A stretch of 64,000 bases of DNA from Vicingus serpentipes (lineage in GTDB: Bacteria > Bacteroidota > Bacteroidia > Flavobacteriales_E > Vicingaceae). This document shows positions 1-64,000 of the stretch, one piece after another. Positions within the stretch are counted from its first letter, which is position 1; every line of letters begins with the position of its first letter. The position numbers were made by a program, and so were the translations under genes. The notes under the pieces are model-generated. The model was not told where the DNA came from. It searched no databases and saw only the letters and a program-made list of their open reading frames with translations. The DNA is taken from contig JAGFIT010000009.1 of assembly GCA_024103385.1 (NCBI GenBank), positions 1-64,000 of the forward strand, given 5' to 3'.

Positions 1-2074
1 GCCCTGCTGTTGGGGTTGTGGTTAAGGTCAATGTTAAACTTCCTAATGCTATTTCTCCTGCTGTTGGGGTATATACCGCATTTAAGGCGTTTACATTAGG
101 ACTGAATGTTCCTGCTCCTCCACTCCAAGTTGCTGAGGTAGCTACCGTCATCGATCCTGCTAAGGTAACACCTGGATTGTTTGAACATATAGTTTGTGGT
201 ACTCCCGCATCTACTGTTGGGGCTGTTGTGTATGTAATCGTCATATCATCAGATACAGGATTACAAGTTCCAAATAACGAAGTAAGTGTTAATGTAACTG
301 AACCTGCTGCAATCTCTCCTGCGCTTGGAGTATAAACCGCATTTAACGTATTTGGATTCGGATTATAAGTTCCTGCTCCTCCACTCCAAGTACCAACCGT
401 GGTTGGACCAGTAACACTTCCCGCCAAGGTAACATCCAAATTATTTTTACACGCTACTTGATTCGCTCCAGCATCAACAACAGGAGCGGGAGTAAATGTT
501 ATTGTAGCTACGTCACTGACAGGCGTACATGATCCTGTAGAAGTAAGTGTAATATCTACTGTACCACCTAAATCAGCAACACTCGGTACATAAGTAGCAT
601 TTAAAGCTGTGTCATTAGGAAGAAAAAAGCCTGTACCACTTGTACTCCATTGACCGGTAACCGTTGCTCCACTAACTGAGCCAACTAATGTAACACTATC
701 ATTTGCACATACGGTTTGATTACCTCCTGCACTAATCAGTATTTGTCCAGCAAACTCAGAGAAATAACCAAATCGAGTTCCTGTTCCTCCGCCACCATTA
801 ATTAATGCCACAGAAAAAGGATCTATCGAGTTCGTTATTAAATTATTCTGACCTACTGGAACATCTGTAGTATTGTAAGAAATTTGAGCATACATCCAAG
901 CTCCTCCAGAATTAGGAACAGCAGCAAAATCAGTTGCTTGAATTAGTGTTGGACTAGCATTCATCGTAAAACCTCCTTCTGCTCCTGTTGGACAAACTAT
1001 ATTTAAAGTAAAAGGCTCTGTAGTGGATCGAACCACATTCACTTGATCAGATCCAGCACAATTTAACGGTGGCAATAAAGCTCCTCCTGTTTCGCAGCCA
1101 AAACCAGATAAATGGTAACAATAAGTAGGTTGAGAACACGAAATATAAGTTGTTGGATTGGACATTTGTATCCGATAAGTTTCTCCATTAAATAAATTAG
1201 CTACAACAACACCATCAACCATAACAATATTGTTGTTTTTAGTGGAAACTAAATAAATGTATTCAGGAACCGTTAATCCACCCCTTGTTGCTATATAATC
1301 ATTTCCCACAATATCTACAGGAACCAATTGATCTCCATTTAAATCCTTACAACCTGCAGGTTCTGGCCATACAGAATCATCTTTGATGGAAACTGCAATA
1401 GGTTTATCCGAAACTATGGCAGTACCAGCTGGATTATCAGCTCCTACTGTTGAGGTCACAGCTCCTGAGTACGTTTCACCACGCATTAAAGTAATGCTAT
1501 ATGAAGATAAAGCTGGGTGACCTCCATCTAAGGCAACCCGAGGGTAAATTAATACAGTCGTATTATCTTCCGTAGCTACAATATCAAAAGAAGTATATGG
1601 TGTGGGCGTATAATTTCCATTTCTCCAGGTGTTTTGAAAAGGAGTATAAAATTCTGTCCCTAATCCATTTACCCCTTTTAAAGCATAAATATCTGGGTTA
1701 TTAGTTGTAGTTACCTCATAATACGCAGTAATTAATTCAGTAGAAAAAATATGCAACCCTGTTGAATCTACTGCATCTATTAGGGTCGTTTCTAAATCGG
1801 CCGTATGGGGAGTCATGTCTTCTACATGACCTGAACTAGCTGGTATAACTATAACTATTGGTGTACCTCCATTAAAACCAGGGTTAGCAGGTTGCTCAAT
1901 TGTTACCGTTGCAGCTGTTGTTGTTGATGTGTTGGCAAAAACCAAACGAATCCCATGACCACTACCATGACCAGAAGTAACTTCTGGTGGAGCAAACCAA
2001 AATTCATCACTCGTCTGAGCAAATGCCCCTAATACTAATAATAAACCGACAAGAAGTGTGTAAATTTTTTTCAT
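1..2074 (-). CDS. Large secreted repeat protein, N-terminal part (IgGFc-binding-like domain plus PKD-like repeats)
   Basis: The minus-strand frame is open from an ATG at 2074 to the window edge (691 codons), so the C-terminus lies outside. It starts with a signal peptide (MKKIYTLLVGLLLVLGAFAQ), then a region of about 400 residues that resembles the IgGFc-binding N-terminal domain of Bacteroidota surface proteins (EFWFAPPEVTSGHG near the mature N-terminus). From about residue 445 there are three repeats of about 85 residues, each starting with a G..Q..C.N motif and the last two ending in a TLNAVYTPSAGEIA-like motif. Proteins of this build are usually very large T9SS-exported adhesins with a C-terminal sorting domain; that part cannot be seen here. 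A role in adhesion is inferred from architecture only. Confidence 0.8.
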   Translation of the reverse strand, partial: MKKIYTLLVGLLLVLGAFAQTSDEFWFAPPEVTSGHGSGHGIRLVFANTSTTTAATVTIEQPANPGFNGGTPIVIVIPASSGHVEDMTPHTADLETTLIDAVDSTGLHIFSTELITAYYEVTTTNNPDIYALKGVNGLGTEFYTPFQNTWRNGNYTPTPYTSFDIVATEDNTTVLIYPRVALDGGHPALSSYSITLMRGETYSGAVTSTVGADNPAGTAIVSDKPIAVSIKDDSVWPEPAGCKDLNGDQLVPVDIVGNDYIATRGGLTVPEYIYLVSTKNNNIVMVDGVVVANLFNGETYRIQMSNPTTYISCSQPTYCYHLSGFGCETGGALLPPLNCAGSDQVNVVRSTTEPFTLNIVCPTGAEGGFTMNASPTLIQATDFAAVPNSGGAWMYAQISYNTTDVPVGQNNLITNSIDPFSVALINGGGGTGTRFGYFSEFAGQILISAGGNQTVCANDSVTLVGSVSGATVTGQWSTSGTGFFLPNDTALNATYVPSVADLGGTVDITLTSTGSCTPVSDVATITFTPAPVVDAGANQVACKNNLDVTLAGSVTGPTTVGTWSGGAGTYNPNPNTLNAVYTPSAGEIAAGSVTLTLTSLFGTCNPVSDDMTITYTTAPTVDAGVPQTICSNNPGVTLAGSMTVATSATWSGGAGTFSPNVNALNAVYTPTAGEIALGSLTLTLTTTPTAG

Positions 2075-2314
2075 ATGTTTGATATTAATCGTAATTAATT
2101 TTCTACGTATATTCTACAGAATAAATGTATCAATAACAAAAACTTTAATAATACCCTTATTTACTTAAATTTAGGATTGATAAAAAGTGTTTTTACGTAG
2201 ACTTATAATATTGTATAACTGTTTTTATTTATTCGTGTTTAAAATTAGCTTTACGCAAAGTAATCTAAAAATGTTTCAACACTTAATTATTAATTTTTAA
2301 TGAGGCATATTTTG

Positions 2315-2322
2315 TACATTTG
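2315..2322 (+). promoter_or_regulatory. Putative -7 promoter box TACATTTG for the potassium channel gene
   Basis: TACATTTG fits the Bacteroidota -7 consensus TAnnTTTG and ends only 4 bases before the ATG at 2327, so the transcript would start at or next to the start codon. No clear TTG is present at the -33 position. A motif match only. Confidence 0.4.
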
Positions 2323-2326
2323 ATTT

Positions 2327-3148
2327 ATGAGTCAAAATAATGATAAGTTGTTAACCCCTTTTCAAAAAAAGTTACATGAAATAATTTTTGAAGCAGATAC
2401 AGGTGCCGGAAAATGGTTTGATATACTATTACTTTGGGCTATACTATTAAGTGTTGCTACAGTAATGCTAGAAAGTGTTGAAAGTATTTCTATTATTTAT
2501 GGCACAGAATTGAGATATATAGAATGGTCATTTACTGTACTTTTTACATTAGAGTACATTGCCCGATTAATAGCAATTGGGAAACCTTTAAAATATATAT
2601 TCAGCTTTTATGGTATTATCGATTTCATTTCAATTCTTCCAACCTATATGGGATTATTTATTACAGGAACCCATACATTATCTGTCATAAGAAGCATTCG
2701 CCTGTTGAGAGTTTTCAGAATATTAAAACTCGTGCAATTTATTAGTGAGGCGAATGTTCTTCTTAAAGCGCTAAAAGCAAGCAAAGCTAAAATCGTAGTT
2801 TTTCTATTCGCAGTACTTAGTCTTACTTTTATTTTAGGAACTCTTATGTATTTAATTGAATCTCCTGAAAGTGGTTTTACTAGTATTCCTATAAGTATAT
2901 ATTGGGCAATTGTGACCTTAACTACCGTTGGTTACGGTGATATTGCTCCTCAAACTGTTTTAGGGCAAACACTAGCTTCTTTAATTATGATAATTGGTTA
3001 TGCAATTATTGCCGTTCCAACAGGAATTGTAGGTGCTCAAATAGCCAAGTCAATCCCTTATTCAAATACCCAATCTTGTCCTCAATGCTCATTAGAAGGA
3101 CATGATGATGATGCCAAATATTGCAAATACTGTGGAGGAAAACTATAG
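2327..3148 (+). CDS. Voltage-gated potassium channel (Kv-type, six TM) with C-terminal zinc ribbon
   Basis: The 273-residue protein has the six-helix voltage-gated layout: S1 about 32-50, S2 67-86, S3 93-112, an S4 voltage sensor near 120-138 with regularly spaced arginines (IRSIRLLRVFRILK), S5 155-176, a pore loop with the K+ selectivity filter TTVGYGD at 199-205, and S6 214-237. The tail carries a zinc-ribbon-like pair CPQC (251-254) and CKYC (266-269), probably a cytoplasmic metal-binding knob. It should conduct K+ across the inner membrane in a voltage-dependent way. The start is supported by the TAnnTTTG box just upstream. Family assignment is secure; physiological role unknown. Confidence 0.93.
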   Translation: MSQNNDKLLTPFQKKLHEIIFEADTGAGKWFDILLLWAILLSVATVMLESVESISIIYGTELRYIEWSFTVLFTLEYIARLIAIGKPLKYIFSFYGIIDFISILPTYMGLFITGTHTLSVIRSIRLLRVFRILKLVQFISEANVLLKALKASKAKIVVFLFAVLSLTFILGTLMYLIESPESGFTSIPISIYWAIVTLTTVGYGDIAPQTVLGQTLASLIMIIGYAIIAVPTGIVGAQIAKSIPYSNTQSCPQCSLEGHDDDAKYCKYCGGKL

Positions 3149-3200
3149 TACTTCATCAATTTTAAATGTTCAACTGATAAATTTCGTTACTTTTATAATT

Positions 3201-5426
3201 ATGAGATTGTATTTAGTCATACTATTTATTGCATCTACCTTCACTGCTTTCTCCCAAATCAGTTATGGAGGAAAACCCTATAGTTTTTCTAAAATTGCTT
3301 TAACAGCTCCCCCTGTGTATACGACAGAGAATGTAAACACTAAACCTTTTATAGCTGAAGATGCTGTTACCGATCAACATAAAGATATCCCCTGGCGTTT
3401 TGGAATTATAATTCCCTGTAACCTTAATCTCAATAATTCAGGCTCATGGACTACTTTGCCAAATGGAGATAGAATTTGGAAGTTAATTATTACATCACCT
3501 AATGCCAAATCTATCAATTTAAATTATAATAACTTCTACCTTCCAAAAGGAGCCACATTTTTTGTTTATAATAAAAATAGTGTACTAGGTAGTTTTAACT
3601 CTTCCAATAATAAAATAAATGGAGAGTTTGCTACTTCTTTACTTAAAGGAGATGTTGTTACATTAGAATATTACGAGCCAAAATCCCAACACAGGAAAGG
3701 AAAAGTTCAAGTTTCCTCTATAGTTCATGGATACCGTGATTTATACAATAAAATGAAAAACTTTGGAAGCGCTGGTTCTTGCCATGTAAATGCTGCTTGT
3801 GATTCCATTATTTGGGGAGATGAAATACGTTCAATAGTGATGATTCTTACTGCCGGAAACTCAAGATATTGTTCAGGAGCATTAGTTAATAATGTTTTAC
3901 AGGATGGTACACCATATGTGCTTACGGCTGATCATTGTGGCGTTTTGTCTAATAATATTTTTATGTTCAATTATCAATCATCGGATTGTTCCACCAACAT
4001 TGACGGCCCTACTAACCAAACGATAAGTGGATGTACTATACTTGCTAATGATGCCGCCCCTGATTTCACCTTAGTAAAACTATCCAGCACCCCACCCTCT
4101 AATTATAATGTTTTTTATGCAGGGTGGTCTGCAGTAGATACTCCTTCAATTCAATCAACTGGCATTCACCATCCTGTTGGAGATGTTAAAAAAATATCTC
4201 ATGACAATGAACAAGTTGTTTCTTCGGGTTACTATGGCGCTGGAAATTTAGATCATTGGAAAGTATTGGATTGGAATTCAGGTACCACACAAGGAGGATC
4301 TTCAGGTTCTCCTTTATTTAATCAAAATCATCAAATTGTTGGTCAATTACACGGTGGTGATGCTGGTTGTGGAAATGATTCTCCCGATTATTACGGAAAA
4401 TTTGCTATTTCGTGGGATACCGAAAGCGACACATTAAAACAACTCAAATACTGGCTAGACCCTACTAATACAGGTAAGAAAAGTATAGGGGGGTATGACC
4501 CTAACGGACCTAACTTAGTTACAGATGCTGCTATACTGAGTGTAATAGGCATTCCTAACAATGTTTGCGGAGATTCTATTCTTCCTCAAATCACTATTCA
4601 GAATAAGGGTAGCGACACGTTAATTTCTACAGACCTATATTATTCTATAGATGGTAGTGGACCAACTTTATATAATTGGACGGGAAACTTATTACCTTAT
4701 GAAGCTTCCTCCTTTAGCTTGCCTACTTTTAATTTAGCCAGTGGAAATCATAATTTTGTTATATATACCACTAACCCAAATAGCACTCTCGATCAAAATT
4801 TATCGAATGATACAATTACTGTTAATTTTTCTATAAATGATTCTCCTTTATTTGCAACATTAAAATTGAAGACAGATGATTATGGGAACGAATTAAGTTG
4901 GGAGATAAAAGATACAGCATCTGAAAATATTGTTTTGACTGGTGGAGGCTACCCTTCTATTACTGGCGGAGCAACGTATACTGAAAGTTTATGTTTATAT
5001 GAAAAATGTTTTTCTTTTACCTTAAACGATTCAGAAAATGATGGCTATTGTTGTGGTTTTGGAAGCGGAAATTTACTCATCACGGAAGATGCTACAGGAG
5101 ACACACTTGCCATTAACAGTACTTTTAGTGGAAGTAGTATCACTTATTCGTTCTGTATGGGAAATGCTAATGGGATAAAAGAAATAGCAACAAATTCCTT
5201 TAATATTTATCCTAATCCTAATCGAGGTATATTTCGAATAGAAAATTCAACAAATATTGAGCGGGTAAAAATATTTAATTTGCTAGGAGAAATAATTTAT
5301 TTCTCTGATAACATTCACAAAAACAATGTTACAGTAAACTTAAATAATCTAGAAAAAGGAATATACATTATCAGTATTACATCTGATAATAATCAAGAAA
5401 AAACAACAAAAATTATAGTGGAATAA
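3201..5426 (+). CDS. T9SS-secreted trypsin-like serine protease (lysyl endopeptidase-like)
   Basis: I place the start at the ATG at 3201 because it opens a normal signal peptide (MRLYLVILFIASTFTAFSQ); the frame runs further up into the channel gene without such a feature. The 741-residue precursor has a propeptide of about 180 residues, then a chymotrypsin-fold domain with the triad in TADHCG (His about 244), APDFTLVKL (Asp about 286) and GGSSGSPLF (Ser about 367), and several cysteines as in lysyl endopeptidases. A CARDB-like beta domain follows, and residues about 668-741 form a type A T9SS sorting domain (IYPNPNRGIF, then KIFNLLGE and LEKGIYII). It is probably exported by T9SS, released by cleavage of the sorting domain, and degrades extracellular protein. 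Confidence 0.92.
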   Translation: MRLYLVILFIASTFTAFSQISYGGKPYSFSKIALTAPPVYTTENVNTKPFIAEDAVTDQHKDIPWRFGIIIPCNLNLNNSGSWTTLPNGDRIWKLIITSPNAKSINLNYNNFYLPKGATFFVYNKNSVLGSFNSSNNKINGEFATSLLKGDVVTLEYYEPKSQHRKGKVQVSSIVHGYRDLYNKMKNFGSAGSCHVNAACDSIIWGDEIRSIVMILTAGNSRYCSGALVNNVLQDGTPYVLTADHCGVLSNNIFMFNYQSSDCSTNIDGPTNQTISGCTILANDAAPDFTLVKLSSTPPSNYNVFYAGWSAVDTPSIQSTGIHHPVGDVKKISHDNEQVVSSGYYGAGNLDHWKVLDWNSGTTQGGSSGSPLFNQNHQIVGQLHGGDAGCGNDSPDYYGKFAISWDTESDTLKQLKYWLDPTNTGKKSIGGYDPNGPNLVTDAAILSVIGIPNNVCGDSILPQITIQNKGSDTLISTDLYYSIDGSGPTLYNWTGNLLPYEASSFSLPTFNLASGNHNFVIYTTNPNSTLDQNLSNDTITVNFSINDSPLFATLKLKTDDYGNELSWEIKDTASENIVLTGGGYPSITGGATYTESLCLYEKCFSFTLNDSENDGYCCGFGSGNLLITEDATGDTLAINSTFSGSSITYSFCMGNANGIKEIATNSFNIYPNPNRGIFRIENSTNIERVKIFNLLGEIIYFSDNIHKNNVTVNLNNLEKGIYIISITSDNNQEKTTKIIVE

Positions 5427-5447
5427 AACTTCTAGAAAGGATTCTAA

Positions 5448-5657
5448 TTAATCTATTTTATGTTTGTATCTTTTTTTATAACGATCTCTTCCCATCGACC
5501 CGTTTGATTTAATTTTCTTCCCACCATTTCGAGGTTTATTGTACCTTAATTTATTGTACTTATCAGACCTGCAAGATTGCATAGAAAATGAAACAGGCAA
5601 TACTAAACTTATAACAAATAAAACCGTTAAAAATTTACTAAAATAGGACTTCTTCAT
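5448..5657 (-). CDS. Small basic exported protein, hypothetical
   Basis: A 69-residue protein with a hydrophobic leader (about 8-25) ending at SFSMQSC, which may be a poor lipobox, followed by a strongly basic tail rich in K, R, N and G (KYNKLRYNKPRNGGKK and similar). It lies downstream of the VWA gene on the same strand and tail-to-tail with the protease gene. Similar short leader-plus-basic-tail genes occur in Bacteroidota, but I do not recognise a named family. Function unknown; the gene is supported by the leader and by the absence of competing ORFs. Confidence 0.6.
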   Translation of the reverse strand: MKKSYFSKFLTVLFVISLVLPVSFSMQSCRSDKYNKLRYNKPRNGGKKIKSNGSMGRDRYKKRYKHKID

Positions 5658-5771
5658 TTTTTATTAATTTGACACTTGTAAAGTTAGACATTATTTCAAA
5701 AAAAAAAAATGATTGTGAAATTAATTGTATCAGTCTATATATAAACTATAAAAGGAATAGCGACAAAAATA

Positions 5772-7862
5772 TTAATAAGCTCCATTCCTCTTTCTTAAAA
5801 ACCACTCTAAACTCAACAAGAAAAGTAATAGAAAGAAAATCCATTTTAAGTTAATCAACTCTTTTAAGTCATTTTCTTCGTATATAATAGGAGTTATGTT
5901 CTTATTTTTTTTAATCTCCTCAGCCAACCGCTTCAACTCACTTGGGTAAATCATTTCTCCATCATGTTTAGTAGCAATATTTTGCATTAATTGGTGATTC
6001 GCAATTGTATTGTTGGCTTCTAGTAAAATAGGGTTTATTTGAAATTTTCCTTGTTCAACATATTCTTTTGTTCCTAGTTTCACTTTAGCAGTATACCTAT
6101 AAAAACCTACAGGCAACATTCCTGTATTTAATAAATATGCCTTTGTTGTTTTATTAAATACAAAATCATATTCCTTCTTATCCTCATCAACCAAACTAAT
6201 TTTTATTTCAGGTTCATTAATTAATTCATAACTATCATTGTACAATTCTGCATTTAGTATTACTTCTTCATTCTCCCAAAAAATAGCCTGAGTAATTACT
6301 CTAAACTTGCTCTTATCTTCTTTTACCGATAGAAACTGTACTGTTTTATTAATTAGTTCATCAAATGCATTGTGATTGCTGTTTTTCATATAATTATACA
6401 TCCGCCATTTCCATATCCCTTCACCAGATAAAACAGCTATTTTCTTAGCTTGATTTTGAAAAAACACCATAAGTGGATATTCAGTAATTACATTTCCTAT
6501 TTTTTGATTTAATAAGGAATAACTATTATTAGATAATTGGTATTTTCCAAAAGGAATCAACAAGGGAGGAAAGGAATTAATTGCTTTCTGGGTTTCTTCA
6601 CTTAGCGTAAAAAGAGGAAAACTGGTAATTACTTCTGGCAACACAAAATCAAATTTGTTTTTTGAGTTGGTAATGGATAACCCCGTATTGAAAGTATTTA
6701 GCTTCTGAACGGCTGTCTGTCCTCCTAAAATATATAAAGTAGAAATACTCTTTTCGTTAATCGTATTCACATAATTTGGGATATCATTAGGAATTTGATA
6801 AATAATTAACAAGCTATAAGGGGTAGTATTCCCATCAAATTCATTAAAATATTGAGTAGTTACTTCATAGTTTTCATTGCTCTCAATACTTAATTTCAAT
6901 GCTTTAATGTCGGGATGAGGAGCATTCCCTAAAATTAATATACGTTGACGTCCATCCAATACTTCTATATAAATATCCCTTACATTGTTAATCGTACTAA
7001 TTTCTCCTTTAACTGTTGATAAAGCAATTCGATAGTGTTGTACACCTACCTCTTTAGCATCTAGTAAGATGTTTTCAGTAATCGAAATTTCATCTTTCGT
7101 TAAATTATAATCCTTAACCAATACTTGTTTCCCATTATTCACGATGGTTAGCCTCGTTTTCTCTCCATTCAATTGTTTAGCTTCTGCATAAATTTCTATA
7201 GGAAATTGGTTGCCCAAAAAAGTAATTTTGTTGTATTGAATATCTTTAAGAACAATATCTTTAGGAATAGTCGTATCCCCTAAAGCTATACTGTATATAG
7301 GAAAATTAGCAGAAGAGCTATATGTAGGATTAGCCCCTTGATTAAAAATTCCATCGGATGCGATAATTAGAGCACCTACATTTCTATTATAAAACTTATT
7401 ATTAACCTCATCAAAAAGATGAGATATATTTGTCAATTTTTCAGTATAATTAAGCTTTCCTAATTCCCTCACCTCATCTCCAAAGGTATATCTCTTTACC
7501 TCAAAATCTTGTTCCAAATTTTCTTGAAATTGCTGTAAATCATACACATACTGTTCCTTATAATAGGCAGAGTCTTTATTTAATAAAATGGATGTGGAGT
7601 TATCTTGCGCAATAATAATTACGGGTTTTTCTACCTTATTAAATAAAGTTTTAATAAAGGGTGAAAGCAATAAAAAGGACAAGACTGTCACTAGTAAACA
7701 TCTCATCAAAGCCATTAAGCGAACTTTCCAGATTGAAAGCTCATTAAAACGCTCTTCTTTTCGGTAAAGAATATAGGAATATGTCAGTCCGATAAAAACA
7801 CAAAACACACTAAACCATAAGGGTAATTCTGTTATTATTTGAATAGAATTTAGCACCGGCAT
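5772..7862 (-). CDS. Membrane-anchored VWA-domain protein
   Basis: The 696-residue protein starts with two TM segments (about 13-32 and 47-68), has a large extracytoplasmic part and ends with a TM segment near 674-690 followed by WFLRKRNGAY. A von Willebrand factor A-like fold is indicated by the metal-site motif DNSTS (about residue 87) and a second acidic loop ASDGIFNQG (about 169). The rest resembles the long BatA-like/VWA proteins of Bacteroidota, in which the VWA domain is followed by Ig-like and glutamine-amidotransferase-like regions. It is the third gene downstream of the ECF sigma/anti-sigma pair on the same strand, 78 bases after the anti-sigma gene. It may be a target or structural partner of that system; this is inference. 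Confidence 0.8.
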   Translation of the reverse strand: MPVLNSIQIITELPLWFSVFCVFIGLTYSYILYRKEERFNELSIWKVRLMALMRCLLVTVLSFLLLSPFIKTLFNKVEKPVIIIAQDNSTSILLNKDSAYYKEQYVYDLQQFQENLEQDFEVKRYTFGDEVRELGKLNYTEKLTNISHLFDEVNNKFYNRNVGALIIASDGIFNQGANPTYSSSANFPIYSIALGDTTIPKDIVLKDIQYNKITFLGNQFPIEIYAEAKQLNGEKTRLTIVNNGKQVLVKDYNLTKDEISITENILLDAKEVGVQHYRIALSTVKGEISTINNVRDIYIEVLDGRQRILILGNAPHPDIKALKLSIESNENYEVTTQYFNEFDGNTTPYSLLIIYQIPNDIPNYVNTINEKSISTLYILGGQTAVQKLNTFNTGLSITNSKNKFDFVLPEVITSFPLFTLSEETQKAINSFPPLLIPFGKYQLSNNSYSLLNQKIGNVITEYPLMVFFQNQAKKIAVLSGEGIWKWRMYNYMKNSNHNAFDELINKTVQFLSVKEDKSKFRVITQAIFWENEEVILNAELYNDSYELINEPEIKISLVDEDKKEYDFVFNKTTKAYLLNTGMLPVGFYRYTAKVKLGTKEYVEQGKFQINPILLEANNTIANHQLMQNIATKHDGEMIYPSELKRLAEEIKKNKNITPIIYEENDLKELINLKWIFFLLLFLLSLEWFLRKRNGAY

Positions 7863-7940
7863 TTTTTAGTAAGCCGTAAATTTAGGAAAATCTTAATCGA
7901 TAAATTCATTTAAAATATTTTGAACTTATTGATTTCTTAT

Positions 7941-9209
7941 CTATTGCTTTATATCTTTTAATTTTTCAATGGCTTGATTTTTATAAAACCCATTAGCATC
8001 AATAATTGCTTGTAACAATTGTTTTGCCTCTTTTTTATCTATTTCAATAGTTGTTAATGCTTTGTACCATTCTGCTTCTTCATTAAACACCTCATTTTTA
8101 TTGCTTATGGTCTGATCGAATAACGTCTTCGCCTTATTATACTCTCCTATGTTATAGAAACATACTCCATTATAAAACAATGCATTAATGTCTTTTGGAT
8201 GTGTAGCTAAAATAAGGTTAAACTGTGCTATAGCTTGTTGATATTCTTGGTTTTTTAAATATTTAACCCCTAGCTCCAACACTTCTTTATAAGTTATTTC
8301 TACCGTTGTTTTTTCTAAGGTATTTTCCACTCTTTCTTTTTCCTTTTCATTAGCAAAATCAGGTGCTGTAGCTTGTGGTTGAGCTGCTTTCTTAAAATCA
8401 TATTCATATTGATATTCTTCAGCATAATCATATATTTTGTAAGTATCTATCATATATGTTTTTCCACTATAATCTTTCTTTACTGATTTTCTTGCACTTG
8501 ATTTTTTTAACTTCACACGTAAATCATCTTCTTTTTTCGCTTCTGAAGCAGGAAATGCATTGGGGGTTACTAGCTCTTGTTGAACAATTTCCTCTTTTAT
8601 TTCAGCATGTGGTTCCATATCTTCTTCCAATAAAATTGTTGATTCATCAGCAATAATTTCCTCATCAAAAAATATTTTATCATCATCTTCCTCAATACTT
8701 CTATCTGCATTATTTTGAGTTATACTTACTTTAGGTACCTCTATTACACTTTCCTTTTTCTCCGTAAGTGTAGTTTCTACCCATCTTTTTTCTGAACTGT
8801 CTCCAATAATTATATCTTTCGGAACAATAGGTTCAGAATGTGATACTTGAGGCTTTTCTTCCAGAACGATATATTCTTTTTGTGAATGAAATGTATTGTT
8901 AAAAGTGAAATAAGCTCCAAAAACAATAATTAAAATAGATGCTGCAACCATTAAATTTCTCATTAAAGGGTTATTCTTCTCAACACTTCTAACTCGTTGA
9001 TCTATTTTATTATCAATTGCAAATAACATCGATGAATTCTGAGCAATTTTGATTCCTTCAAAAGCATCAGAACAAAACTCACAATCCAATAAGTGCTTTT
9101 CTACATCATGCAATTCATTCTTAGACAACTGCTTGTTCATGTACTTTAACATAGTCTTTTTGGAGAGACAAGCTGTACTAGAAAATATATGGTTATGTAA
9201 TTCTTTCAT
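7941..9209 (-). CDS. Anti-sigma-factor-like membrane protein with zinc finger and TPR repeats
   Basis: The 422-residue protein has an N-terminal zinc-binding anti-sigma-like domain (HLLDCEFC, an H-x3-C-x2-C pattern near 40-47), one TM helix at about 85-103, a long Glu-rich region (about 110-230), and TPR-like helices at about 305-400 (EYQQAIAQFNLILATHP and neighbours). The layout puts the zinc domain in the cytoplasm and the TPRs in the periplasm. It starts 12 bases after the ECF sigma gene, as expected for its cognate regulator: the zinc domain would hold the sigma factor and the TPR part could sense envelope protein interactions. Anti-sigma activity is inferred from the domain and its position. 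Confidence 0.78.
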   Translation of the reverse strand: MKELHNHIFSSTACLSKKTMLKYMNKQLSKNELHDVEKHLLDCEFCSDAFEGIKIAQNSSMLFAIDNKIDQRVRSVEKNNPLMRNLMVAASILIIVFGAYFTFNNTFHSQKEYIVLEEKPQVSHSEPIVPKDIIIGDSSEKRWVETTLTEKKESVIEVPKVSITQNNADRSIEEDDDKIFFDEEIIADESTILLEEDMEPHAEIKEEIVQQELVTPNAFPASEAKKEDDLRVKLKKSSARKSVKKDYSGKTYMIDTYKIYDYAEEYQYEYDFKKAAQPQATAPDFANEKEKERVENTLEKTTVEITYKEVLELGVKYLKNQEYQQAIAQFNLILATHPKDINALFYNGVCFYNIGEYNKAKTLFDQTISNKNEVFNEEAEWYKALTTIEIDKKEAKQLLQAIIDANGFYKNQAIEKLKDIKQ

Positions 9210-9221
9210 TTTTTTCTCCTG

Positions 9222-9797
9222 TTAACCTAACATCATGTTAGCTAAATTTCTTTTTCCATTTTGGATATAACTTTTCACTTGTTTAATGGTATAACCAGTT
9301 TCTTGAGCCACTTCATTGTAGCACATTTCTTTTATAAAAAATAATTCTATACATATTCGCTGCTCTTCTTTTAAAGTTAATAATGCTTGTTCCATTTGAG
9401 TTAGCACTACTTCTTTTTTTACTTTTTCGTGCACTGAAAAAGGAGTAGCAAACATTTCTTCATGCTGATAAGTAGCCTCATACTCGTTCACTCTTTTCTG
9501 CTTAGTCTGTTGTTTTCTTAAAAACATCAAACAATGATTTCTACTTACACTATGCAGCCAAGATTTAAAATTATTAATATCATGCTTTTTTAAATCGGAC
9601 AACAAGTTTTCAAAAATTTGTAAAACAGCATCTTTACTTTCTTCCTCATTTTTTAAATATTTAAGACAAACACCATAAACCAAATGCGAGTAACGTTTAT
9701 ATAACTCTCCCACCAATGAATTATCTTCCTCCTTTTTAAATTGAGCAATTAATTCATTATCCGTCAATGATGCTATTTTTGTCCTAAATAAGCGCAT
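9222..9797 (-). CDS. ECF-family RNA polymerase sigma factor
   Basis: 191 residues, normal for an ECF (group 4) sigma factor. Region 2 spans about 25-95 (LYKRYSHLVYGVCLKYLKNE, then FKSWLHSVSRNHCLMFLR) and region 4 about 130-185 with the helix-turn-helix CYNEVAQETGYTIKQVKSYI. It lies between the plug protein gene (5 bases away) and the anti-sigma-like gene (12 bases away), all on the minus strand and evidently one transcript. It probably directs transcription of envelope genes after a signal from the membrane partners; the regulon cannot be seen here. Confidence 0.92.
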   Translation of the reverse strand: MRLFRTKIASLTDNELIAQFKKEEDNSLVGELYKRYSHLVYGVCLKYLKNEEESKDAVLQIFENLLSDLKKHDINNFKSWLHSVSRNHCLMFLRKQQTKQKRVNEYEATYQHEEMFATPFSVHEKVKKEVVLTQMEQALLTLKEEQRICIELFFIKEMCYNEVAQETGYTIKQVKSYIQNGKRNLANMMLG

Positions 9798-9802
9798 TTA
9801 AA

Positions 9803-10513
9803 CTATTTGTATTGTTGAGCCAAATCAAAATAACTTTTTGTTTCTACCACAATAACCCCTCCAGTTAAGTCTCCATATTGAGCAGGTACTCCTCCAGTAT
9901 ATACTTTCATACTTCCTATAGCTTGACCATTAATTCCTATCTCTCCTGTTATTGATTTTATTCCATCTGTAATAAATTGAGTAGATTGTGGTCTCCCTCC
10001 ACTAATATAAACCTGTCCTGTTTCAGAAACAGTCACCCTAGGTAAATCTCCCAACATTTTAACTGGATTATACATATTTGGGTTTGTTTTAATTTCTGAT
10101 AATCCAATTGATTCAACATTAGGTTCATCCACAGATATTAATGGTCTTTCTTTTTCATAATCTACCCAAACGATTTCAACCTCCTCTATATCAATAGCCG
10201 ATGCTTCTGCTTTAACATCTACAAGAGTTATTCTGTTAGAAGTAATCGTAACATTTTCTATTTTGGAAGTTTTGTATCCCATGGCTTGAACTGTAATAGT
10301 GTAAACTCCCGAGTTAAGGGGTTTAATGGTATATTTCCCATCAAAATCTGATGCAGCTCCTTTCAAATTTCCTGCTTCTTCTACATATACATATACATTC
10401 CATATAGGTTCTCCCGTTGCTTTATCTCTTACAGTTCCTTTAATTTCTCCCGTTTGGGCATAAGCGAAGACAACTGCAAATAAAATAATTGGTAACAATA
10501 GTAGCTTTTTCAT
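9803..10513 (-). CDS. Stand-alone carboxypeptidase-regulatory-like plus TonB plug protein (no beta-barrel)
   Basis: 236 residues: signal peptide (MKKLLLLPIILFAVVFAYAQ), a carboxypeptidase-regulatory-like beta-sandwich (about 22-105, GEIKGTVRDKATGEPIWNVY), then a TonB-receptor plug-like domain (about 135-228) ending GGVPAQYGDLTGGVIVVETK, where plugs normally end. The several hundred residues of beta-barrel that follow in a true TonB-dependent receptor are missing, and the stop is only 5 bases before the ECF sigma gene. It could be a periplasmic signalling relic or a plug that works with the downstream sigma/anti-sigma pair. I see no trace of barrel sequence nearby, so this looks like a stable short form rather than a recent truncation. 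Confidence 0.82.
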   Translation of the reverse strand: MKKLLLLPIILFAVVFAYAQTGEIKGTVRDKATGEPIWNVYVYVEEAGNLKGAASDFDGKYTIKPLNSGVYTITVQAMGYKTSKIENVTITSNRITLVDVKAEASAIDIEEVEIVWVDYEKERPLISVDEPNVESIGLSEIKTNPNMYNPVKMLGDLPRVTVSETGQVYISGGRPQSTQFITDGIKSITGEIGINGQAIGSMKVYTGGVPAQYGDLTGGVIVVETKSYFDLAQQYK

Positions 10514-10703
10514 AATTTTTAGGTTTTAAATTAAACAATTAATAATCAATCTTTCTTCATAGATGTGCTCTTTTTTAAATTCCATAAATTTTTGTTGAAT
10601 TATTTTATTCATCCAATTATTCAACCGTTTATCATATTAATTATTTTTTCATTTATTTTTTTAACTAATTTAGTCCAACTTATAACTAAACTATAATTTA
10701 TCA

Positions 10704-12755
10704 ATGAATACTTTACACAAAACAATTCTCGGTATTACTGCTATTTCAATAACTGTTGCATGTAATAATAAGGAAACCGTTCAACACGAAGCAACTGTAG
10801 AAACAATTCCTGCATTTGATATTAGCCAGATAGATTCTAGTTATTCTCCTTGTGAAGATTTTGAACAATTTGCGGTAGGAAATTGGTTAAAAAATAATCC
10901 TGTTCCAGAATCAGAAAGTAGATGGGGAAGTTTTAATATCGTACATGATGCCAATGAAATAAAATTAAAAACAATTGTTGAAGAAGCCGCTAAAGCAAAG
11001 GCTAAAAAAAACACCCCACTACAACAAGTTGGAGATTTTTATGCTTCTGCTTTAGATTCTACTACAGTAAACAAATTAGGTATTCAACCTCTACAACCTT
11101 TATTAGATAAAATTGATGCTGTAGCTTCTATTCAAGAATTAGTAGAAACAATGACTGAAATGAGAAAACGTGGTTCTGGTTCTATATTCGGTTATTATGT
11201 AGGTATAGATTCTAAAAATAGCTCTCAATATATCGCTTATATTTCTCAAGGAGGATTAGGTTTACCTGACGAAGCTTATTACACTCCCCAAGATGAAAGA
11301 GGAAAAAATATATTAGTAGAATATGAAAAACACATTGCTGCTTTATTTCACCTTTCAGGACAAGAGGAAGAAGAAGCTAAAACAAATGCTCAAAAAGTAG
11401 TAGCGTTAGAAACTAATTTGGCCGCTAGTTGCATGAATAGAGTTGAGAGAAGAGACCCTCTTAAAACCTATAACAAATTTACCAAAGAAGAATTACAAAA
11501 ACTATGTACAAGCATTGACTGGGAAGCCTTTTTTAAAGTTGCAGAATTAAATATAACCGGAGATTTAATTGTTAGTCAACCCAATTTTATTAAAAACTTA
11601 GATAAAGCTTTTAAAACATTTCCTATAGACACATGGAAAACATATATGAAATGGCATTTAATTAACGATATGGCGAGCAATTTAAGTATTGAGTTTGAAC
11701 AACAAGCGTTCAGTTTTTACTCTACCACACTAAGAGGTGTAGCAACAATGAAACCTCGTTGGAAAAGAGCTTTATCAAAAACCAACGGTAGTGTTGGAGA
11801 ACAATTAGGGAAATTATTTGTTGAAAAACATTTTCCAGAAGAATCAAAACAAAAGGTATTAGATTTAATTGCAAATATTTCTGCTGTTTTTGAAGAAAGA
11901 TTAGCTCAACTTAATTGGATGAGCGATTCTACAAAAACTAAAGCATTGGATAAATTAGGTAAGTTTACCTACAAAATTGGTTATCCTGATCAATGGAAAG
12001 ATTATAGTGATGTAGAAATCAATTCAAAAACATTGGCTCAAAATGTAATGAACGCAAATTATCACGGTTATAAAGAAAATGTTAACCGTTTGGGACAGCC
12101 TATAGATAAAACAGAGTGGGGAATGACACCTCAAACAGTAAACGCTTACTACAACTCTCAAATGAATGAAATTGTTTTTCCTGCTGCTATCTTACAACCT
12201 CCATTTTTTAATCCTGATGCTGATAATGCAATTAATTATGGTGGAATTGGTGGTGTAATTGGACACGAATTTTCTCACGGCTTTGATGATCAAGGGAGCA
12301 AATCTGATGGAGACGGAAACTTAAAAAATTGGTGGAGCGAAGAAGATTTAGCTAATTTTAAAGAACGAACCAACAAATTAGTCAATCAGTTTAATACTTA
12401 TGAAGTTGCTGAAGGAAATCACGTAAATGGAGAATTAACTTTAGGTGAAAACATCGCAGATATCGCAGGCATAACACTTTCCTATTATGCATTAGTAAAA
12501 GCAATGAAAGATAAAAAAGATCCTATGGTGGACGGCTACAACTACAAACAACGTTTCTTTTTAGGCTGGGCACAAGTATGGCATGCTAACATAAAAGATG
12601 AGGCTGCTATTGATAGAATTAAAACCGATCCACATTCTCCTACTCGATACAGAACAATTGGACCATTGAGTAATATGCCTGAATTTCATGAAGCTTTCGG
12701 TTGTAAAGAAGGTGCAATGATTGCTCCTGATAGTTTAAAAGTAGCTATTTGGTAA
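10704..12755 (+). CDS. M13-family zinc metallopeptidase (neprilysin/PepO-like) lipoprotein
   Basis: 683 residues, the usual size for PepO-type M13 peptidases. The zinc site is VIGHEFSHGFDDQG (HExxH near residue 520) with the third ligand in ENIADIAG (about 580). The N-terminus is a lipoprotein signal ending ITVAC, so the mature protein is anchored as a lipoprotein from about Cys20. Other family marks are the N-terminal PCEDFEQFAVGNWLK and the C-terminal PHSPTRYRTIGPLSN. It cleaves oligopeptides in the periplasm or at the surface. A single-gene unit that ends at the terminator at 12785. Confidence 0.95.
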   Translation: MNTLHKTILGITAISITVACNNKETVQHEATVETIPAFDISQIDSSYSPCEDFEQFAVGNWLKNNPVPESESRWGSFNIVHDANEIKLKTIVEEAAKAKAKKNTPLQQVGDFYASALDSTTVNKLGIQPLQPLLDKIDAVASIQELVETMTEMRKRGSGSIFGYYVGIDSKNSSQYIAYISQGGLGLPDEAYYTPQDERGKNILVEYEKHIAALFHLSGQEEEEAKTNAQKVVALETNLAASCMNRVERRDPLKTYNKFTKEELQKLCTSIDWEAFFKVAELNITGDLIVSQPNFIKNLDKAFKTFPIDTWKTYMKWHLINDMASNLSIEFEQQAFSFYSTTLRGVATMKPRWKRALSKTNGSVGEQLGKLFVEKHFPEESKQKVLDLIANISAVFEERLAQLNWMSDSTKTKALDKLGKFTYKIGYPDQWKDYSDVEINSKTLAQNVMNANYHGYKENVNRLGQPIDKTEWGMTPQTVNAYYNSQMNEIVFPAAILQPPFFNPDADNAINYGGIGGVIGHEFSHGFDDQGSKSDGDGNLKNWWSEEDLANFKERTNKLVNQFNTYEVAEGNHVNGELTLGENIADIAGITLSYYALVKAMKDKKDPMVDGYNYKQRFFLGWAQVWHANIKDEAAIDRIKTDPHSPTRYRTIGPLSNMPEFHEAFGCKEGAMIAPDSLKVAIW

Positions 12756-12784
12756 TCCAATTATTTATTTCAAGATAATTTTGT

Positions 12785-12819
12785 AGATCCCGTATTTTTT
12801 TTGCGGGATCTCTTTTTTT
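12785..12819 (+). terminator. Rho-independent terminator after the M13 peptidase gene
   Basis: An 8-bp perfect stem (AGATCCCG with CGGGATCT), an 11-base loop and a run of seven T. It ends 6 bases before the ATG of the next gene, which rules out start codons inside the hairpin for that gene. Confidence 0.88.
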
Positions 12820-12824
12820 ATTCC

Positions 12825-13901
12825 ATGAACTTAAAAGACGAATTCGATAAAACATTTATAGTAGATTTGAGTTGTAAAATCTCCACTCAAACTACTGCTT
12901 TTAATCAACATTCATTTGAAGATAGCTTGTTAAATGACCTGTGGGAAAAGAAAGAATTAAAAGAACGTATCCGAGCAATTGCTGAAGTCATTCATTCCCA
13001 CCTGCAATTTTCTTATATAGAACAAACCAACATCCTTTCAAAAATTGCACCTAATTACAAAGGCCTAAAAGGGTTAATATTTCCTGAATTTATACAGTTA
13101 TACGGATTAAATGATGTACCAACATCATTCAAAGCAATGGAATTATTTACTCAATATTCTACCGCTGAGTTTGCTATTCGCCCTTTTATTGAGAAATATC
13201 CTAAAGAAAGTCATCAACAATTATTAACATGGAGTTTGTCAGATAATTACCATTTAAGAAGATTAGCTTCCGAAGGAAGTCGACCTCGATTACCATGGGG
13301 TCGAAAATTAATTGCGTTTATTAAAAAACCTCAACCCAACATCCCTATTTTAGAAAACTTAAAAAATGACGATTCTTTATATGTAAGAAAAAGTGTGGCT
13401 AACCATCTCAATGATATATCTAAGGACCATCCTAACTTAGTATTAGATTTAGCTAAAAAGTGGCTTGGAACCTCCAAACATAGTGACTGGATAGTAAAAC
13501 ACGCTTTAAGAACATTGTTAAAAAAAGGAGATAAAAAAGCTTTAGCTATTTTTGGGCTTGATGATTCTAAAGGTCTTGAGATTAAAGATTTAACCCTCTC
13601 TAAATCAAAAATAAAAATTGGCGAGTTTGTTCATTTTCAGTTTAAATTAATTAATCAATCCAATCAACAAAGAAGCATCCGTTTAGAGTACAGTGTTAAT
13701 TATATAAAAGCGAACGGCAGTAGCTCCAAAAAAAAATTTCAGCTTTCTGAACTCAGTTTAAACCCTAACACAAAAAAAGCTTTTAAACGCAAACAATGGT
13801 TTAAAGAATTATCTACTAGGAAGCATTACCCTGGAAATCATATCATTACCATTATAGTTAATGGAGATGAAAAGGAAAGTGTTAGTCTATCTATAAAATA
13901 A
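12825..13901 (+). CDS. DNA alkylation repair protein (HEAT-repeat, AlkD-like family)
   Basis: 358 residues counted from the ATG at 12825. A possible start at 12801 is inside the terminator hairpin, so I reject it. The sequence has the HEAT-like helices of the DNA alkylation repair family (RRLASEGSRPRLPWG, DDSLYVRKSVANHLNDI), and a C-terminal beta domain of about 100 residues that is typical of the longer COG4335-type members. By family it removes positively charged alkylated bases (3-methyladenine, 7-methylguanine) without base flipping. Its activity on specific lesions is not shown by sequence. Confidence 0.87.
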   Translation: MNLKDEFDKTFIVDLSCKISTQTTAFNQHSFEDSLLNDLWEKKELKERIRAIAEVIHSHLQFSYIEQTNILSKIAPNYKGLKGLIFPEFIQLYGLNDVPTSFKAMELFTQYSTAEFAIRPFIEKYPKESHQQLLTWSLSDNYHLRRLASEGSRPRLPWGRKLIAFIKKPQPNIPILENLKNDDSLYVRKSVANHLNDISKDHPNLVLDLAKKWLGTSKHSDWIVKHALRTLLKKGDKKALAIFGLDDSKGLEIKDLTLSKSKIKIGEFVHFQFKLINQSNQQRSIRLEYSVNYIKANGSSSKKKFQLSELSLNPNTKKAFKRKQWFKELSTRKHYPGNHIITIIVNGDEKESVSLSIK

Positions 13902-13905
13902 AGAA

Positions 13906-13922
13906 GGCTCCAAACAGGAGCC
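13906..13922. terminator. Hairpin between convergent genes, possible bidirectional terminator
   Basis: GGCTCC and GGAGCC form a 6-bp stem with a 5-base loop between the ends of the converging alkylation-repair and prohibitin genes. On the minus strand it is followed by TTCTTTATTTT, a moderate T tract; on the plus strand the T tract is poor. Confidence 0.5.
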
Positions 13923-13944
13923 CTCCTAACATATTTTACGACTA

Positions 13945-14784
13945 TTAATTACTTCCTAATATCAACGGCATCCCATCCTTACCTCCTACCACTACAACTT
14001 TTGTGTTTGGAGATTCAGAAAGTTTTAATGTAGCTTCTATCCCTTTTTCTTTCAGAATGTTTGGCGTTAAAGAAGCATTTAATATTCGATTAGCTTCTGC
14101 TTTACCTTGTGCTTCAATCTTTACCTTCTCAGCTTCTTTATTCGCTTTTTGCAATTTAAATTCGTATTCCAATGATTCTTGTTCTTGCTTTAATTTGCTC
14201 TCAATTGCTGTTTTAATAGTTGCAGGCAATGTAATGTCCCTTACTAAAATTTCATTCAATTGAACATATTGCTTATCCACAATTTTTTTCGTTTCCTCAT
14301 ATATTTCAGATTGTATTGCATCCCTTTTGGTAGAATAAATCTCTTCAGGAGTATATCTTCCAATCACACTTCTGGTAGCTGAACGAATGGCTGGAACAAG
14401 CACACGCTGTAAATAGCTTTGACCTTTTTCTTGATGTAGTTTAGGTAAAGTGGCAAATTCAGGCTGATACCATGCGGAAACTTCAACAGAAATCTCTAAT
14501 CCATTAGAAGAAAGTACAGCCATCTTTTCCATCACCTCTTGTTGCCTTACTTCATAAACAATTAAATCATTCCATGGAGCAATAATATGAAATCCCTCAT
14601 TATAAGTGTTTTCAGTATCAATACCATTAGAAAGTCGAAACAAAACCCCAGCTTGTCCTCCATCAATTTTCTTAAAACTTTTAAACAAAACAATGATAAG
14701 GATTATAAAAACTACTACTCCTATAATTATGTTTTTCCCGTTTTTTGGAAACTCGGGCATGTCCATTTGTTGATAATCTGCCAT
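13945..14784 (-). CDS. Prohibitin-family SPFH/Band 7 membrane protein
   Basis: 279 residues with one N-terminal TM helix (about 18-35, IIIGVVVFIILIIVLF) followed by an SPFH/Band 7 domain (about 38-200, KIDGGQAGVLFRLSNG) and a coiled-coil-forming region rich in E, K and A (about 195-235). This is the layout of bacterial prohibitin homologues, which form large ring- or cage-like assemblies on the inner membrane and associate with membrane proteases. It is transcribed away from PorX and converges on the alkylation-repair gene. Specific partners are unknown. Confidence 0.92.
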   Translation of the reverse strand: MADYQQMDMPEFPKNGKNIIIGVVVFIILIIVLFKSFKKIDGGQAGVLFRLSNGIDTENTYNEGFHIIAPWNDLIVYEVRQQEVMEKMAVLSSNGLEISVEVSAWYQPEFATLPKLHQEKGQSYLQRVLVPAIRSATRSVIGRYTPEEIYSTKRDAIQSEIYEETKKIVDKQYVQLNEILVRDITLPATIKTAIESKLKQEQESLEYEFKLQKANKEAEKVKIEAQGKAEANRILNASLTPNILKEKGIEATLKLSESPNTKVVVVGGKDGMPLILGSN

Positions 14785-14866
14785 TTTTATTTTATTTTAA
14801 ATTAAGGGTCTAAATTAGGCAAAAGTTATCCAATAAAACATAAAACAATTGTTATCGATGAAATCG

Positions 14867-16420
14867 CTATCTAGGAGTCAGTTTTATAATCGGTATTAAC
14901 ATCTCTTCCAAAGAAATACCTCCATGTTGAAAGGTATCTTTGTAATATTTTACATAGTGGTTGTAATTATTGGGATATGCAAAAAACTTATCCTCTTTTG
15001 CAAAAACATAGGATTGACTCATGTTTACTTTTGGTAAATGTGCTTCATCTGGGTTAGTTATCGCCAATACATCTTTTGCTTGATAATCCAAACTTTTACC
15101 TTGCTTGTACCTTAAGTTAGGATTGACATCTTTGTCACCTATTATTTTAGAAGGTTCTTTTACCCGAATTGATCCATGATCTGTGGTTATAATTACCTTT
15201 CCTCCTCTAGCAGCAATTTCTTTAAAAATAGTTAACAAAGTAGAATGCTCTAGCCAGGATTTAACAATAGTACGATAGGCTGCTTCATCACTGGCTAGTT
15301 CTTTAACAATTTCCGTATCTGTCCGTGCATGTGAAAGCATATCAACAAAATTGTATACTATAATATTTAAAGGATTATTAAACATATCAGGAACTTCTCG
15401 TAACACTTTATTTCCATAACTCACATTCAATACTTTATTGTACGAAAACTTAGTACTTAATCCGTTCCTTTTTAACTGCTCCTCAATAAAAAATTGCTCG
15501 TGCAGATTTCTGCCACCATCATCCTCATCGTTTACCCATTTATCAGGATATTTTCTTTCTATTTCAGAAGGCATCATTCCTGCAAATATTGCATTTCTAG
15601 AGTATTGTGTTGTGGTTGGTAAAATGCTATAAAAAACATCTTCTTCGTCTACCCAATAGTCAGAACTGATAATAGGTCGAATTATTTTCCATTGATCATA
15701 ACGCAAATTATCAATTACTACAAAAAAGACAGACTTTTCTCCCTTTTTAAGCTCAGGGATAACATGTTTCTTAAATAAAGTGTGTGACATCGTAGGTGCT
15801 TCATCAGGATGAGAAAGCCAGTAAGTATAATTTCTTTCTACAAACTTTCCAAACTGAGCATTCGCTTCTGTCTTTTGCATTTGAAAAATCTCCTCCATCC
15901 CACTCTCTTTTGATTTCTCTAATTCTAACTCCCAATAAGTTAATTTTTTGTATAAATCAATCCAATCGTTCTCATCCAAATTATCACCCAACATCATCCC
16001 TATTTCTCTAAACTCTTGTTGATATTTAGATGTTGAACGTTCACTGACTAATCTGGTGGTATCTAAATTTTTCTTAATAGACAACAAAATTTGTTTAGGA
16101 TTGACAGGCTTTATTAAGTAATCCGATATTTTAGAACCTATCGCCTCTTCCATGATATGTTCCTCTTCACTTTTCGTAATCATAATAACTGGCAAACTAG
16201 GGTTTTTGGTTTTCATTATTTCTAATGTTTCCAACCCAGATAAGCCTGGCATATTTTCATCTAAAAAAACAATATCCACTCTATTTTCCTCTAAAATATC
16301 TAACGCAGCATCTCCACTTTGAGTAGATAAAACTTCATAACCTTTCTCTTCCAAAAAAAGAATATGAGGTTTTAATAAATCTATTTCATCATCTGCCCAA
16401 AGTATTGTTATTTTTTCCAT
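14867..16420 (-). CDS. porX: PorX: T9SS response regulator with PglZ (alkaline phosphatase-like) effector domain
   Basis: 517 residues. Receiver domain at 1-120 with the acidic pocket DD10-11, the phosphoacceptor Asp54 (VFLDENMPG) and a conserved Lys in MITKSEEE. A helical linker is followed by a PglZ/alkaline-phosphatase-superfamily domain (about 205-517) with SVFFVVIDNLRYDQW, TTTQYSRNAIFAG and ITTDHGSIRVKEP, which hold the metal ligands and the nucleophile Thr. In Porphyromonas and Flavobacterium PorX works with the PorY kinase and sigma factor SigP to control T9SS genes, and the effector domain is a zinc phosphodiesterase. A cognate PorY is not next to it in this window. Confidence 0.95.
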   Translation of the reverse strand: MEKITILWADDEIDLLKPHILFLEEKGYEVLSTQSGDAALDILEENRVDIVFLDENMPGLSGLETLEIMKTKNPSLPVIMITKSEEEHIMEEAIGSKISDYLIKPVNPKQILLSIKKNLDTTRLVSERSTSKYQQEFREIGMMLGDNLDENDWIDLYKKLTYWELELEKSKESGMEEIFQMQKTEANAQFGKFVERNYTYWLSHPDEAPTMSHTLFKKHVIPELKKGEKSVFFVVIDNLRYDQWKIIRPIISSDYWVDEEDVFYSILPTTTQYSRNAIFAGMMPSEIERKYPDKWVNDEDDGGRNLHEQFFIEEQLKRNGLSTKFSYNKVLNVSYGNKVLREVPDMFNNPLNIIVYNFVDMLSHARTDTEIVKELASDEAAYRTIVKSWLEHSTLLTIFKEIAARGGKVIITTDHGSIRVKEPSKIIGDKDVNPNLRYKQGKSLDYQAKDVLAITNPDEAHLPKVNMSQSYVFAKEDKFFAYPNNYNHYVKYYKDTFQHGGISLEEMLIPIIKLTPR

Positions 16421-16476
16421 ATTTTCTTATGTGATTTCTGTATCTCTTCTTTCTCAATTTATCAAGTCAAAAATAG

Positions 16477-16484
16477 TACTTTTG
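16477..16484 (+). promoter_or_regulatory. Putative -7 promoter box TACTTTTG before the HD-domain gene
   Basis: TACTTTTG matches TAnnTTTG and lies 28 bases before the ATG at 16513, a usual spacing for this phylum. The -33 element is not clear. Confidence 0.4.
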
Positions 16485-16512
16485 AAATTCAAAAAATGAT
16501 TACCCCTGTTTT

Positions 16513-17742
16513 ATGAGTCAACTCAATAAAAAGAAAATATTTAACGACCCAATATATGGTTTTATTACCCTTCCTTACGATATTATTTTTGATTTAATAG
16601 AACATCCTTATTTTCAACGACTAAGACGCATCAAACAATTGGGTTTAACCCATATGGTTTTTCCAGGAGCTTTACACACAAGATTTCATCATGCTTTGGG
16701 CACTATGCATTTAATGACTAAAGCCATTGATGTACTACGCTCAAAAGGAACCAAAATAACGGAAAAAGAAGCTCAAGGTGTTTCTATTGCTATATTATTA
16801 CATGACATTGGACATGGCCCTTTTTCTCATGCCTTAGAACACAGCTTAGTAAATGGCGTTTCCCATGAAGAAATTTCTACTTTTTTTATGGATGCGCTCA
16901 ATAAAGAATTTAAAGGAAAGTTAGATTTAGCCTTACAAATTTTCAGGAATGAATATCCTAAAAAATTTTTACATCAATTGGTATCCAGCCAGTTAGATAT
17001 GGATAGATTGGATTATTTAAAACGAGATAGTTTTTATACTGGTGTTTCTGAAGGAGTAATTAGTACCGATCGTATTATTACTATGCTAAATGTTAAAAAT
17101 GACGAATTAGCTATTGAGGAAAAAGGAATTTACTCTATTGAAAAATTTATTATTGCAAGAAGGTTAATGTACTGGCAAGTATATTTACATAAAACAGTAG
17201 TATCTGCCGAAAATTTGTTGATTAAAATTTTAAAAAGAGCGAAAGAGTTAGCCGCTCAACATATTGATTTATTTGCTACCCCAGCTTTAAGTCAATTTTT
17301 ATACAATGAACATAATTTAAGTTCTTTCCAAAAAAATCCTTTATTACTGGATACTTTTGCTGAATTGGATGACACGGATATTATGTCTGCAATAAAAGTA
17401 TGGAAAACCCATAGCGACAAGACCTTATCCACACTCTGTAAAATGGCTATCAACAGAGATTTATATAAAATACAGCTCCAATCTAAAAAATTTGAAAAAC
17501 CTGTTGTTGATGCTATTTCAGCGGATGTTATTGCTAAATTAAAAATTCCTAAGAATGAACTGAGTTATTTTGTTTTTCAAGATAATATAGTGAATAACGC
17601 CTATAATCCAAAAATGGATAAAATTAACATCTTACTGAAGGACAATAGCATTAATGACATTACTGAAGCAGCCGATACATTTAACATAAAGGCACTAGCA
17701 ACTCCTGTAAAAAAATGGTTTCTTTGTTTTCCTAAACATTAA
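16513..17742 (+). CDS. HD-domain phosphohydrolase
   Basis: 409 residues. The HD metal-site motifs are clear: HTRFHHALGTMHL near 50-62, the doublet in LLHDIGHGPFSHALEH near 94-109, and the final aspartate in QLDMDRLDYL near 157-166. The N-terminal DPIYGFITLPYDIIFDLIEHP is typical of the widespread HD protein family related to dNTP triphosphohydrolases. Such enzymes cleave phosphoester or nucleotide substrates, but the exact substrate of this subfamily is not known. It precedes the lipid A operon on the same strand by 63 bases and may be transcribed with it. Confidence 0.9.
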   Translation: MSQLNKKKIFNDPIYGFITLPYDIIFDLIEHPYFQRLRRIKQLGLTHMVFPGALHTRFHHALGTMHLMTKAIDVLRSKGTKITEKEAQGVSIAILLHDIGHGPFSHALEHSLVNGVSHEEISTFFMDALNKEFKGKLDLALQIFRNEYPKKFLHQLVSSQLDMDRLDYLKRDSFYTGVSEGVISTDRIITMLNVKNDELAIEEKGIYSIEKFIIARRLMYWQVYLHKTVVSAENLLIKILKRAKELAAQHIDLFATPALSQFLYNEHNLSSFQKNPLLLDTFAELDDTDIMSAIKVWKTHSDKTLSTLCKMAINRDLYKIQLQSKKFEKPVVDAISADVIAKLKIPKNELSYFVFQDNIVNNAYNPKMDKINILLKDNSINDITEAADTFNIKALATPVKKWFLCFPKH

Positions 17743-17791
17743 TAGATTAAAAACTTCAATCTAAAAATTAGTTAATTTCTTGACAAACTAC

Positions 17792-17799
17792 TAATTTTG
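17792..17799 (+). promoter_or_regulatory. Putative -7 promoter box TAATTTTG for the lpxD operon
   Basis: TAATTTTG fits TAnnTTTG and ends 6 bases before the lpxD ATG, so a transcript from it would have almost no leader. No -33 TTG at the normal distance, so the evidence is partial. Confidence 0.35.
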
Positions 17800-17805
17800 G
17801 TACCC

Positions 17806-18831
17806 ATGGAATTTACAGCGCAACAAATAGCAGGCTTACTTGATGGAGAAATAGTTGGTAATCCAGAAATTATAGTCAACAAATTATCTAAAATTGAAGA
17901 GGGTGATACTCATTCACTTTCATTCTTAGCCAATTTGGCTTACGAGCAATATTTATATACTACTGATGCTTCTATTGTTATTATTAATAAAGATTTGGTT
18001 TTAGAAAAAGAAGTAAAATCAACATGTACCTTAATTCGTGTTGAAGATGCTTATCAATGCTTTGCTAAATTGTTGGAAACATACGACCAGTTTAAAAAAA
18101 ATAAATCCGGAATTGATAAACAAACTGCCATTGCTGATAACGCAACCTTAGGCGAAAATGTTTACGTTGGTGCTTTCAGTTATATTGGCGAAAATGTAAC
18201 TATTGGTAATGATGTTAAAATATATCCTAACAGCTACATTGGTGATAACACTACCATAGGTGACAACACTATTATTAATGCAGGAGTGAAAATTTACCAC
18301 GATTGTGTAATAGGAAAAAATTGCACTTTCCACTCAGGAACTATAATTGGTGCAGATGGTTTTGGATTTGCTCCCAATAGTGAAAATGAGTACAACAAGG
18401 TTCCTCAAATAGGTAATGTGATTATTGAAGATTATGTAGAGATTGGTGCTAACTCCTGTGTAGATAGAGCTACATTAGGTTCCACCGTAATTAAAAAGGG
18501 AGTAAAAATTGATAACCTTGTGCAAATTGCTCACAATGTTGTAGTTGGCGAACATTCTGTTATCGTTTCACAAGTCGGAATTGCCGGTTCTACAAAAATT
18601 GGAAAGAATTGCATGATTGCTGGTCAAGTTGGAATTATCGGCCATTTAAAAATTGGAAATGGAGTAAAAATTGCCGCTCAATCAGGGATCACAAGAGATA
18701 TAGAAGATAACGGAATAGTTCAAGGTTCTCCTGCTTATGCAGTAAGAGATTACACTAAGTCATACGCAGTATTTAAGAACTTACCTAGTCTTAATAATAG
18801 ATTAAATGATTTAGAAAAAAAATTGAAATAA
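17806..18831 (+). CDS. lpxD: UDP-3-O-(3-hydroxyacyl)glucosamine N-acyltransferase LpxD
   Basis: 341 residues from the ATG at 17806 ([19 protein letters not shown], the usual LpxD start). An N-terminal uridine-binding domain of about 100 residues is followed by a left-handed beta-helix of hexapeptide repeats ([20 protein letters not shown]). The catalytic histidine is in [11 protein letters not shown]. It adds the second acyl chain to the glucosamine N in lipid A synthesis, the step after LpxC. First gene of an lpxD-lpxC/fabZ-lpxA-efp operon with 1 base between it and the next gene. Confidence 0.96.
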
Positions 18832-18832
18832 C

Positions 18833-20248
18833 ATGGCAAAGCAAAAAACCATTAAAGAATCATTTTCAGTAATTGGTGTAGGCTTACACACAGGAGAAAA
18901 AGTAAAACTTACGGTTTTACCTGCTGAAGACAATCATGGTTTTAAATTTAAAAGAACAGATATAGCAGGAACTCCAATCATTCCTGCTGATCCAGATTTA
19001 GTGGTTGACACTTCTCGTAGTACAACCCTCGAAAAAGATGGTGCTAGAGTTCATACTACAGAGCACATATTAGCTGCGCTCTACGGAATGGAAATTGATA
19101 ATGCGCTTATTGAATTAGACGGCCCTGAAATTCCAATAATGGATGGAAGTGCATATCCTTTCGTAGAATTAATCAATCAAGTAGGAATCGTTGAGCAAAA
19201 TAGCGATAAAGATTATTTTGTAATTACAGAGAACATTACCTACGAAGATATGGAACGACAAACAGAAATGTTGGCTGTTCCTCAAGATGAATTTCGTTTA
19301 ACCGTTATGGTAGATTACAATTCTCCCTTATTAGGTACGCAACATGCACATATGTATCATACAGGAGAATTTGAAAATGAAATTTGTAAATGTAGAACCT
19401 TTGTTTTCTTAAGAGAATTAGAAGTGTTAGCAAAAAATGGGCTAATAAAAGGAGGAGACTTAGACAATGCCATTGTGATGGTGGATGAACCTCTACCTCA
19501 AGAAAAATTAGATGAAATTGCCGATTTATTAGGTAAACCACATATCAAGGTTGAAGAAGCGGGTATTTTAAATAACCTCACCTTACATTTCCAAAATGAA
19601 CCTGCAAGACATAAGTTATTAGATATTGTTGGTGATTTAGCATTAGTAGGAAAACCTATTAAAGGTCATATTCTTGCTGCTCGACCTGGCCATAAAGGAA
19701 ATGTTGATTTTGCGAGAATGATTAAACAACTCATTAAAACAAACGCAAAAAAAGGTCCTCAATTTGACTTAACCAAAGAACCTATTTATGACATTAATGA
19801 CATTTCAAAAATGTTACCTCACCGATACCCATTCTTATTGGTTGATAAAATTATAGCCATTGACGAAAGTAGCATTGTTGGAGTAAAGAACATCACTCTA
19901 AATGAACCTCAATTTACAGGACATTTCCCTAACAATCCTGTAATGCCTGGCGTTCTTCAAGTTGAAGCAATGGCTCAAGTCGGTGGTATTTTTGCTTTAA
20001 ATTCTGTACCTGACCCTGAAAACTACATGACTTACTTCATGAAAATTGATGGTGTTAAGTTTAAAAGAAAAGTAATTCCAGGCGATACTGTTGTTTTTCA
20101 GTTAGAACTACTAACCCCTATTAGAAGAGGTATTGTTCATATGCTAGGAAAAGGCTACGTAAACGGTGTGCAGTGTATTGAAGCTGAGTTAATGGCTCAA
20201 ATAGTTAAAGAAAAAAAAGAAGAAAAAATTGCTGAAGAGGTGCAATAA
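18833..20248 (+). CDS. lpxC/fabZ: Bifunctional UDP-3-O-acyl-N-acetylglucosamine deacetylase / 3-hydroxyacyl-ACP dehydratase (LpxC-FabZ fusion)
   Basis: 471 residues, a fusion typical of Bacteroidota. LpxC part (about 1-305): zinc ligands in TTEHILAALYG and HKLLD, and the catalytic His in RPGHKGNVDF. FabZ hotdog part (about 315-460): MLPHRYPFLLVDKI with the active His and GHFPNNPVMPGVLQVEAMAQ with the active Glu. LpxC commits carbon to lipid A; FabZ dehydrates 3-hydroxyacyl-ACP for fatty acid elongation, so the fusion joins the two pathways that compete for 3-hydroxyacyl-ACP. Confidence 0.97.
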   Translation: MAKQKTIKESFSVIGVGLHTGEKVKLTVLPAEDNHGFKFKRTDIAGTPIIPADPDLVVDTSRSTTLEKDGARVHTTEHILAALYGMEIDNALIELDGPEIPIMDGSAYPFVELINQVGIVEQNSDKDYFVITENITYEDMERQTEMLAVPQDEFRLTVMVDYNSPLLGTQHAHMYHTGEFENEICKCRTFVFLRELEVLAKNGLIKGGDLDNAIVMVDEPLPQEKLDEIADLLGKPHIKVEEAGILNNLTLHFQNEPARHKLLDIVGDLALVGKPIKGHILAARPGHKGNVDFARMIKQLIKTNAKKGPQFDLTKEPIYDINDISKMLPHRYPFLLVDKIIAIDESSIVGVKNITLNEPQFTGHFPNNPVMPGVLQVEAMAQVGGIFALNSVPDPENYMTYFMKIDGVKFKRKVIPGDTVVFQLELLTPIRRGIVHMLGKGYVNGVQCIEAELMAQIVKEKKEEKIAEEVQ

Positions 20249-20282
20249 AAATTATCTTAGCTAAAATTGATCTGAAAATTTT

Positions 20283-21065
20283 ATGGAGAAACACCCTTAT
20301 ACAAACATTCACCCTGAGGCCAAAATTGGAAAGAATGTTGAAATTGAATCTTTCACAACAATTCATAAGGATGTTGAGATTGGTGATGGTACATGGATAG
20401 GTCCAAATGTCACTATTTTTGAGGGTGCTCGAATAGGAAAAAATTGTAAAATTTTTCCTGGGTCTGTAATTTCAGCTATTCCACAAGATTTAAAATTTGA
20501 TAACGAAGACACTACTACTGAAATTGGTGATAATTGCATTATTAGAGAATGTGTTACCATCAATAGAGGTACAGCTGACAAGCACAAGACTGTTGTTGGA
20601 AATAATTGTTTATTAATGGCTTACGTACACATCGCGCATGATTGTATAATTGGCAACAATTGTATCTTAGCTAATTGCGTAAACATAGCAGGGCATGCTA
20701 TTTTAGATGACTATGTAATTATCGAAGGCGTGGCTGGAGTTCAACAATTTGTACATATTGGAGAACATTCATTCATTGCTTCAGGATCAAATGTGCGCAA
20801 AAATGTGCCCCCATACATTAAAGCTGCCAGAGATCCTCTAACTTTTGCTGGAGTAAACTCAGTAGGATTAAGAAGAAGAGGTTTCACTTCTGATACGGTC
20901 ATGCAAATAGAAGATATTTATCGAAATATCTATATCAGAGGTTTAAACGTATCTAATGCCATTAAGGTAATTGAGCAAGAAGCCCCTAAATCAAAAGAAA
21001 AAGATATTATTTTAAAATTCATTGAAGAATCAACAAAAGGAATTATTAGAGGTCCTTTAAGTTAG
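20283..21065 (+). CDS. lpxA: Acyl-[ACP]-UDP-N-acetylglucosamine O-acyltransferase LpxA
   Basis: 260 residues, normal LpxA length. Hexapeptide beta-helix over about 1-190 (IGKNVEIESFTTIHKDVEIG), catalytic His in AYVHIAHDCIIG, and the C-terminal helical domain after NSVGLRRRGF. It performs the first step of lipid A synthesis, transfer of a 3-hydroxyacyl chain to UDP-GlcNAc. It sits 34 bases after lpxC/fabZ and 11 bases before efp. Confidence 0.97.
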   Translation: MEKHPYTNIHPEAKIGKNVEIESFTTIHKDVEIGDGTWIGPNVTIFEGARIGKNCKIFPGSVISAIPQDLKFDNEDTTTEIGDNCIIRECVTINRGTADKHKTVVGNNCLLMAYVHIAHDCIIGNNCILANCVNIAGHAILDDYVIIEGVAGVQQFVHIGEHSFIASGSNVRKNVPPYIKAARDPLTFAGVNSVGLRRRGFTSDTVMQIEDIYRNIYIRGLNVSNAIKVIEQEAPKSKEKDIILKFIEESTKGIIRGPLS

Positions 21066-21076
21066 CAAATAAAAAT

Positions 21077-21643
21077 ATGGCAACTACCACAGACATAAAA
21101 AACGGATTATGCATGAAATACAATCATGGTATTTATACTGTTACCGAATTTCAGCATGTTAAACCTGGGAAAGGTCCCGCCTTTGTTAGAACAAAGCTAA
21201 AAAATGTAGAAACTGGAAAAGTGATTGATAACACATTTCCATCTGGTCACAAAATTGATGTCGTTAGAGTTGAAAGAAGAAAATATCAATTTTTATATAA
21301 AGATGAAGCTGGTTACCATTTTATGAATGAGGAGACTTATGAGCAAACCTTTATAGCTGAAAAAATAATTAATGCTCCCCAGTTTTTAAAAGAAGGAAAT
21401 TATGTTGAAATAGTTTTTAATGCTGAAGACGAGACTCCTTTGTTATGTGAACTCCCTGCCTCTTTAGTATTAGAAGTAACTTATACTGAACCTGGGGAAA
21501 AAGGAAATACAGCTACTAATGCATTTAAACCTGCTACTGTGGAAACAGGTGCTGAAGTTCGAGTACCTCTTTTCATTAACACAGGCGACCACATTAAAAT
21601 CAGTACTGAATCCGGAGATTATTCTGAAAGGGTAAAAATATAA
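21077..21643 (+). CDS. efp: Translation elongation factor P
   Basis: 188 residues with the three EF-P beta domains. The tip loop of domain I reads KPGKGPAF, so the position that is modified in many bacteria carries Lys. The last domain holds the EF-P signature around INTGDHIKISTESGDYSERV. EF-P rescues ribosomes stalled at polyproline. Location behind lpxA is a conserved Bacteroidota arrangement. Confidence 0.97.
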   Translation: MATTTDIKNGLCMKYNHGIYTVTEFQHVKPGKGPAFVRTKLKNVETGKVIDNTFPSGHKIDVVRVERRKYQFLYKDEAGYHFMNEETYEQTFIAEKIINAPQFLKEGNYVEIVFNAEDETPLLCELPASLVLEVTYTEPGEKGNTATNAFKPATVETGAEVRVPLFINTGDHIKISTESGDYSERVKI

Positions 21644-21707
21644 TTTACCTAAAAGGATTACCGATAATCTCTAAAGAACGACCGTTAAAAAAAATATACC
21701 TATTTAC

Positions 21708-21738
21708 TTGACTTGATTAATTATTCTTTTATACATTG
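21708..21738 (+). promoter_or_regulatory. Possible promoter of the beta-barrel gene
   Basis: TTG at 21708-21710 is followed after 19 bases by TATACATTG (21730-21738), one base short of the TAnnTTTG consensus. The ATG follows 36 bases later. Plausible but not certain. Confidence 0.35.
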
Positions 21739-21774
21739 CAGCAATTAAAATTCATTAACTAAAAACATTAAAAG

Positions 21775-22299
21775 ATGAAAAACATTTTAAAAGTATCGGT
21801 ATTGGCTCTATTTCTGGGTGTATTCACTCAAAACTCAAGCGCTCAATTTAAATTTTCTGCAGGACTAGATCTTGGGTTTGTTCTTGAGGATGGTATGGGG
21901 TTAGCTCCTGGAATATCATTAGGTGGCGAGTTACCAATTGGAGATAATATGGGAGTTTCTTTTCAAGCAGGTTATCTATATACATTGTTAGATGAAGCTA
22001 AATTCGGAACAGGTGCTTCTGGAAGTCTTATGCCTTATCAAGCTGGATTTAAGTATTATTTTTCTGATAATGAAAGTGGTGCTTATGCTCATGCTCAATT
22101 AGGTTTAACTACTTGGAGACAAACGATTGATTTAGGCGGGTTTGGGACTATTAGTGCTTCTACTACCAATCTTAGCTATGCTGCTGGTGTCGGTTATTTA
22201 ATTAATGAACACTTGGATTTAGGTTTTCGCTATAATATAATATCTGCATCAGGTGGTAGTCTTAACTACATAGCTCTTCGAGCTGCTTATAATTTCTAA
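21775..22299 (+). CDS. Small outer-membrane beta-barrel protein
   Basis: 174 residues with a signal peptide ending NSSAQ (about 23) and alternating beta strands rich in Gly and aromatic residues, ending in AAYNF, a typical outer-membrane barrel terminus (last residue F). Length fits an eight-strand barrel of the Bacteroidota OMP_b-brl type. It is followed by a strong terminator, so it is probably a single-gene unit. Function unknown. Confidence 0.82.
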   Translation: MKNILKVSVLALFLGVFTQNSSAQFKFSAGLDLGFVLEDGMGLAPGISLGGELPIGDNMGVSFQAGYLYTLLDEAKFGTGASGSLMPYQAGFKYYFSDNESGAYAHAQLGLTTWRQTIDLGGFGTISASTTNLSYAAGVGYLINEHLDLGFRYNIISASGGSLNYIALRAAYNF

Positions 22300-22314
22300 A
22301 AAAAGAAAAAAACT

Positions 22315-22346
22315 AAAAAAGCCATCTAATCTAGGTGGCTTTTTTT
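22315..22346 (+). terminator. Rho-independent terminator after the beta-barrel gene
   Basis: GCCATCTA and TAGGTGGC form an 8-bp stem (one G-T pair) with a 3-base loop, followed by TTTTTTT; the A-run before the stem extends the pairing. Confidence 0.85.
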
Positions 22347-22397
22347 ATACATTCTATATATAGGATTTAATAAAAGCATTTTATAATTTAGGTAAAA

Positions 22398-23627
22398 ATT
22401 AAGAAAATAAAATCCTCCAAAAACATAAAAAAACGTCTCCAGCTAGGTAAACTGAAGCTGAAAACACTTCTTGAGGTTACCAAAAGGATTAATAATAATT
22501 CATCTAAAAATGATTTATTAGACTTATACAAAGATGTTTTAACTAATGAACTATCGATTGGGAAAATAATCCTTTTTAGTACCAATAACGATGAATGGCG
22601 AGAAGATTTATGTTTAGGAATCGAGAGCCACAACATTAACATTGAAATTGACTTATTACACTATAAAAGTATTGAAGTTCTTAATAACCCGACCAATAAA
22701 AAATTAGTTCCATTTGACGTTATTGTCCCAGTGTTTCATAAATCTAGGCCTTTAGCTTATTTATTGTTAGGAGATTTTGATGGTGAAAAAATTGAAATAA
22801 GCCCCATCATCAAACACCTTAATTTTGTTCAAACATTGACCAACGTAATTATCGTTGCTATAGAAAATAAACGATTATTTAAGGCCAATTTAGAACAAAT
22901 GGCCATCAAAAAAGAAATGGAATTAGCTTCTGAAATGCAAAATATGCTTTTCCCTAGTCAATTACCCAATAACCATAAAATTGAGGTGGCTGCTAAATAT
23001 ATTCCACACCAACAAATTGGTGGAGATTATTATGATTTTATCCAGTTAAGTAGTGAAGAGTTCGCTTTTTGTATTGCCGATGTTTCAGGAAAAGGGGTTC
23101 CTGCAGCATTATTAATGGCTAACTTCCAAGCAAGTTTAAGGGCCCTTATAAAAAGAACAGCATCTTTAACAGAACTAGTAACAGAATTAAATGAGATAAT
23201 CATTAATAATGCTAAAAGAGAAAAATTTATCACCGTTTTTGTAGGAAAATATAATTCTCGAACTCGAAACTTACAATTCATTAATGCAGGGCACAACCCA
23301 CCCCTATTATTAGTGGGTCATCAATTTAAACAATTATTTAAAGGAAGTACTATTTTAGGTATGTTTGATAACCTACCTTCTATTACAGAAAAAAACATGA
23401 TACTTCCTCATGATACCTTATTAATATGTTATACCGATGGTGTTACAGAACAAACTAATCTTAGTGATGATGAATTTGGCATTGAAGGTTTAGAATACTC
23501 CATATTAAAAAACAAGAAAAGCTCTACCCCTAAAATTATTTCAGAAATTATTGAAGACTTAAACAACTTTAAGGAAGCAAATAGCTATAGTGATGACATT
23601 GCCTTACTTGGACTCCACTTCAAGTAA
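22398..23627 (+). CDS. PP2C/SpoIIE-family serine phosphatase with N-terminal sensory region; no ATG/GTG/TTG at the true start
   Basis: The catalytic domain (from about 22890) has the SpoIIE/RsbU marks: ASEMQNMLFPSQLP, IGGDYYDF, IADVSGKGVPAALLMA, INAGHNPPLLL, CYTDGVTEQTN, SDDIALLG. The first usable codon (GTG at 22731) would cut an alpha/beta sensory domain in half. The same frame is open back to a TAG at 22389 and encodes protein-like sequence (KRLQLGKLKLKTLLEVTK at 22431-22484) with no ATG, GTG or TTG. Initiation at ATT 22398, ATA 22407 or ATA 22425 is possible; I use 22398 as a placeholder. It dephosphorylates a Ser/Thr-phosphorylated partner, perhaps an anti-sigma antagonist. It overlaps the convergent ligase gene by 24 bases. 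Confidence 0.8.
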   Translation: MKKIKSSKNIKKRLQLGKLKLKTLLEVTKRINNNSSKNDLLDLYKDVLTNELSIGKIILFSTNNDEWREDLCLGIESHNINIEIDLLHYKSIEVLNNPTNKKLVPFDVIVPVFHKSRPLAYLLLGDFDGEKIEISPIIKHLNFVQTLTNVIIVAIENKRLFKANLEQMAIKKEMELASEMQNMLFPSQLPNNHKIEVAAKYIPHQQIGGDYYDFIQLSSEEFAFCIADVSGKGVPAALLMANFQASLRALIKRTASLTELVTELNEIIINNAKREKFITVFVGKYNSRTRNLQFINAGHNPPLLLVGHQFKQLFKGSTILGMFDNLPSITEKNMILPHDTLLICYTDGVTEQTNLSDDEFGIEGLEYSILKNKKSSTPKIISEIIEDLNNFKEANSYSDDIALLGLHFK

Positions 23628-25040
23628 TTTTCTCTGATAATAAATATCAATAGAAACAATTATCGCTATAAACCCCCAAAAAGGCACAGAAGCTTTATCT
23701 GTATCTAAGTAATTATTAAGTACCCCATGTACAATATAAGTGAACAGTCCTAGAAGAGTCATCAAAACAACACTTTTCATTTCCCCTTTAGGTAGTTTGT
23801 GATACAGCAATGAACCTCGATAATAAACTGCTATTATTATCAATATAAAACTCAACGACCCCAATATCCCCGATTCTGCTAAAGGACCTATATATTCACT
23901 ATGTGCATTACCATTTTCTCCTGCATTAGTACTAATAATGGTTTGTTCTGACGACAATTGAAAAGGGGCATATTGAAAAACATAAGTCCCTGGTCCCCAT
24001 CCAACAATCGGTCGTTCTATAAACATTCTCCAGGCACAACTCCATCTATTTAGTCGCTCTAAATTAGAAGCGTCAGTAGAAACATTCGATATCGATTCTA
24101 TATGTTCAGATAAGTTATCAGACGAATCTTGTCTGTTTTTTTCTAATTTCATCATTAAACTCGACCAACTTAACGCAAGAATTACTGCCCCTGAAAATCC
24201 AAAAAGCAACAATAGTTGAAATTTAACTCTATACTTATAAATTAAAAACAAAACGAACGTCAAAGCTAAGCTCACCCATGCAGCTCGTGTATAAGAAAAT
24301 ATTAATCCCACTACAAACACCATTATCAATAAATAACTAAAAACAATTATATAGGTTGGATAGCGCTTATTGATAAACAAAAATAGTATGGGAAAGTACA
24401 TGGCCAATATTGCACCATAAGAAGTATGATCTTTATAAAAAGGCTCCATCACCCAATGGGCAGGTTTTTCTGCAAATCCGTAGGTAGACAATCGAATTAC
24501 GGAATAAACAATAACAAAGGACAAAGGAATGATATATCCCCAGTAAAATATTTTATAACTCCTTTCTTGTCTAAATAGCTGAATTGCTATAAAATAAAAA
24601 CAAACTACAAACCACAAACGAGCCAATAAAAACTTAAAAGAAACTATAAGCATTTCACTAGTAATAGCCGTTATTAATAACCATATCAAATTAAAAACAA
24701 TAGCTAGCGTTACTGGGTGATAAAATATATTTTTATTAATTTGAGGTGAATAAATCAATTTAAAAAAGAATAATAACATTATTCCAAACATCAGTGGTTC
24801 TGTAGGTAAATACATACCTATACCTCCTAATTCTAAGTCCTCTAGATTAATTGATAGAGGAGTCATGATAACTATAAACCACATTAATTGTTCGAGCCTA
24901 TAAAAGCTCATGTAAATTAACACCAAAGCAAATGGTAATGCTGCTGCATAATAAAATTCAGACGCCACTAAAAACCCATTAATAAGAATGAATAGAAAAC
25001 TAAAAAAATAAATTCTATATGGCTGAATTGATTTAAACAA
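23604..25040 (-). CDS. O-antigen ligase/polymerase family membrane protein (Wzy/WaaL-like)
   Basis: 478 residues with about eleven hydrophobic segments and a long periplasmic loop near 300-385 that contains the Wzy_C signature (RPIVGWGPGTYVFQYAP, then NAHSEYIGPLAESGILG). Members polymerise glycan repeat units or attach them to a lipid carrier or lipid A core; sequence alone does not separate these. Next to wzz-like and wzx-like genes on the same strand, so the three form a polymerise/length-control/flip set. Confidence 0.87.
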   Translation of the reverse strand: MFKSIQPYRIYFFSFLFILINGFLVASEFYYAAALPFALVLIYMSFYRLEQLMWFIVIMTPLSINLEDLELGGIGMYLPTEPLMFGIMLLFFFKLIYSPQINKNIFYHPVTLAIVFNLIWLLITAITSEMLIVSFKFLLARLWFVVCFYFIAIQLFRQERSYKIFYWGYIIPLSFVIVYSVIRLSTYGFAEKPAHWVMEPFYKDHTSYGAILAMYFPILFLFINKRYPTYIIVFSYLLIMVFVVGLIFSYTRAAWVSLALTFVLFLIYKYRVKFQLLLLFGFSGAVILALSWSSLMMKLEKNRQDSSDNLSEHIESISNVSTDASNLERLNRWSCAWRMFIERPIVGWGPGTYVFQYAPFQLSSEQTIISTNAGENGNAHSEYIGPLAESGILGSLSFILIIIAVYYRGSLLYHKLPKGEMKSVVLMTLLGLFTYIVHGVLNNYLDTDKASVPFWGFIAIIVSIDIYYQRKLLEVESK

Positions 25041-25055
25041 ACGGAGAATATTAGT

Positions 25056-26072
25056 TTATTTCAACTTCGCTGATTTGAGGCTTTCAAGAATTAGAATAGT
25101 CGTTATAGCAAACAAAAACGAAGCAAAAGTAGAAATCACCACTATTAGCCATCTTATGGGATAAGACTTCTTCTCTGCTGGAGTAGCCTTATTTACTATA
25201 AATTTATGTTGTAAACTTTTTTCTACCTCAATTTCTGCCTCTCTGTATCTTGATCGAATTAACATTAATTGATCTTGCTCCTTTTCAATTTGATATTGAA
25301 TTCTAGAAAACTTCCCAGAATATTTGCCTAATGTATCCAATTTATTTTTCAATGCTTGTTCCGCATTTTTCTTTCCTTCCAAAATAGCTATCGCCATTTG
25401 TTCTGTTAATCGTTCTGTTTGAACTTCAACATCTATAATCCCCATATCTCTCATTATCTTTAATGAATCATCTAATTCTTTTATAAAAGAAACTTGCTCG
25501 TTATATTCATCCTGAATAATTTGTAATGCTTCATCTGCTATTTCTCTTTTCATTCTGTTTTTAACAGTATCTATATATGCTGCAACATCGTTGGCAATCA
25601 TCGCTGCTGTATCAGGATTATGATCCAACACATTAATCTCTACAGACATAAATTTTGTTCGATTAAACGTAACGTTACTCTCATATTGTTGTTTTAATAA
25701 AGTCTTCTTATTGGTAGCATTTTCATCTATATCATAGTGTTTTAACAGATTATACTTCGCACTAATTTTATCTCGGATTTCATCAGCATCCAAAATTTGG
25801 AGCATTTGTTCGGCTTCCTCTTCCTCTCCATACTTTAAAATATCTTTTCCAGGGTTATAATATGGAGAAAGTAACAATTTTGATACAGAATTAGTAACTG
25901 TAGGAAACAATACTACCGTAGATTTATATTTATTTTGAATAAATAAAGAAGCTATTATAGAAATAACTGCACCAAGTACTGTGACGATAATAATGGGTTT
26001 TCGCCAGGTGTATAAAAAAGTAATTAAATAACCAGAATTTAAATCCGTTGTGTTTTCTTTATTACTATTCAT
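25056..26072 (-). CDS. Wzz/chain-length determinant family protein
   Basis: 338 residues with TM helices near 31-50 and 308-328 and a long coiled-coil periplasmic region between them, rich in E, K and Q (about 165-285). The N-terminal TWRKPIIIVTVLGAVISII is typical of the Wzz domain. No C-terminal kinase domain is present, so it is a length regulator without an attached BY-kinase. It lies 15 bases upstream of the ligase/polymerase gene and 45 bases downstream of the flippase gene. Confidence 0.88.
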   Translation of the reverse strand: MNSNKENTTDLNSGYLITFLYTWRKPIIIVTVLGAVISIIASLFIQNKYKSTVVLFPTVTNSVSKLLLSPYYNPGKDILKYGEEEEAEQMLQILDADEIRDKISAKYNLLKHYDIDENATNKKTLLKQQYESNVTFNRTKFMSVEINVLDHNPDTAAMIANDVAAYIDTVKNRMKREIADEALQIIQDEYNEQVSFIKELDDSLKIMRDMGIIDVEVQTERLTEQMAIAILEGKKNAEQALKNKLDTLGKYSGKFSRIQYQIEKEQDQLMLIRSRYREAEIEVEKSLQHKFIVNKATPAEKKSYPIRWLIVVISTFASFLFAITTILILESLKSAKLK

Positions 26073-26091
26073 CGTTTAATTTTAAGAAGGT

Positions 26092-26099
26092 CAAAAGTA
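26092..26099 (-). promoter_or_regulatory. Putative -7 box (TACTTTTG) before the wzz-like gene
   Basis: Read on the minus strand, TACTTTTG matches TAnnTTTG 19 bases before the ATG at 26072. It may give the wzz-ligase pair its own promoter inside the operon. No clear -33 element. Confidence 0.3.
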
Positions 26100-26117
26100 C
26101 CTAATTTATTTAAATTG

Positions 26118-27563
26118 TTACTCTCCTTTATTAATGAGTGTTTCGTATATCTTTTTTAAGTTAATTAGCTTCAGTGCAACTCCTAATAAAAAAGCAATAA
26201 TTGTGCTTAAAACCAATTGAGTCACTAACTCATTTACATAGATTTTTATTGCTCCTACCATTAAATAAACCAATATCACAAATAATATCAACATCAACCC
26301 AAATCTAATATTTACGTCTAGTTTAAAAAGGTGTCTAACATAAAAGATTTGACTTATCACCACCAGCAACTGGGTGATCAAACTTGCAACAGCTGATCCA
26401 TACCCCTGATAAAAAGGAATTAAAATAAAGTTTAACACTAAATTAAGTAACAAACCTCCTATTGCCAATTTATTAAGAATCAATAAACTCCCATTCGCAG
26501 TTAAGAGTGTTCCATAAATATAAGTGGTAGCAATTGCCACAAAACACATCATTAATATGGGCAATATCACGGCAGATTCTTGAATACTATTTTTATATAA
26601 AGCTTCCATAATTGTATTAGAGAAGAAGAAAGAAAGAATCGCTAGTACTACTGCTGGTATAAATAACAAACTAAAAGCCAGTTGAAGTAACTCATTTATT
26701 TTTTCATTTCGCTTAATCATGTATGCAAACATGGGCAATAACAAACCAGCAAACAAAACCCCTATTTGATTAAATGCATCCATTAAACGATAAGCCTGCG
26801 CATAAATTGATGCCTGTTTTTCTCCATCATCTAACATCAAATCTAACATCACCGCATCCATCCGATAATAAAACGTCATGGTTAACACCAATACAGCATA
26901 AGGAAAAGTTTGTTTAACAATTGACCATAGAAAAGAAAAATCTATTTTAAACGTAAATTGTTTTGACCTTACTAAAACAATAAAAAATACAATAGCACCT
27001 GTTATACCATAAGCTAAGGTTTGTGCATAAATAAAATGCATCAAATTAAATTGTATATCAACTATGTTTCCCCATAAAAGAACTCCACAAAAAAGAATCA
27101 TCAATGATTTATCTAATACTGACAATAAACTATCTAATGTAAATAGTTGCAATCCAGCAACGTTAGATCGAAGGTATTGGATAAAAGAAATTAAAAATTG
27201 ATTAATGGATAAAAAAAGAAGAATGTAAAAACGGGTGTGATCGTAACCCGCTAGGCAGCCAACAATAAAAGTGATTAAGAAATAAATTAGTGCCAACAAG
27301 AGTTTAAAAACTATAATACCCGAAAAATATTTAGACAACAATTCCGTGTTTTGGGCTATGCTTCGGTTATTATAAGTGGTAATGCCTAAATCTAAAACAA
27401 TATTAAATAACAAAGAGAAGTTAAACAGCGCAAAATAAATCCCATAATCCTCTACTGAAACAGTATTTTGAACTGTTCGGTCAATACCAAAAATCCAAAA
27501 GGGCTTAATTAAAAAATTAAGTAGTAATAATAGCCCTAAATTAGTGATGAATTTTCGTTGCAC
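26118..27563 (-). CDS. Lipid-linked oligosaccharide flippase (Wzx/MATE-like)
   Basis: 481 residues with about 12-14 TM segments and the N-terminal MQRKFITNLGLLLLLNFLIK pattern of Bacteroidota polysaccharide transporters. The start is a GTG at 27563; a stop codon lies directly before it, so no longer start is possible. It moves undecaprenyl-linked repeat units to the periplasmic side for the polymerase/ligase encoded downstream. Its 5' end faces the FkbM gene, with about 100 bases between the two chosen starts. Confidence 0.9.
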   Translation of the reverse strand: MQRKFITNLGLLLLLNFLIKPFWIFGIDRTVQNTVSVEDYGIYFALFNFSLLFNIVLDLGITTYNNRSIAQNTELLSKYFSGIIVFKLLLALIYFLITFIVGCLAGYDHTRFYILLFLSINQFLISFIQYLRSNVAGLQLFTLDSLLSVLDKSLMILFCGVLLWGNIVDIQFNLMHFIYAQTLAYGITGAIVFFIVLVRSKQFTFKIDFSFLWSIVKQTFPYAVLVLTMTFYYRMDAVMLDLMLDDGEKQASIYAQAYRLMDAFNQIGVLFAGLLLPMFAYMIKRNEKINELLQLAFSLLFIPAVVLAILSFFFSNTIMEALYKNSIQESAVILPILMMCFVAIATTYIYGTLLTANGSLLILNKLAIGGLLLNLVLNFILIPFYQGYGSAVASLITQLLVVISQIFYVRHLFKLDVNIRFGLMLILFVILVYLMVGAIKIYVNELVTQLVLSTIIAFLLGVALKLINLKKIYETLINKGE

Positions 27564-27663
27564 TCAACTGGTTTTTGGTAAAAATAATATTATTCACCCT
27601 TTATTAACATATCTTAAGCAAGATTATTACTTTCGTAAATCATTATTTTACAAAACACTTATA

Positions 27664-28383
27664 ATGCCCTTAAAGGATCTTATAAAATCTAGTTTGAATT
27701 TTTTACATTTAGATGTAACCAAAAATTTAAAATATGACCGGTTAAGTGAAAAAATAATGAAACAAATAATAACTGCCGATAGCAACTGTATCGATATTGG
27801 TTGCCATAAAGGAGAAATTTTAGCTCATATCATTGAGCTAGCTCCTCAAGGAAAACACTTTGCATTTGAGCCTATTCCTGCTCTTTACAAAAATCTAAAA
27901 TCAACCTATTCTAGTGTTAATGTTTTACCTTACGCTTTATCAGATGAAAATAAAACATCCTCTTTTCAATACGTAAAAAATGCTCCTGCCTATAGTGGCA
28001 TTAAAAAAAGAAAATACGCTATTGAAGATCCAGACATTGAAGAAATTGATGTAGAGTTAAAAAAGCTAGATGAAGTAATACCTGAAGATGTTCCCGTATC
28101 ATTTATTAAAATTGATGTAGAAGGTGCAGAATATAGCGTATTAAAAGGTGCTAAAAACCTACTCATTAAAAACAAACCCGTTGTTATTTTTGAATTTGGA
28201 CTGGGAGCAAGTGATTATTACAATACTCACCCTAGCGATATTTACAATTTATTGGTTACCGAGATAGGATTGAAAATATCTACCCTTCAAAACTTCCTAA
28301 AAAACAAGAAAAATTTAAGCAGTCAGGAATTTGAAGCTTGTTTTAATAGTAATTGTGAGTATTACTTTATCGCTCACCCCTAA
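27664..28383 (+). CDS. FkbM-family SAM-dependent methyltransferase
   Basis: 239 residues from the ATG at 27664 (MPLKDLIKSSLNFL). The open frame extends up to 27544, but that part would overlap the divergent flippase gene and has no methyltransferase features. The SAM-binding motif I is NCIDIGCHKGEILAHI and the FkbM motif is FIKIDVEGAEYSVLKGAK. FkbM enzymes O-methylate sugars or acyl chains; here a glycan substrate is likely because of the flanking polysaccharide genes. Confidence 0.9.
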   Translation: MPLKDLIKSSLNFLHLDVTKNLKYDRLSEKIMKQIITADSNCIDIGCHKGEILAHIIELAPQGKHFAFEPIPALYKNLKSTYSSVNVLPYALSDENKTSSFQYVKNAPAYSGIKKRKYAIEDPDIEEIDVELKKLDEVIPEDVPVSFIKIDVEGAEYSVLKGAKNLLIKNKPVVIFEFGLGASDYYNTHPSDIYNLLVTEIGLKISTLQNFLKNKKNLSSQEFEACFNSNCEYYFIAHP

Positions 28384-28399
28384 ATTCCAAAATCATCTC

Positions 28400-29530
28400 T
28401 TGAAAAAAATTGCCGTAAATACACGACTTCTTCTTAAAGGTAAAATGGATGGTATTGGGCTGTTTACTTATGAAACTTTTAGGATAATTGTAGAACAACA
28501 TCCTGAAATTGAATTTGTTTTTATTTTCGATCGCACACCTCACCCTGATTTTATTAATCAAAAAAATGTTTCATTTAAGGTGTTATCTCCCCCTACTCGG
28601 CATATCTACTTGTTTAAATACTGGTATCAGGTTGCACTTAAAAAACTACTAAAAAAAATAGCTCCCGATATTTTTATTGGTTCAGACGGCATGATTCCTC
28701 TGAATGCAACAACAAAAACTTTAGCCATTATTCATGACCTCAACTTTGAGCATCACCCTGAGCATTTACCTAAAAATGTATTTAATTATTATAAAAAATG
28801 GTTTCCCCTATTTGCTGAAAAAGCAAATCGAATTGCTACGGTATCCGAATTTTCTAAAACAGATATTACCAAAACTTATTCTATTGCTCCTTCAAAAATT
28901 GATGTCGTTTATAACGGAGCCAATAAAAATTTTAAACCTGTTACTATAGAAGAAGCCCCCATCATTCAAAATAAATATACTGAAGGGAACCCTTACTTTT
29001 TATTTGTAGGAACATTGCACCCCCGTAAAAATTTGATTAATTTATTTCGAGCTTTTGACCAATTTAAAACAAAAACCCAATCTAGTTTTAAGTTATTAGT
29101 AGTAGGTAAAAAAATGTGGTGGACCAAAGAAATGGAAACTGCATACAATAACCTCAATCATCAAACATCTATTATTTTTACTGATCGTGTTGATAAGCAA
29201 GAATTGTATCAAATCACTGCATCAGCTTATGCTTTAACTTATGTACCCATTTTTGAAGGGTTTGGTATTCCTTTAGTGGAAGCAATGAGTTGTGGAGTTC
29301 CTATTATCACTTCCAATGTTACCTCTATGCCTGAAGTAGTAGAAGATGCTGCTTTATTGGTTGATCCTTTTTCTATAAATGATATTACTGATGCCATGAT
29401 AAAAATTGCTACCGATGAGAATTTAAGAAACAAACTCTCTGAAAAAAGTATCCAGCAAGCAAAAAAATTCAGTTGGGAAAAGACAGCTGATTTATTGTGG
29501 CAGTCCATTTTAAAAACCATTGATGCTTAA
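28400..29530 (+). CDS. Family 4 glycosyltransferase (GT-B)
   Basis: 376 residues counted from the TTG at 28400, which gives the common start [19 protein letters not shown]; an ATG at 28331 in the same frame would overlap the FkbM gene by 53 bases and read its tail. The GT-B acceptor side covers the first half, and the donor side holds [16 protein letters not shown] and the EX7E motif in [14 protein letters not shown]. It transfers a sugar from an NDP donor to a glycan, in the cytoplasm. The stop overlaps the start of rnhB, so the genes are translationally coupled. Confidence 0.9.
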
Positions 29531-30122
29531 AAGTTATTTTCAAAAAAAATTAATAGAAGCCGGTTGTGATGAAGCTGGAAGAGGTTGTTTGGCTGGGCCT
29601 GTTTATGCCGCTGCTGTTATCTTGCCAAAAGATTACAAAAACAAAACATTAAACGATTCCAAACAAATTTCGGAGAAGAAAAGAGATTTACTTCGTTTAG
29701 AAATTGAAAAAGAGGCCATCGCTTTTGGTGTTGGTATAGTTGATAATCTAGAAGTTGACAAAGTCAATGTGCTGAATGCTTCTTTTTTAGCCATGCACAG
29801 AGCCGTTGAACAACTCACTCTAACTCCCGAATTATTGTTAATTGATGGCAACCGATTTAACCCTTATCCTAATGTACCTCACGAATGTATCATAAAAGGA
29901 GATGGAAAATATTTATCCATTGCCGCTGCATCTATTTTAGCAAAAACCTACAGAGACGAATTTATGTATGACGCTCACCAAAAACATCCTGAATATGCCT
30001 GGTTAAAAAACAAAGGCTACCCTACTAAAGCACATCGCGCTGCCATTAAGGAATTTGGAATAACCCCTTTACATCGAAAGTCTTTCAGACTATTACCCGA
30101 ACAATTGGAACTTAACCTTTAG
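29523..30122 (+). CDS. rnhB: Ribonuclease HII
   Basis: 199 residues from the ATG at 29523 (a TTG lies one codon earlier). RNase HII motifs: [15 protein letters not shown] with catalytic Asp16 and Glu17, LLIDGNRF, and the second acidic pair around [13 protein letters not shown]. It nicks at single ribonucleotides in DNA. The ATG overlaps the stop of the preceding glycosyltransferase gene. Confidence 0.96.
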
Positions 30123-30144
30123 CGTTTTGAAAATAAACAAACTA

Positions 30145-30247
30145 CGTCTTTGCGATGAATGAAGCAGAGCGAAATGAAGAAGCAATCTCAACATTCAAAT
30201 GAGATTGCTTCTTCCGATATTCGTTCCTCATCGGAATCGCAATGACG
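30145..30247. repeat. Imperfect nested palindromic repeat (REP-like)
   Basis: An inner perfect 15-bp stem (30176-30190 with 30200-30214) is enclosed by outer arms CGTCTTTGCGA (30145-30155) and TCGCAATGACG (30237-30247), one mismatch. A half copy of the right side is found again at 46986-47019, so it belongs to a dispersed intergenic family. It may also act as the terminator of the rnhB transcript. Confidence 0.75.
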
Positions 30248-30339
30248 ATTTGATTTTTGAATATTTAGATCAACCTATTTATATTAACCTGAGTTTTTGA
30301 CGTTTTCCGTATATTTACGCTAATTAACACTCCCCATTC

Positions 30340-31176
30340 ATGAAAAAAATATTCTTAATCATTAGCTGTTTAATTGCCGTTTCTGCTTTTAGCCAAACCT
30401 ATAAACCTAAAAAAGGAGGAGGGTTATATAGCACAGGAAAAGACCAAATAGACAAAGGATGGTATTTTGGTTTAGGGGCTACTTACATGTTGGGCTATAA
30501 CAATGAAAAAAGTGATGTTACCTATAATGACACGCTCAGCAACACCTACAACAACAAATACATTGGCGATCCTAAAGGAAAGTTTGGCCTTTTTGCTGAA
30601 GTGGGTTTATTTAGAATGAATGATAGGAAAGTGATTAACTACATGGATTACGGATTAGCCTATAAATGGTTTAGAGGTGGAGAAAATTATACCAATGAAT
30701 TTTACCAAAACAACACCCTTTTAACCACTACAACTGCCGAAGGTTCTTATGGTGACCACCTCGTTTCAGGGCATTTTAATTTGGGACATCGATATGATAA
30801 CAGTGAAAAGACATTTATCGTAAATGGATTAGGGTTAAATTTAGATTACGCCATTATAAAAGGAAGAACCCCTACTCCTGCTATACCAGAAATTGATTTT
30901 AAAGATGGTCCTAATGATATTTTAGGAGAGTTGCATTACTTTTTTGGAATGGGTTTTAAAACCAAAGGACGTTTAATTATTATGCCTATAATAGAAACAC
31001 CTATTTTGGCATTGTACCCGTTTAATCACATTGTTTCTACTCACCCTTATTTTAATACTCGTGCACGACCTATCATACTTCGTGTTCGTTTTATGTTCTT
31101 AAAACAAGGTTCTAAATCTTGCCCTAAAGTATTTAACCCTATGGGTATTGACCCGAATGGAAATAGTGTGAAGTAA
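30340..31176 (+). CDS. Putative outer-membrane/exported protein, hypothetical
   Basis: 278 residues with a signal peptide (MKKIFLIISCLIAVSAFSQ) and alternating hydrophobic and aromatic strands typical of a beta-barrel (WYFGLGATYMLGYN, KFGLFAEVGLF, HYFFGMGFKTKGRL). I recognise no named family. It stands alone between two repeat-rich spacers. Outer-membrane location is inferred from the strand pattern. Confidence 0.75.
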   Translation: MKKIFLIISCLIAVSAFSQTYKPKKGGGLYSTGKDQIDKGWYFGLGATYMLGYNNEKSDVTYNDTLSNTYNNKYIGDPKGKFGLFAEVGLFRMNDRKVINYMDYGLAYKWFRGGENYTNEFYQNNTLLTTTTAEGSYGDHLVSGHFNLGHRYDNSEKTFIVNGLGLNLDYAIIKGRTPTPAIPEIDFKDGPNDILGELHYFFGMGFKTKGRLIIMPIIETPILALYPFNHIVSTHPYFNTRARPIILRVRFMFLKQGSKSCPKVFNPMGIDPNGNSVK

Positions 31177-31189
31177 TTTTCTAGCTACG

Positions 31190-31440
31190 TCATTCCTGAC
31201 GAAATGCAATGGACACCAGAAATCTATTTGAATACTTCGTTAACCTGTTACACCTCCCTAGCCCTCCTTTTTAGGAGGGAATTATTTCCCCTCTAGAAAG
31301 AGGGGATTAAAGGGGTGTGTAAACGTAAATACTTCTTTTCTCTCCAAGCAGCTCATTCCTGAAGTAGCAAAGCGGATATCAGAAATCTAGTTGAAATGAG
31401 GATAGAATTAAACTAGATCCTTCGACAAGCTCAGGATGAC
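31190..31440. repeat. Cluster of degenerate dispersed repeats
   Basis: Two related copies contain TCCTGA and CAGAAATCTA followed by TTGAA (near 31194-31234 and 31352-31394). A third unit at 31415-31440 reads AGATCC, then TCAGGATGAC, with the same ends as the right arm of the palindrome at 44287-44312. They look like decayed copies of a short intergenic repeat. Confidence 0.55.
31250..31319. repeat. Double-hairpin palindromic repeat
   Basis: Two adjacent hairpins, CCCTCCT/AGGAGGG (31262-31279) and CCCCTCT/AGAGGGG (31288-31305), sit inside outer arms ACACCTCC and GGGGTGT. This nested layout is common among Bacteroidota intergenic palindromes. Confidence 0.65.
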
Positions 31441-31497
31441 AAGTCAATGAGTTCAATTCTCAGTACTAATATTATTTGTGATAAATAGAAACAAAAA

Positions 31498-31523
31498 AGT
31501 CCAATGATAATTATCATTGGACT
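31498..31523 (-). terminator. Perfect palindrome with T tract, terminator for minus-strand transcription
   Basis: An 11-bp perfect stem (AGTCCAATGAT with ATCATTGGACT) with loop AATT. On the minus strand it is followed directly by TTTTTT (31493-31498). It would end the transcript of the GT9 gene and of the micro-ORF at 31551-31631. Confidence 0.82.
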
Positions 31524-31550
31524 GTAAAAAACATTTTTGGTTTTTCCGTT

Positions 31551-31631
31551 TTACATACTACTAATCACAGCTAATAAAAAAGCTAAAGCATATATAATTT
31601 TGTGCAAGTTGATCACTAACTCGACTCTCAT
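31551..31631 (-). CDS. Possible 26-residue hydrophobic micro-protein
   Basis: ATG at 31631, TAA at 31553-31551. The peptide starts MRVELVINLHKI and continues as one predicted TM helix (IYALAFLLAVISSM). It lies 92 bases downstream of the GT9 gene on the same strand and 28 bases before a strong terminator, so the mRNA very probably exists. No ribosome binding site can be judged in this phylum. It could also be chance; conservation must decide. Confidence 0.4.
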   Translation of the reverse strand: MRVELVINLHKIIYALAFLLAVISSM

Positions 31632-31723
31632 AATATAATTGATTTATTGTGTGAGATTCATTCCTCACCGATTATAAATTTAACTATATAAATCTCTAAA
31701 GACTTTATAGTATTTCAAAAGTT

Positions 31724-32686
31724 TTAAACATCAATCTTAAACCCACAATCAAAATGCCCTTCAGGACATGCTTTATGCCCATGCAGGCCACAAGGTCTGC
31801 AGGTTAACTCTTCTTTTACTTCAACTATAGTGGAGTTGTCTGATAAAGGTCCAAAACCAAAAGAAGGAACGGTAGAGCAAAAGTAAGCGGTTACTGGCGC
31901 ATTCATTGCCGATGAAATGTGCAGCGGCCCTGAATCGTTTACGTAATTCATTTGAGCAGTATCCATCAATGCTGCCGACTCTAAAAAAGACAATTTCCCA
32001 GCTAAATTAATTACATTTTTGTGTTGAGCTAGCTCCATAATTGTTTCACATTTTGCTACATCGTCTGGTCCACCTAGCAAGTAAATTACTTGCTCATCAT
32101 TTAGCTTTTCAATCAATTTCACCCATTGTTCTTTAGGCAGTTGTTTGGTAAACCAAACCGATGTGGGAGCCATACACACGTAAGGTTGCTTTTTGTATTC
32201 GGCTACGTTTTCGTAATCTTTTTGGGATGGATACAATTTTGGTTTTGCAGGAGTACTGTCCGTTAAATCAGCAATCAGCTGATGATTTCTTTCTATCTCG
32301 TGCGTGCCATCTCCTATTTGGTGCGAAAAGCTTTTGGTAAAAAATAAAGAAAGAGGATTCTTTTTAAACCCTCTTTTTTCTTTTGCTCCCGATAAGGAAG
32401 TAATTAATCCACTTGATGCAAATCGATGTAAATTAATTACCACATCGTATTTTGTTTCATTAACTTTTTTAGTAATCGCTTTTAAGTTCTCTAGCTTCTT
32501 ATTTTTCTTATCCCAAACAATTAATTCATTAATGATGGGATGGTTTTCCAATAAACCTTCATTTCCCTTTCTCAACAAAAAATCAATATTACTATCTGGA
32601 TAAAATTGATGCAATTTTTCAACAATAGAAGTAGCCAGAATTACATCTCCAATAAAAGCAGTTTGTATGACTAAAAAGCGTTTCAA
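31724..32686 (-). CDS. Family 9 glycosyltransferase (ADP-heptose:LPS heptosyltransferase-like)
   Basis: 320 residues with the GT9 N-terminal pattern (RFLVIQTAFIGDVILATSIVEKL) and the donor-site motif YVNDSGPLHISSAMNAPVTA. The C-terminus has a cysteine-rich end (CRPCG followed by two more Cys) common in Bacteroidota members. It transfers a heptose or related sugar to the LPS core on the cytoplasmic side. Its start is one base from the stop of dapD, so the two are transcribed together. Confidence 0.9.
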   Translation of the reverse strand: MKRFLVIQTAFIGDVILATSIVEKLHQFYPDSNIDFLLRKGNEGLLENHPIINELIVWDKKNKKLENLKAITKKVNETKYDVVINLHRFASSGLITSLSGAKEKRGFKKNPLSLFFTKSFSHQIGDGTHEIERNHQLIADLTDSTPAKPKLYPSQKDYENVAEYKKQPYVCMAPTSVWFTKQLPKEQWVKLIEKLNDEQVIYLLGGPDDVAKCETIMELAQHKNVINLAGKLSFLESAALMDTAQMNYVNDSGPLHISSAMNAPVTAYFCSTVPSFGFGPLSDNSTIVEVKEELTCRPCGLHGHKACPEGHFDCGFKIDV

Positions 32687-32687
32687 C

Positions 32688-33503
32688 TTATACCGCTACA
32701 TCGTACTCTCTTAATGCATCGTTTAATGATGTTTTTAAGTCGGTACTTGGTTTTCTTTGTCCAATAATTAAAGCGCATGGAACGTTGTAACTACCTGCTG
32801 CAAATTCTTTCGTATAAGAACCTGGTATTACTACTGAACGAGCTGGAACTTCACCTCTATATTCTTTTGGTTCACTACCACTTACATCGATAATTTTTGT
32901 CGATTTGGTCAATACCACGTTAGCCCCTAATACTGCTTCTTTTCTTACTCTTACCCCTTCCACCACAATACATCTTGATCCAATAAAACAACCATCCTCT
33001 ATAATTACTGGAGCTGCTTGCAATGGTTCTAAAACACCACCAACACCAACTCCTCCACTCAAGTGAACATCTTTTCCTATTTGCGCACAAGAACCTACTG
33101 TTGCCCATGTATCTACCATTGTTCCTGCATCCACATAAGCACCTATATTCACATAAGAAGGCATCATAATTACACCGCTAGAAAGATAAGCTCCATAACG
33201 CGCAACCGCATGAGGCACTACTCTAACTCCTAATTCTGCGTAATTTGATTTCAATTTCATTTTATCATGAAACTCCAATGGCCCTACTTCAATGGTTTCC
33301 ATTTTTTGAATTGGAAAATACAGTACTACCGCTTTCTTCACCCATTCGTTTACTTTCCATCCATCACCATCAGGCTCAGCTACTCTAATTTTTCCTTTAT
33401 CTAATAACTCTATTACTTCTCTAATTGTTTTTTGCGTTTCTTCTTGCTTTAGCAATTCTCTATCGTCCCACGCTTTTTCTATTTTCTCTTTTAATAAATT
33501 CAT
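32688..33503 (-). CDS. dapD: 2,3,4,5-tetrahydropyridine-2,6-dicarboxylate N-succinyltransferase DapD
   Basis: 271 residues with an N-terminal helical domain and a left-handed beta-helix (about 105-235). DapD marks include GVIMMPSYVNIGAYVDAG and SGGVGVGGVLEPLQA. It makes N-succinyl-2-amino-6-oxopimelate on the way to lysine and meso-diaminopimelate for peptidoglycan. It sits among envelope glycosyltransferase genes on the minus strand. Confidence 0.96.
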   Translation of the reverse strand: MNLLKEKIEKAWDDRELLKQEETQKTIREVIELLDKGKIRVAEPDGDGWKVNEWVKKAVVLYFPIQKMETIEVGPLEFHDKMKLKSNYAELGVRVVPHAVARYGAYLSSGVIMMPSYVNIGAYVDAGTMVDTWATVGSCAQIGKDVHLSGGVGVGGVLEPLQAAPVIIEDGCFIGSRCIVVEGVRVRKEAVLGANVVLTKSTKIIDVSGSEPKEYRGEVPARSVVIPGSYTKEFAAGSYNVPCALIIGQRKPSTDLKTSLNDALREYDVAV

Positions 33504-33540
33504 TTCAATTATTTTTTTTCGAAATTAAGTTTTTAATTTT

Positions 33541-34710
33541 TTAATGGCTTGAAGATATCAATTTTTCTAAAATGGAAGTGCTCCCCTCCCAGGTATAATT
33601 CTCTTTTACAAACTGATTGCCATTACTGGCAATTTTTTGATGCAATTCATTGTTGTTTAGCAGTTCTAACGCATGTTGTGCATATTCTTCTGGAGTGTTT
33701 CCAATTAATATGTTTTGTTGATTGGTTGCCCCCAAAGCATTATTGGCTAAGGTAGAAGTAATGCAAGGCAATTGCATGGCCATTGCTTCCAATAATTTAT
33801 TCTGTAATCCCGTTCCTATTTGCATAGGCGCAATAAACACTTTAGATGATGCATAGTAATTAGAAATATCTTCTACCCAGCCTGTAACAATTACTTTATT
33901 CGATTTTAATTGAAGAACCTTTTTATCAGGATCAGCACCTGCTATTACTAAATTAATGTCTGGATTATTTTTCCAAATTAACGGCATAATATGTTTCACT
34001 AAATAAAGTACACTATCTACATTAGGAGGATAGGCCATGTTCCCCGCAAAAATCAAGTCGTATTTTTTAGGAAGATTTTTAGTCTGATAAGTATCATAAT
34101 CCACCCCATTAGGCACTACTTCAATAGCATCATTATTTAGATGAACTATGAGTTCTTTATCTTGATTAGAAATGATAACGTGATTATCAAAATAATCGAA
34201 AATAAAATGCTCATACCTTTTTAAGCGAATAGCCTCCATTTTTAAAAACGGTTTTAAGTAAAATGGTGCATATTCAACTCTTCTTTCCATCCCTCTTGCC
34301 AAGGCATCCATGTAATCTATTGTCTTTTTAATGGAAGAGTGTTTTACATATTCAGCAACTCGAATCAATTGGCAATAAATATGATCGGGTTGATATTTTG
34401 ACAAATAAGCATCTATCTTTTTTTGAGCACTTTTATTATAGAAATAAGCTACCTGTAAAGACTGATTGGTAAACAACAATTGAATTAACAGGTTCCAAAA
34501 TATTTTGAATTTGGAAAGTTTGATAATCTTTATTTCGGAGCAATATGCTGATAAAACAGCAATGGATTTTTGATCCACTTTTATATCAGATAATGCACAC
34601 AATATGATTTCATGGTTTTTAGACAATTCTTTTATTTGATGAAAAGCCCGCAACTTATCTCCTTTTTCTAAAGGATAAGGAAATCGAGAAAGCAAAACAA
34701 AAATTTTCAT
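33541..34710 (-). CDS. Family 4-like glycosyltransferase
   Basis: 389 residues, GT-B fold. N-terminal FVLLSRFPYPLEKGDKLRAF and donor-side FAGNMAYPPNVDSVLYLVKH, GTGLQNKLLEAMAMQLPCI. Resembles the sugar transferases of the PEP-CTERM/EpsH-associated type. It overlaps the next upstream glycosyltransferase gene by 4 bases, so the two act in the same pathway, probably LPS or surface glycan. Acceptor and sugar unknown. Confidence 0.88.
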   Translation of the reverse strand: MKIFVLLSRFPYPLEKGDKLRAFHQIKELSKNHEIILCALSDIKVDQKSIAVLSAYCSEIKIIKLSKFKIFWNLLIQLLFTNQSLQVAYFYNKSAQKKIDAYLSKYQPDHIYCQLIRVAEYVKHSSIKKTIDYMDALARGMERRVEYAPFYLKPFLKMEAIRLKRYEHFIFDYFDNHVIISNQDKELIVHLNNDAIEVVPNGVDYDTYQTKNLPKKYDLIFAGNMAYPPNVDSVLYLVKHIMPLIWKNNPDINLVIAGADPDKKVLQLKSNKVIVTGWVEDISNYYASSKVFIAPMQIGTGLQNKLLEAMAMQLPCITSTLANNALGATNQQNILIGNTPEEYAQHALELLNNNELHQKIASNGNQFVKENYTWEGSTSILEKLISSSH

Positions 34711-35903
34711 CCAATAATGTGTTTAAAAAACTGAACCAAATTATTGACAATAACTTGATTATCATAATTAGTTACTACCATTCTTTTTGCATTGTCACCT
34801 ATTTTTTTGACTAAAGATTGATCCGTTAAACAGTTATTAATCGCCAACACAAATTCATCAGGAGTATCTGCAATTAAAATATTTTCATTGACCGTGTAAG
34901 CTATTCCTTCTGCAGCAATAGTAGTTGCTATTACCACTTTTCCTAAAGCCATTCCTTCTATAATTTTAATCCGCATCCCACTTCCTGAAAACAAAGGAAC
35001 AACCATAATTTCGTGATGATTAATAAAATCAACAGCACTTTCTACTTCTCCTAAAACAATTAAATTTTGCTGTTTTATATTGAGTAACCACTGAGGCATT
35101 CTTTTTCCTGCTAAATAAAATTTAGCCACAGGAAATTGATCGACAACTTTATTCCATACCTCTTTTAGAAACCATTTAATGGCTTCTTGGTTAGGTTCCC
35201 AATCCATACTTCCAATATAAAACAAAGAGTTATTATGCTCAATCGGAGCTGATTGATACGCTTCTATATCAATACCAAAAGGAATAACCTCTATAGGTTG
35301 ATGAGCACCTAATGATAACAGTTGTTCTTTATCTCTATTCGTAATAGCAACAATTCCATCTACCTTATTTAGTATTGATTGCTCGTATTTTTTTAGCTTT
35401 CTAGCCAACCCTTTTATATAATTTCTCTTAAAAACACTTTTTATTTCAGCAACTTTCATCTCCCATATTTCAAATTCTACATTATGTGCGCGATAAATGA
35501 TTTTTGCTTTAGTGTTTGCTCTAATTACAGTAATATAGGGAGTGACATAAAGTCCTTCTATAAAGACCACATCATATTGCTCCTGCTTCAACGTGTCTTC
35601 TACTTTCTTTTCAAATTCAGCATCGTAAAATCGAGTAACATTGTATGATGATGAATTAAAAAGGTGATAGAAGGCAGCTAATGGTTTCACTTTAGTATCC
35701 ACAAAAACGCTTTCAATAGCTGTTTTTTGCAAGTAATCATCGGAAAATACTTGACTATCAAAAGGGTGCTTCGCTGTCGATATCGTTAATAGCTTAACTC
35801 CTACCCCTTGATTCAACAACCCCTGAGTAATGGCATCCATGGCCTTGCAGCCTCCATCAGTTAATGGGCGTGGTGGTTTAGAGCATATTTGGAGTACTTT
35901 CAT
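34707..35903 (-). CDS. Family 4-like glycosyltransferase
   Basis: 398 residues with the GT-B start MKVLQICSKPPRPLTDGG and donor-side motifs FYIGSMDWEPNQEAIKWF and GSGMRIKIIEGMALGKVVIA. A paralogue of the gene just downstream: the same GSMxxxPN and LLEAMA/IEGMA pattern. It overlaps that gene by 4 bases and the LptF/G gene by 1 base, so all three are one operon. Confidence 0.9.
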   Translation of the reverse strand: MKVLQICSKPPRPLTDGGCKAMDAITQGLLNQGVGVKLLTISTAKHPFDSQVFSDDYLQKTAIESVFVDTKVKPLAAFYHLFNSSSYNVTRFYDAEFEKKVEDTLKQEQYDVVFIEGLYVTPYITVIRANTKAKIIYRAHNVEFEIWEMKVAEIKSVFKRNYIKGLARKLKKYEQSILNKVDGIVAITNRDKEQLLSLGAHQPIEVIPFGIDIEAYQSAPIEHNNSLFYIGSMDWEPNQEAIKWFLKEVWNKVVDQFPVAKFYLAGKRMPQWLLNIKQQNLIVLGEVESAVDFINHHEIMVVPLFSGSGMRIKIIEGMALGKVVIATTIAAEGIAYTVNENILIADTPDEFVLAINNCLTDQSLVKKIGDNAKRMVVTNYDNQVIVNNLVQFFKHIIG

Positions 35904-37348
35904 TATTTAATTACGTCCTCTTTGGGTTGTTTCACAAACAACTTCTTGAATACTCCAAAATAAGCATCCAAATTAAACATCACCGAATCAGTAGTTGCTT
36001 TATAAGTAAAAAAGATGCCTAGTGGCAATAAAACAAAAAACGATAACCACATTCCTTGGTAAGGTTGGATAACCATTTCTTTAGCCATATCTTCTCCTAT
36101 AATGGATAATACCCAAAAAAAGATAAAAAAGATAACAGATATTACTACAGGCATTCCTAACCCTCCTTTCTTAACAATGGCTCCTAATGGCGCACCAATA
36201 AAAAACATAATGATGCAAGCCAAAGAAAATGCATATTTCCTGTGCCATTCTATTCCTAAACGGGCTATGCTTCTTCGATTAATTACCTGCTGTGATGCAG
36301 CAGCACCTGATCTTCCTTTATTGGTTCTACAATTGCTTATTGCTATTCCATAAATTTGATTCATTTCTGTTTCAGATAAAGAGGATAAATATTCTTCAAA
36401 GTTTGGGATTGAGGTTCCTATCTTTCGTTGCTTAGTAAAGATAGTATCGTTAAACAAATAAGAGTTCTTTAAAAGTTGTTCTATATCTGCAATATGATTC
36501 TGGTATTCTCTTTCTAGTGTATCTGTTTGATGGCTGATTTGCTTTAAATTGAACAGTCGGTAATCGTGCTTAAACGCATCTTCATCAGTTCTATTAAACT
36601 GAAAGCCTTCTAAACTAATTCGCATTTCATTTTCCTGAAAAGCAAATCGAGAAAAAGGGTACAACTTATTAACTCGTGCTTCCTGTTGATCTTGATAATC
36701 AATACCATTAAACAATACAATGGAGAAATAACTTTTATCTGGAGAAATACTCATTATTCCTGAGTCTGCTATCGTTAATTGCCTGTTTCCATTATTCTCT
36801 GTATGATTATAAATCATCACATCTTTCAACATTTCTCTACCATCCTCCGTTTCTTCTTTTTCTTTAACACGAATAGTATACCCTTCAATTTCACTATAAA
36901 AAACTCCAGGTTTTATATTAATAGCTGGTTTCTGGCTCCTAATGTCATGTAATAAAGAAAAGAATTTCAAATTCGCCACAGGCACTACATGATTCGAAAA
37001 AAGAAATGCCGCCACACTTAAAAAAGCAACAAAAACAAATATAGGTCGCATAATTTTTTGCAACGAAATTCCTGCAGCTTTGAAGGATACCAACTCAAAA
37101 TGTTCTCCTAAGTTTCCAAAAGTCATCAAAGAAGCCAGTAATACTGAAAGTGGGAGAGCTAAAGGAACCAAGTTAGCGGAGGAGTATATCAATAATTCCA
37201 CAATTACATACCATTCTATTCCTTTTCCCAACATATCATCAACATACAGCCATATAAACTGCATTAACAACACGAATAAGGAAATAAAGAAAGTAAGGAC
37301 AAATGGTCCTAAAAAAGAAAAAAGTATGAATTTAGATGATATCTTCAC
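35903..37348 (-). CDS. LptF/LptG-family LPS export permease
   Basis: 481 residues. Three TM helices in the N-terminal third and three in the C-terminal third flank a periplasmic beta-jellyroll, the YjgP/YjgQ layout. The C-terminal part has RNRRSIARLGIEWHRKYAFS-type sequence and FFIGAPLGAIVKKGGLGMPV. With LptB it forms the inner-membrane ABC transporter that extracts LPS. A TATATTTG box precedes the start by 17 bases. Confidence 0.92.
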   Translation of the reverse strand: MKISSKFILFSFLGPFVLTFFISLFVLLMQFIWLYVDDMLGKGIEWYVIVELLIYSSANLVPLALPLSVLLASLMTFGNLGEHFELVSFKAAGISLQKIMRPIFVFVAFLSVAAFLFSNHVVPVANLKFFSLLHDIRSQKPAINIKPGVFYSEIEGYTIRVKEKEETEDGREMLKDVMIYNHTENNGNRQLTIADSGIMSISPDKSYFSIVLFNGIDYQDQQEARVNKLYPFSRFAFQENEMRISLEGFQFNRTDEDAFKHDYRLFNLKQISHQTDTLEREYQNHIADIEQLLKNSYLFNDTIFTKQRKIGTSIPNFEEYLSSLSETEMNQIYGIAISNCRTNKGRSGAAASQQVINRRSIARLGIEWHRKYAFSLACIIMFFIGAPLGAIVKKGGLGMPVVISVIFFIFFWVLSIIGEDMAKEMVIQPYQGMWLSFFVLLPLGIFFTYKATTDSVMFNLDAYFGVFKKLFVKQPKEDVIK

Positions 37349-37365
37349 TTTATAATTATTGACGA

Positions 37366-37373
37366 CAAATATA
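37366..37373 (-). promoter_or_regulatory. -7 box (TATATTTG) for the LptF/G-glycosyltransferase operon
   Basis: TATATTTG on the minus strand fully matches TAnnTTTG 17 bases before the start at 37348. A TTG at -33 is not clear. Confidence 0.45.
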
Positions 37374-37422
37374 CCTATTCCGCATTACTTGTCATTAACG
37401 CTAAACTAGAAGAAGTATTTTA

Positions 37423-37464
37423 AAAACAAAAAAGTCGTCATTTATAATTTCTCAAAATGACGAC
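37423..37464 (-). terminator. Rho-independent terminator after the 3-hydroxyacyl-CoA dehydrogenase gene
   Basis: A 10-bp perfect stem (GTCGTCATTT with AAATGACGAC) and, on the minus strand, a TTTTTTGTTTTT tract. It lies 21 bases after the stop at 37485. Confidence 0.85.
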
Positions 37465-37484
37465 CTCCATGAATTAATTGTATT

Positions 37485-38372
37485 TTATTTAAACTGATTG
37501 GAAACAATTAAATCTTTGGTTCCATGTCCCCAAGAATAAAAACCTTCACCCGATTTCACCCCTAATTTACCTGCTGTTACCATATTTACCAACAACGGAC
37601 AAGGTGCATATTTTGGGTTGCCAAATCCTTCGTACATTACATTTAAAATAGATAGACAAACATCTAAACCAATAAAATCCGCTAACTGTAATGGTCCCAT
37701 GGGATGAGCCATTCCTAATTTCATTACTGTATCAATTTCTGCAACACCTCCTACTCCTTCATGTAAAGTAATAATGGCCTCATTAATCATAGGCATTAAA
37801 ATTCTATTTGCCACAAAACCTGGGTAATCATTTACCTCTGTAGGAACTTTCCCTAATTTTTTAGACAATTCCATAATGGTATTGGTTACCTCATCAGAAG
37901 TAGAATAACCCCTAATAATCTCTACTAATTTCATTATTGGAACAGGGTTCATAAAATGCATTCCTATTACCTTATCTGGTCTATTCGTTACAGCAGCAAT
38001 TTGTGTAATAGAAATAGATGAAGTATTGGTTGCTAAAATTACATTTGGCTGAATAGCTTCATCAATGGACTGAAATATTTTTAATTTTAAATCTACATTT
38101 TCAGTAGCTGCTTCCACTACCAATTCAACATCCTCTACTCCTCTCACTAATTCCGTATGCGTAGTAATATTTCCAATAGTATTTGTTTTATCAGCTTCAG
38201 AAATCTTTTCTTTAGCTACCATTCTATCCAAATTTTTCGAGATAGTGGCTATCGCTTTATCTAACGCTTCTTGAGATATATCTATTAAATTCACTTTAAT
38301 TCCACTTTGGGCAAAGGTATGTGCTATACCATTACCCATTGTTCCTGCTCCTATTACTGCTACTTTATTCAT
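37485..38372 (-). CDS. 3-hydroxyacyl-CoA (3-hydroxybutyryl-CoA) dehydrogenase
   Basis: 295 residues. NAD-binding Rossmann motif VIGAGTMGNGIAHTFAQSG at 5-23, catalytic His region IGMHFMNPVPIMKLVEIIRG, and the C-terminal domain with LGMAHPMGPLQLADFIGLDV. It oxidises L-3-hydroxyacyl-CoA to the 3-keto form in fatty acid or butyrate metabolism. A large palindrome lies immediately upstream (38391-38420) and may control it. Confidence 0.94.
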   Translation of the reverse strand: MNKVAVIGAGTMGNGIAHTFAQSGIKVNLIDISQEALDKAIATISKNLDRMVAKEKISEADKTNTIGNITTHTELVRGVEDVELVVEAATENVDLKLKIFQSIDEAIQPNVILATNTSSISITQIAAVTNRPDKVIGMHFMNPVPIMKLVEIIRGYSTSDEVTNTIMELSKKLGKVPTEVNDYPGFVANRILMPMINEAIITLHEGVGGVAEIDTVMKLGMAHPMGPLQLADFIGLDVCLSILNVMYEGFGNPKYAPCPLLVNMVTAGKLGVKSGEGFYSWGHGTKDLIVSNQFK

Positions 38373-38390
38373 TTTAATGTATGTTTCGCG

Positions 38391-38420
38391 TTTTAATGTT
38401 GAAACGTTTCAACGTTAAAA
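38391..38420. promoter_or_regulatory. 30-bp palindrome, candidate operator upstream of the dehydrogenase gene
   Basis: Arms TTTTAATGTTGAAAC and GTTTCAACGTTAAAA pair with a single mismatch; the core TTGAAACGTTTCAA has a central CG as in LacI-family operators. It lies 19 bases upstream of the dehydrogenase ATG and 10 bases after the trxB stop. It lacks a T tract on either side, so an operator fits better than a terminator. Confidence 0.55.
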
Positions 38421-38430
38421 ACTTTATTAT

Positions 38431-39384
38431 TTAATGCCCTTTTGCTGCTAAATACCTTTCTGCTTCTAATGCTGCCATACAGCCTGTTCCTGCAGCAGTT
38501 ATTGCTTGTCTGTACGTTTTATCTGCAGCATCTCCAGACACAAACACCCCTGGAACATTTGTTTTAGCTGTTCCTGGTTCTGCATATTTAATATATCCCG
38601 CTTCATCTAAATTAATGTAATCCTTAAATATTTCTGTATTTGGGGTATGTCCAATCGCCACGAAAAATCCAGTACACGGAATTACTTTTTCCTCTCCAGT
38701 TTTATTGTTTTTTACCTTAACACCTGTTACCAAATCGTTTTCTCCCAGCACTTCAACGGTATCCGTATTATATAAAATTTCAATATTCGGTGTTTTTTTC
38801 ACTCGTTCTGCCATAATTTTAGAAGCTCTAAATTCATCTCTGCGAACAAGCATTGTTACTTTTTTACAGATATTTGACAAGTAATGTGCTTCCTCACAAG
38901 CAGAGTCTCCTGCTCCAACTATCACAGTTTCTTGTCCTCTATAAAAGAAACCATCACAAATAGCACAAGCAGATACCCCTCCTCCTGCTTTTAAATAATG
39001 TTGCTCTGAATCTAATCCTAAATATTTAGCAGAAGCTCCTGTGGAAATGATAATCGTATCAGCATGAATTTCTTTGGTTTCATTTACCCATACCTTATGT
39101 ACATCTCCAGAAAAGTCAACTTTAGTTACCCAACCATCTCTTATATCAGTATTAAATCTTTCTGCCTGAGCTTGTAATTGTATCATCATCTCTGGACCTG
39201 TTACTCCATCTGGATATCCTGGAAAATTTTCTACTTCATTTGTCGTAGTTAACTGTCCCCCTGGTTGCATTCCCTGATACAGAACTGGACTCATATTAGC
39301 TCTAGCAGCATAAATTGCCGCTGTATATCCCGCAGGACCAGAGCCAATTATTAAACATTTTACTTTTTCTATTTCTTCTGACAT
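38431..39384 (-). CDS. trxB: Thioredoxin reductase (NADPH)
   Basis: 317 residues. FAD site IIGSGPAGYTAAIYAARA at 12-29, redox-active CAIC pair in SACAICDGFFYRG (about 141-144), NADPH motif VGAGDSACEEAHYLS, and the C-terminal FVSGDAADKTYRQAITAAG. It reduces thioredoxin with NADPH in the cytoplasm. Confidence 0.96.
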   Translation of the reverse strand: MSEEIEKVKCLIIGSGPAGYTAAIYAARANMSPVLYQGMQPGGQLTTTNEVENFPGYPDGVTGPEMMIQLQAQAERFNTDIRDGWVTKVDFSGDVHKVWVNETKEIHADTIIISTGASAKYLGLDSEQHYLKAGGGVSACAICDGFFYRGQETVIVGAGDSACEEAHYLSNICKKVTMLVRRDEFRASKIMAERVKKTPNIEILYNTDTVEVLGENDLVTGVKVKNNKTGEEKVIPCTGFFVAIGHTPNTEIFKDYINLDEAGYIKYAEPGTAKTNVPGVFVSGDAADKTYRQAITAAGTGCMAALEAERYLAAKGH

Positions 39385-39471
39385 ATCTGTATTTTTTGAG
39401 CAGATAAAATTAAAATTATTTGAAGGGTTTACAAAGCATTTAATAAGATATTAATAAACAATAGTAACCCT

Positions 39472-40284
39472 CTATTCTGTGACAATTATACTTTTTTCGC
39501 TTTTTGCATAAGCCCCAAAATAACCCACAACATCTTTCCCCTGTATATTTGTAATAGGGTTGCCTGGCACTAAACCTTCTTGTGAAGATGATAATGCCGT
39601 GAAATATCGATAATTTACTTCATCTATAGTTAAAAATTGAATGGTTACCGAATCCCCCTGATAAAAAATACTTTCAAAAACTGGAATACGAGTAGATTTT
39701 CCTTCTATAAACTCATCATTAAAAGCCAAAAAACCTTTTTCTTGTTTTCCTTCTAAGAATGCTTTTACACGATAAAAATTAACTGAATTGGCTTGATCAG
39801 TAAAATGACATAGAACAGAATATTCTGGAACATTAGGGTTTTCCCAAAAAGCTTCTAAATTTTCTTCAACCGAGAGAGAGTCTATAGCTACTCTAGGGTT
39901 CATTTCCGACTCAGCTGTTATTGTTTTACCTTCCACATTTACAATTAAATAATATGTTCTATTTGCTACTCCTTGTAATGTTGTATCGCTATAATACCCT
40001 GGTGCAGATTCATAAAGAACATAAGTGTTTCCTATATCATCTTTAATTTGTACACTAGCGTTAGATATCATTTCTACAGGTTGATTATTTTTAAATGGTC
40101 GAGTCCTTGATAATATTACATAATTATCCCCTAAGTGATCATGCACCACCGCCTCAACTACATGAAATGTTCGTGATTCTTCCAAATCTAAATCAATTTT
40201 TTTCTCACATGAAATAAATATCAATACGAATAACCCAATCAGTAAGGTTTTTATTAATGTAGCGATATGGTTAAAATAAATCAT
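39472..40284 (-). CDS. DUF4249-family lipoprotein, partner of the upstream TonB receptor
   Basis: 270 residues from the ATG at 40284, one base after the receptor's stop. The frame extends into the receptor gene, but that would give a 29-residue tail without purpose in front of the lipoprotein signal, which ends IFISC. The body is beta-rich as in DUF4249. In Bacteroidota DUF4249 genes regularly follow TonB-dependent receptor genes, so it probably forms a surface lid or binding subunit for the transporter. Substrate unknown. Confidence 0.86.
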   Translation of the reverse strand: MIYFNHIATLIKTLLIGLFVLIFISCEKKIDLDLEESRTFHVVEAVVHDHLGDNYVILSRTRPFKNNQPVEMISNASVQIKDDIGNTYVLYESAPGYYSDTTLQGVANRTYYLIVNVEGKTITAESEMNPRVAIDSLSVEENLEAFWENPNVPEYSVLCHFTDQANSVNFYRVKAFLEGKQEKGFLAFNDEFIEGKSTRIPVFESIFYQGDSVTIQFLTIDEVNYRYFTALSSSQEGLVPGNPITNIQGKDVVGYFGAYAKSEKSIIVTE

Positions 40285-40285
40285 T

Positions 40286-42649
40286 TTAAAATCTAAAATT
40301 GTAGCTAATAGAAGGAATAATTTTAAATAAAGAAAGTTGAATAATTTCTGTTTTTGTTGGATCATCTTCATTCTCCCTAAAATCTATAGAGTAAGCGTTT
40401 TCTCGTCCATAAAGATTATAAACAGAGAAATTCCAACTTGATTCTACTTTCTTTTTTATTTTTTCCATTTCGCCAGTTTCAGCATTAATTTGCTCTTTAA
40501 ATTTTTTATTCTCTAAAGTCATTCCTATATCCATTCTATGGTAATTAGGCATTCTAGATGCATTTCTATCCGAATATAAATTAATTGTTTGGTTATCTAC
40601 AACATATTTCCCTGTTGGGAAAGTAACAGCACTACCTGTATAAAAAACAAAAGACGAAGACAATTTAATTCGCTCCCCTAAAGCATACATCAACACCAAT
40701 GAAACATCATGAGTTCGATCTTGTTTGGCAGGATACCATGTGTTTTTATTTACTTCTTCAAACTTTTTTTCAGTTCTAGCCAATGTATAAGATAACCAAC
40801 CTGTAAAATCTCCTTTCTTTTTCTTCAAAAAGAATTCAAGCCCATACGCTCTTCCTTCTCCATACAACAACTCTCCTTCTACCGTAGCATTCAAAGTAAC
40901 TTCAGCTCCCGTTCTATAATCAATCGCGTTTTGTAATATTTTATAATAGGTTTCTACTGAAAATTCATATGTATTGTTCTTTAAATTTTTAAAATATCCT
41001 AATGAGACTTGATCTGCAACTTCTGGTTTAATGTTATTGCTACTCGGCATCCACGCATCAATAGGGCTACCACTAGAAGAATTTGACAATAAATGCAAAT
41101 ATTGGTTAGAACGAGAATAAGAAGCTTTGATGGAACTTAACTCATTTAATATATAATTCAGGGCAAACCTTGGTTCTATAGCACTATAGCTAACAACAGA
41201 CTCCCAACTTTTATAATCGGTAGAATCGGAAACTTTACCATCTTGATCATAAGTATATATTTCTCCTGGTCCTATTTGAGTGAAATTAGAATATCTTAAT
41301 CCGTAAGTTACCGTTAAAAGACTTGCCAATTTTTGTTCATTACTGATGTACAAGGCACTTTCAAATGAATACCTATTTTCAATTTTAGTATTATTAAACA
41401 CTCCATCCTCTTCAGTAGAAGAAACCTCACCTGGATCAAAAGTATGGTAAACTATAGCACCTCCTAATTTTAACTTATTTTTATCATTTAAAAAATAATC
41501 TAAATCTTCTTTAAGTGTAATGTCTTTTATCTTAGATGCTATTTTAAACCCCGCTTCTCCTATTTCTATTTTGTAATTATACTGGCTATAAATAAAAGAG
41601 GTATTGCTAAATAATTTATCACTAAATAGGTGATTCCATCTTAATGTACCTGTAGCATTACCCCAATTAAACCCAAAAGCATCACCATAACCTAAATTAT
41701 CTCTTCCAAAATAGCCAGATAGAAAAACCCTATCTTTTTCACTAAATCTATAATTGGCTTTCATATTTAAATCATAAAAATACAAAGAAGCATCTCTTTG
41801 AGTTTTATTGCTTGAAAATTTCAAAAATACATCAGCATAAGTTCTCCGTCCAGAAACAATAAAAGATCCTTTATCCTTAATTATTGGTCCTTCAACTGTT
41901 AACTTGGAAGATATCAATCCCAGACCACCGCTTACTTCCATCTTTTTTGAATTTCCATCCTTCATTACAATGTCCATCACAGAAGATAATCTACCTCCGT
42001 ACTCTGCAGGTATACCACCTTTATATAATTTTAAATCTTTAATTGCATCTGAATTAAATACAGAAAAGAAACCCAAGAGATGAGAAGCGTTGTAAACAGG
42101 AGCTCCATCTAATAAAATTAAATTCTGATCAGCTCCACCTCCCCTCACAAAAAAACCAGCACCTCCCTCTCCGCTCGACTTTACTCCTGGCATTAATTGC
42201 AGGGTTTTCATTACATCCCGTTCTCCAAATAAAACAGGTATACTCTCAATCTCTCTCATATCTACCTTAGTTACCCCAATATCTGTCGATCCAATATTTT
42301 CATCATCTCTAGTTGCTGTAACTTCAAACTCTTCAAGTTCAGCAGCATCAGTAGAAAGTTCAATATTCTTCTTTAAATTCTGATTAAAATTCAATTTAAA
42401 TTCTTGCGTTTTGTATCCTATAAAAGTATATTGAATAGTATACTCCCCTTTGGGAAGCGTAATGGAATAAAACCCATAGACATTTGCTGTAGTACCTGTT
42501 CCAGGAAGTTCCTTAACAAGGATCGTTACTCCAATTAAATCTTCTCCATCAACAGCATCTTTAACATTCCCACTCAGGGTGTACTTCTCTTGGGCATTTA
42601 CCAAAAAAGGAAAAAGAAGGAAAAAGAATATGAAAAGGGTATTTTTCAA
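40286..42649 (-). CDS. TonB-dependent receptor with carboxypeptidase-regulatory-like domain
   Basis: 787 residues from a TTG start at 42649; a stop lies four codons upstream and no ATG fits. Signal peptide, CarboxypepD_reg-like domain (about 20-105, YTLSGNVKDAVDGEDLIGVT), plug (about 115-235, MPGVKSSGEGGAGFFVRGG) and a 22-strand barrel ending SISYNFRF. It imports an unknown ligand through the outer membrane, with the DUF4249 lipoprotein encoded just downstream. A TAATTTTG box lies 28 bases before the start. Confidence 0.93.
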   Translation of the reverse strand: MKNTLFIFFFLLFPFLVNAQEKYTLSGNVKDAVDGEDLIGVTILVKELPGTGTTANVYGFYSITLPKGEYTIQYTFIGYKTQEFKLNFNQNLKKNIELSTDAAELEEFEVTATRDDENIGSTDIGVTKVDMREIESIPVLFGERDVMKTLQLMPGVKSSGEGGAGFFVRGGGADQNLILLDGAPVYNASHLLGFFSVFNSDAIKDLKLYKGGIPAEYGGRLSSVMDIVMKDGNSKKMEVSGGLGLISSKLTVEGPIIKDKGSFIVSGRRTYADVFLKFSSNKTQRDASLYFYDLNMKANYRFSEKDRVFLSGYFGRDNLGYGDAFGFNWGNATGTLRWNHLFSDKLFSNTSFIYSQYNYKIEIGEAGFKIASKIKDITLKEDLDYFLNDKNKLKLGGAIVYHTFDPGEVSSTEEDGVFNNTKIENRYSFESALYISNEQKLASLLTVTYGLRYSNFTQIGPGEIYTYDQDGKVSDSTDYKSWESVVSYSAIEPRFALNYILNELSSIKASYSRSNQYLHLLSNSSSGSPIDAWMPSSNNIKPEVADQVSLGYFKNLKNNTYEFSVETYYKILQNAIDYRTGAEVTLNATVEGELLYGEGRAYGLEFFLKKKKGDFTGWLSYTLARTEKKFEEVNKNTWYPAKQDRTHDVSLVLMYALGERIKLSSSFVFYTGSAVTFPTGKYVVDNQTINLYSDRNASRMPNYHRMDIGMTLENKKFKEQINAETGEMEKIKKKVESSWNFSVYNLYGRENAYSIDFRENEDDPTKTEIIQLSLFKIIPSISYNFRF

Positions 42650-42676
42650 AAAATGATTTTATCTAAATTTGAGGTT

Positions 42677-42684
42677 CAAAATTA
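42677..42684 (-). promoter_or_regulatory. Putative -7 box (TAATTTTG) for the TonB receptor gene
   Basis: TAATTTTG on the minus strand matches TAnnTTTG 27 bases before the TTG start at 42649. The -33 element is not clear. Confidence 0.38.
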
Positions 42685-42726
42685 ATATTTATTGTCTCTT
42701 TAATTGATTTAATAAATGTTAAATTT

Positions 42727-42801
42727 CGGGATGTAGCTTAGTCCGGTTAAAGTGCGCGTCTGGGGGGCGCGAGATCGGAGGTTCGAATCCTCTCATCCCG
42801 A
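42727..42801 (+). tRNA. tRNA-Pro (anticodon GGG)
   Basis: 75 bases. Acceptor CGGGATG pairs with CATCCCG, the discriminator is A, and CCA is not encoded. The anticodon stem CGCGT/GCGCG holds the loop CTGGGGG, giving anticodon GGG (reads CCC). The T arm contains GGTTCGAATCC. The 3' end is repeated 162 bases downstream. Confidence 0.96.
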
Positions 42802-42810
42802 CAAAGAAAA
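42789..42810 (+). repeat. Direct repeat, copy 1: 3' end of tRNA-Pro plus 9 bases
   Basis: 22 bases starting CCTCTCATCC and ending GACAAAGAAAA; the same 22 bases occur exactly at 42951-42972. Position at a tRNA 3' end is typical of attachment sites. Confidence 0.88.
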
Positions 42811-42812
42811 TT

Positions 42813-42836
42813 TGCAACGTAGTTGCAGATTTTTTT
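42813..42836 (+). terminator. Rho-independent terminator of the tRNA-Pro gene
   Basis: TGCAAC and GTTGCA form a 6-bp stem with a GTA loop, followed after GA by seven T. It begins 12 bases after the tRNA. Confidence 0.75.
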
Positions 42837-42889
42837 GTGAGATAAAATGAACTAAGTTCTACTTGTGAGAATGAAATCTCACAAAAAAA
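42830..42889. repeat. 14-bp inverted repeat between the tRNA-Pro direct repeats
   Basis: TTTTTTTGTGAGAT (42830-42843) and ATCTCACAAAAAAA (42876-42889) are perfect inverted copies 32 bases apart. They lie wholly inside the segment bounded by the two direct repeats. Confidence 0.75.
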
Positions 42890-42950
42890 GCAAGTGAAAC
42901 GAAAACTTTCTTTTCGGAATTTACTTATGAAGAGGATCACTGAAAGTAAC

Positions 42951-42972
42951 CCTCTCATCCCGACAAAGAAAA
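42951..42972 (+). repeat. Direct repeat, copy 2: duplicated tRNA-Pro 3' end
   Basis: Exact 22-base copy of 42789-42810. It has no tRNA body upstream of it, so it is a scar of duplication and not a second tRNA gene. Confidence 0.88.
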
Positions 42973-43030
42973 AGCTGTAAAAGGACAACTTTCATTTTTA
43001 ACTAATCACTAACAACTGCCTTGGATTAAG

Positions 43031-43038
43031 TATTTTTG
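43031..43038 (+). promoter_or_regulatory. Putative -7 box (TATTTTTG) for the THUMP methyltransferase gene
   Basis: TATTTTTG matches TAnnTTTG and ends 4 bases before the ATG at 43043, which would make the transcript leaderless or nearly so. Confidence 0.4.
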
Positions 43039-43042
43039 TAAA

Positions 43043-44245
43043 ATGAATGCTAATCAACAACTAAAAATAGTTGCCAAAACGGCTGCTGGATTAGAAGATG
43101 TTTTAATTGAAGAATTAAAACAGTTAGGCGTTACCGATTATGAAAAAGGAATAAGGGCTGTTACCTTTTATGGAAACAAAGAAATGTTATACAAAGCCAA
43201 TATATGGTTAAGAACAGCTAACCGATTAATTGTTCCCTTTAAAGAGTTCTCTATTAAAGAGTTCTCTATTAAAGATGCTGATGATTTATACCGCCAAGTT
43301 AAAAGAATAGAATGGGAAACTATTTTTGATGTTGATCAAACTTTTGCTATTGATTCCACTGTTTTTTCTCCATTATTTAACCACACCAAATTTCCAGCAC
43401 TAAAAGCTAAAGATGCTATTGCAGATCGGTTTAGATCAAAATTTGATAAACGACCGAATGTAGATCCTGAAAAACCAGATATCAGAATTAATCTTCACAT
43501 TAGTATAGATAACAGATGTACAATTAGTTTAGATAGCTCTGGAGACCCTTTATTTAAAAGAGGATATAGAGATAGCCGAAGTTTAGCACCTATTAAAGAA
43601 GATTTAGCTGCTGGTATGATTTTGTTGAGTGAATGGGATAAAGATTCCAACTTTGTAGATTTATTTTGTGGTTCAGGAACCCTGCTAATAGAAGCAGCAA
43701 TGATTGCTAACAACATCGCTCCTAACATCAACAGAGCTGTATTTGGTTTTATGAATTGGAAAACTTTTGATGAAGTTCTTTTTAATAAAGTAATTGATGA
43801 GGCTTTGGATGAAGAAATCGATTTTAAGCATCAAATTATAGGAGTAGATATTGATGCAAGAGTTATGGGAATGAGTAGAGCTAACATTGAAGCAGCTGGA
43901 TTAACGGATAAAATCACACTATTTAAAAAAGATTTCAAAGACTTTAAAGCTCCTGATAAAAAAGGTGTTATTGTTTCTAATCCTCCCTACGGAGAGAGAA
44001 TAGGTGAAAATGTGGATGATTTATACAAAGCTTTTGGTGACAATTTAAAAGCTCAATACGATGGCTGGAATGCTTGGTTAATCAGCTCTAATATGGGTGC
44101 TTTAAAAAAAGTAGGACTACGTCCTTCTCGAAAAATAAAATTATTTAACGGAAGCTTAGAATGCCGTTTTATGAAATATGAAATGTACAAAGGCACCAAG
44201 AAAACTCATAAATTAGCAAAAGCAGACGAAAATAGACAAGAATAA
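43043..44245 (+). CDS. THUMP-domain class I SAM-dependent RNA methyltransferase (RlmL/YpsC-like)
   Basis: 400 residues. N-terminal THUMP domain (about 55-165), then the methyltransferase part with FVDLFCGSGTLLIEAAMIA (motif I) and the catalytic N-P-P-Y in IVSNPPYGERIGENVD. Family members make 2-methylguanosine in 23S rRNA. A 15-base tandem duplication at 43241-43270 repeats the five residues KEFSI in the THUMP region without changing frame. Confidence 0.94.
   Translation: MNANQQLKIVAKTAAGLEDVLIEELKQLGVTDYEKGIRAVTFYGNKEMLYKANIWLRTANRLIVPFKEFSIKEFSIKDADDLYRQVKRIEWETIFDVDQTFAIDSTVFSPLFNHTKFPALKAKDAIADRFRSKFDKRPNVDPEKPDIRINLHISIDNRCTISLDSSGDPLFKRGYRDSRSLAPIKEDLAAGMILLSEWDKDSNFVDLFCGSGTLLIEAAMIANNIAPNINRAVFGFMNWKTFDEVLFNKVIDEALDEEIDFKHQIIGVDIDARVMGMSRANIEAAGLTDKITLFKKDFKDFKAPDKKGVIVSNPPYGERIGENVDDLYKAFGDNLKAQYDGWNAWLISSNMGALKKVGLRPSRKIKLFNGSLECRFMKYEMYKGTKKTHKLAKADENRQE
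43241..43270 (+). repeat. 15-base tandem duplication inside the THUMP methyltransferase gene
   Basis: The unit AAAGAGTTCTCTATT occurs twice in a row, giving KEFSIKEFSI. In frame and apparently tolerated. Confidence 0.9.
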
Positions 44246-44252
44246 ATAAAAC

Positions 44253-44313
44253 CGTCACCCTGAACTCGTTTCAGGGTCTTTTTGTTAGATCCTGAAACGA
44301 GTTCAGGATGACG
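44253..44313. terminator. Long palindrome between THUMP and pfkA genes, likely terminator/REP-like element
   Basis: 23-base arms (44253-44275 and 44291-44313) pair with one mismatch; the loop holds CTTTTTG. The right-hand arm shares AGATCC and TCAGGATGAC with the repeat at 31415-31440, so it is a member of a dispersed family. It would fold in both directions. Confidence 0.75.
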
Positions 44314-44327
44314 AAAAAATAAAAGAA

Positions 44328-45299
44328 ATGAAAAAAATAGGTGTTTTTACCTCTGGAGGAGATTCTCCAGGAATGAATGCAGCAATAAGAGCTGTAGTTA
44401 GAACCTGTGCTTACCACAACATTGAATCCTACGGAATTTATGAAGGATATGAAGGCTTAATCAATGGAGAAATTCGAAAAATTGGAGCTCGAGGGGTAAG
44501 CAACATCATTCAACGAGGAGGCACCATTTTAAAAAGTTCAAGAAGCGAGGCGTTTAGGACAGTAGAAGGAAGAAAAAAAGCATTTGAAAATATTCAGAAA
44601 TTCGGACTAGATGGTATTGTTGCCATTGGTGGTGATGGTACTTTTACTGGAGCAGCAATATTTAATAAAGAGTACAACATTCCATTTGTAGGTATACCAG
44701 GCACTATTGACAATGATTTGTTTGGTACCGATTTTACCATTGGTTATGATACTGCCATCAATACAGTAGTAGAAGCTGTAGATAAAATTAGAGATACTGC
44801 TACTTCACACAACCGTTTGTTCATTGTAGAAGTAATGGGAAAAGATGCTGGTTTTATTGCATTACGAAGTGGTATTGCTGTGGGTGCTGAAGCCATCTTA
44901 ATTCCTGAAACCAGAACCTATATCAATCAACTTATTGAAAAATTAGAAGGCAACAGAAACGGACGAAAAACAAGTATGATTGTTATTGTTGCTGAAGGCG
45001 ATGAATTGGGTGGTGCTTACGAGGTAGCTCAAAAAGTAAAGAAACAATGTCCTCAATACGACTCTCGAGTAACCGTTTTAGGGCACATCCAACGCGGAGG
45101 AAGCCCAAGTGCAATGGATAGGGTATTGGCCAGCACGATGGGCAATGCAGCTGTTGATGCACTCCTTAATGGAAAAAATAATATAATGATAGGTGTAGTT
45201 AACAAAGAAGTAGCTTACACCCCTTTTGAAAAAGCCATTAAACATCACGATAAATTAAATATGAATTTAGTCAACTTGGCGGAGATATTAGCGAGTTAA
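44328..45299 (+). CDS. pfkA: ATP-dependent 6-phosphofructokinase
   Basis: 323 residues, standard bacterial length. ATP site GVFTSGGDSPGMNAAIRAV and GGDGTFTGA (a Gly after GGD fits ATP rather than PPi use), catalytic region PGTIDNDLFGTDFTIGYDTA, and LGHIQRGGSPSAMDR for fructose-6-phosphate. It performs the committed step of glycolysis in the cytoplasm. Confidence 0.96.
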   Translation: MKKIGVFTSGGDSPGMNAAIRAVVRTCAYHNIESYGIYEGYEGLINGEIRKIGARGVSNIIQRGGTILKSSRSEAFRTVEGRKKAFENIQKFGLDGIVAIGGDGTFTGAAIFNKEYNIPFVGIPGTIDNDLFGTDFTIGYDTAINTVVEAVDKIRDTATSHNRLFIVEVMGKDAGFIALRSGIAVGAEAILIPETRTYINQLIEKLEGNRNGRKTSMIVIVAEGDELGGAYEVAQKVKKQCPQYDSRVTVLGHIQRGGSPSAMDRVLASTMGNAAVDALLNGKNNIMIGVVNKEVAYTPFEKAIKHHDKLNMNLVNLAEILAS

Positions 45300-45320
45300 A
45301 ACCTCTTTTCTTGTTTATAC

Positions 45321-45938
45321 ATGAAAAATAAAAAAGAAAATTTCATTAATTATCTGGGAGCAGAAACCAGACTATTTATCCTTGAATGTTCAGTATTTAT
45401 CGAACAACAAGTTTCAGACACTCTTTGTCACATTTTAGATATCGACATAAATCATTCTAAATCTTTCGGATTTAACTCTTCTAGCCTTAATTTTTCTCAA
45501 AAAATTACTCTTATTCAAGACGTTAAAGGAATTACCCAAGATGATAGCAATAAAATTGATCTTTTCATGCAAATTCGAAATAAATTTGCTCACGTACAAA
45601 GTATAAATTCATTTGAATCTTTTTTCAATTTTTCTAAGAATACAAAAAAAATAAAAACAAAATTAGACTCTTATTACTCCAATAATTCTGCTGATAAATC
45701 TGAAAATGAGGAAAAAAAATATAAAGTAGATTTCCTTATGCTAACAATTCATATTTTTAAAATCTTATATAATATAGATATAGGCCATGAATATGAAAGA
45801 GGGCTAAAAGTTGGAAAAGAAGAAACCAAGAATGACATACTTAATCTTTTAACATTAGAATTAAATAAAACAAAAGAAGGTAATGAATTATTAAGTAAAG
45901 TGTATAACCAATTAAAAGATAAATCAAACTCTGATTAA
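45321..45938 (+). CDS. Hypothetical protein with HEPN/MltR-like RNxFAH motif
   Basis: 205 residues, all-helical in appearance, with IRNKFAHV near residue 88-95. This R-x4-H pattern with Asn after Arg is the catalytic signature of HEPN ribonuclease-like domains, and is also seen in MltR/DUF4145-like proteins. The C-terminal third is Lys/Glu-rich and likely helical (GLKVGKEETKNDILNLL). The gene is visibly more AT-rich than pfkA and fmt on either side, which suggests a later insertion. No partner antitoxin-like gene is next to it. Function unknown. Confidence 0.72.
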   Translation: MKNKKENFINYLGAETRLFILECSVFIEQQVSDTLCHILDIDINHSKSFGFNSSSLNFSQKITLIQDVKGITQDDSNKIDLFMQIRNKFAHVQSINSFESFFNFSKNTKKIKTKLDSYYSNNSADKSENEEKKYKVDFLMLTIHIFKILYNIDIGHEYERGLKVGKEETKNDILNLLTLELNKTKEGNELLSKVYNQLKDKSNSD

Positions 45939-45953
45939 TTAACTTCTTAACTC

Positions 45954-45961
45954 TACCTTTA
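45954..45961 (+). promoter_or_regulatory. Putative -7 box (TACCTTTA) for fmt
   Basis: TACCTTTA differs from TAnnTTTG only at the last base and ends 4 bases before the fmt ATG, the same spacing as at 2315 and 43031. Confidence 0.33.
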
Positions 45962-45965
45962 CATC

Positions 45966-46937
45966 ATGAAAAAAGAGCTCCGCATTATTTTTATGGGTAC
46001 CCCCGATTTTGCAGTAGCATCCCTAAAAATTTTAGTGGAGAACGGCTACAACATTGTGGGTGTAATTACTGCTCCAGATAAACCTGCTGGGAGAGGACAA
46101 AAAATACACGAATCTGCCGTAAAAAAATATGCTGTTGCTCAAAATTTAACTGTTTTACAACCTACCAACTTAAAGTCTGCGGATAGTATACAAGAAATAA
46201 AAGACCTGAAGGCTAACTTACAAATTGTAGTCGCTTTTAGAATGTTACCAGAAGTAATATGGAACATGCCTGAGTTAGGCACTTTTAACTTACACGCTTC
46301 TTTACTTCCTCAATACCGTGGTGCAGCACCTATCAATTGGGCAATTATTAACGGAGAAAAAGAGACAGGAGTAACCACCTTCTTTTTACAACACCAAATT
46401 GATACGGGAGATATTATTGCACAAGAAAAAGTAAGTATTCGTGAAAATGAAACAGCTGGCGAACTACATGATAAACTGATGAATATTGGCAGTCAACTTG
46501 TTTTAAAAACAGTCCAACAAATTGAAAATGGGACTGTTACCACCCAACCTCAATTCCGATTTTTATCGAAAAAAAAACAAGAATTAAAAGAAGCCTTTAA
46601 AATATTTAAACCTTTTTGTAAAATTGATTGGTCAAAATCCATCAATGAAATTCACAACCACGTTAGGGGGTTAAGTCCTTATCCTACTGCATGGACAGCT
46701 TTTAAAGAAACAGCAACAGGTAAAACCGTTTCTTGTAAAATATTTAGAACTGCTATTGAAAAAGCAGACCACCAATTACCTACAGGTACTATTTCAAGCA
46801 CAAAAACAGAACTCAAAATTGCTGTTAATGGTGGCTTCATTCACATCGTAGAAATCCAATTAGAAGGAAAAAAGCGTATGGAAACCAGTACACTTTTAAA
46901 TGGATTTGATTTTAATAAGTTTACCTTAGTTCAATAA
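45966..46937 (+). CDS. fmt: Methionyl-tRNA formyltransferase
   Basis: 323 residues. Formyltransferase motifs: FMGTPDFAVASLKIL, catalytic Asn/His in FNLHASLLPQYRGAAPINWA, and the DTGDI loop. The C-terminal tRNA-binding domain (about 210-320) follows. It formylates the initiator Met-tRNA. Confidence 0.96.
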   Translation: MKKELRIIFMGTPDFAVASLKILVENGYNIVGVITAPDKPAGRGQKIHESAVKKYAVAQNLTVLQPTNLKSADSIQEIKDLKANLQIVVAFRMLPEVIWNMPELGTFNLHASLLPQYRGAAPINWAIINGEKETGVTTFFLQHQIDTGDIIAQEKVSIRENETAGELHDKLMNIGSQLVLKTVQQIENGTVTTQPQFRFLSKKKQELKEAFKIFKPFCKIDWSKSINEIHNHVRGLSPYPTAWTAFKETATGKTVSCKIFRTAIEKADHQLPTGTISSTKTELKIAVNGGFIHIVEIQLEGKKRMETSTLLNGFDFNKFTLVQ

Positions 46938-46985
46938 ATTAGATGTCATCCTTAGCTTGACTGGGGGCTGTTTATTTTATAATAA

Positions 46986-47019
46986 GATTGCTTCATTCGT
47001 TCCTCACTCGCAATGACGA
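46986..47019. repeat. Half copy of the palindromic repeat family
   Basis: GATTGCTTC, CGTTCCTCA and TCGCAATGACGA occur in the same order as at 30203-30248. It lies at the 5' edge of the next gene and covers a possible TTG start at 46988. Confidence 0.7.
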
Positions 47020-47032
47020 AAACATTAAAAAT

Positions 47033-48283
47033 TTGAGAATATTTTCTTTTTTAAAATATTACAAAACCCTCGAAAAGCACATTATACAATTTATTGTAGC
47101 TGAGTTTTTCTTGCAAATGATTAATGTAGCATTTCTTACCATTATGCTCATCTATATGGAGAAAGTAGGCTATAAAGATTATGAAAGTGCTTCATTTGTC
47201 TCTTTTCGTTTTTTAGGTGTTTTGCTATTTGCTTTTCCTCTTGGATTGTTCATTAAAGGAAGAAAACTAAAACCCATTTTTAAAATTTCTTCCATTGCCA
47301 GTCCAATATTAGCTTTAGTGATTATAGAGTCTATCCATTTACAATATGACACTCTGCTCTATGCTAGTTTATTCTTATGGGGCACTAGTTTTATAGGTAT
47401 TCAAATCACAGCTCTACCCTACATACTTCGTAATGCTAAACCCGAAACACACATGGAAGCCATTACTTTAAGCTACTCTACCTGGAGTGTAGCAGGAATT
47501 GTTAGTGGTGCTATCATCTTTTTCTTAAAGAACATTAATCCAAACTTGTTTGATGAAAGACTCATCTTGCAAATTATCTCTGTTATTGGTTTTGCCTGTG
47601 CCTTTTTTATATTTAGCATTCAACACGAAGAAAATGTTCCTGCTATTACCAAAAAACGTTTTGATTTGAAAGATTTTGATTGGTTCATCATCACAAAAGC
47701 ATTAGTACCTACCTTAATCATTGCCGTTGGTGCCGGATTAACCATTCCTTTTATTGGTTTATTTTTCTTTAAAATTCATCAAATAGATTCTGACCAATTT
47801 GCGATACTAAGTGCTTTTGCCACAGGGATTGTTTTTATCATGGTGTTATTTGTTCCTGTTATAAGGGAGCGATTAGGTTACAAAATAGCCATTCCTTTAA
47901 CCCAGCTTGCTGCCATTATTGCATTAATCATATTGGCTTTTACAGAGATTATGGAAGTTTGGTTTGCAGTGTACATTGCCATCTTTGCTTATTTAGTCAG
48001 ACAACCTTTAATGAATATGGCAGGTCCCATGACTTCAGATATGGTGATGAAATATGTGGGTAAAAAAAATCAAGAAATTGTGAGCGCACTCACCTCGGCC
48101 GTTTGGTCAGGGAGTTGGTTTATCAGCTCCATTATTTTTCAACTATTAAGAAGTATGGGCTTGAGGTATATCTTTGTTTTTCTGATTACTGCAGGACTTT
48201 ACCTGTTTGGTGTTTTTATGTACTACCTTTTAATTTTAGATTTTGAAAAGAAACAACAATTAGAACAAGAAAATTGCTCCTAA
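47033..48283 (+). CDS. MFS-family transporter
   Basis: 416 residues counted from the TTG at 47033 (then RIFSFLKYYKTLEKHII). The frame can be opened at a TTG at 46988, but that codon belongs to a dispersed repeat, so I prefer the later one. About 12 TM segments, with an MFS-like pattern between TM2 and TM3 (FPLGLFIKGRKLKP). Substrate unknown. The next gene is also membrane-bound. Confidence 0.82.
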   Translation: MRIFSFLKYYKTLEKHIIQFIVAEFFLQMINVAFLTIMLIYMEKVGYKDYESASFVSFRFLGVLLFAFPLGLFIKGRKLKPIFKISSIASPILALVIIESIHLQYDTLLYASLFLWGTSFIGIQITALPYILRNAKPETHMEAITLSYSTWSVAGIVSGAIIFFLKNINPNLFDERLILQIISVIGFACAFFIFSIQHEENVPAITKKRFDLKDFDWFIITKALVPTLIIAVGAGLTIPFIGLFFFKIHQIDSDQFAILSAFATGIVFIMVLFVPVIRERLGYKIAIPLTQLAAIIALIILAFTEIMEVWFAVYIAIFAYLVRQPLMNMAGPMTSDMVMKYVGKKNQEIVSALTSAVWSGSWFISSIIFQLLRSMGLRYIFVFLITAGLYLFGVFMYYLLILDFEKKQQLEQENCS

Positions 48284-48352
48284 TAGGGGAAGTAGAAACA
48301 AAAAAATCCAAAATAAATAAGCGTGAATATTAGGTGGGTTATTTGAATTCAT
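48260..48352 (-). CDS. Possible 30-residue membrane micro-protein
   Basis: ATG at 48352, TAA at 48262-48260. A short polar head (MNSNNPPNIHAY) is followed by one long hydrophobic helix (LFWIFLFLLPLLGAIFLF). It overlaps the last 24 bases of the MFS gene on the other strand and lies in an otherwise empty spacer. The composition is that of a real single-TM peptide, but chance cannot be excluded without homologues. Confidence 0.38.
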   Translation of the reverse strand: MNSNNPPNIHAYLFWIFLFLLPLLGAIFLF

Positions 48353-48453
48353 TTTAAAATTTTAGTAATGGTTATTAGTACGTGCATATTTTAACATTGG
48401 TTACGGTAGTCTTCAAAAAAAATTAACTTTACATCAATTCAACACTAATCAGT

Positions 48454-49959
48454 ATGTCTAGCGCATTAAAAAAATTGATCCTCTTGTTAGCCTTTATTGA
48501 AGGGGGTGCCGTAATGTGTGTAGAGCTATGTAGCGCCAAAATATTATCTCCTTTTTTTGGTACATCTGTATATGTTTGGGCAGCAGTTTTGGGTATTACA
48601 CTCACTGCTTTAATGTTCGGATATTATTTAGGTGGTTACATTTCTTCAAAGAACAAAGACAAGTCCATTATTTTTTGGCTGATGTTGATTGCTGGTTGTT
48701 TGGTTACCGTAACACCCAATATCAGTCGATTTATTCTTCCTATTACGATACAATTAAATTTATTAGCTGGAACAGTTATTTCCTTATTTTGTTTTTTATT
48801 TTTCCCTTTATTACTCTTTGGTGCAGTTTCTCCGCTCATCATCAACCTCCTTACCCAGCAAGCTAATGAATCAGGAAAAAGTAGTGGTACGGTTTACGCT
48901 ATTTCTACACTTGGAGGAATAATAACTACCTTTTTGGTAGGCTTTTACACGCTACCCCAATTTGGCATTACTGCTACACTATACACTTATGGGTTGTTGG
49001 TTACCATCCTATCAATTGTTCTTTTTATTATTACGAAAACCTTTAAAGCAAGTATACTGATATTACTAGCACTAGCAGCGGCTAGCTCTTATCATTTTAA
49101 AAATCATGATGAAGAAGTAATTTATCAATCAGAAGGAATACTTGGTGAGATTAAAGTAGTTGATCGCAACCTAAATAACCCTGAAGAAAACATACACAAA
49201 GCATATAGAGAATTAATGGTGAATAATATCTCTCAAACCATTATGGATAAAAGCAATTCTGAAAAAAGTTATTGGGATTACGTAGAAATATTAACGCATA
49301 ACATTAACGCTTACACTAAAGAAAAAAACACTTTATTGCTAGGGTTAGGAGGTGGAACACTTTATAAACAACTCAAAAAAAATAACTTTAATGTAGATAT
49401 TGTGGAAATAGATCAACGCATCGAAATGGTGGCCAAACGTTTTTTTGGAATTGATAAAAACACCCATGTAATTGTTGATGATGCTAGACATTACATCAAT
49501 GTTACAGACAAAAAATATGATGTCATCATATATGACCTTTACCATAGCGAAACTCCTCCTATTCATTTAATGACCAAAGAAGCTTTTCAAGAAATCAGAT
49601 CCAAACTAAATGACCATGGAATTTTGGTAATTAACTTCTACGGATTTATTACCGGAAACAAGGGTAAAGCTGCTCGATCCATTTATAAAACCTTACTAAA
49701 TGAAAAATATACCATTAGTCTAATTGCTACTTCTGGAGAAGAAGCCCACAGAAACTTGCTTTTTATTTGTGGAAAAGACCTGTTAAGTCCTACTATTGAA
49801 ATTCCAGGTAAAATAATTCATCAAAAAGACATTAATTTTGATGATGCTGTACTTTTAAATGACAATCAACCCATTTTAGAACATATTTATTTAGAAGCAG
49901 CTTTATCCTGGAGAAAAGACTATAATGAAATCAATGCAAAGTATTTTTTAAACAAATAA
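48454..49959 (+). CDS. Fused MFS-like / spermidine synthase-like membrane protein
   Basis: 501 residues. About six to seven TM segments in the first 210 residues, then a cytoplasmic Rossmann domain with the polyamine-synthase SAM motif LLGLGGGTLYKQLKK, DIVEIDQ and DDARHYI, and YDLYHSE at the active site. This layout is known as fused MFS/spermidine synthase. It may use decarboxylated SAM to make polyamines at the membrane, but activity in this group is unproved. It ends one base before the DinB gene. Confidence 0.87.
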   Translation: MSSALKKLILLLAFIEGGAVMCVELCSAKILSPFFGTSVYVWAAVLGITLTALMFGYYLGGYISSKNKDKSIIFWLMLIAGCLVTVTPNISRFILPITIQLNLLAGTVISLFCFLFFPLLLFGAVSPLIINLLTQQANESGKSSGTVYAISTLGGIITTFLVGFYTLPQFGITATLYTYGLLVTILSIVLFIITKTFKASILILLALAAASSYHFKNHDEEVIYQSEGILGEIKVVDRNLNNPEENIHKAYRELMVNNISQTIMDKSNSEKSYWDYVEILTHNINAYTKEKNTLLLGLGGGTLYKQLKKNNFNVDIVEIDQRIEMVAKRFFGIDKNTHVIVDDARHYINVTDKKYDVIIYDLYHSETPPIHLMTKEAFQEIRSKLNDHGILVINFYGFITGNKGKAARSIYKTLLNEKYTISLIATSGEEAHRNLLFICGKDLLSPTIEIPGKIIHQKDINFDDAVLLNDNQPILEHIYLEAALSWRKDYNEINAKYFLNK

Positions 49960-49960
49960 T

Positions 49961-50458
49961 ATGGCTAAAACAGCAACCGAAACATTAGTAGAAACACTTG
50001 AATTATCTCGAGACCTTACTCAGTATTTTATCAAAAAATTAGAAGGAAAAGACCTTTATAAAGTTTTTGAAATAGAAGGAAAAGAACTCAACAGTATCTT
50101 ATGGATAGTTGCTCACCTAGCTATTTCCGAAAATTGGTTATTATTGGTTTGTACTGGTGGCGAAAAAGTAAAAATTCCATGGGCTAGGCAATTTGGATTA
50201 GGCTCTACCATTCCTAAAAAAGAAGAATATCCTCCTGCTGAAGAAATATTTGAGACATTTAATAAAGTACACCAAGCAGCAATAAAACACATTGCCCAAT
50301 TAACAGATGAAGACTTATTACAACCCACTACCAACGGAACTACTTTTGGAGGAGAAGATAGTATTGGCAGCATTATCAAACACAATATACGCCACGAAGC
50401 TTCTCATGCTGGGCAGTTAGGATGGTTATGTAAATTAAATGGTGTAAAAACTATTTAA
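49961..50458 (+). CDS. DinB-family protein (putative metal-dependent hydrolase or thiol-transferase)
   Basis: 165 residues, four-helix DinB/YfiT-like fold. The metal-site histidines are in WIVAHLAISENWLLL and in IKHNIRHEASHAGQLGWL. Family members act as thiol transferases or hydrolases; this one's substrate is unknown. It follows the spermidine synthase-like gene by one base. Confidence 0.87.
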   Translation: MAKTATETLVETLELSRDLTQYFIKKLEGKDLYKVFEIEGKELNSILWIVAHLAISENWLLLVCTGGEKVKIPWARQFGLGSTIPKKEEYPPAEEIFETFNKVHQAAIKHIAQLTDEDLLQPTTNGTTFGGEDSIGSIIKHNIRHEASHAGQLGWLCKLNGVKTI

Positions 50459-50608
50459 TAAAAAAATAGCGTTAAAAGTTGTAATTCGTAATTATTTCGT
50501 ACTATTGTACCATCAGATTCCTGATTACATTATTACCACAAACATTATTAATATAAATCATAACAAATAATAGCGACTTACCATAAGGAGCAAAATTAAC
50601 ATCACTCC

Positions 50609-50626
50609 GTTACATTTTCTTGTAAC
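50609..50626 (+). promoter_or_regulatory. Hairpin in the 5' region of rho
   Basis: GTTACA and TGTAAC pair around a 6-base loop, about 60 bases before the rho ATG and within a 228-base gene-free leader. Rho is known to be autoregulated through its leader in other bacteria; that it happens here is inference. Confidence 0.3.
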
Positions 50627-50686
50627 CACACAACATCAAAAAGATTAGTCAGCTTAAAAAAAAATAAAAAATCATTAAATTATTAT

Positions 50687-52324
50687 ATGTACGACATTAT
50701 TGAATTAAATAAGAAGTTAGTCAACGAACTTCGTGATATCGCAAACGAAATTGGCATAAAAAAAACCGAAAAGTTAAAAAAAGAAGACTTAGTGTATCAA
50801 ATTTTAGATCATCAAGCCGCCAATCCTCCAAAAAAAGAAATTACCGAAAATCAGCCTGAACGAAAACGAGTACCTGTTGCTTCTTCAACTGGAGCAAAAA
50901 GTAAACCTCAGAGAAAAAGAATTCCTTCAGATAATAAACCTGATTTATTCAAACCTATAGAGAACTCCATTTCTTCTAATACAGAAAACACAAATACACC
51001 TAAAGAGAATATTGAAAAACCTGCTCCGTCACCAGTAACTAACAAACCAGAACAAACTTCCCCTTCACCTCAACAAACTACTAAATCTGAGAGCAATAGC
51101 ACTCAAACAGTAAATAATCCAGAAATTAAGAAACCTGTTCACAACAAAGAGAAAAACGAAAATAGAACTCCAAGCAAAGGAGATGACCATGGTTATAATT
51201 TCGATGGAATTATCGTTAGTGAGGGAGTTTTAGAAACAATGCCTGATGGTTATGGTTTTTTGCGTTCTTCTGATTATAATTATTTGAATTCACCTGATGA
51301 TATTTACGTATCCCAATCTCAAATTAAACTATTTGGATTAAAAACAGGTGATACAGTAAGAGGTAGTGTTCGCCCTCCAAAAGTTGGAGAAAAATATTTT
51401 CCTTTAATTAAAGTAGTATCTATTAACAATAGACCTCCTGATGTAGTTAGAGACCGTGTTCCTTTTAAGTACTTAACTCCAATTTTCCCAAAAGAAAAAT
51501 TGAACTTGGTAAGCGATAAAAATTCTTCTCTATCTAATCGAGTAATTGACTTGTTTACTCCAATTGGTAAAGGACAAAGAGGGATGATTGTAGCACAACC
51601 AAAAACAGGTAAAACCACCTTATTAAAAGATGTTGCTAACGCTATTGCTGATAACCATCCTGAAGTTTATTTATTAATTTTATTAATAGATGAACGACCT
51701 GAAGAGGTAACAGATATGGCGCGTAATGTTGATGCAGAAGTTGTCGCGTCAACATTTGATGAACCAGCTGAAAAACATGTGAAACTTGCCAACCTTGTGT
51801 TAGAAAAAGCGAAAAGAATGGTGGAGTGTGGACATGATGTGGTCGTTCTTTTAGATTCTATTACGCGTTTAGCAAGAGCATACAATACGGTTTCTCCGTC
51901 TTCTGGAAAGGTACTTTCTGGAGGTGTTGATGCCAACGCGTTACACAAACCAAAAAGATTTTTTGGTGCTGCACGTAAAATAGAAAATGGTGGATCTTTA
52001 ACCATTATTGCAACAGCATTAACAGAAACAGGTTCTAAAATGGACGAAGTTATCTTTGAAGAATTTAAAGGAACTGGTAACATGGAACTTCAATTGGATA
52101 GAAAAATTTCTAACAGAAGAATTTACCCTGCTATTGATATTGTTTCATCTAGTACACGAAGAGAAGATTTATTGTTAGGTGATGATGTTACTCAATTGAT
52201 GTGGATATTAAGAAATCATATTGCAGACATGAATCCTGTTGAAGCAATGGAGTTCATTAAAAACAGAATGAACAACACCAAAAACAACGAAGAATTCTTA
52301 ATCTCCATGAAAGGGGGTAATTAA
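50687..52324 (+). CDS. rho: Transcription termination factor Rho, with disordered N-terminal insertion
   Basis: 545 residues, over 100 longer than the classical Rho (about 420). An N-terminal helical Rho_N domain (1-45, [20 protein letters not shown]) is followed by a Pro/Ser/Asn/Lys-rich stretch at about 50-165. The RNA-binding cold-shock domain ([14 protein letters not shown]) and the RecA-like ATPase domain ([17 protein letters not shown], Walker [18 protein letters not shown]-loop [15 protein letters not shown]-type) follow. It ends transcription as a ring helicase. Bacteroidota Rho proteins often have such an insert; in B. thetaiotaomicron it drives phase separation. Confidence 0.96.
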
Positions 52325-52337
52325 ATTATAAGTTTTA

Positions 52338-52369
52338 AATGTTGAGTTATAAATTTATAACTCAACATT
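52338..52369. repeat. Perfect 32-bp palindrome after rho
   Basis: 16-base arms starting AATGTTGAGTTATAAA are perfectly inverted, no loop. It lies 13 bases after rho and 15 before the next ATG. It has no T tract, so a role as terminator is not assured. Confidence 0.72.
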
Positions 52370-52384
52370 CAACATTCTCAAAAA

Positions 52385-52921
52385 ATGTTTAAAAATCCTT
52401 TTCAAGTAGCTGTTAGTTTTGCTGTAATAGCATTGATAGTTAAGATAACTATCTTCTCTCTAAACATGCAACATGGAGATATGGGAAAATATCTTCCATA
52501 CATGTATATGTTTATTCTATTAACCGCTGTTTTTTTTGGAATAAGAAGCAATAAGATTGTTTATGAAGGAAATACCTCTTTTGGTCAGGATTTTAAATCA
52601 GGAGCTAGAACTGCCGCATTTTTTGCACTTTTAGTTGCAGCAATAACCTACGTTTATTATGCTAAAATTGATACCGATTTTTTTATTACTAAAAAATCAG
52701 AATATTTAGCGCTATATGAAACAACGATAGATGAATTAATAAAAGAAAAAGGATTAGAAACAGCAAAAAAAGATGCTTTAAATAAAATAATTGGACTCAA
52801 CACCATCTATTCTCCGTTTTCTCAAGCTTCATACACTCTTTTAGGATTGGTATTCATGGGGATGTTTAACTCCTTAGTTTTTGCTTTTATGATGAACAAG
52901 TTCCCTGGTTTTAAACAATAA
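52385..52921 (+). CDS. DUF4199-family membrane protein
   Basis: 178 residues with about four TM segments (about 7-25, 38-54, 75-93, 145-168) and the FGIRSNKIVYEGNTSFGQDF loop typical of DUF4199. The family is restricted to Bacteroidota and its function is unknown. It follows rho on the same strand, after a palindrome. Confidence 0.83.
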   Translation: MFKNPFQVAVSFAVIALIVKITIFSLNMQHGDMGKYLPYMYMFILLTAVFFGIRSNKIVYEGNTSFGQDFKSGARTAAFFALLVAAITYVYYAKIDTDFFITKKSEYLALYETTIDELIKEKGLETAKKDALNKIIGLNTIYSPFSQASYTLLGLVFMGMFNSLVFAFMMNKFPGFKQ

Positions 52922-53542
52922 TCAATCTATTTCATTAGAATTAACCAAACATTTATTGTTTTCCCATTTCCCTTCCATCACTTCATTAGTAATAATTGTG
53001 CCATCACAAGCTAAGTAATTACCTAATTTATCCATTTTTATTATTTTACATTTACCTGATTTTACTTTTTCTATAACGGTATCTATCATATTTTCAATGT
53101 CCTTTCTCCTCCCTAATTCAATGCCTACACCATTATTGAATAAATCCATTTCACCACTTATTTTATCTGGTAATGCTCCATCTTCTTTTTGCCCTTTTTT
53201 ATACATTTTATAATTTCCTTTCTCGTGAGCTTTTCCTAATTTTTTAGCTCTTCTCCAACCTATTTTCTGAGTAAGTAAAGCCATCCAATACGTATGTCGG
53301 AAAGCATCAACTTGAAGCGCATTACCTGTTCCTACCAAAACACTATCTCTTTTAACTTCTTCAACCGTTTTTCTTACTTCTATGGTAATTTGATGTGCCT
53401 TTTTTGCCACAAAAGGATGCATTACTACCCATTTTTTTTCAGAACAACTTAAAGTCTTAAATTGTTGATAATTTGTTTTTTGACCTGATGATGTTAAAAT
53501 CATAAATAAAAAACAACTATTCATTAATATTTTAAGATTCAT
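52922..53542 (-). CDS. Exported DUF6973-like protein
   Basis: 206 residues with a signal peptide (MNLKILMNSCFLFMILTSSGQ). Conserved-looking motifs are DAFRHTYWMALL, KAHE and MDLFNNGVGIELG, which resemble the DUF6973 pattern found in some secreted or toxin-associated proteins. I am moderately sure of the family. Tail-to-tail with the DUF4199 gene, stop codons adjacent. Function unknown. Confidence 0.68.
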   Translation of the reverse strand: MNLKILMNSCFLFMILTSSGQKTNYQQFKTLSCSEKKWVVMHPFVAKKAHQITIEVRKTVEEVKRDSVLVGTGNALQVDAFRHTYWMALLTQKIGWRRAKKLGKAHEKGNYKMYKKGQKEDGALPDKISGEMDLFNNGVGIELGRRKDIENMIDTVIEKVKSGKCKIIKMDKLGNYLACDGTIITNEVMEGKWENNKCLVNSNEID

Positions 53543-53642
53543 TCTCTACCTCCATATATTGCTCGCTGTTATTAGCTAAAATACTTATAAAATTGATATG
53601 AAAAATAGAATATTTAAGCTACTTTTACAGCAAGGTAAAACA

Positions 53643-53650
53643 TAATTTTG
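53643..53650 (+). promoter_or_regulatory. Putative -7 box (TAATTTTG) for the E2 acyltransferase gene
   Basis: Matches TAnnTTTG 14 bases before the ATG at 53665. No clear -33 TTG. Confidence 0.35.
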
Positions 53651-53664
53651 AATTAAAACAAACT

Positions 53665-54990
53665 ATGGCTCAAGTTGAATTAATAATGCCTAAAATGGGT
53701 GAAAGTGTTGCGGAAGCAACAATAACATCATGGTTAAAAGAAGTGGGAGACACTATTGAAGCAGATGAATCTGTTGTAGAAATTGCAACAGATAAGGTTG
53801 ACTCTGAAGTTCCATCAACCGCTGCAGGTGTTTTAGTTAAAAAATTGTTTAACGAAGGAGATGTTGTTCAAGTAGGTCAAACCATTGCAATTATCGGAGC
53901 AGAAGGGGAAGTTGCTGTAGAGGCTCCAATCTCAACCCCTAAAGTTGAAAGTGAAAAAGAAGTCACTCCTGTTGTTGAACAAGAAGTAGCGGTTGTTGCT
54001 GCACCAGTAGTTACAGAAAAAAACATCAACACAACTGATACTGATCGATTTTATTCTCCATTAGTTAAGAGTATTGCCAGAGAAGAAGGAATTCCTATTG
54101 CTGAATTAGAAACCATTCCTGGAACTGGGCAAAATGGAAGGGTAACAAAAAAAGATATGCTCAACTATATTCCAACTAGAAATATAGAAACAGCAACAAG
54201 CACTCCAGTTTCTCAAAACGGAAATGTAGTTCCCCCACCAGTAATAAAAGAAGCTTCTAATCCTGTTGTTGCTACATCAGGAGAAGACGAAATAATTGAA
54301 ATGGATAGAATGAGGAAACTCATTGCTCACCATATGGTAGCTTCCAAACAAACTTCTCCTCACGTTACCTCGTACGTAGAAGCTGACATGACCAATATTG
54401 TGAATTGGAGAAATAAAGTTAAAAATGAATTTTTAACTAGAGAAAATGAAAAAATCACCTTTACACCAATTATTATAGAAGCTATTGTAAAGGCCATTAA
54501 AGATTTTCCGATGATTAACATTTCTGTTGATGGTGATAACATCATCAAAAAGAAAAACATTAACATTGGAATGGCAACTGCTCTTCCAACAGGTAATTTA
54601 ATTGTTCCTGTTATTAAAAACGCGGATCAACTCAATTTAGTAGGATTAACTAAGGCTGTTAACAGTTTAGCTAACAAAGCAAGAAACAACAAACTTGCTC
54701 CTGATGATATTGCTGGAGGAACATACACTGTTACTAATGTAGGGTCATTCGGTAATGTGATGGGAACTCCTATTATCAACCAACCTCAAGTTGCTATTAT
54801 GGCTGTTGGAATTATCCAAAAAAAACCAACAGTAATTGAAACTCCTAGTGGTGATGCAATTGCTATTCGTCATAAAATGTTTTTATCCCACGCTTATGAC
54901 CACAGAGTTGTTGATGGTGCTTTAGGAGGTAAATTTGTACGAAAAGTAGCTGATTACCTTGAAGGTTTTGATGTTAATCGAGAATTTTAA
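53665..54990 (+). CDS. 2-oxo acid dehydrogenase E2 component (dihydrolipoamide acyltransferase)
   Basis: 441 residues. One lipoyl domain (1-78) with the modified Lys44 in EIATDKVDSEVPS, a linker, an E3/E1-binding domain at about 125-165 (YSPLVKSIAREEGIPIAELE), and the catalytic domain (about 210-441) with the active site HAYDHRVVDGALGG. This is the core of a pyruvate, 2-oxoglutarate or branched-chain dehydrogenase complex; the sequence is closest to the branched-chain/unspecified type. Genes for E1 and E3 are not next to it. Confidence 0.93.
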   Translation: MAQVELIMPKMGESVAEATITSWLKEVGDTIEADESVVEIATDKVDSEVPSTAAGVLVKKLFNEGDVVQVGQTIAIIGAEGEVAVEAPISTPKVESEKEVTPVVEQEVAVVAAPVVTEKNINTTDTDRFYSPLVKSIAREEGIPIAELETIPGTGQNGRVTKKDMLNYIPTRNIETATSTPVSQNGNVVPPPVIKEASNPVVATSGEDEIIEMDRMRKLIAHHMVASKQTSPHVTSYVEADMTNIVNWRNKVKNEFLTRENEKITFTPIIIEAIVKAIKDFPMINISVDGDNIIKKKNINIGMATALPTGNLIVPVIKNADQLNLVGLTKAVNSLANKARNNKLAPDDIAGGTYTVTNVGSFGNVMGTPIINQPQVAIMAVGIIQKKPTVIETPSGDAIAIRHKMFLSHAYDHRVVDGALGGKFVRKVADYLEGFDVNREF

Positions 54991-55022
54991 TTCATTAATA
55001 GTATTTTTATTCGTACTTATAG

Positions 55023-55053
55023 TTTGATTAGTAAATCAAATGAAATATATTTG
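55023..55053 (+). promoter_or_regulatory. Complete Bacteroidota-type promoter for the PorE-like cluster
   Basis: TTTG at 55023-55026, a 19-base spacer, then TATATTTG at 55046-55053. Both elements match the consensus with the best spacing. The start codon is 32 bases after the -7 box. It is the clearest promoter in the window. Confidence 0.72.
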
Positions 55054-55084
55054 CATTGATGCAATTACCAGAGAAATATAATTC

Positions 55085-57424
55085 ATGAAAAAAATCGTCC
55101 TACTTTTTGTCTTTAGTTTCATTTTCATTTTCGTTAATGCTCAAGAAGAATCGTTTAATCAAAAATTTTTAGAAGCTAATACGCTAATGGAAGAAAGCCA
55201 ATTTAATGTTGCTCTTCCCATATGGTTAGACTTACAAAAATCACAACCTGATAATTCTAATGTAAATTACAAAGTAGGTCTTTGTTATATTCGTTCTGCA
55301 AATAACAAAAAGAAAGCACTGGATTACTTGGTAAAAGCTGTAGAAAACACTTCATCTAATTACGACCCTTTTTCTGCCTCAGAAAAAAAAGCACCAACAG
55401 AAGCTTATTTTTATTTGGCTAAAGCATATCATATCAGTTATAAGTTAGATTCTGCTATATTAAGTTATACGACCTTTAAAGATAAAATTTCTAAAAAACA
55501 TTTTTTATACAAAGAAGTAGATCATCACATTGCACAATGCAACTATGCAAAAGAAGCAATTAAAGACCCTGTCAACATCAAAATCAGTAATATGGGTGTT
55601 AAAATCAACTCCGCTTTTGCAGACTACAGCCCCGTTTTAGCTGTTGATGAATCGTCTATTTATTTTACCTCAAGAAGAATACGAAAAGACAGTTCTAACT
55701 ACTACATAAAAGATATTAATGATGGACAACACTATGAAGACATTTATGTTTCTCATAACTACGATGATACTTGGACAGAACCCGAATTGTTAAACATTAA
55801 TACAGAGGATCATGAAGCAACATTAAACCTATCAGTAGATGGCCAAATACTGTTTATTTTTAAAGATGATAATGGCGATGGAAATATCTACATAAGTAAG
55901 TTAGATGGTGAAGAATGGTCTGCTCCTATAAAATTAGGCTCTGATATTAATCTTGAATCAAGAGAAACACATGCCCACATTTCTCCAGATGGAAATACAT
56001 TATACTTCGTAAGTGATAGAAAAGGTGGTTTAGGAGGACAAGACATCTACATGTGTAAAAAATTACCTGATGGTTCTTGGGCAAAATCTCAAAACCTTGG
56101 AGAAACAATCAACACCCCTTATGATGAAGACGGCATTTTTGTACACCCTGATGGAAAGACTATTTATTTTAGTTCTAAAGGACATAAAAGTATGGGTGGC
56201 TATGATATTTTTTCATCCCAGTTAGATGAAACGGGTAATTGGTCTGTTCCCGTAAATATTGGATATCCGATTAACTCAACAGATGATGATGTTTTTTTTG
56301 TTACTTCTGCTGATGGAAAAAGAGCATATTATTCTTCCTTTCAAGAAAAAGGATTCGGTGAAAAGGACATTTATGTTCTTTCTTTAGAAGATGCCAATGC
56401 AAAACCTGTAACATTATTATCTGGCTATGTTAAAGTTCTTGGGAAAAGTGAAACTCCTGAAAATGCACAAGTTATTGTAACTAACAATGAGACAGGCGAC
56501 TTAATGGGAATTTATAAACCTCGTAAAAAAGATGGTAGATTCAGTATTATCTTAACGCCAGGAAATGATTATCACATTGTGTATTCAGCTGCAACCTATA
56601 AGCAAGAAGAAGATTTATATATCCCTCCTATTTCTGCTTATCAAGAAATTAATAGAGGTATAGATTTACAAGATGTAATATTCGGAGATTCAGCAGACAT
56701 CGTTGTAGTAGAACCTCTCAACTATAAAAAAGGAGATAAAATTGAAAAATTAAAAGCTGAAGTTAACGAATTAGCAAATATCATAGAAAAAGATAAAGCC
56801 CATTTAACATCTCTTCAACCTGAAATGAAAAAAATAAACATGAGCTTGTATCAACTAGAAGCTCAACTTGCTAAAGACAACTCTAATCCTGTTGACAATG
56901 ATAAAAAAATAAAAGAACTAGAAATATTAATAACTAACTTAAGAGCTAAGATAGCCTCCATGAATGCAGAAGATGAATCAGTTCTAGTTGAAGAAGAACC
57001 TACAAAAGAACCTACAAAAGAACCTACAAAGAAGCCAATTATAGCTGATAAAGTAATCGCTTCTTATCAAGAGTTTTTCAAATACAATGTGAAAAACATA
57101 AACACTGCCAACCAAAAATATATTGATGTTTTAAATCAAGCAATGGAAAAAATTAATACAGATGGAAAAGTGATTTTTGATATTGAATCTAGTGCTTCTA
57201 AGGTTCCTACTAAAACATTCAAATCTAATGCTACTTTAGCATACGAAAGAGCTATAGACGCGAAAAAAACCATTATCAATTCTTTAGTAGCAAAAGGAAT
57301 AGCAAAGGAAAAAATCATTATTAAAAATATTGATTCTAGTGTTAATGGGCCTCAATATAGTGGAGACTTTGACAATAGTGCTCGTTACGAGCAGTACCAA
57401 TATGTTATTATCAAATTAAAATAA
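55085..57424 (+). CDS. PorE-like envelope protein: TPR, PD40 propeller, regulatory-like domain, OmpA-like C-terminus
   Basis: 779 residues. Signal peptide (to about Ala20), TPR-like helices (about 25-160), PD40/WD40-like beta-propeller (about 165-445; HISPDGNTLYFVSDRKGGLG, KTIYFSSKGHKSMGGYDIF), a carboxypeptidase-regulatory-like fold (about 450-530), a coiled-coil, a TKEP repeat linker (about 639-650) and a divergent OmpA-like domain (about 655-779). This order matches PorE, which links T9SS to peptidoglycan in Porphyromonas. It lacks the PorE lipobox and the usual Asp of the peptidoglycan site (IESSAS instead of a TD motif). First of three tandem paralogues. Confidence 0.85.
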   Translation: MKKIVLLFVFSFIFIFVNAQEESFNQKFLEANTLMEESQFNVALPIWLDLQKSQPDNSNVNYKVGLCYIRSANNKKKALDYLVKAVENTSSNYDPFSASEKKAPTEAYFYLAKAYHISYKLDSAILSYTTFKDKISKKHFLYKEVDHHIAQCNYAKEAIKDPVNIKISNMGVKINSAFADYSPVLAVDESSIYFTSRRIRKDSSNYYIKDINDGQHYEDIYVSHNYDDTWTEPELLNINTEDHEATLNLSVDGQILFIFKDDNGDGNIYISKLDGEEWSAPIKLGSDINLESRETHAHISPDGNTLYFVSDRKGGLGGQDIYMCKKLPDGSWAKSQNLGETINTPYDEDGIFVHPDGKTIYFSSKGHKSMGGYDIFSSQLDETGNWSVPVNIGYPINSTDDDVFFVTSADGKRAYYSSFQEKGFGEKDIYVLSLEDANAKPVTLLSGYVKVLGKSETPENAQVIVTNNETGDLMGIYKPRKKDGRFSIILTPGNDYHIVYSAATYKQEEDLYIPPISAYQEINRGIDLQDVIFGDSADIVVVEPLNYKKGDKIEKLKAEVNELANIIEKDKAHLTSLQPEMKKINMSLYQLEAQLAKDNSNPVDNDKKIKELEILITNLRAKIASMNAEDESVLVEEEPTKEPTKEPTKKPIIADKVIASYQEFFKYNVKNINTANQKYIDVLNQAMEKINTDGKVIFDIESSASKVPTKTFKSNATLAYERAIDAKKTIINSLVAKGIAKEKIIIKNIDSSVNGPQYSGDFDNSARYEQYQYVIIKLK
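56999..57034 (+). repeat. 12-base tandem repeat (three units) in the PorE-like linker
   Basis: Unit CCTACAAAAGAA occurs twice exactly and once with one change, encoding PTKEPTKEPTKK. Such repeats can vary in copy number. Confidence 0.85.
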
Positions 57425-57453
57425 CCTAAAAGGTTCACTATTAATCAAATCCT

Positions 57454-59559
57454 ATGAAGTTTTCTATTAAATTAATAATTCCATTTATCGCGTTATTAAT
57501 TATTAGCACAGGTATTTTTGCTCAAAATTTTTCGGCTGAAGAAAAACGTATTTTAAAAAAAGCTAGAAAAAATCTTGCTGACGAAAAATATAAAGATGCA
57601 CAAAACGACTACTTAGAGTTAATAAAAATAAATCCAAAGAATGACTTCACTAATTTCGAAGCAGGATTAAGTTATTACCTCTCAGATTTTGAAAGAGAGA
57701 AGTCTATTCCTTACTTTGAGAATGCGTTAAAATACTCTTCAGAAGACACTATACCTGAATTAAAATACTATTTAGGAAGAGCTTACCATATCAACGGACA
57801 ATTTGAAAAATCTAAAACTACTCTAGCTGAATTTTCCTCTTTTATTAAAAAACATACTAAGGCGGGTCAAAGTTTATTAAACGAAACTAATTATCGTATT
57901 CAAATTAATGATAACAGTATCAACTACGCGGGAAATCAAAATAAAAACATTAAGGTTAAAAACCTAGGAAAAAATATAAATACATCCTACCCAGAATATG
58001 CTCCTGTTTTTAAAAAGGAAGACCACGTTATTTTATTTACCTCTAGAAGAAAAGAGAACTTGGGAAAAATGGCTGTTGATAATTTAGCTTATGAAGACAT
58101 TTATGTTGCTAAAAGAACTGCTGCTAATTCTTGGGAATTAATTACCGATAAACAAGAACTCAACAAATATCTTCCAAAAAATTTCAACACTAGAAAACAC
58201 GATGCTGGAGTTATTTATTCTGCCGATGGAAAAACATTATATACATACAAGGATGATGCATTATGGAAATCTATTTTTAAAGATGAACAATGGAATGAAT
58301 TAGAAAAGCTGAATAAAGAAATCAACGAAAGTCAATTTAACGTTCCTAGTATTTCCGTTACCAAAGATGGTAATACAATGTTTTTTGTTAGCTACAGAAA
58401 AGATGGGTATGGTGGAAAAGATATTTATAAAGCCACAAAAAATAATGATGGTTCCTGGAGTGCTCCAGAAAATTTAGGCCCGAAAATTAACACTGAGTTT
58501 GATGAGGATGCCCCGTTTTTATCCAACAATGGGATAACATTTTATTTTTCTTCAAAAGGACATGAAGGTATTGGTGGATACGATATTTTTAAAAGTGAAT
58601 TTATAAATGGGGAATTAAGTGAACCTATTAATTTAGGAATACCTTTAAACTCTCCGCTAGATGATATTTACTTCGTAATTGATGAAGAGGATCAAACTGG
58701 GTTTCTCTCTTCCGATAGAAATGGAGGAAATGGAGGAATGGATATTTATAGTTTCTGCAGCAATTGCCCCGATGAAATTATCAACGTTATTAAAGGAATC
58801 TTAGCTAACAATGATGGTGATTCCATTGATGATGCTTCCATATCGTTCAATATTATCAACCCCGACAGCTTAATTGGAACAACCGCCTCTGAGAATGGAA
58901 ACTTTGAACTTAATACCAATACCTCAGGAAAACATCAAATCACAGTTAATGCGAATAATTACGAAAAACAATCCATTTACATTAATTTACCTGACACATC
59001 AACTACAGCTGACATAAAAATCAATTTATATCAAGTAGAAACTGAAACTAATAACTATCAAATTATTCATTTAACTAGCGATGTTTTAGCGTTAAACCAA
59101 TCAGATACCATTGAAATAGAAAAAACACTCTTAACTACTGTAACAGATGGAAATGTTCCAACTAAAAAAACACCTACTCCATCAAATGTAATTGCAGAGT
59201 ACCAAGGTTTTTTCGATTATAATGTAAAAGAAATTAATACGACTTCTTCTGATTATCTTGCTATGGTAGAAAAAGCCGTCAAAGAAATTCAATCAGGAAA
59301 AACAATAGCTATTCAGATAGAATCTAGCGCATCTAGAGTTCCTACAAAAACGTTTAAGACAAATATTAACTTAGCATCTCTAAGGGGTGAGCAAGCCAAA
59401 GAAGTCCTTATTAAAACATTATTAGCAAAAGGATTTGATGAAAGCAAATTTAACATCACCAATATTAATGCTATCGTTAGCGGACCTAAATATATAGGAG
59501 ATTATAAGAATACTGAGAAATATAATAAGTTTCAGTATGTTAAAATCATCATCAAATAG
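57454..59559 (+). CDS. PorE-like envelope protein, second paralogue
   Basis: 701 residues with the same order: signal peptide (FIALLIISTGIFAQ), TPR-like helices (about 25-150), PD40 propeller (about 155-440; VTKDGNTMFFVSYRKDGYGG), carboxypeptidase-regulatory-like domain (about 445-530) and the OmpA-like C-terminus (about 575-701, IESSASRVPTKTFKTN). It is closest to its upstream neighbour in the last domain, 29 bases away, so the pair arose by tandem duplication. No lipobox. Confidence 0.85.
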   Translation: MKFSIKLIIPFIALLIISTGIFAQNFSAEEKRILKKARKNLADEKYKDAQNDYLELIKINPKNDFTNFEAGLSYYLSDFEREKSIPYFENALKYSSEDTIPELKYYLGRAYHINGQFEKSKTTLAEFSSFIKKHTKAGQSLLNETNYRIQINDNSINYAGNQNKNIKVKNLGKNINTSYPEYAPVFKKEDHVILFTSRRKENLGKMAVDNLAYEDIYVAKRTAANSWELITDKQELNKYLPKNFNTRKHDAGVIYSADGKTLYTYKDDALWKSIFKDEQWNELEKLNKEINESQFNVPSISVTKDGNTMFFVSYRKDGYGGKDIYKATKNNDGSWSAPENLGPKINTEFDEDAPFLSNNGITFYFSSKGHEGIGGYDIFKSEFINGELSEPINLGIPLNSPLDDIYFVIDEEDQTGFLSSDRNGGNGGMDIYSFCSNCPDEIINVIKGILANNDGDSIDDASISFNIINPDSLIGTTASENGNFELNTNTSGKHQITVNANNYEKQSIYINLPDTSTTADIKINLYQVETETNNYQIIHLTSDVLALNQSDTIEIEKTLLTTVTDGNVPTKKTPTPSNVIAEYQGFFDYNVKEINTTSSDYLAMVEKAVKEIQSGKTIAIQIESSASRVPTKTFKTNINLASLRGEQAKEVLIKTLLAKGFDESKFNITNINAIVSGPKYIGDYKNTEKYNKFQYVKIIIK

Positions 59560-59672
59560 TTGATAACTATTGATTAAGCATTATCCTTTTTGTTTTTAAA
59601 TCGTTAAAAAAAATAATACATTTAGAGTTTGGTACTGATATTGCACCACAACTAAAAAAATTATTTATTTTA

Positions 59673-61217
59673 ATGCTAGCAAATAGATACATATTAACAT
59701 TTGTTACTATAGCTTTAACACTCAATCTCTTTTCCCAAAGAGCAGATCCTGAAGATGCTAAAGAGCATTTTAAATATGGTAATTATACTGACGCTTTAAA
59801 AGTATATATTAAGTTAATCGATAAAGATCCTCAAAATGCAGATTACCCATATAAAGCTGGACTATGTGTTTTATTAACCGACAGAGATAAAAAAGAAGCC
59901 GTTAGGTATCTTGAAATAGCTTCTGAGAGAAAATCCGATCCTGATGTAGATTTTTACTTAGGAAAAGCCTACCACCATGTATTAAAGCTAGATGACGCCC
60001 TAGATAGTTTTCAAAAATATAAAACGTCTGCCGCTGGAACAAAACAAGATGAAGTAGATAGAGAAATTGAAACTGTCAACAATGCTAAAAAACAAATTCA
60101 GTCGCCTATTGATGTTAGTTTTGAAAATGTTGGAGATAATATCAACACAGAATATCCTGATTATTACCCCTTTGTAACTCCTGATGAATCATTTATGGTA
60201 TTTACTTCTAGACGAAGTGGAGCAAAAGAATTTGATGGATACTACCCTTCTAGCATCTATTACAGTCAAGTTGTTGATGGTGAATTTGTATCCGCAAAAA
60301 AAGGAAGTTCTATGATTAATTCTTCATTTGATGACCAAGCAGTAGGCTTATCATACAATGCCGACAAACTTTATATATATTTTGATGACATTAAAAATGT
60401 TGGAGATATTTATGAAGCTGATATCAAGGATTTTAAATTTAAAAAGAAAGTGAAATTAGGAGACAATATTAATTCCAATAGCTTTGAAAGTGCTGCTACC
60501 ATATCTGCTGATGGAAATACTATGTTTTTTGCAAGTGATAGAGACGGAGGAATGGGTGGTAAAGACATTTATATGTCGAGAAAACTACCTACTGGAGAAT
60601 GGGCCTTACCTCAAAATCTAGGAGAGAACATTAACTCTAAATATGATGAAGATTTTCCTAATTTGTTTTATGATGGATCAACTTTGTATTTTTCTTCTAA
60701 AGGGCATAATAGTATTGGAGGATATGATTACTTCAAGTCTAACTGGGATGCCGAAAACAATACTTGGACAAAACCAGAAAATATTGGCTATCCGTTAAAT
60801 ACTCCTGATGATAATCTATGTATTTCTTTTACAGAAGATAAAAGACATGCTTACATATCTGCATGGAGAAAAGATAGTAGAGGTGAAAAAGACATTTACA
60901 AAGTCACTTTTAATGAATTAGACGCTCGACAAACTATTATCAAATCGAAAATTGTAACCGAAGGATCTACAGATGCCATTATTGATGCTTTTGTTGTAGT
61001 AACTGATAATAGAACACAAGAAGAGATTGGCAACTACACCCCTAATTCTAAAAATGGTAGCTTTATCATTACCCTTGTACCCGGGAGCTATAATATATTT
61101 ATCGATGCCCCTGCTTTTCCTCCAAAAAGTATAGATATAGTGGTTAAAGGAAAAAGTGATTTTGTCCCTTTTATGAACAAAGAATTTGTTGTTGGGAACA
61201 CAGCAACTCCCGAATAG
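59673..61217 (+). CDS. PorE-like envelope protein, third paralogue without OmpA domain
   Basis: 514 residues: signal peptide (ILTFVTIALTLNLFSQ), TPR-like helices (about 25-140), PD40 propeller (about 145-420, ISADGNTMFFASDRDGGMGG) and a C-terminal carboxypeptidase-regulatory-like domain (about 425-505). It stops where the other two continue to an OmpA-like domain. A shorter periplasmic or outer-membrane partner of the first two is likely. It is 113 bases from its upstream neighbour. Confidence 0.83.
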   Translation: MLANRYILTFVTIALTLNLFSQRADPEDAKEHFKYGNYTDALKVYIKLIDKDPQNADYPYKAGLCVLLTDRDKKEAVRYLEIASERKSDPDVDFYLGKAYHHVLKLDDALDSFQKYKTSAAGTKQDEVDREIETVNNAKKQIQSPIDVSFENVGDNINTEYPDYYPFVTPDESFMVFTSRRSGAKEFDGYYPSSIYYSQVVDGEFVSAKKGSSMINSSFDDQAVGLSYNADKLYIYFDDIKNVGDIYEADIKDFKFKKKVKLGDNINSNSFESAATISADGNTMFFASDRDGGMGGKDIYMSRKLPTGEWALPQNLGENINSKYDEDFPNLFYDGSTLYFSSKGHNSIGGYDYFKSNWDAENNTWTKPENIGYPLNTPDDNLCISFTEDKRHAYISAWRKDSRGEKDIYKVTFNELDARQTIIKSKIVTEGSTDAIIDAFVVVTDNRTQEEIGNYTPNSKNGSFIITLVPGSYNIFIDAPAFPPKSIDIVVKGKSDFVPFMNKEFVVGNTATPE

Positions 61218-61235
61218 AGAAATAAATCTATTTCC

Positions 61236-62069
61236 ATGAAATTAAACCTTACTCAACCGATTGCCTTTTTTGATTTAGAGACAACTGGTTTAAACATTGC
61301 TTCGGATAGAATTGTTGAGATATCTATTATCAAAATAATGCCTAACGGAGATAAAGAAATTAAAACCAAATTAATTAATCCTACTATTCCTATCTCAAAA
61401 GAAGCTTCTGCAGTACACGGTATTACTGATGAAGACGTAAAAGATAAAGCTACCTTTAAAGAAATTGCTGAAGAACTAGATCAATTTATCCAAAATTGTG
61501 ACTTAGGTGGATTCAACTCTAACCGATTTGATATTCCTTTACTTGCTGAAGAATTTTTAAGAGCAGGAATTGATTTTGATATTTCTAAAAGAAACTTGAT
61601 TGATGTACAAAACATTTTTCATAAAATGGAAAAACGAACATTGGTTGCTGCTTATAAATTTTATTGCGATAAAGACTTAACCGATGCACATAGCGCTGAA
61701 GCAGATACAACAGCAACCTATGAAATATTGGAGGCTCAAATTCAGAAATACGATGAGCTCAAAAATGATATGAATTTTTTAGCCGATTTTTCCCAACAAA
61801 CTAAAAATGTTGACTTACTAGGGAGAATTGTATACAACGAAAAAGGAGTTGAAGTATTTAATTTTGGAAAACATAAAGGAAAATCAGTTCGAGCAGTTTA
61901 CCAAAAAGAACCTGGATATTACAATTGGATGATGAATGGTGATTTTCCATTATATACAAAAAAAGTATTGACTCAAATTATTGACCGAATAAAAACTCAA
62001 GAAGAGGCTCAAAAAAGTATCAATTTTGATAACAAGCTAGAACAACTTCAAAATAAATTCAAGAAATAA
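61236..62069 (+). CDS. DnaQ-like 3'-5' exonuclease with C-terminal DUF3820-like domain
   Basis: 277 residues. DEDDh exonuclease motifs: FFDLETTGL (Exo I), GGFNSNRFDIPLLAEEF (Exo II), and HSAEADTTATYEIL (Exo III with the His). The C-terminal part FNFGKHKGKSVRAVYQKEPG is a DUF3820-like module. It may proofread or process DNA or RNA ends. Its TAA is directly followed by the ATG of the FAH-family gene. Confidence 0.9.
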   Translation: MKLNLTQPIAFFDLETTGLNIASDRIVEISIIKIMPNGDKEIKTKLINPTIPISKEASAVHGITDEDVKDKATFKEIAEELDQFIQNCDLGGFNSNRFDIPLLAEEFLRAGIDFDISKRNLIDVQNIFHKMEKRTLVAAYKFYCDKDLTDAHSAEADTTATYEILEAQIQKYDELKNDMNFLADFSQQTKNVDLLGRIVYNEKGVEVFNFGKHKGKSVRAVYQKEPGYYNWMMNGDFPLYTKKVLTQIIDRIKTQEEAQKSINFDNKLEQLQNKFKK

Positions 62070-62681
62070 ATGAAAATAATTTGTATTGGTAGAAACTATA
62101 TTAACCATGCCAAAGAATTAAATAATCCAGTGCCAAAAGAGCCGGTATTTTTTATGAAACCTGATACAGCTCTACTTCCGAAAAGTAATCCTTTCGTTTA
62201 CCCTAGTTTTTCTAAAGATGTTCATTATGAAGTTGAGATAGTCATAAAAATTAATCGTTTAGGAAAACACATTGAAGAAAAATTTGCCCACAAATATTAC
62301 AACGAAATTGGCATTGGAGTAGATTTTACCGCTCGTGATGTGCAACAGCAATGTAAAGAAAAAGGATTGCCATGGGAAAAAGCCAAAGCTTTTGACGGTT
62401 CTGCTCCTACCAGCTCATTTGTGAGTATTAACGATTATGAAGATATTAATAACCTCAACTTCAGTATTCATATTAATGGAGAAACAAGACAAACAGGTAA
62501 TACCAAAAACATGATTTTTACTATTAACCAGCTTATTGCTTATGTATCTCAATTTGTTACCTTAAAAATTGGAGACCTTATATACACAGGAACTCCAGAA
62601 GGCGTTGGCTCTATTCAAATTAATGATAAAGTAGAATGTTTTATTGAGAAAAAAAAATTGCTACAGTTTAACGTAAAGTAA
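62070..62681 (+). CDS. Fumarylacetoacetate hydrolase-family protein
   Basis: 203 residues, FAH C-terminal-domain fold. CIGRNYINHAKELNNPVP and FFMKPDTALLP are typical, as are the metal site HYEVEIVIKI and GDLIYTGTPEGVGSI. Members split acylpyruvates or decarboxylate oxaloacetate; the exact substrate is not evident. Directly follows the exonuclease gene. Confidence 0.92.
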   Translation: MKIICIGRNYINHAKELNNPVPKEPVFFMKPDTALLPKSNPFVYPSFSKDVHYEVEIVIKINRLGKHIEEKFAHKYYNEIGIGVDFTARDVQQQCKEKGLPWEKAKAFDGSAPTSSFVSINDYEDINNLNFSIHINGETRQTGNTKNMIFTINQLIAYVSQFVTLKIGDLIYTGTPEGVGSIQINDKVECFIEKKKLLQFNVK

Positions 62682-62779
62682 TTTTATCCTCATAAGTATT
62701 TCAAGAAAGTGTTATTTATGTATAATTAATTACAAATAAAATCTAGAAGGCTTAAATCAAATTTTTAAATTAAACTAAT

Positions 62780-63517
62780 ATCAAAAATCAACAGAATACC
62801 GTTATTGTTGTTCCATGTTTTAATGAGGGCAAAAAAATTATTCAATCCGAATACTCAAATTTCATTTCAAACAATTCAGACGTATTAATTTGCTTTGTTA
62901 ATGATGGTTCAAACGATGATACATTACCAATTCTTAACACACTGAAAGATCTATCCCCATTAAATGTAGATGTAATCTCCTACAAAAAAAATGTGGGTAA
63001 AGCAGAAGCTGTAAGAAGAGGAATGATACATTGCTTTGACAAATATGAATACAACTATATAGCCTACCTTGATGCTGATTTAGCTGTTTCACTAGATGAA
63101 TGTTTAAGTTTAACTCAATACATTAATAATAACATCATCTTTTGTTTTGGATCAAGAATTGCCAAAATAGGCTCTCATATTGAAAGAAAAAGATATCGTT
63201 TTTTAATAGGTCGATTTATTGCTACCATCATTTCTAATATTTTATCCTTGAAAGTTTATGATACGCAATGTGGTTGCAAAATTTTCACAAAAAAACTTGC
63301 TCATCAGGTTTTTAGTGATGCCTTTCTATCAGAATGGCTATTTGATGTTGAAATTTTTTTTCGGATAATTAAACTCTACGGGAAGGAAGGTTGTTTAAAA
63401 ATGAGCCTTGAAGTTCCTTTGGTTAAATGGGTGGATAAAGGAAAATCTAAAGTGAGCTATATTTATTTCTTTAAATTATTTTTTGATTTATACCGAATTA
63501 ATAGAAAATATAAATAA
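62780..63517 (+). CDS. GT2 glycosyltransferase (dolichyl-phosphate mannose synthase-like); no ATG/GTG/TTG at the true start
   Basis: The frame is open from a TAA at 62771. The GT2 N-terminal motif (TVIVVPCFNEGKKII) begins at 62798, but the first ATG/GTG/TTG in frame is a GTG at 62993, which would remove the nucleotide-binding half (CFVNDGSNDDTLPIL). ATC at 62780 is the only plausible near-start in the expected place, giving about 245 residues. DXD motif in YLDADLAVS; QCGCKIFTKKLA is like polyprenyl-phosphate glycosyltransferases. It probably loads a sugar onto a lipid carrier. Confidence 0.78.
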   Translation: MKNQQNTVIVVPCFNEGKKIIQSEYSNFISNNSDVLICFVNDGSNDDTLPILNTLKDLSPLNVDVISYKKNVGKAEAVRRGMIHCFDKYEYNYIAYLDADLAVSLDECLSLTQYINNNIIFCFGSRIAKIGSHIERKRYRFLIGRFIATIISNILSLKVYDTQCGCKIFTKKLAHQVFSDAFLSEWLFDVEIFFRIIKLYGKEGCLKMSLEVPLVKWVDKGKSKVSYIYFFKLFFDLYRINRKYK

Positions 63518-63595
63518 ATTCTAACCTCATACTAACTGGATCAACCGATTATATCATATTAAAAAGTGACATAGAAAGACGTTAAACGAAAAACA

Positions 63596-64000
63596 CTAAA
63601 ACTTTAACCTCACCTGCGCCTTAATTTCTTGTTTATGATTTCCCTTTATTTCTTCTAAACCAGAACTGATAACATCTACATTGTCATAATAAGTTAAAGC
63701 GTAGCGCAGCCAAACATCCAATTTTTTCTTCAGTTTATACTTCAAGGTAAAATAAGTTCGTGTTCCTCTATAATAATACGCTGGAATAGAAAAAGAATAC
63801 AGCACATCATTTTCATAAGCATAAATTCTACTACTGTATGAAGGAGTATCAAATAACGCATATCGGAAAGAAAATGAATACAATCGATTTTTTGGTTGGT
63901 AAACTACATCCTGAAAAATCATATACCCTATTTCTGGTAATGATTCTTCCAAATCATAATACACCCATTCCACTCTACTTTTTAACTGTATATTATCCGA
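63596..64000 (-). CDS. C-terminus of an outer-membrane beta-barrel protein, cut by the window end
   Basis: The minus-strand frame is open through the window edge (at least 134 residues). The sequence is a run of beta strands rich in Tyr and Arg (YSFSFRYALFDTPSYSSRIYA, trimmed; YYYRGTRTYFTLKYKL) ending QVRLKF, a typical barrel end. It resembles the C-terminal barrel of the large Bacteroidota helix-hairpin-helix outer-membrane proteins; the part that would confirm this is outside the window. Confidence 0.65.
   Translation of the reverse strand, partial: SDNIQLKSRVEWVYYDLEESLPEIGYMIFQDVVYQPKNRLYSFSFRYALFDTPSYSSRIYAYENDVLYSFSIPAYYYRGTRTYFTLKYKLKKKLDVWLRYALTYYDNVDVISSGLEEIKGNHKQEIKAQVRLKF

Follow-up and report, generated by a model that had tools for sequence, protein, structure and literature searches.

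In the window, by which we mean the whole 64,000-nucleotide stretch of Vicingus serpentipes DNA that was analysed, an intact tRNA-Pro(GGG) gene is followed on the same strand by a second copy of its own 3′ end (Table 1). This is the only Pro-GGG gene in the genome, and whatever event produced the second copy therefore had to leave the gene functional. The duplication 162 bp downstream, as first reported in the preliminary description, is real: an exact repeat of 22 bp widens to 25 bp with a BLAST E-value of 2.7e-8 (search space of about 3 kb), and an exact 18-mer of the repeat has only two copies genome-wide, both at this locus. The duplicated block can be placed more sharply than "in the T arm," as it starts at A58 of the T-loop, and the displaced copy carries a single substitution, T60 to C. 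The repeat continues for 8 bases beyond the tRNA (AAAGAAAA), and these coincide with the left inverted repeat of the element described below. No real open reading frame (ORF) is present in the 140-bp spacer, the sole candidate being a spurious antisense ORF. Moreover, an Rfam 15 scan of the spacer and its relatives returned nothing but tRNA at or above the gathering score, and the spacer had no match in a phage collection. Further along the window, at positions 43239-43268, an RlmL-like coding sequence contains an exact 15-bp tandem duplication (TTAAAGAGTTCTCTA twice) that adds five in-frame codons.

Table 1. Features of the tRNA-Pro(GGG) locus, in positions of the window
Feature	Position	Strand	Remarks
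Intact tRNA-Pro(GGG), host gene	42727..42802	+	61.3 bits; insertion point 42785 (nt 57) / 42786 (A58)
First copy of tRNA 3′ tail, A58-C74	42786..42802	+	Part of the intact tRNA
Exact direct repeat, 22 bp	42789-42810 / 42951-42972		
Widened direct repeat, 25 bp	42786-42810 / 42948-42972		One mismatch (96%); spacing 162 bp
Left inverted repeat AAAGAAA, from tRNA +1	42803..42809	+	Shuffled fraction 0.075, not significant alone
Terminator-like hairpin P2, TTTGCAAC-GTA-GTTGCAGA, then T-run	42804..42836	+	
Long inner hairpin P3, 14-bp arms TTTTTTTGTGAGAT/ATCTCACAAAAAAA, small GAACTAAGTTC tip	42830..42889	+	
Right inverted repeat TTTCTTT	42907..42913	+	About 35 nt upstream of the displaced tail
Conserved right end TTTTCGGAATT... 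GGATCACTGAAAGT	42911..42947	+	Includes the AGAGGAT arm
Fake T-arm 5′ arm AGAGGAT	42931-42937	+	Pairs with the displaced tail
Displaced tRNA tail A58-C74 (42948-42964) plus 8 bp equal to the element start (AAAGAAAA)	42948..42972	+	

We consider it likely that this sequence is a non-coding, non-autonomous mobile element of 162 bp, inserted in the T-loop of tRNA-Pro(GGG) between nt 57 and 58, and it appears to belong to an undescribed family of elements and not to be what a lost island left behind. Insertion would regenerate the tRNA 3′ end on the left, displacing the original 3′ end to the right, where it would be joined to a hairpin that imitates a T-arm. The 5′ arm of this fake T-arm, AGAGGAT, complements tRNA nt 59-65 exactly and differs from the real 5′ T-strand (GGAGG); it has therefore been copied from the 3′ strand or adjusted to it.

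A fixed break shared by many tRNA genes

The duplication at tRNA-Pro is one of several. Among 52 tRNA genes examined in the same genome, six (Pro-GGG, Arg-TCT, Arg-ACG, His-GTG, Met-CAT and Thr-TGT) are followed at a distance of 112-194 nt, with no intervening ORF, by a same-strand repeat of their own 3′ end. In 6/6 the copy starts at A58, placing the break between nt 57 and 58 of the T-loop (TTCG^A, or TTTG^A in Arg-ACG). The same 57|58 break was found at tRNA-Pro of five other genomes (G015, G018, G036, G174 and G241; G, C and L numbers are our handles for genomes, contigs and loci), and at Pro-CGG of G305, Pro-TGG of G028 and Ser-GGA of G107; tRNA-Pro of Aureibaculum has it in two tandem copies. 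Short matches at tRNA-Phe (L040) and tRNA-Gly (L027) were judged to be chance.

The internal layout recurs at Pro, Ser, Val and Arg tRNAs in other families of the class. Reading outward from the tRNA, a left inverted repeat at +1 generally comes first, and then two hairpins, one terminator-like and the next long and internal; beyond these lie the right inverted repeat, an often C-rich linker, the fake T-arm (GGATCAC..GT|AATCC) and the displaced tail. The period is 112-194 nt in 16 single-round elements, mostly 160-187, and the right inverted repeat ends 28-42 nt ahead of the break in most elements; the inverted repeat exceeds that of shuffled sequence in 11 of 25. The fake T-arm 5′ arm pairs better with the T-stem of its own tRNA than with those of other tRNAs (mean helix 4.78 vs. 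3.81, permutation p 2e-4). Element sequences diverge strongly between families, so that some of the likeness is purely structural, and exact unit boundaries are uncertain because identity in L005, L118 and L119 continues past the tail into the terminator. At Thr-TGT (112 bp) and Met-CAT (194 bp) the break fits but the full layout does not, the Met-CAT element lacking the fake-T-arm pairing.

These elements were located via tRNA copies, and copies away from tRNAs are visible to a motif search alone. As an independent check, we searched 119 genomes of the class by sequence for the right-end motif GGATCACN{0,6}GTAATCC, which gave 45 matches vs. 4 for the reversed pattern used as control. Once matches within coding sequences were set aside, 11 tRNA genes from 8 genomes among the fetched loci (Ser-GGA, Ser-GCT, Arg-TCT, Arg-ACG, Val-GAC and Pro-GGG) had the motif downstream at 129-156 nt, always on the same strand; in two places a second-round motif follows at 206 or 321 nt. 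The 11 do not include a match 70 nt after a tRNA-His (L149), since that match falls within a GIY-YIG ORF. Five further fetched matches lie in ORFs of at least 376 codons and were taken as chance, as were the matches outside the class, where those fetched had no nearby tRNA and nearly all fell in ORFs. Tandem arrays of 2-5 copies of the right-end motif occur in G085 (L141 on C8; C32 and C48), with a period of about 102 bp, and in G036 (L158 on C94), with a period of 100 bp.

Multiple lines of evidence suggest that the elements move. The Arg-TCT body of the present genome matches the second body at its own Arg-ACG (75% over 117 nt, E 1.6e-16), the corresponding bodies in G028 share 83% over 151 nt (E 1.5e-40), and the right ends of the present Arg-TCT and the G028 Arg-ACG elements match across families (E 2.8e-7). 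Two rounds are stacked at Arg-ACG here, at Arg-TCT in G028 and at tRNA-Pro of Aureibaculum; the newer round is taken to adjoin the tRNA because the outer tail is more decayed. In the congener G007, a TonB-receptor gene, tRNA-Pro and rlmL lie in the same order as in the window (47% identity for the TonB-receptor and 71% for RlmL), with no tail copy and a tRNA-to-rlmL gap of 59 nt vs. 240 nt here, thus representing an empty site. A second congener, G001, has rlmL (78% identity) near tRNA-Pro in a rearranged neighbourhood, likewise with no tail copy. It had been proposed that the same spacing in all distant relatives, without an insert in any strain, would point to simple local duplication. The spacing is indeed similar in distant relatives, yet the G007 site is empty, and the outcome favours an insertion.

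Some of these observations could also be accommodated by a structured RNA, conserved in the 3′ trailer of the tRNA and regulatory or involved in processing, that is spread by host duplication. All elements lie immediately downstream of a tRNA, on its strand and with a terminator hairpin, and the fake T-arm has an arm matched to the host tRNA. However, the patchy distribution with empty sites, the repeated stacking, the homologous bodies at unrelated tRNA genes and the lack of an Rfam match render this explanation improbable. Nor would it be exclusive, since a mobile element could act at the RNA level too.

How a mobile element of this kind might insert can be sketched from its anatomy. The T-loop box GTTCGA is universally conserved. 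A putative enzyme acting in trans would cleave the DNA at this box, with duplication of a tail of 17 nt or more, and the host-complementary arms suggest a template-switch or fold-back step. Copying from mature tRNA, with a stop at a modified A58, does not fit the window, where the displaced tail runs into the genomic flank (AAAGAAAA) and not into CCA, and was rejected there. Once inserted, the element probably persists by supplying a terminator and leaving an essential tRNA functional. More tentatively, and with the balance of our judgement against it, undescribed T-loop mini-elements may hop between tRNA genes by inverted copying of the target, restoring the tRNA in each round and so giving rise to stacks; the fake T-arm, like the right inverted repeat, is complementary to host sequence beside the break.

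Integrase islands and other known mobile elements

A direct repeat spanning a tRNA 3′ end is the classical signature of an att site (PMC9897764), and the preliminary description attributed the locus to tyrosine-recombinase integration at tRNA-Pro, the short spacer being what remained of an excised or decayed element, or else a very small element. The repeat block does end at the tRNA 3′ end, as for classical att sites. The option of a very small element, with a tRNA 3′-end copy split off through insertion, fits our results; the integrase does not. Inserts of the same 112-194 bp, with the same 57|58 break, occur at Pro, Arg, His, Ser and Val tRNAs of differing sequence, which an integrase that needs a matching overlap sequence would not hit at one break, and one element is not tied to one tRNA sequence, as Met and Thr tRNAs are used as well. 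The spacer contains no integrase gene or remnant, the relatives with this break have short spacings, and no insert with a 57|58 break exceeds about 190 bp per round. Also against a decayed island are the conserved ends and body of the insert and an internal architecture that is conserved among elements.

The tRNA-Pro tail was also surveyed by exact pattern across 295 genomes. Close tail pairs were separated by 176-360 nt, those at 336 and 360 containing GIY-YIG genes, and none of the pairs opened had a long insert with the T-loop break at its ends. The distant same-contig pair in G162 consists of two separate intact tRNAs, and other such pairs (e.g., G270, at 113 kb; G174; G144) are most simply explained as separate tRNA-Pro genes. 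An island finds support in G160, a genome with many integrases in which partial tRNA-Pro copies lie 22 kb apart on one contig without an intact tRNA; these copies, however, start in the anticodon region and not at 57|58. We therefore regard the scar or decayed remnant of a tyrosine-recombinase element with tRNA-Pro as its attB as a very improbable account of the locus in the window. The G160 copies themselves (L124 and L125, contig 13) are likely the ends of an integrated island, and integrase islands probably do use tRNA-Pro in the class, with another break and on another scale.

Set against known systems, the T-loop elements resemble tyrosine-recombinase elements, which use T-loop, anticodon or 3′-end sublocations of tRNA genes, in targeting a tRNA gene, restoring the tRNA and leaving a 3′ fragment at the far end. 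They differ in having no integrase, a length of about 160 bp, one break across tRNA sequences, inverted repeats of their own and a conserved right end. With MITEs and REP/RAYT sequences they share being short, non-coding, hairpin-rich, present in many copies and presumably moved in trans, and, like MITEs, they combine the absence of an ORF with terminal inverted repeats and several dispersed copies per genome. In contrast to both, they are confined strictly to tRNA T-loops in one orientation, with at least 17 nt of the tRNA 3′ end duplicated. No autonomous parent with the same ends was seen among the loci examined. As to a mobiliser, the RAYT/Y1 transposase (PF01797) was rejected, being absent from G085, G074 and G107 despite their motif matches; it is also missing in G067, whose motif matches may be chance.

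We found no description of T-loop mini-elements in the open literature, subscription journals and preprints being outside the scope of that search. Partial tRNA copies are routinely interpreted as island attachment sites. The elements described here constitute a widespread non-island source of such copies, with one fixed break in the most conserved box of the tRNA gene, and they call for caution in island-finding programs as a class of false att pairs. They also make it possible to study, in a well-delimited setting, how an element inserts into many different tRNA genes while sparing those that are essential and present only once.

GIY-YIG nuclease genes at tRNAs

A second class of tRNA-associated locus carries a nuclease gene. 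In the present genome, 4/8 small GIY-YIG genes sit between a tRNA (Leu-GAG, Val-TAC, Met-CAT and Asn-GTT; L039, L041, L053 and L063) and an incomplete copy of it. When one genome per species was scanned, 54 GIY-YIG relatives emerged. A tRNA lies within 600 nt of 36 of them, and in 25, from several phyla, the nuclease gene, on the tRNA strand, separates that tRNA from a partial copy of it (L166-L217). Such loci range from Bacteroidota to Desulfobacterota, Nitrospirota and Patescibacteria.

These loci raise the possibility that the T-loop elements are non-autonomous derivatives of the GIY-YIG/tRNA elements of their own genome and are mobilised by those nucleases. Both classes split off pieces of a tRNA, keep the tRNA whole and co-occur in genomes, and at L145 a displaced tail is followed by a GIY-YIG gene. 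The breaks of the nuclease class, however, are scattered and not at 57|58. Moreover, a small GIY-YIG protein was rejected as a necessary mobiliser, being absent from both G085 (13 motif matches) and G028, whose only such proteins are of UvrC length or about 450-480 aa. We consequently hold this derivation to be quite unlikely. A parallel may be drawn with free-standing GIY-YIG homing endonucleases, such as T4 SegB and those of the nuclease class, which likewise insert beside or inside a tRNA gene and leave the tRNA whole. Unlike these, the T-loop elements have no ORF, and hence no GIY-YIG gene inside the unit, their break is fixed, and some of the genomes that carry them have no small GIY-YIG gene.

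Descriptions of tRNA-associated GIY-YIG loci in Bacteroidetes were likewise not found in the open literature (subscription journals and preprints again outside the scope), and these loci point to a broader biology linking nucleases with tRNA genes, apparently unrecorded so far. Their displaced tRNA copies often hold an inserted palindrome, e.g., TCCCGC..GCGGGA. Repeatedly, and in distant phyla, a palindrome of the type TCCCGC-n-GCGGGA replaces a loop or arm (L190, L191, L194, L196, L199, L201, L120, L121 and L168). At L178, units of a GIY-YIG gene and a tRNA-Pro 5′ part are repeated in tandem, with a period of about 304 bp, upstream of the real tRNA. Upstream of the tRNA-Pro (TGG) gene of G020 (L030) lie four near-identical tandem pseudo-tRNA-Pro units of 127 bp, in which the anticodon arm is replaced by a hairpin.
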